Below are positions 1 through 51,202 of a stretch of DNA of 51,202 bases, in pieces. The position numbers and the translations under genes are program-made. This stretch comes from Roseiflexus sp. (GTDB lineage: Bacteria > Chloroflexota > Chloroflexia > Chloroflexales > Roseiflexaceae). The DNA is taken from positions 1 through 51,202 of the forward strand of contig JANXAL010000003.1 in assembly GCA_025062325.1 (NCBI GenBank), read 5' to 3'. Position 1 is the first letter of the stretch; the number at the start of each line of letters is the position of its first letter. Under the pieces are notes generated by a model that was given only the letters and a program-made list of their open reading frames with translations, was not told the origin of the DNA and searched no databases.

Positions 1-55
1 AGTGACGAGTGGCGCGTGACGAGTGATGAGTGACCCCTAACCCCTACCTCCTAAC
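1..55. repeat. Heptamer-phased repeat tract at the left edge
   Basis: The tract divides cleanly into 7-base words: AGTGACG, AGTGGCG, CGTGACG, AGTGATG, AGTGACC, CCTAACC, CCTACCT, CCTAACT. The first words are the reverse complement of the CACTCGT heptamers at 15829-16046, and the later words match the CCCTAAC-like tract at 18736-18806. It lies just past the MoxR stop codon, so whatever gene follows (often a DUF58 protein in such clusters) is outside the window. Confidence 0.7.
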
Positions 56-1015
56 TCACCGCGGCACATCGATCCGCGCTAGGATACGCGCTATCGCAGT
101 ATCCGGCGTCAATCCCTCGACTTCGGCTTCCGGCTTGAGAATGATGCGATGGCGATAGACCGGCCGCACCAGGAATTTGACATCGTCAGGTATCACATAC
201 GCGCGATTTTGCATGGCGGCCCAGGTTTTGGCAGCGAGGAGCAGGCTGATCGAGGCGCGCGGGCTGCCGCCAAGCAGCAGGTCGAGACTCTTGCGACTCG
301 CCTGCGCGATATCGGTGATATACTTCAAAATGCCGTCGTCTACCTGCACCTGCCGGATTTCGGCGCGACATTGCGCCAGGATAGCACTGTTCATCACCGG
401 GCGCAGCCCAATCTCCTCCAGGCGATGGGCATCAAAGCCTGCGTGGTAGCGTCGCAGCACCTCAATCTCGACCTCCTGCGGCGCATAATCGACGATCACC
501 TTGAACAGAAAGCGGTCGAGCTGCGCCTCCGGTAGCGGATAGGCGCCTTCGTATTCCACCGGGTTCTGCGTTGCCAGCACGAAGAATGGTTCTGGCAGCG
601 GCAGCCGTTGCCCTTCAATCGTGACTTGACGTTCCTCCATGGCTTCGAGAAGCGCGCTCTGAGTCTTAGCCGGTGCGCGATTGATCTCGTCGCCGAGCAG
701 AATGTTGGTGAATACTGGTCCCTTGTGCAGGCGAAACTGCCCTGTGCCCATCTCAAACACCTGTGTGCCGATCACATCGGAAGGCATCAGGTCCGGGGTA
801 AACTGCACCCGCTTGAACGATGCATCGATCAGCATCGCCAGCGTTTTCGCCATGAGCGTTTTTGCCGTGCCGGGCACGCCTTCGAGCAGCACGTGACCGC
901 CGCAAAACAGCGCGATGATGATCTGCGTCAATGGCTCTTCCTGCCCGACGATCACTTTTGCTGCTTCGGCACGGAGTGTTCTGGCAACGTCGTGGGTTAT
1001 CATTTGTGTTTTCAT
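56..1015 (-). CDS. MoxR family AAA+ ATPase
   Basis: A cytoplasmic AAA+ ATPase of the MoxR class, a family thought to act as chaperones maturing metal-dependent or envelope protein complexes. The 319-residue product shows Walker A GVPGTAKT (residues 46-53), Walker B ILLGDEIN (105-112), sensor 1 VLATQNP (146-152) and a C-terminal lid region. I chose the ATG at 1015, which begins MKTQMITHD. The frame stays open 69 bases further upstream, but that extension is Pro/Gly-rich and unlike MoxR N termini. It is the last visible gene of a minus-strand cluster with a multipass membrane protein, a DUF4350 protein and a DUF4129 protein, a very common neighbourhood for MoxR. A DUF58 partner is expected but would lie left of position 1. 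Family assignment is firm; the client is unknown. Confidence 0.93.
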
Positions 1016-1135
1016 TACGTTCAATGTGTCTGTGGGCGCGGCGCCGCCGCGCTCCGACATGCCGCCCCCCGGCCGTGGCGCCATCCCCTTAGGCGCGGCG
1101 GCGTCGCGCCCCTACGGGTACCGTTGCACTTGCAA

Positions 1136-2092
1136 TCAATGTTCAACATTCAATGCACGCACTCGCTCCGCCCACGCTTCAATCCGCTGCGCTAGGTCGG
1201 CGCCGCTGCGCGCTGCCTGGTTGCGCCGGTAAAGCAACGTCATCCAGATGAACCACGGCGGCATGACCAGCGCTAGTCCCAGCAGCCACGCAACGCCAGC
1301 AAGCGCCTGCGCAATCGGCGACTCTGCGCCAAGCAGCAGCAGTGCGGGGACTGGCACGATCACACCAACCGCCAGACTGACCGACGCACCAACGGCAAAG
1401 ACAACCAGCGCGCTCAGTCCCCAGACGACCAGGTTGCCGCGAAAGCGAAAGATGATCAGATCGACACTGCGCTCAAGCGCCTCGGCGAAACGCAACCGTT
1501 CGATAAGCCACGGCTGGAGCGCGTAGAACATGCTGCTGTAACCGATGCCGCCGATGATGAATGCCAGCACATACACACCAGCGATCAACACAGTAAGGAC
1601 GACCAGCGCCGCAATTCCGATGGAGCTGCCAGGATCGACGGACGCGAACAGAACCGACACGCTCAGGCTCAGAAGATAGATCGGGCAGATGCAGAGAAGA
1701 CTTATTGCCGAGGATGCAACCTGCATGATGAAGCTATAGATAACGGAAAAACATCCGGCTTTGATGATGCCGAACGGATGTATCGTCAACGCCTCGCGCA
1801 GATCGATGGCGCGACCGTCGATGGCGGCGGCAGCGGCGCGCGACAGCCCGCCAATCAGATAGAGGAGCAGCAGAGGCGCTAGAAAAAGCACACCCGCCAG
1901 AACAATCACCACGAGCCAGTTTTCGCCGATTTGCTCGGCACTAGCCACGAGCAGACCAATGGCAATGGCGATCGGCGTCAGCCATGCCATTCCGATCGCC
2001 ACAAAGCTAGTAAAGTGGCGTCGATAGAGCGCACATCCCTCATCAAGCAGATCGAGCGTCGGGCGCAAACGCCCGGCAATGTTCAGTTTCAC
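1136..2092 (-). CDS. Multipass membrane protein of the MoxR cluster
   Basis: A 318-residue integral membrane protein of unknown function. It has about six strongly hydrophobic segments, with an amphipathic N terminus (MKLNIAGRLRPTLDLLDEGCALYRRHF) and a basic C-terminal tail after the last segment. The N-terminal stretch followed by paired helices resembles proteins annotated as glycerophosphoryl diester phosphodiesterase membrane domain or DUF7544-like, but no phosphodiesterase domain is present. The start is GTG at 2092, with TGGAG seven bases upstream. It lies between the DUF4350 gene (26 bases away) and moxR (120 bases away) on the same strand, so co-transcription is likely. It may be the membrane anchor or client of the MoxR system; that is inference from position. 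Confidence 0.72.
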   Translation of the reverse strand: MKLNIAGRLRPTLDLLDEGCALYRRHFTSFVAIGMAWLTPIAIAIGLLVASAEQIGENWLVVIVLAGVLFLAPLLLLYLIGGLSRAAAAAIDGRAIDLREALTIHPFGIIKAGCFSVIYSFIMQVASSAISLLCICPIYLLSLSVSVLFASVDPGSSIGIAALVVLTVLIAGVYVLAFIIGGIGYSSMFYALQPWLIERLRFAEALERSVDLIIFRFRGNLVVWGLSALVVFAVGASVSLAVGVIVPVPALLLLGAESPIAQALAGVAWLLGLALVMPPWFIWMTLLYRRNQAARSGADLAQRIEAWAERVRALNVEH

Positions 2093-2118
2093 GTAAAAAC
2101 TCCACGTTTGCGCACAAA

Positions 2119-3279
2119 CTATCGTTCGTACCCATAGGCGGCGATGAAGGCGTCTGCCGCCGCGACGACGCGCAACAGCTCGGCATCAGACGCTGGCGTT
2201 GCGCGCAGTTGCGCCAGCAGCGCTAGCAGCGCCGCTTCGTTGATCGAGCGCGCCCGCGCCATCTGATGGACGAATTCGCGATCCTCCAGTTGCGGGTTGA
2301 TACCGTATGGCTTTGCGAGCCGACGCTTGAAATCAGCGTAAAAGTGCCGCAGCATGTAGTGGCGCTTGCCGCCGCGCTGATACAAGTCCGCCATGCTGTC
2401 GAGGTACTCGGCGCTGCTGCGACGCGCCGTTTCTTCCCTAAGCGGCACAGCGCGTCCGAAACGTCGCCCGCCCAGCAATAGGAAGAGCGCCGTAGCCACA
2501 GCGACATACGTTCCTGCCCACCCCCATGGTGTACTGAGCAATCCATCGGTCGGCAAGGGGGGCGCTGTTAGCCCGTGATGATACTCATCAAATAGAATGC
2601 GCCCTCCCGGCGGCGCGCGCCGCAGCATATTCAGCACCAGCGCCGCGTGCTGCCGGTCGCGCAACCCACTGTTGGTGAACGGGTGTGCAGTTGCGCTGAG
2701 GTACACATAGCCTTTGCCGATCTGAATTCCAGCGATGAGCACCTGACCGGAAGCGCCGAACAGAGGTGCATAGTCGTTGCGCTGCGGAACAAGCGCGTGC
2801 CGGGTGCGAACCGAAATCTCGCGCACCGGCGGTTGGTCGAACACCGGTTGCAATGCTGGCGCGCGCTCGATCGTTTGCGTGTCGGTAAGCACGGTTATTC
2901 GCATCTTCAGCGCCTCCAGCAACGCATCAGACGCGCTTAACCCTGTTGGCGCATTGTCGGCGAAGATCAGCGTCCCGCCGCGCTCCACCCAGTCGAGAAT
3001 ATCGCGGGCATGGGCGCGACTGATCGCTTCACTGGGGCTGAGCATCACCAGTACGACATCGTCCTCGGTGACCTCGAAGGGACGATATTCAAGGCGGCGC
3101 ACGTCATACCCCATTGCGCGCGCCCATTCGTAGAGCGCAAGCGCTCCATCCGGCGCACTTGAATACGTGCTGGGAACACGCGGCGTCGGTGGCGGCGTGC
3201 GCCCTGGACCAAAGACGACAAACACGATGAGAGCGCCGAACAGACCGGCGATGATGAGCAGATCGCGAACCCGCGTCAT
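2119..3279 (-). CDS. DUF4350 domain-containing membrane protein
   Basis: A 386-residue membrane-anchored protein. Residues 8-24 form an N-terminal transmembrane helix and are followed by a Pro/Thr-rich linker. An extracytoplasmic DUF4350-type domain (about 40-230, including the phrases DILDWVERGGTLIFADN and FDEYHHG) resembles a class I glutamine amidotransferase-like fold without its catalytic cysteine. A second transmembrane helix near 255-275 precedes a basic, helical cytoplasmic tail. The ATG at 3279 overlaps the upstream DUF4129 stop by four bases (ATGA), indicating translational coupling. The open frame extends upstream to 3477 only because it shadows the DUF4129 gene. Function is unknown; the family travels with MoxR, DUF58 and DUF4129 genes. 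Confidence 0.85.
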   Translation of the reverse strand: MTRVRDLLIIAGLFGALIVFVVFGPGRTPPPTPRVPSTYSSAPDGALALYEWARAMGYDVRRLEYRPFEVTEDDVVLVMLSPSEAISRAHARDILDWVERGGTLIFADNAPTGLSASDALLEALKMRITVLTDTQTIERAPALQPVFDQPPVREISVRTRHALVPQRNDYAPLFGASGQVLIAGIQIGKGYVYLSATAHPFTNSGLRDRQHAALVLNMLRRAPPGGRILFDEYHHGLTAPPLPTDGLLSTPWGWAGTYVAVATALFLLLGGRRFGRAVPLREETARRSSAEYLDSMADLYQRGGKRHYMLRHFYADFKRRLAKPYGINPQLEDREFVHQMARARSINEAALLALLAQLRATPASDAELLRVVAAADAFIAAYGYER

Positions 3280-4250
3280 ATGCGTCGCGCCCCCAGCTCG
3301 CGGCGTAATGCTTCGATCTGCTGGCGGTACGCTGCGAATGCCGACGCATCGATTGGCAGATGGCCATACCAGACCTGATCGAACGTTTCGATCACCGGCG
3401 TCAGGCGCGCCAGCAATGCGGGGTTGCTCCGCGCCCGCTCCAGATATTCGCGGTTGGTCAGCGCGCGATCGTAGCACAGCAGGTCCTGTTCATCGAGCCA
3501 GAGGAGCGCCGAGAGATAGAGGCTACGCACCGCAGCGCGGTAATCGCCGTCGCGTGCCAGGGCGCTGGCCTGCTCGAACGCCTCGGTCGCCGTCGGCATA
3601 GGATCGTCGCCCGCTGCAGCAAGCCGTGCATCATGCACAAAGCCGCGCCGCAGATTGATCAGCAGATACACAATGACTGCGAGCAACAGCACAACGCCGA
3701 TGAGTGCAATCACCCAGGCGACCACAGTGGTTGCGGTTGGCGGAACGGCTTCAACCGGACGCAGGATCATTTCGAGCAACCGCGCCAGCCAGTCAAAGAC
3801 ATCGATCAGCCACTGCGGCGTCTCGGGTCCGGAGCGGTCTAAGCGATCAAACGGCGGCGCTGCCAGCAGGCGATCCAGGCGTTCGAGCGCATCGGCGGGC
3901 GCCGATGAAGGCGGCAGCGCCGCAGCATCGATCAGCGCCCCAAGACGCGCCGTAATCAGCGGGAAATCAGGGGTCGGCGACAAGAGCGCCTCCTGCAACC
4001 AGGAGTTGTTGACCGAGACGATCGTTCCATCAGGCATGCGGACCGCCGTTGCCGCCATTAGGCGATCCGCCGCCTCTTCGAGACCAATGCGATCACGGCG
4101 CTGCGCCGCAGCATATGCTTCGCGCAACCACGATTCATACGTCGCCGTATCAGGGATAGCGCTTTGGGCGGCGGCAGAGGCGCTAAGGATGCAACACAAT
4201 GCCGCGTCGATCATCCAAGAGGAGAGTAGACGCACGCTTCGTTGGCGCAT
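3276..4250 (-). CDS. DUF4129 domain-containing protein
   Basis: A 324-residue exported and membrane-anchored protein. An N-terminal signal peptide (MRQRSVRLLSSW, then a hydrophobic core ending in ASAAAQS) precedes an extracytoplasmic domain. A transmembrane segment near residues 180-205 is followed by the cytoplasmic C-terminal DUF4129 region with the YRAAVRSLYLSALLWLDE helix and the TNREYLER motif typical of the family. The ATG at 4250 is preferred because it starts a good signal peptide; a TTG at 4268 in the same frame is possible. It is the first gene of the minus-strand MoxR cluster, with a candidate promoter at 4294-4323. DUF4129 proteins are linked to transglutaminase-like and MoxR/DUF58 systems; no specific activity can be read here. 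Confidence 0.85.
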   Translation of the reverse strand: MRQRSVRLLSSWMIDAALCCILSASAAAQSAIPDTATYESWLREAYAAAQRRDRIGLEEAADRLMAATAVRMPDGTIVSVNNSWLQEALLSPTPDFPLITARLGALIDAAALPPSSAPADALERLDRLLAAPPFDRLDRSGPETPQWLIDVFDWLARLLEMILRPVEAVPPTATTVVAWVIALIGVVLLLAVIVYLLINLRRGFVHDARLAAAGDDPMPTATEAFEQASALARDGDYRAAVRSLYLSALLWLDEQDLLCYDRALTNREYLERARSNPALLARLTPVIETFDQVWYGHLPIDASAFAAYRQQIEALRRELGARRI

Positions 4251-4293
4251 ATAATATACGATGTACAAAGTTCCCTATCCTAGCGCCTGTGCT

Positions 4294-4323
4294 ATTATAT
4301 CAGCAGCCGGGGGAAGCAGGCAA
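4294..4323 (-). promoter_or_regulatory. Candidate sigma-70 promoter of the MoxR cluster
   Basis: On the minus strand, TTGCCT (4323-4318) and TATAAT (4299-4294) are separated by 18 bases, placing a start site near 4287, about 37 bases before the DUF4129 ATG. The -10 is a perfect consensus and the -35 matches four of six positions. Confidence 0.5.
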
Positions 4324-4692
4324 AGGTTATGAGATATTTACGTGCGGTTCGGAACCCCATAACCGCGAGGGGTTAAAACGTGTATACAATGACGATGTAA
4401 TGCGCACCACACACGCAAGGCACGGTCAGTCCGACGTGGCAGCGGCGTTGCCGCAGACTGCAGCAGCGCGCTGTGTGTCTTAGCGGCGGAACAATCGGCA
4501 CGTACCTTTCTGACCAGAGACCACCCTGCCCAACCTGGTTGCGCAAGCGGCGCCCAAGGCGCCATTCAGGGGGTGCATTCTGAGCGATATCTCCGCGCAG
4601 ATGCACGTGTGCGACGAAATGGTTCGCGCACTCCGTGAGCACGAAGCTCGAAAGGCACTGGCATCGCTCAGTTTAGTGAGGAGATAGGACGT
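4324..4692. other. Intergenic region and possible leader upstream of pfk
   Basis: No convincing gene. Inverted repeats include GGTTATG (4325-4331) with CATAACC near 4357-4363, enclosing GGTT-CGG-AACC, and a GGCGCC-CAA-GGCGCC hairpin near 4550-4565. A -10-like TACAAT at 4385-4390 would give pfk a leader of almost 300 bases, but no good -35 accompanies it. Minus-strand frames here are shadows with no ribosome binding site. Confidence 0.35.
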
Positions 4693-5850
4693 ATGCGGAT
4701 TGGAATTCTGACTGGCGGTGGAGACGTTCCCGGCTTGAACCCGTGCATCAAGGCCGTCGTGAATCGCGCCAGCGACGCCGGGATCGAAGTGATCGGCATT
4801 CGGCGCGGCTGGGCTGGGTTGCTCTACTACAACCTGGATGACCCGGACAGTGCATCGGAGTGGGTACAACCGCTGACAAAAGCGGACGTTCGTACGATCG
4901 ACCGGTACGGTGGAACGCACCTGCACACTTCACGCACAAATCCGCAGAACGTGCGTGAGAAGGAGATGCCAGAGTTCCTCAAGGGCAAGTTCGAGCTCAA
5001 GGGCGAAAAGAAGACTGCTGATTGCACACCGCACGTGCTGCGCGTGCTCGAACACCTCGGCATCGACACGCTCATCCCCATCGGCGGCGATGACACTCTT
5101 TCCTACGCTGTGCGCATGCACCGCGAGGGAGTGAAGGTCATTGGCATTCCCAAGACGATGGACAACGACGTGTTCGGCACCGATTACTGCATCGGCTTCT
5201 CGACAGCGGTTACGCGCAGCGTCGATTTCATCAACGCCCTCCGCACACCAACCGGTTCACACGAACGTATCGCGGTTATTGAACTATTTGGGCGCAACTC
5301 GGGCGAAACAGCGCTCATTTCAGCGTACCTGGCCGATGTTGATCGCGCTGTCATCTCCGAAGTGCCGTTTGATGTCGAAAAACTGGCGCGCTTCCTGGTC
5401 GAAGACCGCCGACGCAACCCGAGCAACTATTCCATCTGCGTCATCTCAGAAGGCGCCTCCATGATCGGCGGTCAGGTGGTCGAGTATGGTCAGGAGGACG
5501 CCTATGGGCATCGGAAACTCGGCGGCATTGGCATGATCACCGGCGAGGCGATCAAGAAGATCACGGGCATTGATATTGTGTACCAGCAACTGTCATACCT
5601 GATGCGTGCCGGTGCGCCTGACTCGCTTGACCGGATGGTTGCGATCTGCTACGGCAATCTCGCAGTCGATCAGTTGCTCCAGGGGCATAGCGGCCTGATG
5701 GTGGCGCTCCAGAACGGTCAGTATACCACTGTGCCGATCGACACCTGCGTCCAGGGAGTCAAGCGAGTTGATGTAGAAGAACTGTACGACGCGGAGAACT
5801 ACCGGCCGCGGGTCAAACACCCGCTCGGCAAGCCGATGTTCCTGTACTGA
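4693..5850 (+). CDS. 6-phosphofructokinase, pyrophosphate-type signature
   Basis: Phosphorylates fructose 6-phosphate to the 1,6-bisphosphate. The 385-residue protein has the PFK N terminus [13 protein letters not shown] and two diagnostic sites: GGDDT (residues 131-135), where ATP enzymes normally have GGDG, and PKTMDND (153-159), where E. coli PfkA has PGTIDND. The Asp and Lys at these sites correspond to E. coli positions 104 and 124 and are the known signature of pyrophosphate-dependent PFKs, so I predict a reversible PPi-using enzyme. A family insert near residues 76-110 ([17 protein letters not shown]) lengthens it relative to PfkA. A GAGGAGA ribosome binding site lies at 4678-4684, eight bases before ATG. 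The LacD-like aldolase gene starts 12 bases after the stop, so the two form an operon for consecutive glycolytic steps. Confidence 0.93.
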
Positions 5851-5862
5851 AGGAGGTTGACA

Positions 5863-6903
5863 ATGGCCACGGTCACGATGACACGCGGCAAGTTCAACGG
5901 CATTAACAAATGTGCCAATGAACGTGGCGTGATAGCCGCAGCAGCGATGGATCAGCGCGGTTCGCTCAAGAAGGCGATCGCCAAAGCGCGCGGCGATGGC
6001 GCAGCAGTGACCAGCGAGGACTTGACCCAATTCAAAACTGCGGTCACAAAAGTGCTGACGAAGTATGCGTCAGCCATTCTGATCGACCCGGAGTATGGTC
6101 TGCCTGCGCTGAAGTACAAGGCCCCAAACGCTGGCGTCCTGATGGCATACGAGAAAACCGGGTACGATGCCTCGGTCAAGGGTCGCCTGCCCGACCTGCT
6201 CGATACGTGGAGCGTCTACAGCCTGATCCAGGCCGGCGCCGACGCTATCAAGATCCTGATCTACTATAATCCTTTCGATGATCCGGATATTCTGGCGCGG
6301 AAGCATGCCTTCCTTGAGCGAGTCGGCGCGGAGTGCAAAGGTCTTGACGTGCCTTTCTTCCTCGAACCGCTGGCATACGACGACAACATCGGCGATGAGA
6401 AGGGCTTTGAGTTCGCTAAAGTGAAGCCGAAGTACGTCATTGCGTACATGGAAGAGCTCTCCAAGCCGAAGTATGGCGTCGATGTGCTGAAGGTTGAAGT
6501 GCCGGTTAACATGCAGTTCGTGTCGGGCACGAAGGCGTTTTGCGGTCAGGAAGCGTACACCCGCGAGGAAGCGCTGAAGTTCTTCCGCGAAGCGTCGGAT
6601 GCTGCCTCGAAACCGTTCATCTATCTCAGCGCGGGCGTGAGCGATGATGTGTTCCGTGAGTCGCTCGAGATGGCAGCCGAAGCCGGTTCACGCTTTGCTG
6701 GCGTCCTCTGCGGGCGCGCCACCTGGCAGGACGGCATTCCCGTCTACGCGCGCGAAGGGTACGACGCCCTCGAGGCATGGCTCAATGATCGCGGCGTGCA
6801 GAACATCACGGCGTTGAACGAAGTGCTCGACAAGGGCGCCAAACCCTGGTGGGATATGTACGGCGGCAAGGACGCTATCAAGGTGGTCGATCTGCCGGTC
6901 TGA
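5863..6903 (+). CDS. LacD-type class I aldolase (tagatose/fructose bisphosphate)
   Basis: A cytosolic 346-residue aldolase of the LacD family, which splits tagatose 1,6-bisphosphate and often fructose 1,6-bisphosphate to dihydroxyacetone phosphate and glyceraldehyde 3-phosphate through a Schiff base. Visible features are AMDQRGSL (residues 28-35, with the conserved acid Asp30), DAIKILIYY (128-136), and DVLKVEVPV (207-215), whose Lys210 is the likely Schiff-base lysine. The ATG at 5863 has a perfect AGGAGG six bases upstream (5851-5856); an in-frame TTG at 5857 is too close to that site. Coupling to a phosphofructokinase gene suggests fructose bisphosphate is the physiological substrate here. 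Substrate preference cannot be settled from sequence. Confidence 0.9.
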   Translation: MATVTMTRGKFNGINKCANERGVIAAAAMDQRGSLKKAIAKARGDGAAVTSEDLTQFKTAVTKVLTKYASAILIDPEYGLPALKYKAPNAGVLMAYEKTGYDASVKGRLPDLLDTWSVYSLIQAGADAIKILIYYNPFDDPDILARKHAFLERVGAECKGLDVPFFLEPLAYDDNIGDEKGFEFAKVKPKYVIAYMEELSKPKYGVDVLKVEVPVNMQFVSGTKAFCGQEAYTREEALKFFREASDAASKPFIYLSAGVSDDVFRESLEMAAEAGSRFAGVLCGRATWQDGIPVYAREGYDALEAWLNDRGVQNITALNEVLDKGAKPWWDMYGGKDAIKVVDLPV

Positions 6904-7259
6904 TCTTGTTTCCTCCGAACGTTAGGTCGTAGGGACGGGAAACGCCCCGTCCCTGTGATTTACAATGCCCCACATCATACTCATTGAGGAGTGTGAGCAT
7001 GCTCGGGTATGATGCTGCGACAATCGCTGCCCGATCCCAGGCAAAGGATGATGCAGCAGTGTCATGCCCGGACAACGATTGAGGCATAACGAAGAGGCCC
7101 AGTGTTCGCACGCCTCCGCCCTGCACGCGCTGTCGCGTCTGGTTTGCGGCAGCGCGTGATGATTCTGGATGAAACAGCGGATCGCAGTATAGAATAGAGA
7201 GCGCCGGTCTTCCGCCGGATCGGCGTGCGATTCTGCAGGAGAAGAGAGGAATAAGCGCT
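6904..7259. other. Intergenic region with two stem-loops
   Basis: No gene seen. AGGGACGGG (6931-6939) pairs perfectly with CCCGTCCCT (6946-6954) over a 6-base loop; no T-run follows, so it is a weak terminator at best. A second stem, CATCATAC (6973-6980) with GTATGATG (7007-7014), encloses the palindrome GAGCATGCTC. A-rich TATAGAAT near 7190 could be a -10 for the downstream gene, without a clear -35. Confidence 0.45.
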
Positions 7260-8378
7260 ATGACGATCAATCCCGCTTCACGACTGCGCATTGCTATTTG
7301 CACCGGCGGCGGCGACGCGCCGGGGCTGAACGCTGTTATCCGCGCGGTAGTGCTGAGTGCGCTCAACCGCGGATGGGAGTGTTATGGCATTCGTGATGGC
7401 TTCAATGGCATTCTCTCGCCGAAGAACTACCCGCGCGGCGGCGTTATCCCGCTCACCCGCGAGACGGTGCACGGGATAACGCCGCTCGGCGGCACAATCA
7501 TTGGAACGACGAATCGCGGCAATCCGCTGCGTTACCCGACGCCCCTGCCTGATGGCAAGATTATCGAACGTGATCGCACCGATGAGATCGTCAACGGACT
7601 GGCCGTCTACGGCATCGATGCATTGATCTCGGTCGGCGGCGATGGCTCGATGGAAATTGCCGCAGCGCTGGCGCGCAAAGGAGTGCGTGTGATCGGCGTC
7701 CCCAAAACGATTGACAATGATCTCGACGGAACGGTGGCGACCTTCGGCTTCGATACCGCTGTCGCCTTTGCCACAGAAGCGATTGATCGCCTGCACACGA
7801 CTGCCGAAGCGCACCAGCGGGTGATGGTCGTCGAGGTGATGGGGCGCTACGCAGGCTGGATTGCGCTCAATGCCGGCGTGTCCGGCACCGCGCACGCTAT
7901 TCTCATTCCCGAAATCCCTTTCGATATCCATAAAGTCGCCGCTAAGATTATGAGCCGGGAAGAGGAAGGACGTCCCTATTCAATCGTTGTCGTCGCTGAG
8001 GGTGCACGCCCGATCGAAGGCAGCATCTCGTTGATCGCGCCAAAAGAAGCTGGACGCGCCGAACGGCTCGGCGGCATCGGTGAGCGCGTCGCGCGCGAAC
8101 TTGAGGCGCTGACAGGCAAGGAGACCCGTGTCGTGGTGCTGGGTCATCTGCTGCGCGGCGGCACGCCAACCACCTTCGACCGCCTGCTGGCGCTCCGTTT
8201 CGGCGCCGCTGCCGTGCGCGCACTGGAAGCAGGACAGTCCGGCGTGATGGTCGCGCTCGACCCGCCTACGGTGCGGTACGTGCCGCTCGAAGAAGCCACT
8301 CGCCGTATGAAGACTGTCCCGCTCGACTCGGATACCATGCTGACAGCACGCGACCTGGGCATCTCGTTCGGCGACTGA
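7260..8378 (+). CDS. pfkA: 6-phosphofructokinase, ATP-type (G/K) signature
   Basis: A second phosphofructokinase of 372 residues. It has the N-terminal CTGGGDAPGLNAVIRAVV, GGDGS (126-130) and PKTIDND (148-154), followed by VMGRYAGWIAL. Gly at the first diagnostic site predicts ATP as phosphoryl donor. Lys at the second is the combination found in actinomycete-type ATP-PFKs rather than E. coli PfkA (Gly/Gly). An in-frame ATG follows a purine-rich stretch (GAAGAGAGGA, 7241-7250). It is 356 bases from the aldolase gene, so probably a separate transcript. Together with the PPi-type paralog at 4693 it gives the cell two routes, one ATP-driven and one PPi-driven, for the same step. Confidence 0.92.
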   Translation: MTINPASRLRIAICTGGGDAPGLNAVIRAVVLSALNRGWECYGIRDGFNGILSPKNYPRGGVIPLTRETVHGITPLGGTIIGTTNRGNPLRYPTPLPDGKIIERDRTDEIVNGLAVYGIDALISVGGDGSMEIAAALARKGVRVIGVPKTIDNDLDGTVATFGFDTAVAFATEAIDRLHTTAEAHQRVMVVEVMGRYAGWIALNAGVSGTAHAILIPEIPFDIHKVAAKIMSREEEGRPYSIVVVAEGARPIEGSISLIAPKEAGRAERLGGIGERVARELEALTGKETRVVVLGHLLRGGTPTTFDRLLALRFGAAAVRALEAGQSGVMVALDPPTVRYVPLEEATRRMKTVPLDSDTMLTARDLGISFGD

Positions 8379-8548
8379 AACTCTCACTACATCGCTTACA
8401 CCAAGGCGCAAAGGCACAATGATAAATGGCCTGTGCGCTGCTGTGTCTCCGTGCGTCACGTCACTATGCAAACGCGCAAAAGTGTGAGACACGGCATTGC
8501 TGCACCGCTCTGTCACTGTATGACCGCATCCCCGCGTGCATACCAGCG

Positions 8549-8577
8549 TTGCCTGTCGTGCCCGTCTGCGATACAAT
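8549..8577 (+). promoter_or_regulatory. Sigma-70 promoter directly before a near-leaderless gene
   Basis: TTGCCT (8549-8554), a 17-base spacer and TACAAT (8572-8577). The expected start site, about 8583-8585, is only two to four bases before the ATG at 8587, so the transcript would have essentially no 5' leader. Confidence 0.6.
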
Positions 8578-8586
8578 CCAGACGCT

Positions 8587-8961
8587 ATGGAACATATTCT
8601 CCGCCTGCATGCAAATCTGCTCTTTACCATCCTCATGGTCTTTGGCATTCTAGCGGCCTGGTCGCTGGTCCTGGGAGTGCTGCGTCGTCCGGTCGGGCAA
8701 TGGCTCCTCAGCGGGATGGCGATCGGCGTCTTGCTGGTGCTGGCAGAGTGCCTTCTCGGTGTGATTATGCTTGTGCAGGGACTGCGCCCGATCCGTACTG
8801 AGATGCACATTCTTTATGGGGTCATTGCTCTATTGACCATCCCGATTGCGCACTCGTCGGCGCACAACCGCGAGGCGCGGTCGCAAGGGTTAATATATGC
8901 GTTCGCGTGCGCATGCGTATGTATCTTTGTTCTGCGCGCCGTTGAAATGACGCGTCTCTGA
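8587..8961 (+). CDS. Small four-helix membrane protein
   Basis: A 124-residue hydrophobic protein with four predicted transmembrane helices (about 10-32, 38-62, 75-92, 99-118), short loops and no signal peptide cleavage site. I do not recognise the family. I chose the ATG at 8587 (MEHILRLHANLL) because the perfect-length promoter at 8549-8577 lies inside the longer open frame, excluding upstream starts. No ribosome binding site precedes the ATG, consistent with leaderless translation. Flanked by a pfk gene and an orphan methyltransferase, with no evident operon partner. Confidence 0.72.
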   Translation: MEHILRLHANLLFTILMVFGILAAWSLVLGVLRRPVGQWLLSGMAIGVLLVLAECLLGVIMLVQGLRPIRTEMHILYGVIALLTIPIAHSSAHNREARSQGLIYAFACACVCIFVLRAVEMTRL

Positions 8962-9000
8962 ACGTCTCGGAAAGGCTGGCGCAAAGACGCAAAGGGTGCG
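8960..9000. repeat. Dispersed GCAAAG-type palindromic element (partial copy)
   Basis: Contains GGAAAGGCTGGCGCAAAG followed by ACGCAAAGG. It is homologous to the reverse complement of the right arm at 35609-35640 and to 45061-45090. A further arm fragment (AAGGCGCAAAGGC) lies at 8403-8415. Confidence 0.55.
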
Positions 9001-9121
9001 CATTGCTTGCGAGCCGTTGCGCCCTTATGGCTTCGCGCCAACCGGCTTGAGCCATGCTGAAGGCATATGCTCCGCACGCATAGCGGCAACGGATAAACTG
9101 CTAGCGGAGCGTTTATGAACC

Positions 9122-10483
9122 ATGGACGAAACACGCGCTATTCGTCTGTCGCCGCCGGTCGGTCGAGCATTGCTCACATGGAACGGAAAACAACCACCGC
9201 CGCCGCTCGCCGTGCCTCCTGCGATTGAGGTCGAACGGTGCGGCAGCGGCGATCAGCTTCTGCTTCACGGCGAGAACCTTGCTGCGCTCGCCTGGCTGCT
9301 CGCCAACGGCTACCGGCAGCGGATCAATCTGATCTACATTGATCCGCCATTTGGCTCAGGCATTGATCGCGTGCGGCGCGTTCGCTTGCGTGGTTCCGGT
9401 CCGGCGCGTCTCGTCCCGGTCGCCGAGGTCGAATACTGTGATACCTGGAATGCCGATGCCTATCTCCAGTTCATGTACGAGCGGTTGATAGCGCTGCGCG
9501 ACCTGCTCGCCGATGACGGGTGCATCTACCTGCACTGCGATTTTCGCAAGGCGCACCACCTCCGCTGTCTGATGGACGAAGTCTTTGGCGCAGAACGGAT
9601 GCTCAATGAGATCATCTGGTTCTACCCGCGCGGCGGCGATGGCGAACGCCAGTTCAACCGCAAACACGACACTATCCTGCTCTATGCACGAGGCGACCGC
9701 TGGACATTCAACTACAACGAGGTGCTCATCCCTTACACTCGTCGCCAGCTTGCCCGCTTCCGCCAGGAAGATGAGCGCGGACGCTACTACTGGAACGTCA
9801 ACCCGCGCGGTGAGCGCGTCAAGACGTATCTGCGCAAACCGGGCATCGGCGCCTACGATGTCTGGACGATCCCGATCGAGGCTGCGCTAGTGCGCGACCT
9901 CGGCTACCCGACTGCGAAACCGCTGGCGTTGCTTGATCGTATCATCCGCGCCTCGTCCCGACCGGGCGACTTGGTGCTCGACTGCTTCGCTGGCTCAGGA
10001 ACGACAGCCGTAGCAGCGCAGAGCCTGGGACGGCGCTGGATTGCATGTGACGTAAACACGAGCGCCATCCAGATCGCATCCAGGAGACTCCGCCGCGCCA
10101 TCCTGGAATGCACATCGTCCTCCGCCGGGTTCTCGGTGTGGCGGATCGGAGATGCCGCGCCTGCACCGCGTGGCGACGCGCATGTTCGTGTGACGTATCA
10201 CAACGATCAGATTACAATTACTGTCGAGTCCTACACCAATCCTCTGCTGGCTGACGCCTCCCAAGCGCTTCCCGACTGGCGCTGTCTCGTCGATGAGATT
10301 GTCATCGATCCCCGATACGATGGCGCAATCTTTCGCCCTGCCATCATGGACGCGCCGCCTCGCCGCAGTACGCTGGTGCGCGGCGCATACACCCTTGCAC
10401 TGGCAGACGTCGGCCCATCTCTGGCGCTCAAAATCGTCGATGCTGCTGGCAGCGAAGCGTTCATCGTTGTGCCGATCCGATGA
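9122..10483 (+). CDS. Orphan DNA methyltransferase, amino-methyltransferase beta class
   Basis: Transfers a methyl group from S-adenosylmethionine to adenine N6 or cytosine N4 in DNA. In the 453-residue protein, catalytic motif IV is IYIDPPFGSG (DPPF at 74-77) and the SAM-binding motif is DLVLDCFAGSGTT (FAGSGTT 289-295), preceded by motif X KPLALLDRII. The order catalytic motif, recognition region, then SAM site defines the beta class, shared with type III Mod subunits. The last 120 residues form an extra C-terminal region of unknown role. No restriction endonuclease, Res subunit or specificity subunit is nearby, so it looks solitary. A GCTCCGC/GCGGAGC inverted repeat (9069-9075 and 9104-9110) sits just upstream and overlaps the likely ribosome binding site GCGGAG. 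Confidence 0.88.
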   Translation: MDETRAIRLSPPVGRALLTWNGKQPPPPLAVPPAIEVERCGSGDQLLLHGENLAALAWLLANGYRQRINLIYIDPPFGSGIDRVRRVRLRGSGPARLVPVAEVEYCDTWNADAYLQFMYERLIALRDLLADDGCIYLHCDFRKAHHLRCLMDEVFGAERMLNEIIWFYPRGGDGERQFNRKHDTILLYARGDRWTFNYNEVLIPYTRRQLARFRQEDERGRYYWNVNPRGERVKTYLRKPGIGAYDVWTIPIEAALVRDLGYPTAKPLALLDRIIRASSRPGDLVLDCFAGSGTTAVAAQSLGRRWIACDVNTSAIQIASRRLRRAILECTSSSAGFSVWRIGDAAPAPRGDAHVRVTYHNDQITITVESYTNPLLADASQALPDWRCLVDEIVIDPRYDGAIFRPAIMDAPPRRSTLVRGAYTLALADVGPSLALKIVDAAGSEAFIVVPIR

Positions 10484-10505
10484 AAATCTTTGTATGATCT
10501 GCTGC

Positions 10506-10534
10506 TTGACTTGCCCTGCGTGACAGTGTATACT
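10506..10534 (+). promoter_or_regulatory. Strong sigma-70 promoter inside a dyad
   Basis: TTGACT (10506-10511), an exact 17-base spacer and TATACT (10529-10534). The promoter is flanked by a perfect 7-base inverted repeat, GCTTGAC (10504-10510) and GTCAAGC (10537-10543), which could be an operator. It drives the structured leader that follows. Confidence 0.75.
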
Positions 10535-10540
10535 TCGTCA

Positions 10541-10908
10541 AGCCGGTATGTCCGGTTGGTTGAGTGTGCTCTCTCGACGGAAAGAATGCCTGGGTTAAGT
10601 CATGTTGCTGCTTATCGTTCAGGTTCAAGAGTGCGGACGGAACTGCGGCAACAGGAGCGATGCGCCAATGAGGGGCGCAGGTGTACTGCCAAGAGAATGA
10701 TTGCTTCTCCAGGCTCATCCGGGAGAGTATTCTGAAACAGGGATATGGACGCAAACTCTGGTCATAGTCGTGCGCGGCGGCACCACGACGACTGTGCGCC
10801 GATCACCTTTCATGCTGCGGGGAAGTGCAGCGCTGGCGGTCGCTTCTAGCGGCTTACGCTCTCCTATTGCTATGCGCCCCCGCAGCACAAGGCTGTGGGG
10901 GCTTTTTT
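10541..10908 (+). ncRNA. Candidate attenuator or riboswitch leader of the hydrolase-mgtE operon
   Basis: A roughly 365-nt transcript is predicted from the promoter at 10506-10534 to the intrinsic terminator at 10876-10908. It is rich in local stems: TGCGCC/GGCGCA (10661-10666, 10674-10679), GTCGTG/CACGAC (10767-10772, 10784-10789) and GCTGC/GCAGC (10814-10818, 10827-10831). The segment GCTGCGGGG (10814-10822) is perfectly complementary to CCCCGCAGC (10878-10886), the 5' arm of the terminator, so terminator and antiterminator are mutually exclusive. The GCTGC/GCAGC hairpin would sequester the antiterminator strand. This is the layout of a transcription-attenuating leader. The terminator is 128 bases before the hydrolase ATG, and mgtE follows, so Mg2+ is the obvious ligand guess. 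I cannot see the conserved M-box cores. Confidence 0.6.
10876..10908 (+). terminator. Intrinsic terminator in the mgtE leader
   Basis: GCCCCCGCAGC (10876-10886) pairs over 11 bp (one G-U) with GCTGTGGGGGC (10892-10902), with a 5-base loop and six T residues (10903-10908). Confidence 0.88.
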
Positions 10909-11035
10909 GAGCGCATCACCTCACGCTCCAGGTCCTCCTGACATCGGCGGCGTCTCGAGTGCATCAACGGCCTACCGTTGAACCCCGCGCGTCTGATTGA
11001 CAATCTGCCTGCAATTTTGTCAACGGAGGACTGCC
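10909..11035 (+). promoter_or_regulatory. Post-terminator leader with two hairpins before the hydrolase start
   Basis: CAACGG/CCGTTG (10965-10970, 10975-10980) is a tight stem with loop CCTA. TTGACAA/TTGTCAA (10997-11003, 11017-11023) ends one base before the GGAGGA ribosome binding site (11025-11030) and could affect access to it. Confidence 0.45.
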
Positions 11036-11767
11036 ATGACAGCGCTTACTCTGCGCGCCATTCCTGCAGCCCGGCGCGCATCTGCGCTCTACTGCGCAAC
11101 TGGTGGCAGCGGATTCCCGCTATTGTTCATTCACGGCTTCGGCGCCAGCGGTGATGTATTTCAGCCGCTTGTCAGCAAACTCGCCGGTCGGTATCAGACC
11201 ATTGTGCCGGACTTGCGCGGGCATGGTCGGAGCCGTCGGTTGCCACTTGCCGATAGTATCGAACGGATGGCGGCTGATGTGGGTGATCTGCTCGATCTGC
11301 TCAGAATTGGTCGCACCTTCGTAATCGGTCACGCGGGCGGATCGGCGATTGCCGCGCACGTGGCGGCTAAGCAGCCAGGCCGGGTGTGCGGACTTGTGCT
11401 AATTTCGCCGCCTGAGATTCAATCGCCAGGACGTCGATCGCTCGGTGCACGTCTGCGCGATGGCTTGAGCGCTGCATTCAGTCACAACGCCAACGCTGGC
11501 GACCACGACGTTCAGGCATGCCAGCGCCTGCTCCAGAAGAGCGATTATCGCTTGCAACTGCGCTCGATTACAGCGCCCACGCTGGTGGTTGCCGGGGATC
11601 ACGAACCGGCGCCGATCGTGCGTCAGGCGCGCGAGATTGCGCAGATCGTCAGCAACAGTACGCCAGCAATCATACGGGGAGGCGGCGCCAGTCTGCTGCC
11701 CAACCACGCCGACGCAGTGATTAAGGTGCTGGCGCCCTGGCTTGAGCAGCAGGAGCGCGCCGCATGA
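11036..11767 (+). CDS. Alpha/beta-hydrolase fold protein lacking the nucleophile
   Basis: A 243-residue alpha/beta-hydrolase fold protein with the oxyanion strand LLFIHGFGASGD (29-40), VPDLRGHGRS (57-66) and the nucleophile elbow VIGHAGGSA (96-104). The position normally held by the catalytic Ser of GHSxGG is Ala100, so the classical triad is broken. The acid site (VVAGDHE) and a late His (LLPNHAD) remain. GGAGGA five bases before the ATG at 11036 fixes the start; the open frame upstream begins inside the leader hairpin. Its stop overlaps the mgtE start (ATGA, 11764-11767), implying coupled translation. It may be a pseudoenzyme serving a binding or regulatory role with the transporter, or it may use Ser103; both are inference. 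Confidence 0.85.
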   Translation: MTALTLRAIPAARRASALYCATGGSGFPLLFIHGFGASGDVFQPLVSKLAGRYQTIVPDLRGHGRSRRLPLADSIERMAADVGDLLDLLRIGRTFVIGHAGGSAIAAHVAAKQPGRVCGLVLISPPEIQSPGRRSLGARLRDGLSAAFSHNANAGDHDVQACQRLLQKSDYRLQLRSITAPTLVVAGDHEPAPIVRQAREIAQIVSNSTPAIIRGGGASLLPNHADAVIKVLAPWLEQQERAA

Positions 11768-13128
11768 CCGCACCGCTTGACCTGGACCTGCTTGAACAGC
11801 AGGTGCGCGCCGCCCTCGAAAGCGATGACCTCGCAACGCTCCGCGATCTGGTGGCGCGCATCTACCCTCCCGATCTGGCGGATATTATCGAACGCCTCGA
11901 TGACGAGGATCAACAGCGCGTCTTCAGTCTGCTCGAACCTCCGCAGGCCGCCGATGTGCTCGATGAAGCCAGCGTCGATACAGCGCGCGACCTTATCAGT
12001 CAGTTGCCTGTCGAACAGGCGGCCGACATTCTCGAAGAGCTCGATAGCGACGATGCGGCCGCCATTCTCACTGAAGATGTGCCTGAACGACAGCACGAAC
12101 TGCTGGCGGCAATGGCGCCGGAGGAAGCCGCCGACGTTCGTGAATTATTGCGCTACCCGCCTCAGAGCGCTGGTCGCCTGCTGAACGATCAGTTCGTCGC
12201 GCTGCGCGAAAGTGACACGGTCGCCGATGCGATGGAGCGCCTGCGCAGCATCATCCACGATGCCGCTGTCATTGTGTATCTCTACGTGCTGGACAGGTAC
12301 GATCGACTCATTGGCACGGTCAGCTTGCGCCGATTGCTGGTCGAGTCGCCCTATCGACCGATCATCGAATTGATGCGCCCCTCCCCGATCGCCGTCCGAC
12401 CCGACACCGACCAGGAAGAAGTCGCACGCCTGGCGGCGCGCTACGACCTCGCGGCGCTGCCTGTCGTCGATGAAGAAGGACGGATGCTCGGCGTCGTCAC
12501 GGTCGATGATGTCATGGACGTGCTGGTGGAAGAAGGCGCGGAAGACGTGCTGAAGTTCGGCGCCGTGGCGCAGGGTCAGGCAGACGAAACGTACTTTACG
12601 ACGCCGATTATGGCGTCGGTGCGTCGGCGCATTGTCTGGCTGCTGTTCCTCTTCGTCGCTGGATCGATCACCGCTAATGTTCTGCGCCTGTTTGAAGCGG
12701 AACTGGAGCGAGTTGTGGCGCTCTCGTTCTTTATCCCCCTGCTGATTGGCACCGGCGGCAATACGGGCGCCCAGACCGTCTCAACGCTCATTCGCGCCAT
12801 GGCGCTTAATGAAGTTCGTCTGCGCGATGTGTGGCGCGTGCTGGCGCGTGAGCTGCTGGTGGGCATCATTCTCGGCTGCCTGCTGGCAATTATCGCATTT
12901 GGACGCGCATTTCTTGAAGTGCCCATGGCTTCGCTGGCAATCACGGTCGCCCTCTCTGTGATGGCAATCTGCATCTGGGCGAATATTATTGGCGCAATGG
13001 TGCCAATGGCAGCCCGCCGGTTTGGCATCGATCCCGCCCTCATTTCAGCGCCGCTGATCACAACGCTGGTCGACGCCAGTGGGCTGGCGATTTACCTCCT
13101 CATTGCCAAACTGCTGCTGGGATTGTGA
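11764..13128 (+). CDS. mgtE: Magnesium transporter MgtE
   Basis: A dimeric Mg2+ channel of the inner membrane. The 454-residue protein has the standard layout. An acidic helical N domain (about 1-130, repeated EEAADI and DVLDEASVD phrases) is followed by a tandem CBS pair (about 135-265, with VVDEEGRMLGVVTVDDVMDVL). Five C-terminal transmembrane helices start near 290 and include the ion-path signature LLIGTGGNTGAQ. In characterised MgtE proteins, Mg2+ bound between the N and CBS domains closes the pore. Length and domain order match the family, and no key segment is missing. It is translationally coupled to the hydrolase-like gene and both sit behind the attenuator-like leader, so expression may be controlled at RNA level in addition to channel gating. 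Confidence 0.96.
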   Translation: MTAPLDLDLLEQQVRAALESDDLATLRDLVARIYPPDLADIIERLDDEDQQRVFSLLEPPQAADVLDEASVDTARDLISQLPVEQAADILEELDSDDAAAILTEDVPERQHELLAAMAPEEAADVRELLRYPPQSAGRLLNDQFVALRESDTVADAMERLRSIIHDAAVIVYLYVLDRYDRLIGTVSLRRLLVESPYRPIIELMRPSPIAVRPDTDQEEVARLAARYDLAALPVVDEEGRMLGVVTVDDVMDVLVEEGAEDVLKFGAVAQGQADETYFTTPIMASVRRRIVWLLFLFVAGSITANVLRLFEAELERVVALSFFIPLLIGTGGNTGAQTVSTLIRAMALNEVRLRDVWRVLARELLVGIILGCLLAIIAFGRAFLEVPMASLAITVALSVMAICIWANIIGAMVPMAARRFGIDPALISAPLITTLVDASGLAIYLLIAKLLLGL

Positions 13129-13259
13129 AAGGCGTCGTCTTAACTCATCGCTCTCTCTCTCAGCCTAGTATGGGCGGATCTCAGACCTGCCCTTCGCCAG
13201 GCAAGTTGTTGACTGCCCTCTGGTATAGATTGATGTCGGATGGTGAAGGACGGCTCCAT

Positions 13260-14003
13260 ATGAGGTTACAGACACGCCCCATCATTGGCGTTGTTGGCGC
13301 GCTGTTCGAGCGCAAGAACGCCTCAACTATCAGCGGCATCGCGCACTCGTATCTGACGGCGGTGGAGGCAGGCGGCGGCATTCCGCTCCTCGTTCATCTG
13401 ACCGAGGATCAGGAGGTGCTTGACGCACACTATCAGCGATGCAACGGGTTGCTATTTTGCGGCGGCGGCGACATCGCGCCCATCCATTACGGGCAGACTC
13501 CGCATCCGCGCCTCGGCGCGGTCGAGGAGCTGCGCGACCGGGTCGAACTGCGCCTGGCGCGCCGTGCTGTCGCTGATCGCAAACCCATACTTGGAATCTG
13601 TCGCGGCATTCAGTTGATTAATGTTGCACTTGGCGGTACACTCTACCAGGACATTAACGCCGAACTGCCGGGAACGCTCAACCATCGCGAGTCGTCGCTG
13701 CGCAACGACCGGGCATATCCAGCGCATTTGCTGACCCTGGAGCGCGACTCGTGGCTGGCGAATTGTCTGGGCGCAACTGAGATCGCGGTCAACACGCTGC
13801 ATCATCAGGCAGTTCGGGATGTAGCGCCTGGTTTGCGCGTCGTCGGACGCGCGCCCGATGGGGTGATCGAAGCAGTTGAGAGCGCCGACGATGCGTTCAT
13901 CGTCGGCGTTCAATGCCATCCCGAAGAACTGTGGCAATCTGCCGATCCGCGCTGGAAGCGCCTGTTCGCCGGTTTTGTCGAGCGTGCAGCATCGCGGGAT
14001 TGA
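13260..14003 (+). CDS. Class I glutamine amidotransferase-like hydrolase (peptidase C26)
   Basis: A cytosolic 247-residue protein of the gamma-glutamyl-gamma-aminobutyrate hydrolase (PuuD-like) family, which cleaves gamma-glutamyl amides. The catalytic triad is visible: Cys114 in GICRGIQL, and His220 and Glu222 in VGVQCHPEE. FCGGGDIAP (66-74) forms the oxyanion region. The ATG at 13260 has GAAGGA nine bases upstream; the reading frame is open back to the mgtE stop, but that part (13125-13259) is low-quality coding sequence. It is followed nine bases later by purE, so it may share a transcript with purEK. No polyamine genes are nearby, so the substrate is uncertain. Confidence 0.88.
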   Translation: MRLQTRPIIGVVGALFERKNASTISGIAHSYLTAVEAGGGIPLLVHLTEDQEVLDAHYQRCNGLLFCGGGDIAPIHYGQTPHPRLGAVEELRDRVELRLARRAVADRKPILGICRGIQLINVALGGTLYQDINAELPGTLNHRESSLRNDRAYPAHLLTLERDSWLANCLGATEIAVNTLHHQAVRDVAPGLRVVGRAPDGVIEAVESADDAFIVGVQCHPEELWQSADPRWKRLFAGFVERAASRD

Positions 14004-14012
14004 GGTCCGTCT

Positions 14013-14510
14013 ATGCAGCCGCTGGTTGGCATCATTATGGGATCGTTGTCAGACTGGGAAACCATGCGTCATGCGGCGCAGACGCTGGAAGAGCTAGGGG
14101 TGCCGTTTGAGACGCGCATCGTTTCGGCGCACCGCACTCCTGACCTGCTCTTCGAGTATGCCGCGAGCGCCGAAGAGCGCGGCATCGAAGTGATCATCGC
14201 TGGCGCTGGCGGCGCAGCTCACCTTCCCGGCATGACAGCCGCCAAAACCGTGCTGCCAGTGCTAGGCGTGCCGGTGGAGTCGCACGCGCTGCGAGGACTG
14301 GACTCGCTTTTGTCGATCGTGCAGATGCCAGCAGGCGTTCCGGTTGGAACCCTAGCCATTGGGAAGGCTGGCGCGATCAACGCCGCGCTCCTGGCAGCCG
14401 CTATTCTCGGCAATCGATATTCCCACATTCGTGCTGCACTTCGTCAGTTCCGTGAACAGCAAACCCAGCGCGTGCTGCAGTCGCCTGATCCCCGTGAGCA
14501 GAGCCTATGA
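14013..14510 (+). CDS. purE: N5-carboxyaminoimidazole ribonucleotide mutase PurE
   Basis: Moves the carboxyl group of N5-CAIR to C4, giving CAIR, in purine synthesis. The 165-residue class I PurE shows the GSLSDWETM substrate loop (residues 9-17), the catalytic SAHRTPD motif (36-42), [11 protein letters not shown] (63-73) and the conserved [20 protein letters not shown] segment. Length is typical. Its stop overlaps the purK ATG by four bases (ATGA at 14507-14510), as expected for two enzymes acting on consecutive intermediates. Confidence 0.97.
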
Positions 14511-15640
14511 ACGACAGGTTGATTGGCATTCTGGGCGGGGGACAACTGGGTCGGATGCTGGCGCTTGCCGGTTATCCGCTCGGTCTGCGCTTCCGCTTCC
14601 TTGATCCTGCCAGTGACGCGCCGGTGCGCTACCTGGCAGAGCATATCGTCGCCCCCTACGAGGACCATTTAGCCGTGGCGCAGTTTGGCGCCGGGCTCAC
14701 GGTTGCCACCTATGAGTTTGAGAACGTACCGGTCGCAACGGCGCGCGCTCTCGAGCAGCGCGTACCAGTATTTCCGCCGCCGCAGGCGCTTGAGGTTGCC
14801 CAGGATCGGCTTGCAGAAAAGCGCTTCTTTACCCAGTTGCATATTCCAACCGCCCCGTTCGAGCCGGTGGATGATCGCACGTCGCTTGATACAGCCATTG
14901 CCCGGATTGGGCTGCCTGCCGTCCTGAAGACGCGACGCCTTGGCTACGACGGCAAAGGACAGGCGCTCATTAGACAACACACCGACATCGATGACGCATG
15001 GCGCGCGCTTGGGGGGCAACCGCTCATTCTCGAAGGGTTCGTCTCCTTTGTGCGTGAACTCTCGATCCTGGCAGTGCGCGGGCGGGACGGCGCTATTGCG
15101 TACTATCCGCTGGTCGAGAATCTGCATCGTAATGGCATTCTCTATCGCTCAATTGCGCCAGCGCCTAGTCTAACCACCGATGTGCAGATGCTGGCAGAGA
15201 CCTATGCGCGCCGGGTGCTTGAAGCGCTTGATTACGTCGGCGTTCTCGCGATCGAGATGTTTGAAGTGGATGCTTCCTCCGTAGGCGCTACTGGCGTTCG
15301 TCTGCTAGCAAACGAAATGGCGCCGCGCGTCCACAATTCTGGTCACTGGACTATCGAGGGGGCAGTGACGAGCCAGTTCGAGAACCATCTGCGTGCCATC
15401 ACCGGTTTGCCGCTCGGTGACACCTCAGCGCGTGGTTGCGCTGCGATGGTCAACCTTATCGGCAGCCTGCCCGATGCGGAGATGCTGCTGGCGTTGCCCG
15501 ACACCCATCTGCATCTCTACGACAAAGCGCCACGGCCAGGGCGAAAACTGGGGCACGTGACCGTCTGCGCCGGTGACGCAACGCGCCTGGCGGAGCGTCT
15601 AGCGCTCGTTGAGCGGTATGTCCCGGCGAGGACGCAGTGA
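14507..15640 (+). CDS. purK: N5-carboxyaminoimidazole ribonucleotide synthase PurK
   Basis: An ATP-grasp enzyme that carboxylates aminoimidazole ribonucleotide with bicarbonate to make N5-CAIR for PurE. The 377-residue protein starts with the nucleotide-binding [16 protein letters not shown], has the ATP-grasp segment [13 protein letters not shown], the [13 protein letters not shown] strand, and the metal/ATP site [20 protein letters not shown]. The C-terminal phrase [16 protein letters not shown] is canonical. The last codons lie in the first copy of a 51-bp tandem duplication (15613-15714), whose second copy is noncoding, so the C terminus may have been reshaped by that event. Confidence 0.97.
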
Positions 15641-15714
15641 CTACCACCGACGGGGGGCAGAAAGCGGTATGTCCCGGCGAGGACGCGGTGATCACCACCG
15701 ACGGGGGGCAGAAA
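15613..15714. repeat. 51-bp tandem duplication at the purK 3' end
   Basis: Two 51-base units, 15613-15663 and 15664-15714, begin GCGGTATGTCCCGGCGAGGA and end in CGGGGGGCAGAAA. They differ at only a few positions (CAGTGACTACC versus CGGTGATCACC). Unit 1 contains the purK stop codon; unit 2 lies in the intergenic spacer. Confidence 0.93.
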
Positions 15715-15828
15715 GCTGCGGATGATGAAGCGGAGGGTGCGCCCATAGCGGATGGCGTCAGTAGCGGCTCCCATCAAGCAGAGACGCAGGTAACGGTTAC
15801 CGAAAGGGCGCTGGCCGCTCACCAACGT

Positions 15829-16046
15829 CACTCGTCACTTGGCACTCGTCACTCGTCACTTGGCACTCGTCACTCGCCACTTGGCACCCGTCACTCGTCA
15901 CTTGGCACTCGTCACTCGTCACTTGGCACTTGTCACTCGTCACTTGGCACTCGTCACTCGCCACTTGGCACCCGTCACTCGTCACTTGGCACTCGTCACT
16001 CGTCACTTGGCACTTGTCGCTCAGCCCTCATCACTCGTCACGGTTA
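15829..16046. repeat. Nested 7/21/84-bp tandem repeat
   Basis: Eight complete 21-bp units (15843-16010) plus partial units. Each is three heptamers: CACTCGT, CACTCGT, CACTTGG. Variants B (second heptamer ends CGC), C (first heptamer CACCCGT) and D (first heptamer CACTTGT) occur in the order A B C A D B C A D', giving an 84-bp higher-order period. As 21 is divisible by three, several frames stay open through it. It has no unique spacers and is not a CRISPR array. It fills the gap between purK and sppA. Confidence 0.95.
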
Positions 16047-16066
16047 CACGTTGAGGTCTCGAACAT

Positions 16067-17755
16067 ATGTTAACCGCCCTCTTTATCTGGCTGATCAACC
16101 TGACACGGCATAGTCGCAACCTATGGCGGCGATTGCTGCGACGGCGCGTTGCGTATGTTCGCATTCCAATCAGCGGGGCGCTGCCGGAGTTCGCACCAGC
16201 GCCGCCGTGGTGGGCGCAGCGCTTCTTTGGCGCACAGGCGCCGCTGAGCCTAAGCGAGTTGCGCCGTCGCTTCGAATGGCTGGCGTCTGACCCACAGGTG
16301 CGCGGTGTAGTGCTCGATATCGGCGCCCTGACATGCGGATGGGCGACGATCCAGAGTATCGATCAGGAAGTCCGCCAACTCCGCGAGCGCAGCAAACTGG
16401 TCGTCGCCCAGGTTGCGAACCCCGACACGAAAAGTTATGTTGCCGCGTGCGCCGCCGACCTGATCGTGGCGCCGCCTGCCGGATTGCTAACGGTCACCGG
16501 CCTGTACACCGAAGTGCGTTTCCTCAAAGATGCGCTAGCAAAAGCGGACGTGAGGGTGGAAGTCACTGCAGTGTCACCGTACAAGGCTGCGGGCGAGCCG
16601 CTGGCACGCTCAGACATGTCACCGGAAAACCGTGAGCAGCTTGAGCGGTTGATTGACCAGCGCTACGCCATGATTATCGAGACCATTGCCAGGGCGCGTC
16701 GCAAGACGGCTGACGAGGTGCGTTCCCTCATCGATGGAGCGCCATGGAGCGCCCGACGCGCGCGGGAAGCCGGACTGATCGATGCTGTACTGTACGAAGA
16801 CGAACTGCCCGCCTTTCTAGCATCGCATACCGGCGCGTCTTCGACAAAGCTGCCAGCGATTGCCGAGTGGGACGAAGCTCGCCGCACTCTGCGCCTGCCG
16901 ATGCTGCGCCGCTATCGCCGTCTGGTCGGCGTCGTCGCAGTGGATGGAACGATTGCCCCTGGACGCAGCCGCCGGATTCCGCTGCCAATCCCACTGATCG
17001 GCAGTGAGATTGCCGGGAGCGAGAGCATCGTGCAGGCGCTGCGTCAGGCAGAGCGCAATCCGCGGATTGCCGCCGTCATCCTGTATGTCAATTCACCCGG
17101 CGGCAGCGCCTTCGACTCTGACCTGATCTGGCGTGAGGTGCGGCGACTCGACCGGCGCAAACCAGTGGTGGCTGTGATGGGAGATGTCGCCGCTTCGGGC
17201 GGGTACTATGTTGCGTCCGGCGCACGCGCCATTCTTGCACAACCCGGAACTATCACCGGCAGCATTGGCGTCCTGATCATCCGCCCAGTCTTCGACGGCC
17301 TTGTCAGGCGCGCTGGCGTGAACACCGTCGCCATCGGGCGCGGCGCGAATAGCGGATTCTTTACCAGTGATGCGCCAACGGAACAGGAACGTCGGGCGAC
17401 GCGCACCCTGCTGGACGAAAGTTACGCCATCTTTAAGCAGCGCGTTGGTGAAGGGCGATCATTGACCGAGGATGCGCTCGAACCGCTGGCAGGCGGGCGC
17501 GTCTGGACCGGAAGTGAGGCGCGTGAGCAACGGTTGATCGACGACATCGGCGGCATGCCAGAGGCGTTGCTGAAGGCGCAGGAATTCGCCAGACTGCCAC
17601 GCGATCGGACGGCGCCGCTGGTTCTGATCGGCGGCGAACGCGGGCGCCTGATGCCGCAGCCGTTCCCCAACGAACCGCTAAAGGCGCTGATGGAGGCGCT
17701 GGATCTCTTGCATCAACCGCGGGTGTGGGCTCTTCTGCCGTTTAGTGACGAGTGA
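16067..17755 (+). CDS. sppA: Signal peptide peptidase SppA, long form
   Basis: A membrane-associated Ser/Lys protease that degrades released signal peptides. The 562-residue protein is the long, tandem-domain (67K) form. A hydrophobic N-terminal anchor (MLTALFIWLINL) precedes two ClpP-like domains. The N-terminal domain supplies the general-base Lys173 in SPYKAAGEPLARSDMS. The C-terminal domain supplies the nucleophile Ser377 in GDVAASGGYYVASGA, with the YVNSPGGS oxyanion strand upstream (340-347). Both catalytic residues of the family are present. The start ATG lies 20 bases after the heptamer repeat, with no strong ribosome binding site. After the stop, AGTGACG-AGTGATG heptamers reappear (17745-17760). 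Confidence 0.94.
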   Translation: MLTALFIWLINLTRHSRNLWRRLLRRRVAYVRIPISGALPEFAPAPPWWAQRFFGAQAPLSLSELRRRFEWLASDPQVRGVVLDIGALTCGWATIQSIDQEVRQLRERSKLVVAQVANPDTKSYVAACAADLIVAPPAGLLTVTGLYTEVRFLKDALAKADVRVEVTAVSPYKAAGEPLARSDMSPENREQLERLIDQRYAMIIETIARARRKTADEVRSLIDGAPWSARRAREAGLIDAVLYEDELPAFLASHTGASSTKLPAIAEWDEARRTLRLPMLRRYRRLVGVVAVDGTIAPGRSRRIPLPIPLIGSEIAGSESIVQALRQAERNPRIAAVILYVNSPGGSAFDSDLIWREVRRLDRRKPVVAVMGDVAASGGYYVASGARAILAQPGTITGSIGVLIIRPVFDGLVRRAGVNTVAIGRGANSGFFTSDAPTEQERRATRTLLDESYAIFKQRVGEGRSLTEDALEPLAGGRVWTGSEAREQRLIDDIGGMPEALLKAQEFARLPRDRTAPLVLIGGERGRLMPQPFPNEPLKALMEALDLLHQPRVWALLPFSDE

Positions 17756-17793
17756 TGAGCGGCAGGCGGCGAACGGTTGCCCAGCAGAGAGTG

Positions 17794-17802
17794 TGGTACA
17801 AT
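17794..17802 (+). promoter_or_regulatory. Extended -10 promoter of the thioredoxin-TPR gene
   Basis: TGG-TACAAT (17794-17802) fits an extended -10 element. TTGCCC upstream is only 14 bases away, too close for a standard -35. The expected start site, near 17809, gives a leader of about 48 bases. Confidence 0.45.
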
Positions 17803-17856
17803 TGAGGGAAATCGCGAGCAATAGCAGGCCGTTGATGCTCCATGGAGGTTTTTACC

Positions 17857-18738
17857 GTGTCTCTCGCAAACAAGGGCGCGAGCAGCGTTGTGATCGATGT
17901 CAATGAACGCACCTTTCGCGTTGAGGTGCTTGAGCGTTCGCGCACCGTTCCGGTTGTAGTCGATTTCTGGGCGCCCTGGTGTGGTCCGTGCCGCGTGCTG
18001 GGACCAATTCTGGAAAAACTGGCCAACGAAGCAAAGGGCGCTTGGATTCTGGCAAAGCTGAATGTGGACGAAAACCCGCGTCTGGCGCAGATGTTCCAGG
18101 TGCAGGGCATCCCATCGGTTAAGGCGTTCCGCGACGGTCGAGTGGTGGACGAGTTCACCGGCGCGTTGCCCGAGTCACAGGTGCGCGCCTGGTTGAAGCG
18201 GCTCGGTCCGCTCGCGCCGGTATCACCGGCAGACCGGCTGGCAGACGAAGCGGCAGCACTTGAGGAGCGCGATCCGCTTGGCGCAAAAGCGCGGTATGAA
18301 AGTGCGCTCAACCTGGACCCAAACCATAGCGCAAGCCTGTTCGGATTGGGACGGTTATTGCTGATTGCTGGCGATCCGACGGGCGCTGAATTGCTGAGGA
18401 AAATCCCATCCGATGCACCGCAGTGGAAGCAGGCGCAGGCATGGCTCACGCTTGCTGATCTAATCGCAGCAGCGGAGGACGTCAATCCATCAGCGCTGCT
18501 CGAGCGGATTGAACAAAACCCGACAGACCTCGAGGCGCGTTGGTTGCTGGCAGCGCATCAGGTGCGCGGTCAACGCTACGCCGATGCTATCGAGACGCTT
18601 CTTGGGATCGTGATGCGCAATCGCGCATTTCGAGACGACGGTGCACGCAAGATGCTGCTAGCGCTGTTCACGGTGCTCGGCGACCAGCATCCGTTGACCG
18701 TCAAGGGGCGGCGTGATTTGGCGAATGTGATGTTTTAG
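17857..18738 (+). CDS. Thioredoxin-TPR protein (YbbN/CnoX-like)
   Basis: A cytosolic 293-residue protein with a thioredoxin domain (about 10-115) and a C-terminal tetratricopeptide-like helical region (about 125-290, ARYESALNLDPNHSASLFGLGRLL). The active site is intact, WCGPC at residues 41-45, so it can act as a redox protein, unlike E. coli YbbN, which lacks one cysteine. Related proteins (CnoX) are redox-regulated holdases handing clients to chaperonins. The GTG at 17857 is chosen because GGAGG (17844-17848) lies eight bases upstream; the in-frame ATG at 17842 overlaps that site. It appears monocistronic, followed by CCCTAAC-type heptamers. Confidence 0.92.
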   Translation: MSLANKGASSVVIDVNERTFRVEVLERSRTVPVVVDFWAPWCGPCRVLGPILEKLANEAKGAWILAKLNVDENPRLAQMFQVQGIPSVKAFRDGRVVDEFTGALPESQVRAWLKRLGPLAPVSPADRLADEAAALEERDPLGAKARYESALNLDPNHSASLFGLGRLLLIAGDPTGAELLRKIPSDAPQWKQAQAWLTLADLIAAAEDVNPSALLERIEQNPTDLEARWLLAAHQVRGQRYADAIETLLGIVMRNRAFRDDGARKMLLALFTVLGDQHPLTVKGRRDLANVMF

Positions 18739-18806
18739 GGGTTCGGGGTTAGGGATTAGAGCAATGAGATCAGGGAACGCAATGACCATCACCCCTAACC
18801 CTTAAC
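18736..18806. repeat. GGGGTTA / TAACCCC heptamer tracts
   Basis: GGGGTTC-GGGGTTA-GGGATTA at 18738-18758 and, inverted, CACCCCTAACCCTTAACC at 18789-18806. The two arms could pair. Related words occur at 1-55 and at 22030-22045. Confidence 0.6.
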
Positions 18807-18821
18807 CATATTCTCAGTTCC

Positions 18822-19475
18822 ATGATCGATCTCTTGATAGACGCCTACACCTACTTCCTCGCCAACCAATCTCGTTTCTGGACTGCAGCAACCCAGCATC
18901 TCTGGATCAGTTCAGCAGCGCTGGCGATCAGCATTGCCATCGGGCTGCCCCTTGGCATCTGGACGGCGCACCAGGTGCGTATCGGGCAGTGGGTAATCAA
19001 CCTGTTCGGCGCGCTGCGCCTAGTGCCGAGCCTTGCAGTACTGTTCCTGGTACAACCTTACCTCGGAATCGGCACGACACCGGCGCTGGTAGCGCTGACG
19101 CTTCTGGCAGTGCCGCCAGTGCTTATTGCCACGTATGCAGGGGTGCGCTCGGTCGATGGCGGCGTGCGTGAGGCGGCACGCGGCATGGGGATGACCGTCG
19201 GACAGGTCCTCTGGCGGGTGGAACTGCCGCTGGCGCTGCCATCAATCATCGGCGGCGTGCGCACCGCTGCCGTCGAGGTGATTGCAAGCGCTACGCTGGC
19301 CGCGTTTATCGGCGGCGGCGGGCTTGGCATCTTTATCACTCGCGGCTACGCACTATTCGATACTCGGATCATGCTCGTCGGCGCCATCCCAGTGGCGCTG
19401 CTGGCGCTCACGGCAGAGTTGGCGCTGGGATGGACGCAGCGTCGTCTGGCATCCGGGCTGGACGCTGCAACGTAG
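18822..19475 (+). CDS. Osmoprotectant ABC transporter permease (OpuC/OpuB type)
   Basis: One of two permease subunits of a betaine/choline-class ABC importer. The 217-residue protein has about five or six transmembrane helices and the family phrase REAARGMGMTVGQVLWRVELPLALPSIIGGVRTAAVEVI (EAA loop contacting the ATPase), followed by GGGGLGIFITRGY. No ribosome binding site precedes the ATG. It heads a cluster ordered permease, binding protein, ATPase, permease, all on the plus strand and closely spaced. Its EAA loop is close to that of the second permease at 21416, indicating an old duplication. Confidence 0.92.
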   Translation: MIDLLIDAYTYFLANQSRFWTAATQHLWISSAALAISIAIGLPLGIWTAHQVRIGQWVINLFGALRLVPSLAVLFLVQPYLGIGTTPALVALTLLAVPPVLIATYAGVRSVDGGVREAARGMGMTVGQVLWRVELPLALPSIIGGVRTAAVEVIASATLAAFIGGGGLGIFITRGYALFDTRIMLVGAIPVALLALTAELALGWTQRRLASGLDAAT

Positions 19476-19499
19476 CTTTCGGAAAAAAGGAGGTTCACG

Positions 19500-20447
19500 G
19501 TGCGATCTATCCGTTTTCTGGTCGCGTTCACCACGCTGGTTGGTCTGCTCCTCGCCGCATGCGGCGCTCCCGCCCAAACCACGCAACCAACTGCTGCTCC
19601 ACAATCCGCTCCTACCGACTCTAAACCAGTTCGGATTGGCTCGAAGAATTTCACCGAGGCTATTCTGGTCGCCGAAATGTACGCGCTGGCGCTGGAGAAC
19701 GCTGGCATTCGCGTTGAGCGCAAGTTCAACCTTGGCGCGACACCGGTGGCGCATACGGCACTGGTGAATGGCGAAATCGACCTGTACCCGGAGTATACCT
19801 CGACGGGTTTGCTCGAAGTGCTCAAGCAAGCGCCGATTGCTGACGCTAGAGGCATTCTAGCGGCAGTGCGCAAGGGATACGAAGAGCAGTTCAAGGCGAC
19901 CTGGCTCGAACCATCGCCCTTCAACAACACGAACGCGCTGGCAATGACCCGGCAACGGGCCGAGGAACTGGGAATCAAAACATACTCCGATCTGGTGGCG
20001 TTCTCCGATAAGCTGAAACTCGGCGGTCCGCCGGAATTCCCGGAGCGCGAGGATACCAAAGGGCTAATGGCGACATACGGATTCGACCCAAAGTTCATCG
20101 AAGAGAACTTTGTACAACTCGATACCGGTGCGCTGCGCTACGAAGCGCTCCTCAGAGGCGACATCGATGTGGTCGTCGCGTTCGGCACTGACGGGCAGAT
20201 CAATGGACTAGGGCTAGCGTTACTGGAGGACGACAAGAACTATTATCCCATCTACCAGATTGCCCCAGTCATTCGCCAGGACGTTCTAGCCGCCAACCCG
20301 CAGATTGCTGAGACGCTCAACCGGCTGGCGCCGCTCCTGACAAACGATGTGATGTCCGGGTTGAACTGGCAGGTCGATGGACCAGAGAAGAGGGAGATCG
20401 CCGACGTAGCGCGCGCCTTCCTGCAACAGCAGGGGTTCATTAAGTAA
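19500..20447 (+). CDS. Osmoprotectant-binding lipoprotein (OpuC/OsmX family)
   Basis: The extracytoplasmic substrate receptor. The 315-residue protein has a lipoprotein signal (hydrophobic core, then LLLAACG, lipidated Cys about residue 21) followed by a short Thr/Pro/Gln linker. The family core begins RIGSKNFTEAILVAEMYALALE and continues TALVNGEIDLYPEYTSTGLLEVL, hallmarks of quaternary-amine (glycine betaine, choline, carnitine) receptors. The start is a GTG at 19500 supported by AAGGAGGT at 19487-19494. Ligand within the class cannot be told from sequence. Confidence 0.93.
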   Translation: MRSIRFLVAFTTLVGLLLAACGAPAQTTQPTAAPQSAPTDSKPVRIGSKNFTEAILVAEMYALALENAGIRVERKFNLGATPVAHTALVNGEIDLYPEYTSTGLLEVLKQAPIADARGILAAVRKGYEEQFKATWLEPSPFNNTNALAMTRQRAEELGIKTYSDLVAFSDKLKLGGPPEFPEREDTKGLMATYGFDPKFIEENFVQLDTGALRYEALLRGDIDVVVAFGTDGQINGLGLALLEDDKNYYPIYQIAPVIRQDVLAANPQIAETLNRLAPLLTNDVMSGLNWQVDGPEKREIADVARAFLQQQGFIK

Positions 20448-20451
20448 ACCC

Positions 20452-21432
20452 ATGGCATTGATCATCGCAGATCGGCTGACCAAGACGTTTCCTGGTGAGA
20501 CCCGCCCGGCAGTCGATCAGGTTTCATTTGAAGTCAAACAGGGTGAGTTCGTCGTCTTACTGGGACCGTCCGGTTGCGGCAAGACGACGCTGCTTAAGAT
20601 GATCAACCGGCTCTATGAGCCAACTGCCGGTCGGCTTCTGATCGATGGCGTCGATGCGCGCTCTGTGCCCGCAACGGAACTGCGCCGCCGTATCGGGTAT
20701 GTGATTCAGCAAACTGGACTGTTCCCCCATCTTACTATCGAACAGAATATCGCCATCGTTCCGCAGTTGCTGAAATGGGATCGCCGACGCATCGAGGCGC
20801 GGATCGATGAACTGCTCGACCTGGTGGAACTGCCGCGTTCGTACCGCAAACGATATCCGCGTCAGTTGTCAGGCGGCGAGCAGCAGCGCGTCGGTCTGGC
20901 GCGCGCGCTGGCTGCCGACCCGACCCTTATGCTGATGGACGAGCCGTTCGGTGCGCTCGACGCCATCACTCGCGCCCGTTTGCAGGATGAGTTGTTGCGT
21001 ATTCAGCAGCGTCTCCATAAGACTATTCTGTTCGTAACCCACGATGTCGATGAAGCGCTCCGTCTGGCAGACCGGCTGCTGATTATGCGCGCCGGACGCA
21101 TTGTCCAGTTCGACACGCCGCTTACTGTGCTGGCGGAACCGGCAGACGATTTTGTGCGCGATCTGCTCGGTGCGGACGACGTGCTTCGTCGCCTCAGCCT
21201 GCTGACCGTCGCCGATGCGCTGGCGGGACATAGCTATAATGCACGCCCCGCCGGGAACGGTGTGCAGGAGACGCTCCAACTGGGCGATACGCTGCGTGAG
21301 GCGCTCATTCGCGTCCTGCGGGCAGGCGGTCAGGCGTTGCCAGTTGTTGCTGATGGGCAGAACGTGGGGCAGATATCACCCGATACCATTGCCTCTGCAC
21401 TGACGCGCATCACCCATGCGTTACCTGATTGA
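20452..21432 (+). CDS. Osmoprotectant ABC transporter ATPase (OpuCA/ProV-like)
   Basis: The 326-residue ATPase energises the betaine-class importer. It shows Walker A GPSGCGKTTLLKMI, Q-loop YVIQQTGLFPHLT, signature QLSGGEQQRVGLARALA, Walker B LMLMDEPFGALD and the H-loop FVTHDVDEAL. After about residue 235 there is a C-terminal extension ending ALPVVADGQNVGQISPD, resembling a single CBS-like repeat; OpuCA proteins normally carry two CBS motifs as an ionic-strength sensor, so this one looks shortened. Its 3' end overlaps the next permease by 17 bases. Confidence 0.93.
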   Translation: MALIIADRLTKTFPGETRPAVDQVSFEVKQGEFVVLLGPSGCGKTTLLKMINRLYEPTAGRLLIDGVDARSVPATELRRRIGYVIQQTGLFPHLTIEQNIAIVPQLLKWDRRRIEARIDELLDLVELPRSYRKRYPRQLSGGEQQRVGLARALAADPTLMLMDEPFGALDAITRARLQDELLRIQQRLHKTILFVTHDVDEALRLADRLLIMRAGRIVQFDTPLTVLAEPADDFVRDLLGADDVLRRLSLLTVADALAGHSYNARPAGNGVQETLQLGDTLREALIRVLRAGGQALPVVADGQNVGQISPDTIASALTRITHALPD

Positions 21433-22042
21433 GAATCTGCCATATGTGCTGAGCCTGGCCGGGCAGCATCTGCTCATGTCGGGCATGAGCCTCGCCATTG
21501 CGCTGGCAATCGCGCTGCCAGTCGGGATTATTTGCGCGCGTATAGCGTGGCTGCGCAGCCTAGTACTGGGGATTCTGGGCATTATTTACACTATTCCAAG
21601 TCTCTCACTCTTCGTCCTCCTCATCCCGTTCACTGGTCTGGGGCTGCGTCCGGCAGTCATCGCTCTGGTCGCATACGCGCAACTGGTGCTGGTACGGAAC
21701 GTGGTTGTCGGGCTGACCGGCATCGATCCCGCGATCGTGGAAGCGGCGCGCGGCATGGGGATGACCGCGCTGCAACGATTGTGGCGGGTGGAACTGCCGC
21801 TAGCGCTGCCGATCATTCTAGCGGGAGTGCGCGTGGCGACCCTCTCGATCATCGCCATTGGCACGATCGCGGCGTTCATCAATGCCGGCGGGCTGGGGCT
21901 GTTGTTGTTTGACGGAGTGCGCAGCAGCAACCCAGACAAGATCATCGCTGGCGCTGTCGCCGTCAGTGCGCTGGCGATCGGCGCCAATGGCGTGCTGTGG
22001 GTGATCGAGCAGCGTGCGGCGCGGGCGATGCTGGGGGACTAG
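21416..22042 (+). CDS. Osmoprotectant ABC transporter permease, second subunit
   Basis: The 208-residue partner permease, with about five or six transmembrane helices and the EAA loop VEAARGMGMTALQRLWRVELPLALPIILAGVRVATLSIIAIGTI, then NAGGLGLLLFDG. The ATG at 21416 lies inside the ATPase gene in another frame (17-base overlap), giving translational coupling. With the other three genes it completes a two-permease importer. No regulator is adjacent. Confidence 0.92.
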   Translation: MRYLIENLPYVLSLAGQHLLMSGMSLAIALAIALPVGIICARIAWLRSLVLGILGIIYTIPSLSLFVLLIPFTGLGLRPAVIALVAYAQLVLVRNVVVGLTGIDPAIVEAARGMGMTALQRLWRVELPLALPIILAGVRVATLSIIAIGTIAAFINAGGLGLLLFDGVRSSNPDKIIAGAVAVSALAIGANGVLWVIEQRAARAMLGD

Positions 22043-22263
22043 GGGATTAAGAACAATGCCTTGCAAAGACGAGCCATCACACCAGAGTTCAAGCGCAGCA
22101 TCCCTGTATTGTATTGTGGGCGCTTGCTTGAAAGGTATCGGGGTCGGGGAAGCCACTGTGCTCGTCGCTGGCTGTGCGTGCTGTGGCTGATGGTGTAGCT
22201 CAAACGCGAACAGTACTATGTTGCACCATCGGACAGCGCCGCGCCATGGAATGGAGATTTGGG

Positions 22264-23118
22264 ATGCAGTATGAATTCCAGCACATTCGCCTCAGTGACG
22301 TGTCACTGGCATATATCGAGCAAGGGCGCGGCGCGCCGGTAGTACTCGTCCATGGCAGCGGACCAACCGACCTGCGCACGTGGGAACGGCAGATCGAGCC
22401 ATTCGCTGCCAGCTTCCGCGTTATTGCCTACAGTCGGCGACACCATTACCCAAACCAGGTGACTGGCGATCTCTCTGACATCATATCGACCCGAACGCAT
22501 GCGCGCGATCTGGCTGACCTGATCACTGCGCTCGGGTTGGGGCGTGTGCACCTGATCGGTTTCTCGTTCGGGGCGGATATTGTTCTGCGATTAGCAGTGG
22601 ATCGCCCAGATCTGGTGCGCACGCTCACAATCACAGAGCCAGCGCTGCGCTCCTGGCTCACTACGCTGCCCGGCGGGCCCGAACTTCTGGCGCAGCGCGC
22701 GGCAGCGATTCTCCTCGCAAAACACGCTGTGCGGATCGGTGATCTGGAGCAGGGGGCGCGGCTCTTTATCGACGGCTTAATGGGAAATGGCGTATTTGAC
22801 AGACTGCCGCCGCCATCCCGCCAGCGCATCCTGGACAACGCGCATTTGATCGGCGCAGAGCCAGTGGAAATCAGCATTACGGACGCCGAGGACATCACCC
22901 GCGACGAGGCGGCGACGATCCGGGCGCCGACGCTCCTCCTCACCGGCGACGCAAGCCCGCCGATGTTCCTGATCGTCAGCCGGGAACTGGCGCGCTGCCT
23001 GCCGAACGTCGAACAGGCGCGGCTACGCGGCGCTTCCCATCTCCTGCATGTCATGAACCCGCAGGCGTACAATGCGACCGTCCTCGAGTTTCTGAAGAAG
23101 ATTGAGGGATTGGGATAA
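22264..23118 (+). CDS. Alpha/beta hydrolase
   Basis: A 284-residue cytosolic alpha/beta hydrolase of unknown substrate. It has the oxyanion loop VVLVHGSGPTDLRTW (26-40), nucleophile elbow LIGFSFGAD (Ser101 in GFSFG), an acid in LLLTGDASPP and a late His in RGASHLLHVMN, so the triad is complete. The ATG at 22264 follows TGGAGA (22251-22256) with eight bases spacing; the frame is open further upstream to 22174 without a better signal. It stands alone downstream of the osmoprotectant transporter. The stop lies in a palindromic element shared with the convergent gene. Confidence 0.87.
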   Translation: MQYEFQHIRLSDVSLAYIEQGRGAPVVLVHGSGPTDLRTWERQIEPFAASFRVIAYSRRHHYPNQVTGDLSDIISTRTHARDLADLITALGLGRVHLIGFSFGADIVLRLAVDRPDLVRTLTITEPALRSWLTTLPGGPELLAQRAAAILLAKHAVRIGDLEQGARLFIDGLMGNGVFDRLPPPSRQRILDNAHLIGAEPVEISITDAEDITRDEAATIRAPTLLLTGDASPPMFLIVSRELARCLPNVEQARLRGASHLLHVMNPQAYNATVLEFLKKIEGLG

Positions 23119-23162
23119 CGACGTTGCAAGGTAAAGATGTTGCGATGCAACGTCCTTATCCC
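23112..23162. repeat. Palindromic element between convergent genes (GACGTTGCA family)
   Basis: GGGATAACGACGTTGCA (23112-23128) and TGCAACGTCCTTATCCC (23146-23162) match at 16 of 17 positions around a 17-base loop. It spans the stop of the hydrolase and lies just past the glycosyltransferase stop, so it could end transcription from both sides, though without T-runs. A relative occurs at 43489-43511. Confidence 0.75.
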
Positions 23163-23183
23163 CGCCCCCCTGTTGCTCGCTTC

Positions 23184-24731
23184 TCACCGTTTGTCTGGGA
23201 CGACGTACACCACGAATTTTCCTGCCTCCACACGCCTGGCATGACGCTCGAGGTACGCCCGGACTTCAGGAGAAGCGAGGGTATCGTCGTGCGCCGGCAG
23301 CACAACGTAACGGATCGGATGCTGAGACGTGTAGCGCACGAAATGATCAACGTTCTCCATAATGTTACGCCGGAACACCTCGTCAAACTCGAACCAGGTT
23401 GCCGGTTGCCGCGCATAGAGGATGGTCGGCCAGTACGCTTCGGTTAGCACATAGCCACGCGGTTGCGAACGCAATACCTGCCAGACCGGCTCGTAGCTGC
23501 GGAGGCGCGCCCCCTCGCCAGCGTAGTATCCAATAGTCACGAGATTGATCAGGGTGAAGAGAACAACCAGATAGAATGCAGCGCGGCGCTTCCACGGCAG
23601 CGGCAGGCGGGTGAAGCCAGCCGCAACCAGCAGCGCCAGCGGCGGCAACGCCGGAATGATAACGCGCGGACTGTTGCCTGAACCGGGGGTAGCGGCATAT
23701 ACCAGCAGCACAACGACACCCAACCCCATCCACGCAAGCAGCAACGCCAACGCATTGGACGGAAACCTGTCGCTGCATGCGCCAATCCCTGCAAGAGCGC
23801 CAATGACTGCCAGCGTCAGCAACGCGCCATACCACGGGATATAGAACAGCAACTCGAGCATCTGCGGCGCAACCAGGCTGAACTGCCGGAGCGACAGTCC
23901 GCCCGTCGGCGCACGCTCACCCTGCCCCAGATAATGAAACCACACCCACGGCGACGCAATGAGAGCTGGACCTATCAGCGCGGCGAGCGTGTGCACCCAG
24001 GAGCTCAGCGTGACGGGCTCGCGCCGTCTCCATTGGGTGACAAATGACCATGCGGCGGCGATGCCGACCGAGCCAAAGTAGAGCGCAAGCAGATCAAGTT
24101 TCATCAGCGCCGCCAGACCGCCGAGGATGACGGCGGCAACAGTGCGCTCTCGGACATATGCCAGCAGCGCAGCCGTCAGCGCTAGCGCTGAGAGCGCTTC
24201 GCTGTAGGCGACTGTTGCATAATCGCGGAAGAGGGGAAAGCAGGCGAGAAACGCCGCAGCCATTAGCGCCTCGCGCCGCATCAACCACAGGCGCGCTAGC
24301 CAATAGGTGAGCAACACGACTCCTGCGCCTGCCAGCGGGATGACCAGGTGCAGCGCGGTATACGAACGTGTCAGAGCCCAGACGCATGCAAAGATCAGCG
24401 GTGGAACCGGACCCCACCAGCGGTGCAGCCCTCCCTGCGGGAAACGGTAGAGCGCCAGTGGCGCAAGCGATGGCGGATCGGGAGGGAAACCCTTAATGCG
24501 TTCATAGGTGTCGGGTGCGCCGAATAGGAACGCCGGGTTCTCGACAATCAGAATCCCCCAATGCATATTGCGCGGCGCATCGCCGTACTGCGGACCGGTG
24601 AGCGCTTGCACCAGCGCAAACTGGCCCGACAGCAGGACCAGCAGAACGACGTGTGAACCGATTATAGCGCGAATGCGAACGTACCAGGAACGGAGAACCT
24701 TGTTTGATAGAGGAGCGCTGGAATGGTTCAT
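23184..24731 (-). CDS. GT39/ArnT-like membrane glycosyltransferase
   Basis: A polytopic membrane protein of 515 residues, about ten transmembrane helices and a soluble extracytoplasmic C-terminal region. It resembles the PMT/ArnT-like (GT-C) family, which transfers sugars from polyprenyl-phosphate carriers to acceptors outside the membrane. The first external loop carries GPQYGDAPRNMHWG, with an acidic residue where GT-C enzymes keep a catalytic Asp/Glu. The C-terminal VLRSQPRGYVLTEAYWPTILYARQ is typical of bacterial members. I take the ATG at 24731; the frame is open to 24803 but runs over the region upstream of the divergent desaturase. Acceptor and donor are unknown. Confidence 0.8.
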   Translation of the reverse strand: MNHSSAPLSNKVLRSWYVRIRAIIGSHVVLLVLLSGQFALVQALTGPQYGDAPRNMHWGILIVENPAFLFGAPDTYERIKGFPPDPPSLAPLALYRFPQGGLHRWWGPVPPLIFACVWALTRSYTALHLVIPLAGAGVVLLTYWLARLWLMRREALMAAAFLACFPLFRDYATVAYSEALSALALTAALLAYVRERTVAAVILGGLAALMKLDLLALYFGSVGIAAAWSFVTQWRRREPVTLSSWVHTLAALIGPALIASPWVWFHYLGQGERAPTGGLSLRQFSLVAPQMLELLFYIPWYGALLTLAVIGALAGIGACSDRFPSNALALLLAWMGLGVVVLLVYAATPGSGNSPRVIIPALPPLALLVAAGFTRLPLPWKRRAAFYLVVLFTLINLVTIGYYAGEGARLRSYEPVWQVLRSQPRGYVLTEAYWPTILYARQPATWFEFDEVFRRNIMENVDHFVRYTSQHPIRYVVLPAHDDTLASPEVRAYLERHARRVEAGKFVVYVVPDKR

Positions 24732-24852
24732 GGTTGTTGTTGCTACCTTTGCGCCTACAATCTGCACGCCTGCAACCTTTCCGCCCCTCGCCTCACGCCT
24801 CATCTATGATACACTATTCATAAACACACGCGTTCCAGAAAAGGATGCTGAT

Positions 24853-26328
24853 ATGGACCTCCCAATCATTATTGTTGGCGGCGGACTTGGGGGATTATCC
24901 GCCGCTATTCACCTTGCGGCGCGTGGTCGACGCATCGTCCTGCTCGAAAAGAATGAACGCGTCGGCGGCAAACTGAACCTAGTTGAAGCCGACGGATTTC
25001 GGTTCGATACCGGACCTTCATTGCTGACCATGCCTTGGGTGCTGCGTTCGGTCTTCGCTGCCGCAGGGCGGCGGATGGAAGATTTCCTGACCATCACACA
25101 GCTTGAACCGATCTGCCGGTACCGCTGGCTCGACGGCACGCGGTTCGACGCCTGTCAGAATCTGCCTCGCCTCGCCGAAGAAATTGCACGCATCGAACCT
25201 GCCGATGTAGCGGGCTTCCTCCGTTTTCTCACCTACGCCGAACGCATCTACCGCGCTGCGGAGGGTCCGTTTCTACTGCGCCCGTTCGACGGTGTGCGCG
25301 ACCTGCTGACCCCTGAGCTGTTCAGCGGTATGTGGCAGATTGACCCTTTTCGCACTGTTGATCAGGCAGTCCGCAGTTTCTTCCGCAGCCCCTATCTGCG
25401 CCAGGTGTTCGACCGTTACGCTTCATACAATGGGTCATCGCCCTTCCGCGCGCCGGCGACGTTCAATCTTATTCCTTATGTTGAGTTTGTCCAGGGCGCC
25501 TGGCATGTGTGCGGCGGCATGTATCAGATTGCACGTGCGCTATCAGCGCTGGCGTGTGATCTTGGCGTGGAGATTCGCACCAATGCGCCGGTCGAACGCA
25601 TCGAAGTTCGCAACGGCGCCGTCTCCGGCGTTGTTCTGGCGAGCGGCGAGCGACTGGCCGCCTCGCTAGTGATTATCAATGCCGATCCGCGCTACGCATA
25701 CGCTGCGTTGCTGCCTGGTGCAGAAAAGACCGCAACGCGCCTGGCGCGGCTCGAGTCGTCGTACAGCGGGTTCGTCCTGCTGCTGGGTGTTAACCGTATT
25801 TACCCCGAATTGGCGCATCACAACATTTTCTTCTCGTCCGACTACCGCGCCGAGTTTACAGCGATCGTCGATATGCAGACGCCTGCGCCCGACCCCACAA
25901 TCTACATTTGCGCTGCATCGGTGACTGATCCATCGCTGGCGCCGCCTGGACACATGAACCTGTTCGTATTGGCTAATGCACCAGTGCTCAACCCGCGTGT
26001 CAACTGGACGCGCGAAGCAACCGGCTACCGGAACCTGATCCTGCACAAACTGGAGCGTATGGGGCTGGAAAATCTGAGCCAGCACATTGTGTTCGAGCAG
26101 ATCTGGACGCCAGCAACGATCAATGAGCGCTACAATGCTCCTGGAGGTGCAATCTACGGACTGGCGTCAAATAATCCCTGGACAGCGTTCATGCGTCCGC
26201 CGCTGCGCGCTCGTGAAGTGCGCGGCGTCTACTTTGTCGGCGGCGGCACTCACCCTGGCGGCGGCATTCCGCTGGTGCTCCTCTCAGGGCGCGCCGTCGC
26301 GGAACGGGTTCTAGCAGATGCCGCCTGA
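24853..26328 (+). CDS. CrtI-family phytoene desaturase-like oxidoreductase
   Basis: A 491-residue FAD-dependent enzyme of carotenoid synthesis. The dinucleotide-binding N terminus is IIIVGGGLGGLSAAIHLA followed by VLLEKNERVGGKLN and DTGPSLLTMP. The C terminus has the family signature GVYFVGGGTHPGGGIPLVLLSG. These are hallmarks of CrtI/CrtN/CrtD desaturases; which step it performs (phytoene, diapophytoene or methoxyneurosporene-type) is not decidable here. ATG at 24853 is chosen with AAAAGGA about ten bases upstream. The frame runs open to 24508, but that part is antisense to the glycosyltransferase. A small ATCGTT/AACGAT stem (26332-26347) follows the stop. Fits a carotenoid-bearing phototroph. 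Confidence 0.9.
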   Translation: MDLPIIIVGGGLGGLSAAIHLAARGRRIVLLEKNERVGGKLNLVEADGFRFDTGPSLLTMPWVLRSVFAAAGRRMEDFLTITQLEPICRYRWLDGTRFDACQNLPRLAEEIARIEPADVAGFLRFLTYAERIYRAAEGPFLLRPFDGVRDLLTPELFSGMWQIDPFRTVDQAVRSFFRSPYLRQVFDRYASYNGSSPFRAPATFNLIPYVEFVQGAWHVCGGMYQIARALSALACDLGVEIRTNAPVERIEVRNGAVSGVVLASGERLAASLVIINADPRYAYAALLPGAEKTATRLARLESSYSGFVLLLGVNRIYPELAHHNIFFSSDYRAEFTAIVDMQTPAPDPTIYICAASVTDPSLAPPGHMNLFVLANAPVLNPRVNWTREATGYRNLILHKLERMGLENLSQHIVFEQIWTPATINERYNAPGGAIYGLASNNPWTAFMRPPLRAREVRGVYFVGGGTHPGGGIPLVLLSGRAVAERVLADAA

Positions 26329-26358
26329 CCTATCGTTAAGAAACGATTTAAGAACCTC

Positions 26359-26386
26359 TTGACTTATGGCGCATAGATGCTATCAT
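26359..26386 (+). promoter_or_regulatory. Sigma-70 promoter of the 26392-26792 RNA
   Basis: TTGACT (26359-26364), a 16-base spacer and TATCAT (26381-26386). The expected start site is near 26392-26394. The -35 hexamer is identical to that of the mgtE leader promoter. Confidence 0.62.
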
Positions 26387-26391
26387 GTGGG

Positions 26392-26792
26392 TAACACCCC
26401 AGGGAACGAAAAGGACAACTGGACTTTGACAAACGGATCGATGACCCTGCATGGCAAGCGGCGTTACCCATAAGATGGTGGGGGCGACCGTAAGTCGAGG
26501 GAAATGGCAGAGCAAAAATGCCAGGGAGATCGACAGGCAAGCGCCGGGTGTTTGATGAAACACTGGATGCTGTGTGAGTCGATGCAGGGTTCCAGCGGTA
26601 AAGCTCGCACTATCGCAGGGGGAGTTTGAGGGCGAAGTGCGTTGCGACCCCGACAGAGGAGCTGGCCGTCTGCAAAGCGCTGTCGCGGTAGCCGAACGGT
26701 AGGTCCCGAAGTTGGAGTTCAGCACCTTTTCAGCGCCCCTGGGGCAATACGTTCACCGGCCCTTCGCAGCAATTGCTGCGAAGGGCGTTTTT
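26392..26792 (+). ncRNA. Candidate structured noncoding RNA, about 400 nt, family unknown
   Basis: The segment is bounded by its own promoter and a very strong terminator and contains no credible coding frame on the plus strand. Long-range helix TGGGTAAC (26388-26395, at the very 5' end) pairs with GTTACCCA (26463-26470). Local stems are TGGCA/TGCCA (26505-26509, 26519-26523), GTGTTT/AAACAC (26548-26553, 26558-26563) and a compound stem CGCACT/AGTGCG (26606-26611, 26636-26641) continued by TCGC/GCGA. I do not see tmRNA (no tag frame, no CCA arm), RNase P (no GAGGAAAGTC), SRP or T-box cores. The next plus-strand gene is over 1.2 kb away and an SDR gene converges on it, so it is not an mRNA leader. 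Function unknown. Confidence 0.6.
26759..26792 (+). terminator. Intrinsic terminator of the candidate RNA
   Basis: GCCCTTCGCAGC (26759-26770) pairs perfectly with GCTGCGAAGGGC (26775-26786) around AATT, followed by G and five T residues. The T-run overlaps the stop codon of the convergent SDR gene. Confidence 0.9.
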
Positions 26793-27540
26793 ATGGCGCT
26801 ATTCGCCACCCGCCATCTACGACCAGCGTCTGCCCGGTAATGTACGACGCAAGCGGCGACGCTAGAAAGACGATAGCTGCCGCTACTTCCTCAGGGCGCC
26901 CGGCGCGCCGCAGGGCAATCACCTGCTCACCCCAACGCCGCATCTCCTCTGGGATGACTGTCAACTGCGGCGTTTCGATGAGACCCGGCGCAACGGCATT
27001 GACAGTAATGTTCCAGGGCGCCGCCTCACGCGCCAGCGTCCGAATCAATCCTAATATACCGCCGGTCGCCGCCGAAAAATCCGCCTGTTGCGGGCCGCCC
27101 GCCAGTCCGTGAAGCGCTGCGACAGCAACAATTCTGCCATAGCGCCGCCGCATCATCCGGCGCAACGCGGCGTGGCAAACGTTGCTGGCGCCATCGAGGT
27201 GCAATGCCAGCACTTCACGCCACTGCGCCGCACTGATCGCGTCAACCGGCGCAAAACGCATTGCTCCTGCACAAAATACCATCGCGTCCAGGCGTCCATA
27301 CGTTTCAACAACCGAACTGACCAGCATCTCGACTGACTGCGCGTCACGCGCATCAATCCGATGCGCCACTACCTCGCCGCGCATACCCCGGCACGCGGCA
27401 ACCACCTGCGCTGCCGCTGCTGCATTCTGATGATACCCGGCAATCACGCGCGCACCACGCTCTGCGAGCATCTGCACGACCGCGCTGCCAATCGCTCCCG
27501 ACCCGCCGACAACAATTGCGACTTGGTTGGTGAAATCCAT
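26791..27540 (-). CDS. SDR-fold protein with all catalytic residues replaced
   Basis: A 249-residue Rossmann protein closely following the FabG-like short-chain dehydrogenase layout. The cofactor loop GGSGAIG (12-18) is kept, as is the ITVNAVAPGLIETP segment. However, the catalytic tetrad is gone. The Tyr/Lys motif YxxxK reads FSAAT (Phe155, Thr159), the Ser of the preceding strand is Ala (VAVAALHG, about 142), and the Asn of the helix-4 motif is His (LALHLDG). The NAG motif also reads CAG. Length is normal with no frameshift, so it is a retained, probably nonenzymatic protein, perhaps an NAD(P)-binding regulator or structural partner. It converges on the candidate RNA, with the stop codon inside the terminator T-run. 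Confidence 0.86.
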   Translation of the reverse strand: MDFTNQVAIVVGGSGAIGSAVVQMLAERGARVIAGYHQNAAAAAQVVAACRGMRGEVVAHRIDARDAQSVEMLVSSVVETYGRLDAMVFCAGAMRFAPVDAISAAQWREVLALHLDGASNVCHAALRRMMRRRYGRIVAVAALHGLAGGPQQADFSAATGGILGLIRTLAREAAPWNITVNAVAPGLIETPQLTVIPEEMRRWGEQVIALRRAGRPEEVAAAIVFLASPLASYITGQTLVVDGGWRIAP

Positions 27541-28048
27541 GCCGTGTCACCCTTGGTTTGGCTTTTCAGAGGGCGTGCCGCCTTCTGAACCCGCTGCTAT
27601 GGTACCACGTTATGCGACCGTGACAACTGCGCAAAAGGTCAAGCAGCGGCGCGGTAAACCGATAGCACGCGGCATTCGTGCTGCTGAAAGGGCACAGCAG
27701 GTCACTTCAATTCTATGTCTGCCAAAGGCGTCCGGTTGACCGAACGCGCGCCAGCGGAGCTTCTTGGATCTTCGTCTGATGTTCTTGCTGGGGCGCACGA
27801 ACGGAAAACCTCTTCATGCTCGTAGTATGCTTTGGTACCTCCTCACTATTGAGAATACGTCGAGAAGAGCATACTATGCTGTCAGGATGAGACTACGTCG
27901 TCAGCGTCTACTGGACACGCATTGCAGCGCCTGCCGGGTTGGGCGCTCGAACGACTAGATCTGCGTGACACGATGACCATCGTGGACGAAGAGACCCGGC
28001 GCGCCCCGCTCTTCTCAATGGACGACCCATCCCGCGAGAGGTGCCGCG
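27541..28048. other. Intergenic region with an interrupted dyad
   Basis: No supported gene; short frames lack ribosome binding sites and coding character. A perfect 9-base inverted repeat, TAGTATGCT (27823-27831) and AGCATACTA (27868-27876), encloses 36 bases and could be an operator or part of an RNA stem about 170 bases before the glycosidase gene. Nothing else notable. Confidence 0.45.
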
Positions 28049-29659
28049 ATGAAAGCGCTCAACACCATTGCACTTCTAACTCTCATCACCATGCTCCTTG
28101 CCTCGTTGACAAATGGAACGATAACAGCGCAGGAAAACCCGCCCGAACCGCTGCCAGTGCAGGATATGTCAGCGCCTCTCACCTCCTCGGAGGCAGAAAC
28201 TGACACGCTACCTTCCTCATATGTTCAAGAATTGCAGCATACCTCACCATCAGCCGCATCGTCAGCCGGTCTGCCTTGTCGCTCCTTGCCGTTTGTCTAC
28301 ACTGCGGACGTCCTGTACGGAACTTTTGGACGACACCGTCCGAATGGTTGCTATCCAATCGGCGAAGCGGCAAAGTTTCATCTGATTGTGACCGGACCGC
28401 AAAGCCATCGCACACGGAATTGGTGCGAGAACCCGGATAACGCCTTTGTCGCCATCAAAAATCTCAGCCCAGACACGCTGATCCTCCTTTACCGCATGGG
28501 TCCGGGTCAGTACGTCACTAGCACGTGGGGCGCGGTCGGCGATGGTTGGGAGTGGATGAAAACCAACCATGGCAAAGGAACGCAGGACCGCTGGATAGCA
28601 TTGGGAGTAGATTCGGGTGATTATCTGCTGAGCCTGAGTTATCCCGTCGAGCGAGCCATGGAAATTGGCAACACGAACTGGCAGGAGTACTGGATAACCA
28701 GGAACTATGAAGATATCTGGGTCAATCGTATCAATGGCTTGAACGGACAGTCGACCGATGGCATCTTTGCCGACGGTATGCAGTACGGCGTCTCTTGGGC
28801 GAATGGTTGGTGCGCAGAGAGCGCATACGACTACAGTGAACAGCGCTGCACCCGGATGGATCACCCATCGACTTACTACCAGAACGGCGCTTACAATCAG
28901 GCGCTTTGGCGTCAGCACTATAGTGCATTCTTGGAGCGGGCCGTCCCCTACTACCGGCGACGCAACTTGCGGTTCGGTCTCAATGCGTGGAGAGTCAACC
29001 TCCCGGATCAGATTGCTCTCTATCAGCGGCTGGGGATTGTGGCGATGGAGGAATGCGGGTTTTTATGCACAGGAGGATCTGACCTCCGCTCCTGGACGCA
29101 AAAACTGCAGGCAATCCAGCAAGCCGCCAACTATGCGATTATCTCGGTCAACCTGCCTCCCGGCTATAGTGCGAGCAATGGTCCTGACGCGATGGAACGA
29201 ACCTGGTGCGCCGATGGGGTGTGCCAGACTGGCTGGAAATGGCTGTGGTACAGTCTGGGCAGCTACTTATTAGGCTATGATCCTTATCGTAAGAATGCGT
29301 ACTTCCATTTTTCGCTCTGGGGTTATAGAGGAAGCTACTGGTTTGACGAGTATGATCCGCGCTATCTCCACCTCGGCTTGCCTGTGAGATCGGCTGAGCG
29401 ACTAGCAAGCGGCGTATGGATTCGAGAGTTTGAAAGGGGATGGGTCGTGGTCAATCCGACCCTGAATCCGAGTAGTGTTAGTGTACCATCCGGGCGCGCG
29501 CGCGTACTGGAACATGAGAACTTCAAGAATCCCGAAACGGCAGCCTCTGTTGATCGACTAACTCTCCCGCCGTTGCGGGGCGTTGTTCTTTTGAAGGAGG
29601 AGCATCTCCGCCCGCTGTGCAAGACGCATTTGCCGCTCGTTACGACTTCTCCGCGCTGA
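28049..29659 (+). CDS. Secreted putative glycoside hydrolase (GHL15/GH114-like)
   Basis: A 536-residue exported protein. An N-terminal signal peptide (MKALNTIALLTLITMLLASL) is followed by a Pro/Ser-rich linker (about 28-75) and one catalytic-looking domain. The phrase STDGIFADGMQYGVSWANGW and the strands DTLILLYRMG, FGLNAWRV and GIVAMEECGFL resemble the beta-strand ends of TIM-barrel proteins annotated as hypothetical glycosyl hydrolase family 15 or the endo-alpha-galactosaminidase group. Asp in DGIFAD and Glu in MEECG are candidate acids. A late beta-rich segment (WVVVNPTLNPSSVSVP) fits a C-terminal accessory domain. GAGAGGTG lies before the ATG. Substrate is unknown; assignment is at fold level only. 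Confidence 0.68.
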   Translation: MKALNTIALLTLITMLLASLTNGTITAQENPPEPLPVQDMSAPLTSSEAETDTLPSSYVQELQHTSPSAASSAGLPCRSLPFVYTADVLYGTFGRHRPNGCYPIGEAAKFHLIVTGPQSHRTRNWCENPDNAFVAIKNLSPDTLILLYRMGPGQYVTSTWGAVGDGWEWMKTNHGKGTQDRWIALGVDSGDYLLSLSYPVERAMEIGNTNWQEYWITRNYEDIWVNRINGLNGQSTDGIFADGMQYGVSWANGWCAESAYDYSEQRCTRMDHPSTYYQNGAYNQALWRQHYSAFLERAVPYYRRRNLRFGLNAWRVNLPDQIALYQRLGIVAMEECGFLCTGGSDLRSWTQKLQAIQQAANYAIISVNLPPGYSASNGPDAMERTWCADGVCQTGWKWLWYSLGSYLLGYDPYRKNAYFHFSLWGYRGSYWFDEYDPRYLHLGLPVRSAERLASGVWIREFERGWVVVNPTLNPSSVSVPSGRARVLEHENFKNPETAASVDRLTLPPLRGVVLLKEEHLRPLCKTHLPLVTTSPR

Positions 29660-29826
29660 TGCGCTACGTGCCGCCCGACGATCCGACCGGGTCGTCGGAG
29701 CGGCGAACATCCATTCGCACCCAAAAACTCCGCATCTGTGATCAGATCCCTGTCCCTCGACTGCAGACGGAACACCGGCACTTGTCCCGTCGCTGCTCTG
29801 GTCGTCGCAGAATCCCCATATACCTG

Positions 29827-29835
29827 TGCTATACT
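29827..29835 (+). promoter_or_regulatory. Extended -10 promoter of the amino acid ABC operon
   Basis: TGC-TATACT (29827-29835) fits an extended -10 and predicts a start near 29842, 67 bases before the first ATG. No -35 is recognisable. Confidence 0.45.
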
Positions 29836-29908
29836 TCTTGCGCTATCCGATGCCTCGCTGTGTCCGTTGCTCTGAGCAACGCGCAGACGACACGTTAGGA
29901 GGAGCGCT

Positions 29909-30754
29909 ATGAAAAAGCAGATGCTGATCATCCTGGCGCTGATCGCTGCCATCCTGGCGATCAGCGCCTGTGGCGGAACACCCGCCGCACAACCGACCCA
30001 ACCTCCAGCGCAGCCGACCCAACCTGCTGCACAGGCGGAGGGGAAACTGGCGCAGATCCGGGCAGCCGGCAAACTCATCGTCGGCACTTCGGCAGATTAC
30101 CCACCCTATGAGTCGATAGACGCAAACGGCAACTTCGTCGGTTTCGACATGGACCTCATCCGTGCCATTGGCGAGAAACTCGGCGTGGAGGTCGAAATCC
30201 GCGATATGCCGTTCGACTCGCTGATAGCATCGCTGCAGGAGGGGAAGATCGACGCCGTGATCGCCGCTATGCAGGCGACTGCCGAGCGTGACGAGAAGGT
30301 CGATTTCACCATTCCGTACCGCATGACAAAGGACGCCTTCATCGGCGCTGGCGATACAACAATTGTCATGACCAAACCTGAGGATGCTGCGGGCTTGATT
30401 ATCGGCGTACAGACAGGCACAGTCCAAGAGGGTTGGGTCCAGAAAAACCTGGTCGCAACCGGTTTGACGCCCGCGGACAAGGTCTTCAGCTATGAGCGCG
30501 CCGATCAGGCGGCGCTCGACCTGGCCAGCGGACGCCTTCAGTTGGTGCTGATGGACGCTGAACCGGCGCTAGAACTCGCAAAGCAAAACGGGTTGAAGGT
30601 GCTGCTCGTCACAGAGAAAACGGCGGAAGGCGGCAAAAGCATCGCTATTCCCGAGGGGGCTAGCGACCTCAAAGCAGAGCTTGATCGGATCATTCAAGGA
30701 TTGATCGACGACGGAACCGTGAAGGCGCTTGAAGAAAAGTACGGTCTGCCATAG
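29909..30754 (+). CDS. Polar amino acid ABC transporter binding lipoprotein
   Basis: The 281-residue receptor of an amino acid importer. A lipoprotein signal (MKKQMLIILALIAAILAISACGG) is followed by a Gln/Pro/Thr/Ala linker with repeats of QPTQPPA. The family-3 solute-binding domain starts LIVGTSADYPPYESIDANGNFVGFDMDLIRAIGEKLGVEVEI and includes AAMQATAERDEKVDFTIPY. A TAGGAGGAG ribosome binding site precedes the ATG. It leads a four-gene operon (receptor, permease, ATPase, permease). The specific amino acid cannot be read from the sequence. Confidence 0.93.
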   Translation: MKKQMLIILALIAAILAISACGGTPAAQPTQPPAQPTQPAAQAEGKLAQIRAAGKLIVGTSADYPPYESIDANGNFVGFDMDLIRAIGEKLGVEVEIRDMPFDSLIASLQEGKIDAVIAAMQATAERDEKVDFTIPYRMTKDAFIGAGDTTIVMTKPEDAAGLIIGVQTGTVQEGWVQKNLVATGLTPADKVFSYERADQAALDLASGRLQLVLMDAEPALELAKQNGLKVLLVTEKTAEGGKSIAIPEGASDLKAELDRIIQGLIDDGTVKALEEKYGLP

Positions 30755-30761
30755 ACGAGCG

Positions 30762-31412
30762 ATGGAATTGTTGCAGGACCTGCTGACGACCTTCAATTTC
30801 ATCGTGCAGGGGTTGTGGGTGACCGTCAGCGTAACAGCGGTGGCGTTGACCGTAGGCCTTGCCATCGGACTGGTCATGGCAGTTGCACGCGTCTATGGTC
30901 ACCCTGCCCTTCAGCTTGCCGCTTCTGCCTATAGTGTTGTGGTTCGCGCAGCGCCGGTGATCGTCATCATCTTCATCCTGTTCTTTGTGATCTCTCGTTA
31001 TGTCAATCTACCGCCTTTCTGGGCTGGCGCGCTGGCGCTCGGATTCGCTTCGGGAGCGTACCAGACTGAGATCTTTCGCGGTGCGTTGCAAGCCGTGCAG
31101 CCAGGGCAGATGATTGCGGCGCGGGCGATTGGGATGAGCCGTCTGCAGGCGATCCAGAGCATTGTCCTGCCGCAGGCGCTGCGGCTGGCGCTGCCAGCCT
31201 GGGGCAATGAGGCGACGCTGGTGCTGAAGGATTCAACGCTGGTGTTTGCTGTCGGCGTACCAGAGGTGCTGCGGCGCGCGCAACAGGTCAGTGCGCGCAC
31301 CTTCGAACCGTTTCTTGCCTTTGGCGTTGCGCTGTTGCTCTATCTGGCATTAACGCTGATCACCACTCAGGCGCTTCGCTGGCTCGAACGCCGGTATCGG
31401 TTGCAGATATAG
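30762..31412 (+). CDS. Amino acid ABC transporter permease (HisM/GlnP-like)
   Basis: A 216-residue inner membrane permease with about five transmembrane helices. It shows the polar amino acid permease signatures [26 protein letters not shown] (as [19 protein letters not shown]) and the EAA loop [32 protein letters not shown]. The ATG at 30762, seven bases after the receptor stop, is chosen over an in-frame upstream start lying within that gene. It pairs with the second permease at 32194. Confidence 0.92.
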
Positions 31413-31443
31413 CACACGTGAGGAAGCCGACGCTTCAGAAGCG

Positions 31444-32181
31444 ATGACATCTCCCATTCTCCGCATCGAAGACGTGCACAAATCATACGGCGCACTCCAG
31501 GTGCTCAAAGGCGTTTCGCTGACGGTGCAGCCGCGCGAAGTTGTGGTGCTCGTCGGACCGAGCGGATCGGGTAAGAGCACCTTGCTGCGCTGTATCAACC
31601 TGCTCAACCCGCCGACGAAAGGACGAATCTGGCTGGAAGATCAGGAGATCACCGCCCCCGGCGTTAACCAGGACCGGGTGCGCCAGCGCATCGGGATGGT
31701 GTTCCAGGAGTTCAATCTCTTCACGCATCTGACAGCGCTCGGCAACGTGATGATTGGGCTGGTCAAGGTGCGCAAGATGCGCAAGAACGAAGCGCGTGAT
31801 CTGGCCATGTTCGAGCTAGAGCGCGTGGGACTGGCAGATCGCGCTCACTACTACCCGGCGCAACTGTCTGGCGGGCAGAAACAGCGGGTGGCGATTGCCC
31901 GCGCACTGGGGATGGACCCGCACATTATGCTCTTCGACGAACCTACGTCAGCGCTCGACCCAGAGTTGACCGGCGAGGTGCTCGCCGTGATGCAAAAACT
32001 CGCTAGCGAAGGCATGACAATGATCGTCGTATCGCACGAGATAGGGTTTGCCCGGCAGGTCGCCGACCGGATCGTGTTTATGGAAGGCGGCGTGGTGGTG
32101 GAAGAAGGCACGCCGCAGCAGATGTTCGAGCAGCCTGTTCACGAGCGCACACGCGCGTTTTTACGAAATATCACCCGGTGA
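31444..32181 (+). CDS. Amino acid ABC transporter ATPase (GlnQ-like)
   Basis: A 245-residue ATPase with Walker [17 protein letters not shown]-loop [15 protein letters not shown], signature [17 protein letters not shown], Walker [16 protein letters not shown] and H-loop [16 protein letters not shown], all typical of the GlnQ/HisP class. The short palindrome CGCTTC-A-GAAGCG (31431-31443) abuts the ATG and no clear ribosome binding site is seen, so translation may depend on coupling to the upstream permease. Confidence 0.94.
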
Positions 32182-32193
32182 TCGGGGTACGCC

Positions 32194-32871
32194 ATGAGAG
32201 ACGCGATCGATCTCCTGATCAAGGTCATGCCAGAACTATTGCAGGGAACTGGCGTCACCCTGCAGATTGCGCTCGTCTCGCTGGCGCTGGGGATGATCGT
32301 CGGGCTGCCGGTCGGCGTCGGGCGTGTCTACGGACCTGTATGGCTACGGCATGTCCTTGGCGCATATATCACCCTTTTTCAGGGAACGCCTGTGTTGATC
32401 CAGCTCTTCATGGTCTACTATGGTCTGCCCGATATTGGCATAACCCTAGGACGCCTGCAGGCGGCGTTTCTTACTCTTGGTCTCAACAGCGCTGCATATC
32501 AGGCCGAATATCTGCGCAGCGCGCTGCTCTCGGTAAGCGAAGGTCAGATGGTCGCTGCGCGCGCGCTCGGGATGAGCAAATGGCAGGCGATCTGGAGCAT
32601 CATTCTGCCGCAGGCAGTGCGCCTGGCGCTGCCCGCTTGGTCAAATGAAGCCGTTGCCATGCTGAAGTATACCTCGGTCGTCTTCCTGATCGCTGTCCCT
32701 GACCTCATGGGGCAGGCGAAGATCCTTGCGAGCCGGTACTTTGCGCCGATCCAGATCTATCTGATTGTTGCCGTGTTCTACGTTGTCCTGGTCGGCATTA
32801 CCTATTTGATCCTCACGTCGATTGAGCGTCGCATGCGCATCCCCGGTCTGACCGGCGATGCTGCGTCGTGA
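32194..32871 (+). CDS. Amino acid ABC transporter permease, second subunit
   Basis: A 225-residue permease with the same signatures as its partner (LTLGLNSAAYQAEYLRSALLSVSEGQ, then AARALGMSKWQAIWSIILPQAVRLALPAWSNE) and about five helices. It begins 12 bases after the ATPase stop. The two permeases probably form a heterodimer. It is the last gene of the operon; a UUCG-capped hairpin lies 64 bases downstream. Confidence 0.92.
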   Translation: MRDAIDLLIKVMPELLQGTGVTLQIALVSLALGMIVGLPVGVGRVYGPVWLRHVLGAYITLFQGTPVLIQLFMVYYGLPDIGITLGRLQAAFLTLGLNSAAYQAEYLRSALLSVSEGQMVAARALGMSKWQAIWSIILPQAVRLALPAWSNEAVAMLKYTSVVFLIAVPDLMGQAKILASRYFAPIQIYLIVAVFYVVLVGITYLILTSIERRMRIPGLTGDAAS

Positions 32872-33223
32872 CCGATTCCGCAGCACGGCGAGGCGCGCGA
32901 GTTGCCTGAGCTATGACGCTTTCCTCGAAAGCTAGTATCGCTCTATGATGTTGCGTCTTCGGACGAGCCATGATAGAGTCGTAGCGATACGTGTACATCG
33001 TCGCCCCATCACGTCAGCACTGTCCCCTCATCCGCCCCAACCCGATAGTGAAATGTTAGCGCCGATCTCTCATGCTGGCGCAGCAGCGGTGCGTAAGTGT
33101 GCGCCGCGCACTTCGCCTAGCGAGTGTGCATTGCAGCGCGTCGCACATAGTGGGCTCATGGTGCGTCGGAATAATGATGTGTTCCGCTACTCCGGCTGAC
33201 ACTGCTGAATGAGGAGGAACGCT
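32872..33223. other. Intergenic region with RNA-like hairpins
   Basis: No gene seen. GCTTTC/GAAAGC (32918-32923, 32927-32932) is immediately followed by a long stem at 32935-32990: GTATCGCT pairs perfectly with AGCGATAC, then CTAT with ATAG, and the apex is CGTC-TTCG-GACG, a UUCG tetraloop stem. There is no T-run. It may protect or process the 3' end of the amino acid transporter mRNA. Confidence 0.55.
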
Positions 33224-34540
33224 ATGGACCGAAGATCTCGCATCACACGTCGCCAGTTTCTGATCGGCGGAGGGATTGTCACTTCGGGGCTGCTGATCGG
33301 ACATATGCAGCGAGTCATTGGATATGCGGTACGCCCCTCAGCCAATGCGCCGGTCGTTAGTGCACGGGTGTACTGTCCACTGATTATTGTTGACAAACAG
33401 GGAACCCCGGCGGCGACCCCCTCTGCAACAGTGACCCCCTCTGCAACGGCGACCCCCTCTCCGACGGTCACCCCCTCCTCGACAGCAACCCCTTCCCCAA
33501 CGGCCACGTCAGTTCCCCTGCTACGTGGACACGTCGTTCACACTTATCATCCGCGCGCAACGTCCTGGGACTTTGCGCGCGGCTGGTATGGCGATAGCGT
33601 TGATGCGCGGATTGTCGCCGACATGGTCGATGAAGGCGTCACACGATTGACGCGCACGACAACCCGCGCCGATGCATGGGCGGCTCTCCTGCCCAACTAT
33701 CAGCCCGGACAGATGATTGGCATCAAGGTCAGTCTGAACAATGCCGCGCGCGAGGACGATGACAACGAGATTGACGCGCTTATGGATCCGATCAATGCCA
33801 TTATCCGTGGTCTGCTAGAAATCGGCGTTCCTGAACAGAACATCTGGATCTTTGACGTCACCCACGGCGACCATCCTGGCATTATTCCGCTGCGTTTCAA
33901 GCGTCGCTGCGCGTATCCGCAGGTCAAGTTTGCATCCTATCAGGACGAGCATCCTGAACTAGGCTTCAGCGCGATAGAGAAAGTTCGTTTCAACACCCCG
34001 CCAGACATTGCTCCTCTCCCGGATCTGCCCTTTTGCAATGCGCTGGTCAACGTTCACTACCTGATCAATATGCCGATAATGAAACGGCACGTCGGCGCTG
34101 GCATCAGCCTAGGCTTCAAGAATCATTTCGGTTCGATTGACCGCTGCAACCTTCTTCACCGATACACCGACATTGGCGCCGATTATTTCTCTGACCGATA
34201 TAGCCCGCTGGTTGATATCAACGGCCATCCGCAGATCCGGCAGAAGACCATTCTCACTATCGGCGACGGGTTGTTTGGCAACCCTGTGAACAATATCAGC
34301 GCACCAAGCCGCTGGCGCACCTTTGGCAACACCGCGCCCAACAGCCTGTTCTTCTCTCGTGATCCGGTCGCTATCGACTGTGTTATGGCAGACTTCTTAC
34401 GCACCGAAAGTGGTGAGACTCCAGGCGCCGACTTCTATCTGCGGCTAGCCAGCGCCGCCGGGCTTGGGGTGTATGAACGGGGCGACCCGTGGGGACGCGG
34501 GTATAACCTCATAGTGTACGAGCGAGTCAATCTATCCTGA
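33224..34540 (+). CDS. Tat-exported DUF362 domain protein
   Basis: A 438-residue protein with a twin-arginine signal (RITRRQFLIGGGIVTSG, residues 6-22), so it is exported folded, often with a cofactor. A low-complexity Thr/Pro/Ser linker (about 62-98, units of ATPSATVTPS) follows, a style common in Chloroflexota exported proteins. The C-terminal domain (about 100-435) is DUF362-like, with INMPIMKRHVGAGISLGFKNHFGSID and DPVAIDCVMADFLRTESGE. Some DUF362 proteins carry Fe-S ferredoxin domains; none is visible here. GAGGAGG (33211-33217) precedes the ATG at 33224. The role is unknown. The gene stands alone. Confidence 0.86.
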   Translation: MDRRSRITRRQFLIGGGIVTSGLLIGHMQRVIGYAVRPSANAPVVSARVYCPLIIVDKQGTPAATPSATVTPSATATPSPTVTPSSTATPSPTATSVPLLRGHVVHTYHPRATSWDFARGWYGDSVDARIVADMVDEGVTRLTRTTTRADAWAALLPNYQPGQMIGIKVSLNNAAREDDDNEIDALMDPINAIIRGLLEIGVPEQNIWIFDVTHGDHPGIIPLRFKRRCAYPQVKFASYQDEHPELGFSAIEKVRFNTPPDIAPLPDLPFCNALVNVHYLINMPIMKRHVGAGISLGFKNHFGSIDRCNLLHRYTDIGADYFSDRYSPLVDINGHPQIRQKTILTIGDGLFGNPVNNISAPSRWRTFGNTAPNSLFFSRDPVAIDCVMADFLRTESGETPGADFYLRLASAAGLGVYERGDPWGRGYNLIVYERVNLS

Positions 34541-34897
34541 CCAGAGTCCGGGCATGGATTGTCAGACGGCAGTCGCCGCCGCGGTAGACAGTGTCTGCTG
34601 CCAATAGGTTCGACAAGCTAGCGGTTGCAGCCGTTTCATCCCGGCGCTCACGCTTTAGCCGGGTGCGCCACAGCGAGCACTTTAGCCGATGAATTCCGAA
34701 CTGTGTAGCTAGACTCAGCTACGCGCGCACGACTTATTTGATTTGCGGGCGTCCCCTGCAGACGATACAACGCAAGGGCTTGCCGGACACATCTCCTCTA
34801 GGGCAAACTTCTGCGGGGCTTCCACGTGCTCAGCGAGAGCTTCAGCTTGCAGCAATTCGGCGGTTCCTCATAAATGCACCTGCGTTCAGACAGCAAT
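34541..34897. other. Intergenic region with degenerate palindromic repeats
   Basis: CCCGGC/GCCGGG (34640-34645, 34658-34663) and GTAGCT/AGCTAC (34705-34710, 34717-34722) form hairpins, and the word CTTTAGCCG occurs twice (34653 and 34680). This looks like a decayed REP-like element. The frame 34738-34953 contains the padR promoter and is not supported as a gene. Confidence 0.5.
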
Positions 34898-34926
34898 TTG
34901 ACACGTTGTATGCTCTCGAATATACT
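34898..34926 (+). promoter_or_regulatory. Near-perfect sigma-70 promoter of padR
   Basis: TTGACA (34898-34903), exactly 17 bases, then TATACT (34921-34926). The -35 is perfect consensus. The start site is expected near 34933, 17 bases before the first ATG. Confidence 0.85.
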
Positions 34927-34950
34927 CGAGGCATTCATGTTGTGAGTATA
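34921..34950. promoter_or_regulatory. Candidate PadR operator overlapping -10 and start codon
   Basis: A perfect inverted repeat TATACTC (34921-34927) and GAGTATA (34944-34950) with 16 bases between. The left arm is the -10 hexamer and the right arm ends on the first base of the padR ATG, so binding would block transcription of padR itself. Confidence 0.7.
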
Positions 34951-35510
34951 TGATCATGAGCGGCGTCAGGCATCCACTAACCATCGAGTTTGCGCTGCTT
35001 GGGCTGGTGCAGCGACGCCCCATGCACCCTTACGAGATCTATCAGCATTTGCGCAAGGAATCTGCGCTGGGCGAAGTCTGGCACATCAAGCAAGCGCATC
35101 TGTATGCGTTGTTGCGTCGTCTGGAGGAAGAAGGGTTTCTGATCGGCGTGACTGAAACCCAAAGGAATCGCCCGCCGCGCCGGGTGCTGAGTCTTACGGC
35201 GCGAGGACGCGAAGCATTTACCGGATGGATGCGCACGCCGGTACCTCATGGGCGCGATTTTCGGATTGAGTTCCTGGCAAAACTCTACTTTGCCCATCAG
35301 GAAGGCGCTGATGCCGTGGAGTTGCTGATTGCGCAGCAGCGGCGCACATGCCAGCGTCTGCTCGACGATCTCGACAACAAAGCGGCAACGCTTCCGCCAG
35401 ATCAGCCGTATCGCCGCCTCGTCATCCGGTTTCGGCGCGGGCAGATCCAGGCAGCGCTGGCATGGTTGGACTCATGCCGCGCGGAACTGGTGTCAGATGG
35501 CGCTCCTTAG
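34950..35510 (+). CDS. PadR family transcriptional regulator
   Basis: A 186-residue (184 if the ATG at 34956 is used) regulator with a winged-helix N-terminal domain (about 8-95: TIEFALLGLVQRRPMHPYEIYQHL, then HIKQAHLYALLRRLEEEGFL and the wing GVTETQRNRPPRRVLSLTARG). A C-terminal coiled-coil dimerisation part (about 110-175) makes it the two-domain PadR/AphA-like class. PadR proteins usually repress and respond to small aromatic ligands. Promoter and palindrome directly upstream strongly suggest autoregulation. The modABC genes 151 bases downstream are a possible target, but no copy of the operator is visible before modA. Confidence 0.93.
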   Translation: MIMSGVRHPLTIEFALLGLVQRRPMHPYEIYQHLRKESALGEVWHIKQAHLYALLRRLEEEGFLIGVTETQRNRPPRRVLSLTARGREAFTGWMRTPVPHGRDFRIEFLAKLYFAHQEGADAVELLIAQQRRTCQRLLDDLDNKAATLPPDQPYRRLVIRFRRGQIQAALAWLDSCRAELVSDGAP

Positions 35511-35564
35511 TGCTAGGCGCCTATGACCACAACGAGCATATGTTCAGTTCTCGAAAAAACTGAT

Positions 35565-35650
35565 GCGAAGGCGCAAAGTCTCACAGTCGATATGACCTGC
35601 CTCTGCATCTTTGCGCCTTTGCGTTAGCCCTTCCAAGGAACCTTTCAGAA
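35565..35650. repeat. Dispersed GCGAAGGCGCAAAG palindromic element (full copy)
   Basis: GCGAAGGCGCAAAG (35565-35578) and CTTTGCGCCTTTGC (35609-35622) match at 13 of 14 positions around a 30-base loop. The flank continues into TTAGCCCTTCC and ACCTTTCAGAAA. It ends just before modA. Homologous to 8960-9000 and 45008-45098. Confidence 0.8.
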
Positions 35651-35660
35651 AAAAAGCGAG

Positions 35661-36464
35661 ATGACCCGCTGGTGTTTGTTGACCCTGATCGTTGTCCTGT
35701 TCCTCGTCAGCGCCTGCAGCGCTGCGCCTGCTCCATTAGCGCCTTCGAGCGCTTCCAGCAGCGAACTGGTCGTGGCCGCCGCCGCCGATCTGACGCCTGC
35801 ATTCCGCGAGATGGGCGAGCTCTTCGAGGAGCGAACCGGCATCAAGGTGGTGTTCAACTTTGGTTCAACCGGTCAACTCGCCCAGCAGATCGAACGCGGC
35901 GCGCCGTTTGACCTCTTCTATGCGGCGAATAAGTCGTTCATCGAAGACCTGAACCGCAAAGGACTGGTCATTTCCGATACCATGGAAGTCTATGCGCAGG
36001 GACGCATCACGCTCTGGACGCGCTCCGACAGTCTGTTGCAACCAGAGCGGGTGGAAGACCTGGCTGACCCGGCGTACCGGCGTATCGCCATTGCCAATCC
36101 TGAACATGCTCCCTATGGTCAGGCGGCAAAAGAGGCGCTCGCGCGCGCTGGCGTCTGGGAGGCGGTTCAACCGCGCCTGGTGTTTGGCGAGAATGTTGCG
36201 CAGGCACTCACCCTGGCAGACACCGGCAATGTCGATGTTGCTCTTGTGGCGCTCTCGCTCAGCATTCAGAGCAATGGCAACTGGGTGCTTATCCCTGCCG
36301 AACTGCATCCCGACCACCCCCTTCTGCAGATGGCGGCAGCCGTCGCTGGCACGCCGCGTGAGCAGGAAGCGCGGCGGTTTATGGCGTTCGTGAACAGCGC
36401 CGAAGGACACGCGATTATGAAGAAGTACGGCTTCGTCCTGCCTGGAGAGATCGTCAGCCGATGA
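35661..36464 (+). CDS. modA: Molybdate-binding lipoprotein ModA
   Basis: The 267-residue molybdate/tungstate receptor. A lipoprotein signal (LLTLIVVLFLVSACS, lipid Cys about residue 19) is followed by a Pro/Ala/Ser linker and the ModA core SSELVVAAAADLTPAFREMGELFEERTGIKVVFNFGSTGQLAQQIERGAPFDLF. The phrase ANPEHAPYGQAAKEAL and the late AGTPREQEARRFMAFV fit the family. The stop overlaps the modB start (36461-36464). Whether molybdate or tungstate is preferred cannot be told. Confidence 0.94.
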   Translation: MTRWCLLTLIVVLFLVSACSAAPAPLAPSSASSSELVVAAAADLTPAFREMGELFEERTGIKVVFNFGSTGQLAQQIERGAPFDLFYAANKSFIEDLNRKGLVISDTMEVYAQGRITLWTRSDSLLQPERVEDLADPAYRRIAIANPEHAPYGQAAKEALARAGVWEAVQPRLVFGENVAQALTLADTGNVDVALVALSLSIQSNGNWVLIPAELHPDHPLLQMAAAVAGTPREQEARRFMAFVNSAEGHAIMKKYGFVLPGEIVSR

Positions 36465-37141
36465 ACTGGCCTGCTTTCTGGTTATCGTTGCGGGTTACCG
36501 CAATTGCGAGCATCATTATTCTCGTCGTGGGTCTCGCACTCGCACTGCTCCTTGTTCGCGTCAGGTTTCCGCTCAAGATTCTGGCTGAGACGGTGATCAT
36601 GCTTCCGCTGGTGCTGCCGCCGAGCGTCATTGGCTATTACCTGCTGTTGGCGTTTGGACGGGGCAGCCCGTTGTTTGAGTGGTTCAATCTTCGGATTTTG
36701 TTTACCTGGCAGGCGGCAGTTGCCGCATCAGTCGTGGTGGGGTTGCCGCTAATGGTGCAGAGCAGTCGCGCAGCGCTGGCAAATGTCGATCCGCTGCTGG
36801 AAAATGCGGCGCGCACGCTTGGCGCGAGTGAAGTGCGCATCTTCTGGCGGATCACCCTGCCGCTGGCGCGGCGTGGCATCCTGGCGGGCATGATCCTTGG
36901 CTCAGCGCGCGCCCTCGGAGAATTCGGCGCAACATTGATGATCACCGGCAATATTCCCGGACGCACCCAAACCCTGCCGGTCGCTATCTACGACGCGGTT
37001 CAGGCGCAGCGCTACGCCGATGCGCACCTCATGGTGCTGGTGATGACCGCCCTGGCGTTCGCCGGGATCCTCTTGGCGCGCCAATTGGAGCCGCCGATTC
37101 CAGGAAGACGTCCTGAGCAATCTGCAAAGGCGCCGCTATGA
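36461..37141 (+). CDS. modB: Molybdate ABC transporter permease ModB
   Basis: A 226-residue permease with about five or six transmembrane helices. The family phrases LPLVLPPSVIGYYLLLAFG and the EAA loop ENAARTLGASEVRIFWRITLPLARRGILAGM, then RALGEFGATLMITGNIPGRTQTLPVAIYDAV, are typical ModB. Four-base overlaps with modA and modC (ATGA each) show a tightly coupled operon. A single permease gene implies a homodimer. Confidence 0.95.
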   Translation: MNWPAFWLSLRVTAIASIIILVVGLALALLLVRVRFPLKILAETVIMLPLVLPPSVIGYYLLLAFGRGSPLFEWFNLRILFTWQAAVAASVVVGLPLMVQSSRAALANVDPLLENAARTLGASEVRIFWRITLPLARRGILAGMILGSARALGEFGATLMITGNIPGRTQTLPVAIYDAVQAQRYADAHLMVLVMTALAFAGILLARQLEPPIPGRRPEQSAKAPL

Positions 37142-38334
37142 GTCCGCGACTCCACGTTGATTTCGTCAAGCGCCTGGGGCATATGACCCTGCAGATGCGC
37201 TTTGCCATCGACACAGAAATTCTGGTGCTTTTTGGGCCGTCTGGCGCCGGGAAGACGCAGACGCTCCAAGCAATTGCTGGTCTCTCTGCGCCGGATAGCG
37301 GATCGATTGTGCTCGACGACACGACTTTCTTTCAGCGTGTGTCGGGAAAACCTTTCGTTAACCTCCCTGCGCGTCGGCGACGCATTGGCTATGTGTTCCA
37401 ACAATACGCGCTCTTTCCACATATGAGCGCTCTCGAGAATGTGGCATTTCCACTGGCAGGACGGCGTGATGCACGCGATCGCGCTATGCAGTTGCTCGAA
37501 CGTATGCACCTGGCGCATCTGGCGCATCGCATGCCGCACGAATTGTCGGGGGGGCAGCAGCAGCGCGTCGCAATCGCCCGCGCCCTGGCAACTGAGCCGC
37601 GCGTTCTGCTGTTCGATGAGTCCTTTTCGGCGCTGGATCGCTCCATCCGTGAACGACTGCACGAAGAGATCCGCACGCTGCAGGCGGAGCATCATCTGAT
37701 CGTCATCTACGTTACCCACAACCTCGACGATGCTTTTGCCGTCGGTCACCGCCTGGCAGTCGTGCGTGACGGACGGATCGAACAGATCGGGCGCATTGAT
37801 GATGTGTTTACCCGTCCGGCAAGCCAGCAGGTGCTCGATATTCTTGGCATTCCAAACGCCATCTGTGCAAGCGTTGTGGAGACCGGACCATCCGGCGCAG
37901 TGCTCGATTGGGATGGGATTGCGCTTGAAGCGCCGCCGCTCGGCGCCCCTCCTGGCGCTCAGGTGATGGCGTATCTTCGCCCGGAGGACATTCGTCTGAT
38001 CTACCCGGACCGGCCGCTCAGCCGCATGGTTGGTAATAATCGCCTGGATGGCGTTGTCGTGGAACGACGCCTGGGACGCCACGTGCATCGCCTGCGGGTG
38101 GCGTTGTCCGACGGTCGGCAGATTGAAGTTGTTTATCCTGCCTCATCATATGCAACGATGAATCTGGCGTCGGGCGAACGAGTGCGCCTAGCACTGCGGA
38201 AGGAAAGCATCGTTGTTATTGCTGTCCATCCGAATCCGCCGCCGATAGAGGAAGAACCCTGCCTGGACGGGGCAAACCGCGCAGATGGCTGTGCGAAGAG
38301 CGATCCTGCGCTGGTATCGCCGTCGCCATCGTAA
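37138..38334 (+). CDS. modC: Molybdate ABC transporter ATPase ModC
   Basis: A 398-residue ATPase with Walker A GPSGAGKT (33-40), Q-loop VFQQYALFPHMSALEN, signature LSGGQQQR (136-143), Walker B VLLFDE (156-161, followed by SFSALD instead of the usual PLSALD) and H-loop YVTHNLDDAF. The C-terminal regulatory region (about 235-365) includes a TOBE-like domain (GNNRLDGVVVERRLGRHVHRLRVALSDG). The last 30-odd residues (PPPIEEEPCLDGANRADG) are unusual and lie in the 119-base overlap with the convergent fmdE gene, so the natural C terminus may be an extension created by loss of an earlier stop. Confidence 0.94.
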   Translation: MSPRLHVDFVKRLGHMTLQMRFAIDTEILVLFGPSGAGKTQTLQAIAGLSAPDSGSIVLDDTTFFQRVSGKPFVNLPARRRRIGYVFQQYALFPHMSALENVAFPLAGRRDARDRAMQLLERMHLAHLAHRMPHELSGGQQQRVAIARALATEPRVLLFDESFSALDRSIRERLHEEIRTLQAEHHLIVIYVTHNLDDAFAVGHRLAVVRDGRIEQIGRIDDVFTRPASQQVLDILGIPNAICASVVETGPSGAVLDWDGIALEAPPLGAPPGAQVMAYLRPEDIRLIYPDRPLSRMVGNNRLDGVVVERRLGRHVHRLRVALSDGRQIEVVYPASSYATMNLASGERVRLALRKESIVVIAVHPNPPPIEEEPCLDGANRADGCAKSDPALVSPSPS

Positions 38335-38923
38335 CGTAGCGCTCCCCCTCAAACGCGCACCCGCGACAGAATATTTGCCCTTCACGATGCACTTCACGCT
38401 CGTTGATGATCTCTTCGCCACACCTGTCGCACACCACCCGCACCCCCGGACGACTGATCAACCGGTCGAGATCCAGGTTCAGTTCCACCCAATGGGCTTC
38501 GAGCAGCGCATCGTCGGGCATGACTCGATAGGCGTCGAGATAGGCGTGCCAGCGACTTCTGGCGTGCGGGGCGTAGCGCCGCGCTTCCGTTCGCGCCTGC
38601 GGATGCGGACGAATCCGCACAGCGCGCCGGGTGCGCGTATCCACGAACGTCGCCGCCACTTTACCATGGTCGATCAGACGCATCGTGCGACGACCGAGCC
38701 AGCATCCCGTGGCTGCGCCAACCCCATCGGCAAAGCACCCGTCGGTCTCGACGAACGTCAACAGGCGCTTGTTCGTTTGTGGCAACTCCAGTCCCAGCAG
38801 GCGACCCGCCAGTATCCCCATACGCGCGCCGAGCACCTGGCGCGGGCAGAGATGCCGGTGCAGTGCAGCAGAGCGTTCGAGAATATCATCCAGCAGCGGA
38901 TTGCTGTATGTTGTCTCCATCAT
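38216..38923 (-). CDS. FmdE family zinc-ribbon protein
   Basis: A 235-residue protein of the FmdE family (named after formylmethanofuran dehydrogenase subunit E; often found with molybdenum genes in non-methanogens). The core motifs are LHRHLCPRQVLGARMG (21-36), which replaces the usual GHLCPG with RHLCPR, and ETDGCFADGVGAATGCWLG (59-77). A C-terminal zinc ribbon is formed by Cys165, Cys168, Cys186 and Cys189. ATG at 38923 follows AAGGAGC. The tail after residue 200 is antisense to the end of modC. Convergent placement next to modABC supports a role in molybdenum or tungsten metabolism; the exact activity is unknown. Confidence 0.9.
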   Translation of the reverse strand: MMETTYSNPLLDDILERSAALHRHLCPRQVLGARMGILAGRLLGLELPQTNKRLLTFVETDGCFADGVGAATGCWLGRRTMRLIDHGKVAATFVDTRTRRAVRIRPHPQARTEARRYAPHARSRWHAYLDAYRVMPDDALLEAHWVELNLDLDRLISRPGVRVVCDRCGEEIINEREVHREGQIFCRGCAFEGERYVTMATAIPAQDRSSHSHLRGLPRPGRVLPLSAADSDGQQ

Positions 38924-39329
38924 AGCCAGCTCCTTATGTGGCGGGTGTAACAATTTGTGCGGGCGTCTTTTTGCTTCCTGAGCATGATATGCCAGAACCT
39001 GCTGGCTTCCAGCAGGTCAATGGCATGGCGATTCGTTATAGGTTGCCTCCTACGCATCCGTGATGCGCCAATGCCTGCGCGCTGTCGCCAGGCTGCCATT
39101 CGGGAAGAGAGTACGCTTCCAGATCGGGACGAAGCTGACGAAGCGCAATCCAGCCGCCGCCGTGCGTCTCCTGGCTCATCATGCCGTAACGCCCGGCGCC
39201 GTGACCTATTGGCGGGATATAATCGGCGAACAGCCCGGTTTCGCTCCCGCTCGGCGAAAAGGGTATACTATGCAACAATCATATCTTTTCGATAGCCGAC
39301 ATAATCTTTATAGCAAGGAACGCAAGTCC
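38924..39329. other. Intergenic region between divergent fmdE and the glucosidase-like gene
   Basis: No supported gene. CCTGCTGG-CTT-CCAGCAGG (38998-39016) is a perfect 8-bp hairpin without a T-run. Two -10-like sites on the plus strand, TATAAT near 39217 and TATACT at 39261-39266, precede the glucosidase-like gene. The frames 39036-39278 (minus) and 39060-39329 (plus) lack start signals. Confidence 0.4.
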
Positions 39330-41369
39330 GTGACTCTTCAGCGCTACTTTATCGATGATGACGTCTGGGAAGCGGAAGCCGACCCGACGACCCCGGTTTT
39401 CATCAGCGGGAAACGCATCTACGCTATCACCACAATTGGCGGCATGACGCATCCGTTTGGCGAATGGCATCTGCGCGGCAAGATGGGCGGGGTGTGGGCG
39501 CATCCGCTCCGCGTGCTGGATGGATGGACGCTGACACTGGAGGCGTATGGCGTTGCTACACCGCTCGATCACGCAACGCACTGCGACCTCTTCGGCGCAT
39601 ATATCACCCGTCATTTCACCGTCGGCAACCTGGCGTTGGAATGGGCCGAGTTCGCCGCCGAGGATCAGCCGCACTATTACGCGACGCTGCTAGTGCGCAA
39701 CGACGGCGGCGCTCCGGTTGAAGCCGCCGTTGTGCTGCGCGCCGAGATCGACCTGCGCTTCTGCTGGTTTGGCGGCGTCGCTCCAGCAGAACCAGAACTG
39801 CACACCCTCCCGGACGGCGTCGCCTGGCAAGCGCCAGGAGCGTATGCGGGCGTCACCGTGCATCTGACCGGCGCCACGCCAGCGACATGGGACATCGCCG
39901 GACGAACGGCGCAGGCGCGCTTCCCGTTGACCCTCCAGCCGGGTGAGGCGCTGGCGCTGCAATGGCGTCTCGCTGTGCAACGCGATGATGCGCCGCCTGC
40001 GGGGAATGTGTTGCGCACGGCGGTCGATACCCTGTCGGCGAACATTGCGCGCTACCGCTCAATGGCTGGCGAAATGCGCCTGGAGACGCCGGATGGCGAC
40101 CTCGACCGCTTCTGGCAGGTGGCACGGCAGAATGTGCATATGCTCACGGCGGATTATCGTCCGGCGCTGGCGCCGTACCTGCTGGCAGGTTTGCCGGAGT
40201 ATCCGCAGCTCTTTGGCTGCGATACGGCATACAGCGTGCCGGGCGTGGTCGCTGGCGGCTTTGCCGATGTGGCCCGCAGCGCGCTCGAAGAACTTGGCAG
40301 GTATGCCTGGCGCGCCTGTAGCCGCGTGCCCCATGAGATCACCACGAATGGGCGCGTCTACCATCCGGGCAACATCCAGGAGACTCCTCAGTTTGCCGTC
40401 GCCTGCTGGGACTATGTGCGCTGGAGCGGTGATCTGGCGTTCCTGGAGCGGATGTATCCGGTGTGCGTCGAAGGACTGGAACATTTCGAGGCGACGCTCG
40501 AAGGGCGCGGCTACCCGATTGGCGATGGCGTGGTTGAAGTCGCAGGGATGGGCGCCTGCAAACTTGATACGGTGTGCTACCTCTATCAGGCGCTGACATC
40601 CCTGCGCGAGATGGCGCTGGCGCTCGGACGACCGCACGACGCGATCCGCTTCGCCGGGTATGCTGGCGCGCTGGCGGTGCGCTTCGAGAGCGACTGGTGG
40701 ATCGATCAGGAAGGAATGTACGCCGACTCGTTGCATCTCGACGGTCGGCAGCAGTTCGACGGTCATTGGACGGTCGTGCTTCCGGTAATAACCGGAATTG
40801 CTTCCCCTGAGCGTGCACAACGAGCGCTGGATCGCATCATGCGCGAGTGGGTCAATGAATGGGGCATGGTGCATACCCGTGGCGTCGACACACGGGTGTG
40901 GACGTTGCCGACCGGTCTGCTGGCGCTGGCAGCGTTCCGCCATGGACAGGCGGATGCTGGTCTCAAGCTGCTGCGGTGCATCAGCGCAACGGCGCGCCAT
41001 GGAACGCTGGGAACGCTGAAGGAGCTGATCCCGCAGGGGTTGTGCTTCATTCAGCTCTGGTCGGCAGGGCTGCTCCTGCAAGGGATCACCGAAGGGATCT
41101 TCGGTCTCAATCCGCAGGCGCACCGTCACGAACTGACGATTGAGCCACATCTGCCATCAACCTGGCGGCGCGCAACGCTCCACGGACTGCGCATCGGCGA
41201 ACACACGCTCGACTTCCACATCTCGCCGGAAGAGATGGCAATCCGTCATCTCAAGGGGAACGCGCCGTTGCTGGTACGCTACCGTTTTGCGCCCGATCAA
41301 TCGTGGCGCGAAGCGCGCCTGGCGCCTGGAGATCGGCTGTTGGCGAACAAGCGAATGGGAGACGATTAA
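39330..41369 (+). CDS. Glucosidase-like (alpha/alpha)6-barrel glycoside hydrolase
   Basis: A 679-residue cytosolic enzyme without signal peptide. An N-terminal beta-sandwich (about 1-240) is followed by a helical barrel with NIQETPQFAVACWDYVRWSGDLAFLERMYP, ACKLDTVCYLYQALTSLREMALALG and a C-terminal NPQAHRHELTIEPHLPSTWRRATLHGLRIG. This pattern resembles amylo-alpha-1,6-glucosidase and related (alpha/alpha)6 families (GH15/63/78 structural class); the substrate is likely an alpha-glucan or oligosaccharide but is not determined. I chose the GTG at 39330 (MTLQRYF), with AAGGAA nine bases upstream; an ATG at 39270 would add 20 residues but overlaps the expected transcript start from TATACT at 39261. 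Confidence 0.78.
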   Translation: MTLQRYFIDDDVWEAEADPTTPVFISGKRIYAITTIGGMTHPFGEWHLRGKMGGVWAHPLRVLDGWTLTLEAYGVATPLDHATHCDLFGAYITRHFTVGNLALEWAEFAAEDQPHYYATLLVRNDGGAPVEAAVVLRAEIDLRFCWFGGVAPAEPELHTLPDGVAWQAPGAYAGVTVHLTGATPATWDIAGRTAQARFPLTLQPGEALALQWRLAVQRDDAPPAGNVLRTAVDTLSANIARYRSMAGEMRLETPDGDLDRFWQVARQNVHMLTADYRPALAPYLLAGLPEYPQLFGCDTAYSVPGVVAGGFADVARSALEELGRYAWRACSRVPHEITTNGRVYHPGNIQETPQFAVACWDYVRWSGDLAFLERMYPVCVEGLEHFEATLEGRGYPIGDGVVEVAGMGACKLDTVCYLYQALTSLREMALALGRPHDAIRFAGYAGALAVRFESDWWIDQEGMYADSLHLDGRQQFDGHWTVVLPVITGIASPERAQRALDRIMREWVNEWGMVHTRGVDTRVWTLPTGLLALAAFRHGQADAGLKLLRCISATARHGTLGTLKELIPQGLCFIQLWSAGLLLQGITEGIFGLNPQAHRHELTIEPHLPSTWRRATLHGLRIGEHTLDFHISPEEMAIRHLKGNAPLLVRYRFAPDQSWREARLAPGDRLLANKRMGDD

Positions 41370-41435
41370 ACGAATGCGCGCCGCCTGCCCCGCACTACCT
41401 GCCGCGCGCTGCGCGTCCCTTGCCTCGTGCTGTCA

Positions 41436-41660
41436 GCGAATGGGGAAACGAGAAGCGCATGGGAACGAATGCGGTCGGCGAATGGGGAAGCGAGGAAACG
41501 CATGGGAGCGAATGAACGAGGGTGTGCGGTCCGCCGCGCGCCTTACGCCAGTCAACGAATGGGGAAGCGAATAAACGCATAGGCGTGCATACCCGGATGC
41601 ATTGTGCCCGCCTCTGCCCTGCGTGTGGTTGGCGAATGGGGAAGCGAGAAGCGCGTGGCA
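41436..41660. repeat. Degenerate repeat cluster around GAATGGGGAAGCGA
   Basis: Four copies of a roughly 35-bp word (GCGAATGGGGAAGCGAGAAA, then CGCATGGGAGCGAATG) begin near 41436, 41477, 41555 and 41632, with partial copies at 41351 and 41464. Spacings are about 41, 78 and 77 bases. No gene is supported in 41370-41841; open frames on both strands are repeat artefacts. Confidence 0.7.
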
Positions 41661-41702
41661 GCGCACGCCCGGATGAAGACGAGTGATCGGATATGCATCG
41701 GC

Positions 41703-41847
41703 TGCCTCTCACTTCTCGCCCCTTGCCGCGTGCCTTGTACCTCGTGCCTCGCGCCCCGCGCCCTGCGCCTCTTGCCCCTTGCCTCGTGCCTCGCACCTTG
41801 TGCCTCGCGCCTCGCGCCCCTCGCCTCGCGCCTCGCGCCTCCTATAT
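41703..41847. repeat. CGYGCCT heptamer repeat
   Basis: About twenty consecutive 7-base words close to CGCGCCT, CGTGCCT or CTTGCCC, in perfect 7-base phase from 41709 on, running up to and over the last codons of the M24 peptidase gene. Degenerate but strictly phased. Confidence 0.9.
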
Positions 41848-43029
41848 CTCCCACAACTTGCGCTGGAACGTCGAGAGAAATTCCACGCCGTCGTCGGTCA
41901 CCAGCACATCTTCCTCAATGCCGATATATCCAGCAGAGGTGACGACGCCCAGTTCGAGGGTGTAGACATTCCCCGCCTCGACCTGCATCTCTGGCGTGCG
42001 ACCATAGCGGGGCCAGCGCGGACCGAGCAGCGGACCGCCATCATGACAGGCACGCCCCAGACCGTGCCCCAGTGCGTGGCGATACTCCTCATATCCCGCC
42101 TCGACGATCACCCGGCGCGCCGCTGCGTCCACCTCATACCCGCGCACGCCAGGGCGCAACGCTGCGGCGCCTGCTTCGATCGCCCGTACCACCGTCTCGA
42201 AAGCGCGCTGAATGTCAGGCGGCGGCGCATCTTCACCTGGACGGCGCACATACCACATCCGCTGAATGTCTGAACAGTATCCCTCGTGCCGCACGCCAAG
42301 ATCGATATGCACCAGATGCCCTGGCTGCACCACGATGTCAGCGCGCGGACCGCCGTGACCGGCTTCGGACTCGGGACCGCTGTTCACAATCGGGCAGGCG
42401 TCCCATGCCCAGGCGCTCGCCAGGTTGCGGCGCCGAAACTCTTCGTGCACAAAGGCGGCAATCTGCGCCTCGCTGACGCCAGGGCGAATCTGTTGACCAA
42501 CCATTTTAACGATCTCTTCAGTGACGGCAACGGCAGCGCGAATACGCTCCACCTCGGCAGGCGTCTTGCGCGAGCGCAGCTTTGCCAGCAGCGGTGCAGC
42601 GCTCACGAACCGCGACGGAAATGGCGTATCCGCCAGGAGGTCGCAGAGATGCAGGAACATCCCGTGGGTCAGACCATCAGCAGTCGGGTCGTCAAGGCTG
42701 TAGTTCAGCCCGATCGTCAGCGGATCGAGGCGGCGCAGGGCATCGATCAGATGATCGCGGATGCTTTCGTCATAGCCGATGATCGTCTGAAACAGCCCCG
42801 ACGCGCGCACGCCAGCGACGTCGTAGCGCCCCACAATAGCGACGCGCTGCCCGCCGCGCCCAAAGATGAATGCCGAGTCCCACGTTACATCGACGCCAAC
42901 CACGAGTTCAATGCCGGGATCGGGACGGATTACACTCTCACGAACGAATATGAGCCAGGCATCGAGACCGGTTTCGGCAAGTAATGCTTTGGCTTGAGCG
43001 GCTTTCTGGTGGTAGAGCATGGTCATCAT
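41842..43029 (-). CDS. M24 family metallopeptidase (Xaa-Pro aminopeptidase-like)
   Basis: A 395-residue cytosolic peptidase with a creatinase-type N-terminal domain (about 1-165) and a pita-bread catalytic domain. The dinuclear metal ligands are visible: two Asp in HIDLGVRHEGYCSDIQRMWYV, His in ALGHGLGRACHDGG, Glu in YTLELGV and Glu in IGIEEDVLV, so the site looks complete. It likely removes N-terminal residues next to proline. The start is uncertain: ATGs at 43029, 43026 and 43020 cluster, none with a strong ribosome binding site. The stop codon lies in the CGYGCCT heptamer repeat, suggesting repeat expansion has reached the gene end. Confidence 0.9.
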   Translation of the reverse strand: MMTMLYHQKAAQAKALLAETGLDAWLIFVRESVIRPDPGIELVVGVDVTWDSAFIFGRGGQRVAIVGRYDVAGVRASGLFQTIIGYDESIRDHLIDALRRLDPLTIGLNYSLDDPTADGLTHGMFLHLCDLLADTPFPSRFVSAAPLLAKLRSRKTPAEVERIRAAVAVTEEIVKMVGQQIRPGVSEAQIAAFVHEEFRRRNLASAWAWDACPIVNSGPESEAGHGGPRADIVVQPGHLVHIDLGVRHEGYCSDIQRMWYVRRPGEDAPPPDIQRAFETVVRAIEAGAAALRPGVRGYEVDAAARRVIVEAGYEEYRHALGHGLGRACHDGGPLLGPRWPRYGRTPEMQVEAGNVYTLELGVVTSAGYIGIEEDVLVTDDGVEFLSTFQRKLWEI

Positions 43030-43108
43030 TTCTATCACACACAGGTGGAAGGAGCCTATGCGGTGCATGCATTGAAGTCACACGCTGCTAACACAATTTC
43101 GTCGTTCC

Positions 43109-43360
43109 CTATGGAACGGCAGGTCCATTTGCCAGGAAATACCCCGCCAGCAACGCCGCCACAAAGACTCCTGTCGCAAATAGCACGTTAAGGAGCGATT
43201 GCTGCCGAAACGATACTATGAGCGCCCCTGCAACAACCACCACTGCCATCAACCATACCACAAAAGCGGCTTGCCGCACGAATTGCCCAAGGATAAGAAT
43301 AAGTAGCATGACAGTGATACTCAACAACAAGGCAGAAAGTCGCGGAGTCATTGTTTCCAT
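43109..43360 (-). CDS. Small membrane protein of unknown function
   Basis: An 83-residue, very hydrophobic protein with three probable transmembrane helices (about 7-26, 30-50, 57-77) and almost no soluble loops. AAGGAGA lies seven bases before the ATG, supporting real translation. It sits between the hydrolase-cNMP gene and the M24 peptidase gene on the same strand. I do not recognise a family. Confidence 0.65.
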   Translation of the reverse strand: METMTPRLSALLLSITVMLLILILGQFVRQAAFVVWLMAVVVVAGALIVSFRQQSLLNVLFATGVFVAALLAGYFLANGPAVP

Positions 43361-43423
43361 TGATACTCTCCTTGTTCAAGAGACAAACGTCACTCCGTCA
43401 CATGATACTTGTCATCATCTCTG

Positions 43424-43556
43424 TCTTCAACCTTCACACCTTCAACCTTCGCACCTCAACCTTCGCACTGTCACGCCTTCGACCCAAGGAGACGTTGCCG
43501 TGCAATGTCTCTACCGCATGCCCCTCACGCCTCTCACCTCTCGCCTCAGTCCTCAT
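43424..43556. repeat. Heptamer and 15-mer repeats around a GACGTTG hairpin
   Basis: TTCAACC-TTCRCACC units repeat about three times (43428-43470, roughly 15-base period). Words CCCCTCA, CGCCTCT, CACCTCT, CGCCTCA, GTCCTCA follow in strict 7-base phase (43521-43555). Between them lies a hairpin, GAGACGTTG (43489-43497) with CAATGTCTC (43503-43511), related to 23112-23162. Confidence 0.65.
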
Positions 43557-44941
43557 TCCAGCACCCGCGTCACGCTGCCTCCCTGCAACGCACGCCGTTC
43601 AAGGCGCTGCGCCAGCCAGTTCTGGCGGCGCAGGCGACGCCCCAACGATACCGCCAGGTTCTGCATAAGGCGCATCCCCAATGCCGGGTCATCTTCCGCA
43701 AGCGTGTTCAGCGCCTCGCGCGTCAGCACCAGCACCGTCGTCGGTTGATCACCGGCGCGCAGTTCGGCGCTCCGCTCTGTATCCTCCAGCAATCCCAATT
43801 CTCCGGCGACCTGCCCGCTCTGCATAAAGGCGATCCGCACGGGCGGCTGGCGCGCCCCGCCAACATGCACCGGGTCGAGCCAGACTTCAAGCAACCCGTC
43901 CTGAACGATGTACATCTCGTGGCTGCGCTCACCGGCAGCGGCAAGGCGTTCGCGCGGCGCCAGCACGCGCTGCTGCAACAGCGACGCCACGCGCAGGCGT
44001 TGCGTCTCATTCAGATGCCCGCCGATCTCTGAGTTGTTGAGAAACTGCGCAATGGCGCGCAACTCGCCAATGTCGCGCGAATCGGCAGGCAGTGCAACCC
44101 CCGCTGGCGGCAGACCGAGAAAGAGGGCGATGTGGCGCAGTGTCGCGTCCGGTTGCTCGAACTGGGGCCAGTGACCGGCGTTCGGAATGATCCGCAGATC
44201 AGCGGTGGGCCACTCGGCGGCGACCGCTCCGGCATCACGCAACGGCACAATGTTATCCTCTGCGCCCCAGATCACCAGCGCTGGCGGTTCAACCATCGAA
44301 AGCTTCCCGCGCAGATCGCCCTGGCGCATTGCCTGAAAACAGGCGGCGCGCATACGCCCCTGTCCAGGTCGGCGTGCATCGGCGCGAATGCGCTGATAGT
44401 CTTCCTCTAAGACCTGGGCACGTTCAGCAAAGTTCGATGGCCTAAGCAGATAATCAGTGTAATCGATCGGCGTTTTCGCCAGCAGGTGCAATAGCCATTC
44501 GAGCGGCGGGAAACGCTCCGCCAGCACATGCGGACCGATCAGCAGATTCACCCGTGTCGAGAGTCGCCCGCTCAACGCCGGATTGAGCAGCACCATGCGC
44601 TCGACCAGCAGCGGGTAGCGCAGCGCCAGCGCCGTGCTGATCTGCCCGCCCATTGAATGACCAAAGAGCGCCACTGGTTGATCGGGACTAAAATGCTCGA
44701 TTAGACGCGCTACAAGATCGGCGTATCCCGTGATCGTTGGAGGGTGTGTTGGCGCTGGTGAACGTCCGAAGCCGGGCAGATCAATGGCAACGCAGCGATA
44801 GCGACGACTCAGCACGGGCAGGATCGGTTTCCAGGTATACGACGAACTCGCCCAACCATGAACGAGAAACGCATATGGCGCGTTCTCAGGACCGGTTTCC
44901 TCAAGGTAGATTGTTTGATCATCGATCGTGTACAGCGCCAC
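43553..44941 (-). CDS. Alpha/beta hydrolase fused to a cyclic-nucleotide-binding domain
   Basis: A 462-residue two-domain protein. Residues 1-280 form an alpha/beta hydrolase with FLVHGWASSSYTW (oxyanion), LFGHSMGGQ (Ser96), VIWGAEDNIVP (acid) and IPNAGHWPQFEQPD (His), a complete triad. Residues about 300-455 form a Crp-like cyclic-nucleotide-binding domain (RERLAAAGERSHEMYIVQDGLLEVWL, then GELGLLEDTERSAELRAG, the phosphate-binding cassette, and a closing C helix). No DNA-binding domain follows. I infer that the hydrolase is allosterically controlled by cAMP, cGMP or another ligand, or tethered by it. Its stop lies in the heptamer tract at 43521-43555. Confidence 0.9.
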   Translation of the reverse strand: MALYTIDDQTIYLEETGPENAPYAFLVHGWASSSYTWKPILPVLSRRYRCVAIDLPGFGRSPAPTHPPTITGYADLVARLIEHFSPDQPVALFGHSMGGQISTALALRYPLLVERMVLLNPALSGRLSTRVNLLIGPHVLAERFPPLEWLLHLLAKTPIDYTDYLLRPSNFAERAQVLEEDYQRIRADARRPGQGRMRAACFQAMRQGDLRGKLSMVEPPALVIWGAEDNIVPLRDAGAVAAEWPTADLRIIPNAGHWPQFEQPDATLRHIALFLGLPPAGVALPADSRDIGELRAIAQFLNNSEIGGHLNETQRLRVASLLQQRVLAPRERLAAAGERSHEMYIVQDGLLEVWLDPVHVGGARQPPVRIAFMQSGQVAGELGLLEDTERSAELRAGDQPTTVLVLTREALNTLAEDDPALGMRLMQNLAVSLGRRLRRQNWLAQRLERRALQGGSVTRVLE

Positions 44942-45289
44942 GGGATCGTCCTGTTCTTACCCAACCGAATCAGGCGGAGCGACTGCTCTCCTCCTCTGTC
45001 TCGAAACGATTGACGCGAAGATGCGAAGGTGCGAAGCCTCGCAACCAAATATTCGCGCCTTCATCCCTTTGCCTCAGCCTTTCTGAGAAACGTTCTCATC
45101 ATTGATTGTAGGAGATTGCGGACGCCGGGTACAGGGTATCGGCTTACAAAACGATGAACATCATCTAAAGAGACAGATCGTGTTGTCGTTCAACAACGAA
45201 AGGGAAAGCAATTACGACTTGAAGAGAACACCACGATCTCGCATACTGAAAACGCCGATCCGTGTCTGGCTTAGATCGAGGGGTTGACC
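44942..45289. other. Intergenic region between divergent genes
   Basis: No gene seen. It holds the dispersed palindromic element at 45008-45098; the rest is unremarkable. The short frame 45102-45287 has no start signal. Confidence 0.5.
45008..45098. repeat. Dispersed GCGAAG/GCAAAG palindromic element (degenerate full copy)
   Basis: Left arm GACGCGAAGATGCGAAGGTG (45012-45031); right arm CGCGCCTTCATCCCTTTG (45054-45071), then CCTCAGCCTTTCTGAGAAACG. The arms are partly complementary, and the right flank matches the reverse complement of 8968-8998 (AGAAAGGCTGNGGCAAAG). Confidence 0.65.
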
Positions 45290-46282
45290 ATGATTGATTT
45301 TCGGACAACCTACCTTGGTTTGTCGCTGAAGAATCCTATCGTCGCTTCATCATCGCCGATCTCGAAGCGCATCGACAATGTTCGTCGTCTGGAAGAAGCT
45401 GGCGCCGCCGCCGTTGTGCTCTTCTCGCTGTTTGAGGAACAGATCGTTCACGAGTCGCTCGAACTCGACTACTACCTCGACCGAGGCGCCTACAGTTTCG
45501 CCGAGTCGCTGACCTACTTCCCGGATATGGAACGGTATAACCTCGGTGTCGAGCCGTATCTCGAGCACATCCACGCGCTGAAACAGCGGGTCAACATCCC
45601 GATCATCGCCAGCCTCAACGGACCGTCGGACGGCGATTGGGTGGAGTACGCGAACAAGGTGGAGCAGGCAGGCGCCGATGCGTTGGAGCTGAACCTCTAC
45701 TTCTTGGCGACTGATCCGAACATCACCGGCGCCGAGATCGAAGAACAGTACCTGCGGCTCGTGCGCGACGTGTGCCGCCGGGTAACCATACCGGTAGCAG
45801 TCAAGATGAGTCCGTTCTTCAGCAGCATCGCCAACATCGCCAAACAGTTCGTTGACGCGGGAGCGAAAGGACTGGTGCTCTTCAACCGCTTCTACCAGCC
45901 CGATTTCGATCTGGAAGCGCTGGAAGTCGTGCCAAATCTGAAGTTGAGCACATCGGATGAACTGCGCTTGCCGCTTCGCTGGATCGCCATCCTTTATGGG
46001 CGCATCAATGCCGATCTCGCGCTAACCAGCGGCGTCCATACGGCGCAAGACGTATTGAAAGCCATGATGGCAGGCGCGCGCGTAGCGATGATGACTTCCG
46101 AGCTGCTGGCGCATGGCATCGAACGCATCCCCGCTATTCTGAACGATATGCGGATATGGATGGAAGAGCACGAGTACGAGTCGATTGAACAAATGCAGGG
46201 CAGCATGAGTCAGCAGGCGGTCGATAACCCGTCGGCGTTCGAGCGAGCGAACTACATCCGGGCGCTGAGTTCCTTTGGGTGA
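45290..46282 (+). CDS. Dihydroorotate dehydrogenase-like FMN protein
   Basis: A 330-residue TIM-barrel protein of the dihydroorotate dehydrogenase superfamily. It begins [27 protein letters not shown] and has [53 protein letters not shown] and the late FMN-phosphate region [29 protein letters not shown]. It is annotated in many bacteria as dihydroorotate dehydrogenase-like; no pyrimidine genes are nearby, so PyrD function is not claimed. In several phyla such proteins accompany pyruvate:ferredoxin oxidoreductases; none is seen here. GAGGGG (45278-45283) lies six bases before the ATG at 45290. A strong terminator follows. Confidence 0.88.
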
Positions 46283-46316
46283 GATCGGGCCTCGCATAGG
46301 CTATCCCACGGATCTC

Positions 46317-46352
46317 AGGCTGCGGAAGGCATTGCCTCCGCAGCCTGTTTTT
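46317..46352 (+). terminator. Intrinsic terminator after the DHOD-like gene
   Basis: AGGCTGCGGA (46317-46326) pairs perfectly with TCCGCAGCCT (46337-46346), with an inner GGC-ATT-GCC stem, then G and five T residues. Confidence 0.92.
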
Positions 46353-46427
46353 GGCAAGCTTCGCACACTGCGCCGCAACCGGTGTTGATCATCCATTCAA
46401 GAATCAGAAGCCAGAAGTCTGATACGG

Positions 46428-46456
46428 TTGCCGCTACCGCACAACTTCTGTACAAT
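46428..46456 (+). promoter_or_regulatory. Sigma-70 promoter of the FHA gene pair
   Basis: TTGCCG (46428-46433), a 17-base spacer and TACAAT (46451-46456), giving a start site near 46463. It excludes the upstream start at 46428. Confidence 0.65.
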
Positions 46457-46499
46457 ATGCGCAAGTGATCAGTATTCGCATATGGCGGTATGGCAGCCT

Positions 46500-47228
46500 A
46501 TGTCAGCACTCAGTCGCTTCGAAGCGTTCATGGAGAACATCGTCGAGGGGTCAGTCGCGCGGTTGTTCCGCAGCCCGGTCCAACCTGCTGAGATCGCCAA
46601 ACGCCTTGAACGAGCGATGGAAGCTAACCAGACGGTTAGCGTGCGGCGCATCCTGGTGCCAAATTACTACCGCGCCTTCCTGAATCCGCAGGACTTCGAG
46701 GCGTTCAAGCCCATTCGCACTGAGGTCGAACGCGAGATGGCGACCTATCTGGCGGATCTAGCACAGGAACGCGGGTTCAGCATGGTCGAACACCCCCGCG
46801 TCGAGTTGGTCGCCGACGCTAGTGTGCCCCGGCGGACGATTCAGGTGGTGGCGGAAACGCAGGCAGCGCCAGCTGCACCGGACCGGGCAGGCGATACGCA
46901 GGTCATTCCGGCGCAGGTCGCAGCGGCGCCAGCAGCCCGCGCTCGCCTGCTCCTGACAACACCCACCGGCACTCATGTCATCCCGCTTGACAGCACATTA
47001 ATGACTATTGGGCGTGGGTTGAACAACGATATCATTCTAGAAGATGCGCGTGTGTCACGAAACCATGCTCAATTGCGCTATAAATCGCGCCGTTTCTGGC
47101 TAACCGACCTTGGCTCAACGAACGGCACCTTCGTCAACGGCGAACCAGTGACGGAACGCGCCCTGCGCGACGGCGATGTCATCTCGCTTGGCGGGATGGA
47201 ACTGACGTTTCGCTATGCCGATCGTTGA
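46500..47228 (+). CDS. DUF3662-FHA protein (FhaA-like)
   Basis: A 242-residue cytosolic signalling protein. Residues 1-110 are a DUF3662 (FhaA N-terminal) domain (SRFEAFMENIVEGSVARLFRSPVQPAEIAKRLERAME). A variable linker follows, then a C-terminal FHA domain (about 155-240) with IGRGLNNDIILEDARVSRNHAQL and DLGSTNGTFVNG, the residues that bind phosphothreonine. In actinobacteria FhaA links Ser/Thr kinase signalling to cell-wall synthesis. ATG at 46500 matches the usual family start; 46482 is possible. No ribosome binding site is clear. The partner FHA gene follows 39 bases later; kinases, PBP and RodA genes of the actinobacterial cluster are absent here. Confidence 0.91.
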   Translation: MSALSRFEAFMENIVEGSVARLFRSPVQPAEIAKRLERAMEANQTVSVRRILVPNYYRAFLNPQDFEAFKPIRTEVEREMATYLADLAQERGFSMVEHPRVELVADASVPRRTIQVVAETQAAPAAPDRAGDTQVIPAQVAAAPAARARLLLTTPTGTHVIPLDSTLMTIGRGLNNDIILEDARVSRNHAQLRYKSRRFWLTDLGSTNGTFVNGEPVTERALRDGDVISLGGMELTFRYADR

Positions 47229-47267
47229 GCGCTGGTCGCTTGACATCTCGCGCTGCTTGAACCACCT

Positions 47268-47732
47268 ATGTTCGACTTTGCCAATGTCTCGATTGACGCC
47301 GCAATGCTTGTGCTGCGCGTTGCCGTTGTGCTGCTGCTCTATTTCTTTCTCTGGCAAGCGCTGCGCGTCATGATCCGCGAACTCGCCGTCACTGGGCAGA
47401 CCGGTCAGGTTTCAGCGACGCAGAGTCCGTATGGTCACCTAGTTGTGCTGCGCAGCGGCCAGAGCGGCGTGGCTGTCGGCAAAATGTTTCCGCTCAGCCC
47501 GAGCACGATCATTGGGCGCAGCATGGAGCACTGTGAGATCGCCCTGAACGACTCGTTCCTGTCGCAACAGCACGCTCGCCTTGAACTGCGCGGCGATCAG
47601 TGGGTGCTCGAAGACCTGAACAGCACTAATGGCACCTTCGTGAACGACATCGAAGTGCGTGGCGCCACTGTCGTCGAAGAAGGCGACATTATCCGCGTCG
47701 GGCGCATCGAGCTGCGCCTGGTGAGCGGGTAG
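47268..47732 (+). CDS. Membrane-anchored FHA protein (FhaB-like)
   Basis: A 154-residue protein with one N-terminal transmembrane helix (about 12-35) and a cytosolic FHA domain (about 70-150) with IGRSMEHCEIALNDSFLSQQHARL and DLNSTNGTFVNDIEV. The typical SRxH segment reads SQQH, one substitution from consensus. Layout matches FhaB/FipA-type proteins, which bind phosphorylated partners at the division site in actinobacteria. Same operon as the FhaA-like gene. Confidence 0.9.
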   Translation: MFDFANVSIDAAMLVLRVAVVLLLYFFLWQALRVMIRELAVTGQTGQVSATQSPYGHLVVLRSGQSGVAVGKMFPLSPSTIIGRSMEHCEIALNDSFLSQQHARLELRGDQWVLEDLNSTNGTFVNDIEVRGATVVEEGDIIRVGRIELRLVSG

Positions 47733-47747
47733 CGAGGGCGACTACGC

Positions 47748-48215
47748 TCATACTCGAAAGAGCGGACGCGGATCGGCGCTGCTAAAGGGCCATGGTATCG
47801 CCAGCAGCACTGCCAGCATCGCTAGACCAGCGAAGATAGCGTAGCGCCGATAACGCTTCTCTTCCGGCAACCGCTTCGCAGTGACATGCCCGACATGCGC
47901 CAGCACCACGGCGATCACCATCACCAGAATGTGCTCGACTGCCCAGAAGCGCAATCGCGCATCGCTCATGGCAGCGCCGAAATCGTCGAATACCCGCCGC
48001 ACGACGGGACTGAATACGCCGTAGAGCAGCAGTCCCAGCAGCAACTGAATGTCCATCGATATCGTAAAGAACGACCCCAGTCGCCCGACCGACGCATCCC
48101 ACGGGCGCCTCCCCAGCCATCCGGTCAGGGCGCGGACGATGAGCAGCACTCCAAGAATCACAACCGCCCATCGCATATACGAGTGTGCATAGAGTGTGAT
48201 GTTGTATAGATTCAT
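47748..48215 (-). CDS. Four-helix membrane protein with conserved histidines
   Basis: A 155-residue inner membrane protein with four transmembrane helices. Conserved-looking residues include His11 (YAHSYMRW) in helix 1, and His in AVEHILVMVIAVVLAHVGH of helix 3, a pattern that could bind haem. Similar proteins, often labelled cytochrome B, are widespread in Bacteroidetes. The closing IPWPFSS motif is typical of them. The ATG at 48215 is used; the frame is open to 48281 but overlaps the MFS gene end. Haem binding is inference. Confidence 0.78.
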   Translation of the reverse strand: MNLYNITLYAHSYMRWAVVILGVLLIVRALTGWLGRRPWDASVGRLGSFFTISMDIQLLLGLLLYGVFSPVVRRVFDDFGAAMSDARLRFWAVEHILVMVIAVVLAHVGHVTAKRLPEEKRYRRYAIFAGLAMLAVLLAIPWPFSSADPRPLFRV

Positions 48216-48237
48216 CGTAGTGCCTCTGTGCGTTGAG

Positions 48238-49662
48238 CTATGCCGCTGAAGCCCCGCGCTGCAGACGGCGCTGCGTCGCAAGCTCCTCGGTGCGGCTCTT
48301 TAAACCAAACGAAGCGATAAACAACAGGACCATCAGGACGCCGACAATCAGGAAAGCAGCAGCATAACCCCCGACGTCGCCGCCGCGCGCTGCCGCAACG
48401 GCGCCGAGCAGAACAGCGCCGATCAACTGTCCGATGCTGATGAACACCGTCAATACGCCCTGCGCCGCGCCACGCTCTTCGGCTGGCGCCTCGTTCAACA
48501 GGATATACCGGAGCGATGCCCCAAGCAGGACGCCGATACCGATGCCGAACAGCACAGAGAAGCCGTAAAACGCTGGCAGAACGTTCGCCAGCATACCTTC
48601 CAGCAACAACCCGGCGGCGATCAACGCTGTGCCAGTCAACACGACGATCTTCGACCCGACTCGGTCAAGTGCGCGCCCCGACAGCGGCGAACCGACTGCC
48701 ATCGCTAGCACCATCGGAATCAGCATAAAACTTGCCGTTGATGGCGTAACGCCGAATGCCGCCACCAGCAACGATGGCACAAACAGTGTCACCGCTTCGC
48801 TCAACCCTGCGCCAAATGAAAGCGCGCCAGCCAAGGCTATCTGCCGGTTCCGGAACAGGTTGATGTCCAGCACCGGATCCTCAGCGCGACGTTCGATCCA
48901 CCAGAAGACGGGGACGAGCGCCAGCGCCAGCAGCAACAGCGGCGCGACTGGCGAAGCGCGGAATGCATTAGTCAGACCTGGCACGCTTGCCTCATCTATC
49001 AGGTAGGCAAGATCGCTGAGCGCCACTGCTAGCGCTGCCAGCAGCACGCCCAATACCGCCGTCCCGCCCCAATCGAAGGGACGCGGCGTTGACGAGCGGG
49101 TTGCAGGCAGCAGCTTCACGCCGAAACCGATCAGCGCCGCTGCGATCGGCAGGTTGATCAGAAACAGCCACTGCCACCCAAGCATGAGCAGCAAGCCGCC
49201 AATGATTGGTCCAATCAGGAACGCAATGCCAAAGACAGCGCCAATCAGGCCAAGCGCGCTGCCACGCTTCTCTGGCGGAAAGGTGTCGCCGATCACTGCA
49301 CTGGCGACCGGGAAAATGCCGCCAGCTCCAAGCCCCTGAATGGCTCGACCTGCCAGCACCACTGTGTACACCGGCGCCGCCACGATCATCAACGACCCCA
49401 GACCGAAGAGCGCGATGCTGGCAGTGTACAGCATACGCCGCCCGAACCGATCTGATAATTTGGCAATGAACGGCGTTCCGACGAGATTGAAGAGCACGTA
49501 AATGACGAACATCCACGATGCAGCGCGAGCGTCAATCGCGAAGTGCTCGCGCAATGCCGGCAGCGCCGGTCCGACAATGGCAATGTCGAGCGCTGCCATC
49601 AGGACGCCCACAAACAAGACGAGGAGAATCTGGTTCCGTTTGCGTTCCTCGTGTGCTATCAT
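48238..49662 (-). CDS. MFS drug-efflux transporter, EmrB/QacA (DHA2) type
   Basis: A 474-residue proton-driven exporter with about 14 transmembrane helices. The first helix has the DHA2-like AALDIAIVGPALPALREHF, motif A is KLSDRFGRRMLYTASI, and motif C-like glycines lie in LIGAVFGIAFLIGPIIGGLLL. GAGGTG precedes the ATG at 49662. A near-palindrome resembling a TetR-family operator lies 17-36 bases upstream (49679-49698), suggesting ligand-inducible repression; the repressor gene is not in the window. Substrate is unknown. Confidence 0.92.
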   Translation of the reverse strand: MIAHEERKRNQILLVLFVGVLMAALDIAIVGPALPALREHFAIDARAASWMFVIYVLFNLVGTPFIAKLSDRFGRRMLYTASIALFGLGSLMIVAAPVYTVVLAGRAIQGLGAGGIFPVASAVIGDTFPPEKRGSALGLIGAVFGIAFLIGPIIGGLLLMLGWQWLFLINLPIAAALIGFGVKLLPATRSSTPRPFDWGGTAVLGVLLAALAVALSDLAYLIDEASVPGLTNAFRASPVAPLLLLALALVPVFWWIERRAEDPVLDINLFRNRQIALAGALSFGAGLSEAVTLFVPSLLVAAFGVTPSTASFMLIPMVLAMAVGSPLSGRALDRVGSKIVVLTGTALIAAGLLLEGMLANVLPAFYGFSVLFGIGIGVLLGASLRYILLNEAPAEERGAAQGVLTVFISIGQLIGAVLLGAVAAARGGDVGGYAAAFLIVGVLMVLLFIASFGLKSRTEELATQRRLQRGASAA

Positions 49663-49678
49663 ACGCTCACCTCGAAGG

Positions 49679-49698
49679 TTTCCTGACCGGTCGGTAAA
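49679..49698. promoter_or_regulatory. Candidate TetR-type operator before the MFS gene
   Basis: TTTCCTGACCGGTCGGTAAA is palindromic at 16 of 20 positions, with the perfect core GACCGGTC. The GACCGGTCGGT word is common in TetR/AcrR operators. It sits between the MFS start and the rpe promoter. Confidence 0.6.
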
Positions 49699-49748
49699 GA
49701 GTGTACCGCATCCACTGCACCATGTCAAGAGAGCACAAGGCGCTATGA

Positions 49749-49754
49749 TATAAT
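49749..49754 (+). promoter_or_regulatory. Consensus -10 of rpe
   Basis: TATAAT at 49749-49754 with no good -35. It overlaps the first in-frame ATG (49753), which therefore cannot be the rpe start. Confidence 0.5.
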
Positions 49755-49791
49755 GAGTGGTAATTCAGAGCCTGTTCTTGCAGGAGTGTGT

Positions 49792-50484
49792 GTGCCTGTC
49801 ATCACCGCCGATCAACGTTCGATACGTCTGATGCCGTCAATTCTCGCCGCCGACTTTCTGCGGCTGGGTGAGCAGGTGCGCGAAGTCGCTGAAGCGGGCG
49901 CTGACGGTCTGCACATTGACGTGATGGATGGCGTATTCGTGCCCAATATCAGCATCGGCATACCGGTCGTCGCTGCACTGCGCCGCAGCGTTGACCTGCC
50001 ACTCGATTGCCACCTCATGATCGTTGAGCCCGAACGCTACCTTGAAGCATTCGTCGCTGCTGGCGCCACCCATATCACAGTTCACGTCGAAGCCTGCCGT
50101 CATTTACACCGCACCATTCAACAGATCCACGATCTGGGAATTACTGCGGGTGTTGCGTTGAATCCGGCCACCTCGCTGACCGCCATCGAAGAGATCCTGC
50201 CCGATCTCGATCTGGTGCTGATTATGAGCGTCAATCCGGGGTTCAGCGGGCAGACCTATATTGCAGGCAGTACAGCAAAGATTGTTCGATTACGACGCAT
50301 GCTCGACGAGCGGGGGTTGTACCACATCGATCTACAGGTAGACGGAGGGATCAGCGCCGCAAACGTCGCCGATGTGGTTGGCGCTGGCGCTACCAACATC
50401 GTCGCCGGCACGGGCGTGTTCAACGCGCGTCCCATCTCCGAGACGATACAGGCGCTCCGTCACGCAATCCAACATCGGCGCTGA
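49792..50484 (+). CDS. rpe: Ribulose-phosphate 3-epimerase
   Basis: Interconverts ribulose 5-phosphate and xylulose 5-phosphate in the pentose phosphate and Calvin cycles. The 230-residue TIM barrel has MPSILAADFLRLGEQ, HIDVMDGVFVPNISIG (metal His and Asp), LDCHLMIVEP, LIMSVNPGFSGQ and LQVDGGISAANV, so all catalytic acids and metal ligands are present. I choose GTG at 49792 because AGGAG (49782-49786) is five bases upstream; the ATG at 49753 lies in the -10 element. The next gene starts 14 bases downstream. Confidence 0.94.
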   Translation: MPVITADQRSIRLMPSILAADFLRLGEQVREVAEAGADGLHIDVMDGVFVPNISIGIPVVAALRRSVDLPLDCHLMIVEPERYLEAFVAAGATHITVHVEACRHLHRTIQQIHDLGITAGVALNPATSLTAIEEILPDLDLVLIMSVNPGFSGQTYIAGSTAKIVRLRRMLDERGLYHIDLQVDGGISAANVADVVGAGATNIVAGTGVFNARPISETIQALRHAIQHRR

Positions 50485-50498
50485 GTAAGACAGTTGCT

Positions 50499-51202
50499 AT
50501 GACCATACGCATCACGCTTGCCTGCACTCACCACGATCCGGAAGGTCGGTTGCGCCGCCAGTTGGAGCGAGTCACGCCTGCATTCCAGCGCATCTTTGCT
50601 GGCATTGTCGTGCGTGTCACCGACCTCACCCCCGATGAGGCGCTAGCGCCACTGGTGCAGGCAGGCGCAACCGTTCATCGCGCGCCGTCATGCGGTCACC
50701 TGCGTCTGGGGCAGGCGCGACGCGAGGCGCTGCGTCTGGGGATCGAGGCGGGTGCGCACCATCTGCTCTTCTGCGATCTGGATCGCGCGCTCCACTGGGC
50801 GGAATACTATCCCGCTGAGCTCACGTCCGTCGCTGGGCTGATCCCCGCCTACGATTTCCTGATCCTGGGGCGCACCCAGCGCGCCTTCGACAGCCATCCA
50901 CGCGCGCAGAGCGATACCGAAGCCATCGTCAACCGCGTCTTTGCACAAGTCAGCGGGCAGGGGTGGGACGTCACCGCAGCCGCGCGTGGCATTTCCCGAC
51001 GAGCTGCGCTCGCCATCCTCGACGGATGCCCTGATGAAACGATCGGCACCGATGTGTCCTGGCCCCTTTTTCTTCAGCGCACCGGTCGGTATGCCGTCGG
51101 CGCTATGGAGACCGAAGGGCTGGAATACGAGACGGCAGACCGTTTTCCTGAAGAAGTCGCTGCCGCTGGCGGCATCGACGCCTGGAAAGCGCGCATCGAC
51201 GC
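50499..51202 (+). CDS. Glycosyltransferase-like protein, truncated by the window edge
   Basis: The frame is open from ATG 50499 to the last base (at least 234 residues), with no stop inside the window. It begins MTIRITLACTHHDPEGRLRRQLERVTPAFQRIF and has HLLFCDLDRALHWAEYYP, a DxD-like motif as in GT-A nucleotide-sugar enzymes, then GAMETEGLEYETADRF. The overall pattern suggests a nucleotide-diphospho-sugar transferase fold, but no specific family is clear. It starts 14 bases after rpe, so probably the same transcript. Confidence 0.75.
   Translation, partial: MTIRITLACTHHDPEGRLRRQLERVTPAFQRIFAGIVVRVTDLTPDEALAPLVQAGATVHRAPSCGHLRLGQARREALRLGIEAGAHHLLFCDLDRALHWAEYYPAELTSVAGLIPAYDFLILGRTQRAFDSHPRAQSDTEAIVNRVFAQVSGQGWDVTAAARGISRRAALAILDGCPDETIGTDVSWPLFLQRTGRYAVGAMETEGLEYETADRFPEEVAAAGGIDAWKARID

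Follow-up and report, generated by a model that had tools for sequence, protein, structure and literature searches.

Gene organization of the mgtE locus

The window, i.e., the whole 51,202-nt stretch of Roseiflexus sp. DNA that was analyzed (contig JANXAL010000003.1), carries an operon in which a gene for an alpha/beta hydrolase is followed by mgtE, with a 4-nt overlap between mgtE and the hydrolase stop codon. That the downstream operon encodes MgtE had been proposed in a previous sequence-only reading of this DNA, and was confirmed by Pfam. The hydrolase gene stays beside mgtE in several Roseiflexaceae genera. The features of the operon and of its leader are as follows.

10504-10543, + strand: sigma70-type promoter, TTGACT (10506-10511), 17-nt spacer, TATACT (10529-10534); read from the sequence
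10568-10576, + strand: GCTCTCTCG, 5′ strand of a P1-like long-range stem (alignment)
10577-10719, + strand: probable former aptamer slot, structured, fast-evolving, with no M-box match (model searches)
10720-10728, + strand: CGGGAGAGT (CGAGAGAGC/T in relatives), 3′ strand of the P1-like stem (alignment)
10745-10849, + strand: upstream ORF (uORF) for the putative leader peptide MDANSGHSRARRHHDDCAPITFHAAGKCSAGGRF, 34 codons, stop TAG (conservation, coding signature)
10814-10822, + strand: predicted antiterminator GCTGCGGGG, codons 24-26 of the uORF (complementarity, folding)
10814-10831, + strand: small hairpin overlapping the antiterminator (-8.1 kcal/mol)
10876-10908, + strand: intrinsic terminator, GCCCCCGCAGC-ACAAG-GCTGTGGGGGC followed by TTTTTT (-23.8 kcal/mol; conserved in seven genomes)
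11036-11767, + strand: alpha/beta hydrolase, first gene of the operon (Pfam Abhydrolase_1, 1.6e-25)
11764-13128, + strand: mgtE (Pfam MgtE, MgtE_N and CBS)

The promoter is enclosed by a 7-bp dyad, GCTTGAC (10504-10510)/GTCAAGC (10537-10543), as had been noticed before, and transcription is expected to start at ~10541. Alignment revealed that the -35/-10 pair is kept in six of six same-genus genomes and in a genome of another genus (G015).

A short upstream ORF forms the conserved core of the leader

The leader occurs in each of the six same-genus genomes, and its key blocks recur in G015. In the alignment of these genomes, conservation peaks from GGGATATGGACGC to near the terminator, and the preceding 130-150 nt are variable. 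The conserved core is formed by the uORF at 10745-10849, which starts with MDANSGHSRARR; the sequence-only reading had overlooked this 34-codon ORF, which holds the antiterminator. The ATG frame is open in every aligned genome, its product beginning MDANSGHS[RC]AR in the genus and MDAKPGHSCARHRSDP in G015. In the six same-genus genomes the frame is free of indels, and the stop codon alternates between TAG and TAA. The dN/dS of the frame was 0.28, versus 1.0 and 2.4 in the other two frames, these values being pairwise sums over six related genomes and hence indicative figures. The serine that follows the histidine is encoded by AGT in some lineages and by TCA, TCG or TCT in others, and such an exchange between AGY and UCN codons suggests that selection acts on the amino acid. 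Based on frame conservation, the dN/dS value, the TAG/TAA exchange and the serine codon swaps, the uORF was judged likely to be coding, and the leader ORF looks translated.

We also considered that the block from GGGATATGGACGC to GGTCATAGT might be an RNA core that folds into an AUGgAC/GUCAU hairpin. This reading was rejected, because the serine codon swaps between AGT and TCN, some leaders encode the histidine by CAC, and others lack the pairing. When four uORF peptides were compared with the NCBIfam leader-peptide families, no match was obtained at E values up to 10.

The terminator and the antiterminator are predicted to be mutually exclusive

The terminator is located between the leader ORF and the hydrolase-mgtE genes, and begins 26 nt past the uORF stop. 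Its stem consists of 11 pairs, one of them G-U, and is followed by six T residues, in agreement with the 11-bp terminator that had been described. A perfect antiterminator had been claimed as well: GCTGCGGGG (10814-10822) is indeed exactly complementary over 9 nt to CCCCGCAGC (10878-10886) in the terminator 5′ arm, and among 500 dinucleotide-shuffled versions of the uORF only 5 paired equally well with this arm. The hairpin at 10814-10831, seen in the same reading, is also present. Its arms are invariant across relatives, so that covariation is uninformative, and it could mask the antiterminator if the uORF were untranslated. The leader had further been described as ~330 nt of stem-rich sequence, but its fold (10539-10870, 332 nt) was no better than that of shuffled sequences (z -0.83).

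When folding was modelled with a ribosome placed early on the uORF, the antiterminator formed with a probability of 0.99, and with the ribosome at the stop codon the terminator formed with a probability of 1.00. As computed from complementarity and folding, the two structures are mutually exclusive and the position of the ribosome sets the outcome. From these modelled outcomes, early arrest or drop-off would correspond to the ON state of the operon, and completed translation to the OFF state.

The M-box of related leaders is missing from the window locus

No Rfam family matched the window at the gathering thresholds (44 bits for the M-box, RF00380), and in the 10400-11200 interval, searched with E values up to 10, the best E value was 2.7; this agrees with the previous statement that no M-box, ydaO, yybP or cobalamin core motifs could be seen. 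An order-specific M-box model, used with filters off, found nothing in 10539-10745, and its positive control (L117) scored 150 bits. The core GTAGG.GCGG, CCGTCGAnAGACGCT and TAAGG, which is (nearly) invariant in 19 M-boxes of the order, is missing from the window slot. A degenerate M-box in this slot was considered and dropped, since the order-specific model gives no support for it.

In relatives the situation is different. M-boxes of 112-120 bits (Rfam) lie upstream of the uORF in G015, G051 and g21. Among 82 genomes of the order, 25 M-box sites were found in 23 genomes, and at 23 of the 25 a uORF of 15-60 codons that opens with ATG-GAN comes next at a constant spacing; shuffles predict 0.56 such cases, and shifted control windows gave 0-2. 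One further M-box uORF starts with TTG. Genes behind the M-box and the uORF include mgtE (in two architectures) and, in L120, an mgtC-like gene; small ORFs with an ABC-type permease-like ORF behind them also occur there, the mgtC-like and permease-like assignments being made by eye from the sequence. The L120 locus (G056:C120) carries an M-box, a uORF starting MDTIMAHADPDG, a terminator and the MgtC/SapB-like gene (by eye), and beyond it an MgtE_N-like ORF.

At loci of the hydrolase-mgtE type in G015, G051, G059 and, putatively, G440, the order of the leader is promoter, 37-41 nt, GTGCTCTCTCG (the 5′ strand of the M-box P1), aptamer, uORF and terminator; the hydrolase was seen at the locus in the first three. 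At the window locus, the letters of GCTCTCTCG are identical to the P1 5′ strand of these four genomes. The slot behind it retains a 9-bp closing stem and hairpins with a few compensatory changes (four genomes). It has no obvious sequence in common between the two subclades of the genus; the M-box core is gone and the flanks are the same as in the relatives. The genome of the window has a second locus (G000:C121:11710-11876; L101, L124), where an intact M-box of 120 bits is followed by the uORF MDEGGHRSQRRSAATAFPDALPLASVA and a terminator. Downstream there are two small ORFs, and relatives have an ABC-type permease-like ORF or mgtE at this place. The second-locus uORF has a dN/dS of 1.9, i.e., no purifying-selection signal overall, and only its N-terminus is conserved. 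Given the same flanks, the missing core, the M-box of the relatives, and the M-box with uORF elsewhere in the same genome, the window leader most likely derives from an ancestor with M-box, uORF and terminator, and has since lost the aptamer. We infer the direction, loss and not gain, from the distribution across relatives.

The slot could also be a new metal riboswitch, in which 10541-10745 would bind Mg2+ or another ion and set the choice between antiterminator and terminator, the ORF being incidental. Its location before mgtE, the retained closing stem and hairpins, and the aptamer that relatives carry in exactly that place are consistent with such a device. However, the two subclades share no obvious slot core and the uORF is strongly conserved, the leader folds no better than shuffles, and the same uORF type is found without any M-box in other lineages, so that we consider a new riboswitch quite unlikely. 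The part of the sequence-only reading that finds support is terminator/antiterminator attenuation of hydrolase-mgtE with Mg2+ as the natural signal; the undescribed riboswitch class does not, the conserved core being a translated-looking uORF and the only aptamer recognized at this locus in relatives the known M-box.

Similar uORFs precede mgtE across the Chloroflexota

When 84,980 species were scanned with an exact pattern, the start motif turned up in Roseiflexus, related Chloroflexota MAGs and Ktedonosporobacter rubrisoli and nowhere else; viral contigs gave no match. In K. rubrisoli, a member of a different class, the motif follows a strong Shine-Dalgarno sequence and is located ~400 nt upstream of mgtE. 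With a degenerate pattern, 15 matches were obtained in 400 Chloroflexota genomes, 14 of them upstream of mgtE. L098 (G179), which lies inside a long unrelated ORF, was discarded as a chance match to the motif. Besides the Ktedonobacteria, other genera and other families of the order thus have the motif before mgtE. The uORFs before other mgtE genes start with MDAIPGHS (G051, G049), MDDGHS (G045), MDVSSHS (g21), MNADGHSS or MSTDEHSS (f2), and MDAGPS[H/Y/S]SR or MDAGPSSSHS (Ktedonobacteria).

In the Ktedonobacteria (L054-L078), the uORF, preceded by a nearly invariant AAAGGAGGTGAGGGAC start, lies ~400-900 nt ahead of mgtE, and no clear ordinary intrinsic terminator was seen in these leaders. As judged by eye, CTCATCGAGTA in the uORF tail is able to pair with a downstream TACTCGATGAG, L068 shows a compensatory change in this pairing (CTTATCGAGTAA/TTACTCGATAAG), and the pairing segment is retained though the reading frame of the tail differs between species. 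In the f3 leaders (L030, L032, L034, L037) the uORF, MSTDGSTTEDD...AELPLIG, is apparently leaderless, with TATACT ~10 nt before the ATG. The terminator upstream of mgtE begins 2 nt after the uORF stop, so that the switching logic may be reversed there.

Asp or Glu is present at residues 2-4 in 28 of 29 uORFs, versus 7.2 expected, a count shaped in part by the search rule and too high, since an M[DE] start was the criterion for choosing the M-box uORFs. Asp2 is the sole acidic residue among the first ten of the window uORF, and the MDD, MDE and MEE uORFs have at least two. Histidine is found at residues 3-10 in 26 of 29 uORFs, versus 10.9 expected from within-peptide shuffling, again partly search-selected. 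This enrichment would fit a classic amino-acid attenuator that responds to the supply of charged tRNA (His, Ser, Arg or Cys), through which MgtE would follow the translation or ATP state and not Mg2+; the Salmonella mgtP/mgtM leaders, which sense proline and ATP, are a precedent (PMC3641672). However, one His per peptide is the rule, Tyr or Ser takes its place in L116, L068 and L071, no codon run is present, the targets are Mg2+ genes (mgtE; mgtC-like in L120), and an M-box lies upstream in 25 leaders. An amino-acid attenuator is thus an unlikely explanation.

The N-terminus is conserved across families, which raises the question of whether the uORF encodes a functional small protein, e.g., a regulator of MgtE, the terminator merely insulating the operon. 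A mycobacterial M-box uORF2 has a homologue outside the M-box context, with no known role (PMC12810186). Against a functional protein, different lineages have unrelated C-terminal parts, which are constrained instead by complementarity to the terminator, and the Ktedonobacterial pairing segment persists although its reading frame varies. We regard a small-protein function as very improbable.

The antiterminator often changes together with the terminator

The terminator starts 14-36 nt past the uORF stop in most leaders; in the uORF leaders L109, L118 and L019 the finder used detected none. The best partner of the terminator 5′ arm usually begins at uORF codons ~20-24. Next to the window pair, GCTGCGGGG/CCCCGCAGC, the antiterminator/terminator pairs are TCTCGCCAG/CTGGCGAGA (L101), GCTCGCC/GGCGAGC (L108), TTTCATCGG/CCGGTGAGG (L110, including G-U), AGTGTGGA/TCCACACT (L021) and the L119/L121 pair. 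Matched pairs beat shuffles in six distinct lineages (p 0.002-0.018), and Fisher's method applied to twelve lineages gave p ~8e-7 for the antiterminator match. In the G051, g21, G440 and f2 leaders the pairing was no better than in shuffles.

With the ribosome held at codon 9, the antiterminator formed before completion of the terminator with a probability of 0.63-1.00 in the twelve leaders that were modelled, and with the ribosome at the stop codon the terminator formed with a probability of 0.86-1.00. The folding direction predicted for the window was repeated in 11 other leaders. In L012, L015, L110 and L119 with an early ribosome, the completed terminator is far more stable at equilibrium, and hence the antiterminator would need to be kinetically trapped there.

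A ribosome-based model for the control of mgtE

We think it quite probable that the leader is a leader-peptide transcription attenuator of the hydrolase-mgtE operon, with low cytoplasmic Mg2+ as its most likely signal; the decision is most likely made by the ribosome that translates the uORF and not by a ligand-binding RNA. In this model, a ribosome would initiate on the 34-codon uORF at 10745. If unhindered it would reach the stop codon and cover or outrun codons 24-26, the terminator at 10876 would form, and mgtE would be off. Arrest or drop-off within about the first ten codons (the acidic MD, then GHS[R/C]) would free codons 24-26, which could then pair with the terminator 5′ arm and allow RNA polymerase to read through. 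The acidic early codons, together with the precedents of MgtL and mgtQ, lead us to propose that the ribosome itself senses low Mg2+, which would make a ribosome less stable while it translates the acidic N-terminus (intrinsic ribosome destabilization). In EttA targets and in MgtL, the destabilizing motif contains two early acidic residues, whereas the window uORF has one (Asp2). In MgtL, low Mg2+ leads to ribosome drop-off on EPDP and mgtA is turned on (PMC11282234), and Asp2 and Glu5 of mgtQ act likewise on mgtB (PMC8092293).

Like the window uORF, that of MgtL (E. coli/Salmonella mgtA) is short, has acidic codons near its start and lies ahead of a Mg2+ transporter gene, and drop-off at low Mg2+ lets transcription continue, as predicted here. 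Unlike MgtL, the window uORF belongs to another phylum, is unrelated in sequence and precedes mgtE; mgtA is controlled by Rho-dependent termination (PMC11282234), whereas the window has an intrinsic terminator and an antiterminator inside the uORF. In mgtM/mgtP (Salmonella mgtCBR; PMC3641672) and mgtQ (PMC8092293) uORF translation also picks between stem-loops before Mg2+ genes, and mgtQ likewise uses Asp2/Glu5. However, the signals of mgtM/mgtP are ATP and proline (PMC3641672), mgtQ acts on translation (PMC8092293), and none of the three has an M-box. The M-box (ykoK, RF00380) fills the homologous slot in G015, G051, G059 and G440 and is present at the second locus of the window's genome, but neither Rfam nor the order-specific model matches it at the window locus. 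The Mycobacterium tuberculosis pe20 M-box, with the uORF Rv1805A (RNA 2026, PMC12810186), also has a conserved short uORF before Mg2+-related genes, but is a translational platform with Rho-dependent termination for which no attenuator role was proposed, and the Rv1805A peptide is described as mycobacteria-specific, with a conserved Pro7 (PMC12810186). The Corynebacterium ilvB leader was first taken for a riboswitch candidate and proved to be a uORF attenuator with an antiterminator and an intrinsic terminator; in contrast to the window leader, it is expected to sense branched-chain amino acids via codon runs (PMC11109978). The window device appears analogous in principle to enterobacterial MgtL/MgtP/MgtQ, with no sequence family in common detected. 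In open-licence papers we found nothing on such a device in Chloroflexota, and it is absent from both Rfam and NCBIfam.

The chances seem to us about even that these leaders represent an undescribed, phylum-wide family of ribosome-based Mg2+ sensors, in which acidic leader peptides govern intrinsic termination ahead of Mg2+ genes, mgtE among them, and often follow an M-box that senses the same ion in series, the aptamer having been lost secondarily at the window locus. To our knowledge, ribosome-based Mg2+-sensing leader peptides are established only in Enterobacteria (E. coli or Salmonella). If the family is real, the MgtL principle would have been invented independently outside this group, and the existence of two unrelated families, one of them coupled in series to the M-box, would point to ribosome stability as a general gauge of Mg2+. 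Sensing by the ribosome would explain how the aptamer could be lost without loss of control. The natural variants (MDA, MDE, MEE and MSTD starts) offer material on which early residues confer Mg2+ sensitivity. A word of caution follows for other leaders: conserved "cores" may turn out to be uORFs.

Elsewhere in the window, the ORF at 15637-16113 consists largely of a short tandem repeat (~15850-16080) of SLGTRHS units, and is probably not a real protein.

Follow-up and report, generated by a model that had tools for sequence, protein, structure and literature searches.

The stretch of DNA analysed here (the window) covers 51,202 nucleotides of a Roseiflexus sp. contig. Positions 26359-26792 lie in an intergenic region between a crtI-type desaturase gene that ends at 26328 and a convergent FabG-like gene that ends at 26791. 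The features of this region, read from the left, are as follows.

24832..26328, plus strand: crtI/crtD-type carotenoid desaturase gene (TIGR02734 crtI_fam, 448.9 bits, above cut-off); context, outside the RNA
26332..26347, plus strand: palindromic box ATCGTTAAGAAACGAT, 16 bp, a likely regulator site that begins 3 nt past the crtI stop codon
26359..26386, plus strand: promoter with -35 TTGACT, 16-nt spacer and extended -10 (TGC)TATCAT; sequence pattern, plus conservation in relatives
26393..26792, plus strand: predicted transcript, its start inferred from the -10 box and its end from the terminator; transcription itself untested
26397..26404, plus strand: closing helix P1, 5' arm CCCCAGGG, partner 26737-26744; covaries across families
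26419..26430, plus strand: second long-range helix of the Roseiflexus group, 5' arm CTGGACTTTGAC; minimum-energy fold and 6-sequence consensus
26480..26585, plus strand: conserved core domain (models R1-R3); covariance model score of 105.8 bits, E 2e-24 in the window
26494..26498, plus strand: core helix 1, 5' arm GTCGA, partner TCGAC at 26530-26534; 54-sequence covariation
26537..26575, plus strand: core helix 3 hairpin, with a G-U wobble beside a bulged A; 54-sequence alignment
26711..26722, plus strand: second long-range helix, 3' arm GTTGGAGTTCAG, paired with 26419-26430 in the minimum-energy fold and 6-sequence consensus
26737..26744, plus strand: closing helix P1, 3' arm CCCTGGGG, partner 26397-26404
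26759..26792, plus strand: intrinsic terminator GCCCTTCGCAGC-AATT-GCTGCGAAGGGC-GTTTTT, a hairpin of 12 bp (9 of them GC) at 26759-26786 and then GTTTTT
26791..27540, minus strand: convergent FabG-like SDR gene (best NCBIfam TIGR01830, under its cut-off); context

An earlier inspection of the window without database searches (the sequence-only reading) had proposed a free-standing structured RNA of about 400 nt, with a good promoter and a near-perfect 12-bp terminator. All three claims held. Comparison with relatives strengthened the first, showing that the segment is a stand-alone structured non-coding RNA gene with a conserved promoter architecture; that it is transcribed, from about 26393 to 26792, is inferred. 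The closed body of the RNA spans 26397-26744 and the RNA measures roughly 350-420 nt. An equivalent of the terminator hairpin is present in four other genomes (G005, G002, G004 and G003). The TTGACT-16-TATCAT pattern alone is not beyond chance (1 found against 0.5 expected); the comparison with relatives therefore decides, and the promoter stands through its conservation. The upstream palindrome ATCGTNAA-N4-CGAT occurs at a single site in the window, against 0.02 expected. The fold energy of the segment is -178.5, compared with a shuffle mean of -154.0 (z -4.3), and none of 100 shuffles folds as well.

With blastn, four other genomes of the genus gave complete or almost complete copies of the segment (83-88%), G009 gave most of it (76%), and G011, G014 and G047 gave the core alone; G047 belongs to another family. 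A core covariance model built from eight sequences with G047 held out (R1) matched 44 of the 82 genomes of the order, one copy each, with E-values down to 2e-31, and recovered the held-out genome at 3.7e-15. A refined model of 44 sequences (R2) found nothing outside the order across 400 genomes spread over the phylum; relaxing its filters added two genomes of a third family, G038 and G041. When the DNA flanking crtI was searched in unmatched genomes, the RNA turned up just downstream of crtI in G032 and G035 (same genus). A third model of 54 sequences (R3), run over 158 genomes of the class, raised the tally to 51 of 82 Chloroflexales genomes in all four families, usually as a single copy and newly including G026 and G048. 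Neither R2 nor R3 gave a confident match outside Chloroflexales in the 400 phylum and 158 class genomes.

An exact-pattern scan of about 85,000 species genomes returned 28 matches, of which 26 fall on records that belong, or seem to belong, to Chloroflexales. The remaining two, in Paracoccus and Streptomyces, are chance-like; with R3 the Streptomyces match reaches only 15 bits. A weak core match (23 bits) was found in G447, from another order (L158:935-1290, G447:C27), at a locus that also has a TTGACA resembling a promoter element and two segments (TGCCCCGAGGGGTT/GGTTTCTCGGGGCA) that could form a 14-bp closing helix; this genome could carry a distant member of the family. The RNA is absent from several near-complete relatives that retain crtI (G012, G015 and G051), and it is thus dispensable in some lineages.

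Two side observations arose from these searches. A record titled Candidatus Gracilibacteria (JAAUTF010000047.1, L093) carries the RNA; its title is probably wrong, the contig more likely coming from the order of the window. Loci of genus g17 (L020-L023, L027) contain imperfect tandem repeats of about 30 nt (GTACGCACGTTCGGTAACCTATCGGGAACT) between the closing helix and the terminator, and genus g12 has a different repeat-like stretch after the RNA at the same place.

The sequence-only reading had held that its proposal would be refuted by stems not conserved in relatives or by a match to a protein-coding gene. Stems are conserved, with many compensatory changes. Among 44 core sequences, standard pairs fill 94.9% of pair cells, against 81.9 when shuffled and 26-40% when slid by 1-3 columns, and both sides have changed in 19 of 25 pairs, a result matched by 0 of 500 shuffles. 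With the third family and paralogues included (54 sequences), 94.0% of cells are paired and double changes occur in 21 of 25 pairs. The core alignments were fitted to the covariance model and are thereby biased towards the proposed structure; this bias alone is insufficient to account for the signal, given a covariation score of 0.52 compared with 0.05-0.09 for the slid controls. An independent MAFFT alignment of 30 full-length family f4 sequences yields 63 predicted pairs, 37 of them with compensated changes, and gives a multi-branched consensus structure. There is little doubt that the segment represents a real structured RNA family.

Within the core, a helix GUCGA/UCGAC encloses a GGGAAA/GGGAGA internal loop and a hairpin, and is followed by a second hairpin, CAAGCGC...GGAUGCUGUG. 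Across the 54 sequences, core helix 1 shows double changes in all five of its pairs (97.8% paired) and core helix 3 in 12 of 16. The G-U pair adjoining the bulged A of helix 3 (26537-26575) is invariant (54/54) and, with that bulge, likely marks a recognition or metal site. Conservation is strongest in internal loops and helices, not in one free seed. In most members closing helix P1 emerged from a separate search for pairing, and its arms differ by family yet pair (GCCUCAAGAG/CUCUUGAGGC, GCCUCGAGAG/CUCUCGAGGC, GCUCCAAGAUG/CAUCUUGGAGC and GCCCCGGGUA/UACCCGGGGC).

One structural claim of the sequence-only reading did not survive. It had joined the 5' end (TGGGTAAC, 26388-26395) to GTTACCCA (26463-26470) in an 8-bp helix. 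The complementarity is literally present; relatives do not retain it (the corresponding segments of G005 are CAGTTAAC and CGCTACCC), and the 5' arm begins upstream of the expected transcription start. We rejected this helix as unconserved, the true closing helix being P1.

These data also bear on the possibility that the segment is not an RNA gene at all, but a fold arising by chance, the remnant of a coding gene or a DNA element. In its favor, the window has a minus-strand open frame of 125 aa. Against it, stops interrupt that frame in relatives, and the compensatory changes lie far above controls and refute it, leaving this explanation next to no room. A protein-coding gene was likewise rejected, as stops occur in every frame of six close relatives and no reading frame is retained; the protein-coding refutation was thus not borne out.

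The sequences upstream of the RNA are similarly conserved. The palindrome is present in all 50 main-type members and in none of six members of a divergent type (paralogue b, below). It usually lies 7 nt upstream of the -35 box, or 10-11 nt in the Roseiflexus group. A sigma-70-type promoter, TTGAT/TTGAC - 16-17 - TGCTATNAT, is retained in nearly all members, with an extended -10 TGCTATNAT in most main-type ones, and P1 starts about 8-10 nt past the -10 box. In four of five genomes tested, the palindrome joined to the promoter (box plus CTTGA) occurs once, with no other site there. We infer that the RNA would be transcribed from its own promoter and that a dedicated regulator acting at the ATCGT-N6-ACGAT palindrome may set its level.

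Seven Roseiflexus-type genomes carry a second, divergent copy of the RNA, paralogue b, which was revealed with R2. The six loci examined have the promoter CTTGTAAAA-TATACT without the palindrome, and the closing helix of this copy is GCCCUG/CAGGGC. Its neighbors differ from those of the main copy: purL and an SDR gene lie on one side and a long membrane-protease-like protein on the other, purL and membrane protease being names that we assigned from the sequences. The two Roseiflexus copies would presumably be under different control. In G001, the close crtI orthologue and the main RNA both went undetected and paralogue b is present; the locus was probably lost there or falls in a gap of the assembly.

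Paralogue b loci also share a 16-nt block, GTAGTCTACCGCAGCG, unchanged in six of six genomes about 170-250 bases before the core (at about 7570-7650 in L115 and at the equivalent place in L116-L120) and followed by CGGTCAA and TTGCACA/CAAACTG blocks. Judged from sequence alone, this resembles a second, different regulatory region.

We compared the RNA with known families using Rfam 15 (4227 models), applying the gathering threshold to the whole window and a permissive threshold to the RNA locus and further homologous loci. This search, which the sequence-only reading had proposed as a check, gave no credible match: no model reached its gathering score in the window, and no match at permissive thresholds was consistent between the RNA locus and its homologous loci. 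OLE, ROOL, GOLLD, raiA, group I and II introns, riboswitches and T-box were among the models scanned, and none matched the RNA. The permissive matches (a vertebrate lncRNA fragment, microRNAs) were dismissed as chance level. The features that define the new family (closing helix P1, core helices 1-3, and the box and promoter upstream) are all present. The family is new to our knowledge, having no description in Rfam or in the literature searched, where coverage of subscription journals was limited.

The new RNA is about the right size for a divergent housekeeping RNA (RNase P RNA, tmRNA or SRP RNA) and usually has one copy per genome. Class A RNase P RNA (RF00010) also resembles the new RNA in length and in having a closing P1 helix. 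Each of the three is found elsewhere in the same genome, and this identity is all but ruled out. RNase P RNA was rejected on the absence of a match at the locus and the presence of the genome's own at G000:C87:38437-38882; tmRNA (RF00023) on the true tmRNA at G000:C22:17977-18345 (170.7 bits) and an unmatched locus; and SRP RNA (RF00169) on the true SRP RNA at G000:C32:2171-2267, again with the locus unmatched. The earlier statement that tmRNA, RNase P, SRP and T-box signatures are missing thus held. A 6S RNA (RF00013) is not supported either: a scan of the loci only gave no Rfam match, and the consensus is multi-branched rather than a long hairpin with a central bubble. Separately, the genome's RNase P RNA (L011:1501-1946, G000:C87) scores 65.8 bits over model positions 1-367, under the gathering score of 100, and would escape standard Rfam-based annotation.

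The next gene downstream runs convergently, in the window as in most genomes, and for this reason a cis-acting leader of the riboswitch type was rejected. The earlier view that a leader is unlikely, given no plus-strand gene within 1.2 kb, held as well; downstream of the segment there is no clear plus-strand gene before 28049. Another possibility is a ribozyme or metabolite sensor that came to stand alone; the invariant G-U wobble by the bulged A and the strictly retained internal loops could form an active or binding site. Against this, the RNA has no similarity to a known ribozyme or riboswitch family in Rfam, no expression platform and no downstream gene, and we regard this origin as very improbable.

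In three families the RNA is preceded by a co-directional crtI, despite differing wider neighborhoods, and the matches found blind with R2 and R3 in G038, G041 and G026 adjoin or lie near it. The position of crtI directly before the RNA raises the possibility that the RNA is a structured 3' UTR of the crtI mRNA, setting the stability or termination of the desaturase message in cis. In addition to this arrangement, only 3 nt separate the crtI stop codon from the box in the window, and a terminator for crtI alone could not fit there. Against a 3' UTR, the RNA has its own palindrome in 50 of 50 members and a conserved promoter, lies about 2.1 kb from crtI in G026 with genes between, and is retained without adjacent crtI in G011, G048 and paralogue b. 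We consider the 3' UTR reading unlikely. Since the RNA persists without crtI in these cases, it is a gene in its own right.

We also rejected stricter links to the neighborhood. The RNA occurs without crtI (G011, G048 and paralogue b) and crtI occurs without the RNA, in most of family f3, in genus g8 and in some f4 genomes. A strict tie to phototrophy fails similarly: no reaction-centre gene was detected in G006, which has the RNA, and genus g8 lacks the RNA yet possesses reaction centres. The conserved position after crtI suggests, without establishing it, a link to membrane pigment or lipid physiology. A mobile or phage origin was rejected, as no plasmid match to the RNA was found and the sole contig from a viral collection looks chimeric. 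That contig (L168, IMGVR_UViG_3300034678_001012), filed as viral, carries a trpC-like fragment, most of the RNA and then phage genes, and is probably a chimeric assembly. No protein partner gene is encoded beside the RNA in all genomes.

Beyond the housekeeping RNAs, bacteria have few large structured ones. OLE RNA, which assembles into RNA-only dimers and into protein complexes linked to membranes (PMC12286853, PMC10898510), is likewise a large, stand-alone, elaborately folded and lineage-bound bacterial RNA; the new RNA is shorter, has no Rfam sequence or structure match and adjoins no common protein-partner gene. ROOL and GOLLD are similar as ornate multi-helix RNAs of unknown function, but their genes belong to phages and prophages and often lie close to tRNA islands (PMC12286853), whereas the new RNA sits at stable chromosomal loci, has no plasmid match and appears on one chimeric-looking 'viral' contig only. 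The raiA motif RNA (ModT) is likewise a structured bacterial RNA that is conserved and stand-alone, and its role long went unexplained (PMC11706538); it differs in sequence and distribution, again without an Rfam match. Chloroflexi-1 RNA (RF01698), a candidate reported from Chloroflexus aggregans (PMC2864571), has an Rfam model that does not match the new RNA at any locus tested. In broad type the new RNA resembles the ornate OLE, ROOL and GOLLD (PMC12286853); apart from size and complexity, none of the defining features tested is common to it and them.

A trans-acting antisense-type small RNA, pairing with mRNAs via exposed loops, would fit a stand-alone gene with a promoter, a terminator and a regulator-type box, as seen for many regulatory RNAs. 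The RNA is, however, far longer and more fully structured than is typical and its conserved blocks are not one free seed, and this alternative seems unlikely. By inference, the large multi-helix body and conserved purine-rich internal loops fit a scaffold better than an antisense RNA. We thus lean, with modest confidence, towards a scaffold that acts in trans: the RNA would fold into one compact body tied by closing helix P1 and would work within a protein-bound or RNA-only complex. This is inferred, with transcription and function untested, and counting against it are the lack of a protein-partner gene adjoining the RNA throughout the genomes and the absence of the RNA from several near-complete relatives. 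A bolder version, to which we give rather less than even credence, is that these RNAs are an unrecognised large ornate class, vertically inherited in Chloroflexales and possibly in a neighboring order, that forms an RNP or RNA-only assembly, has two differently regulated paralogues in Roseiflexus and plays a role in membrane or phototrophic physiology.

Some of the known large RNAs (OLE, ROOL, GOLLD) turned out to form unusual assemblies. Most of the genomes sampled from the order carry the new RNA, and the order includes model anoxygenic phototrophs such as Chloroflexus. The expression and structure of the RNA are directly testable because the promoter is well defined and a regulator-like site adjoins it. 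The Roseiflexus paralogue pair, if under different control as inferred, would offer a natural handle on function.
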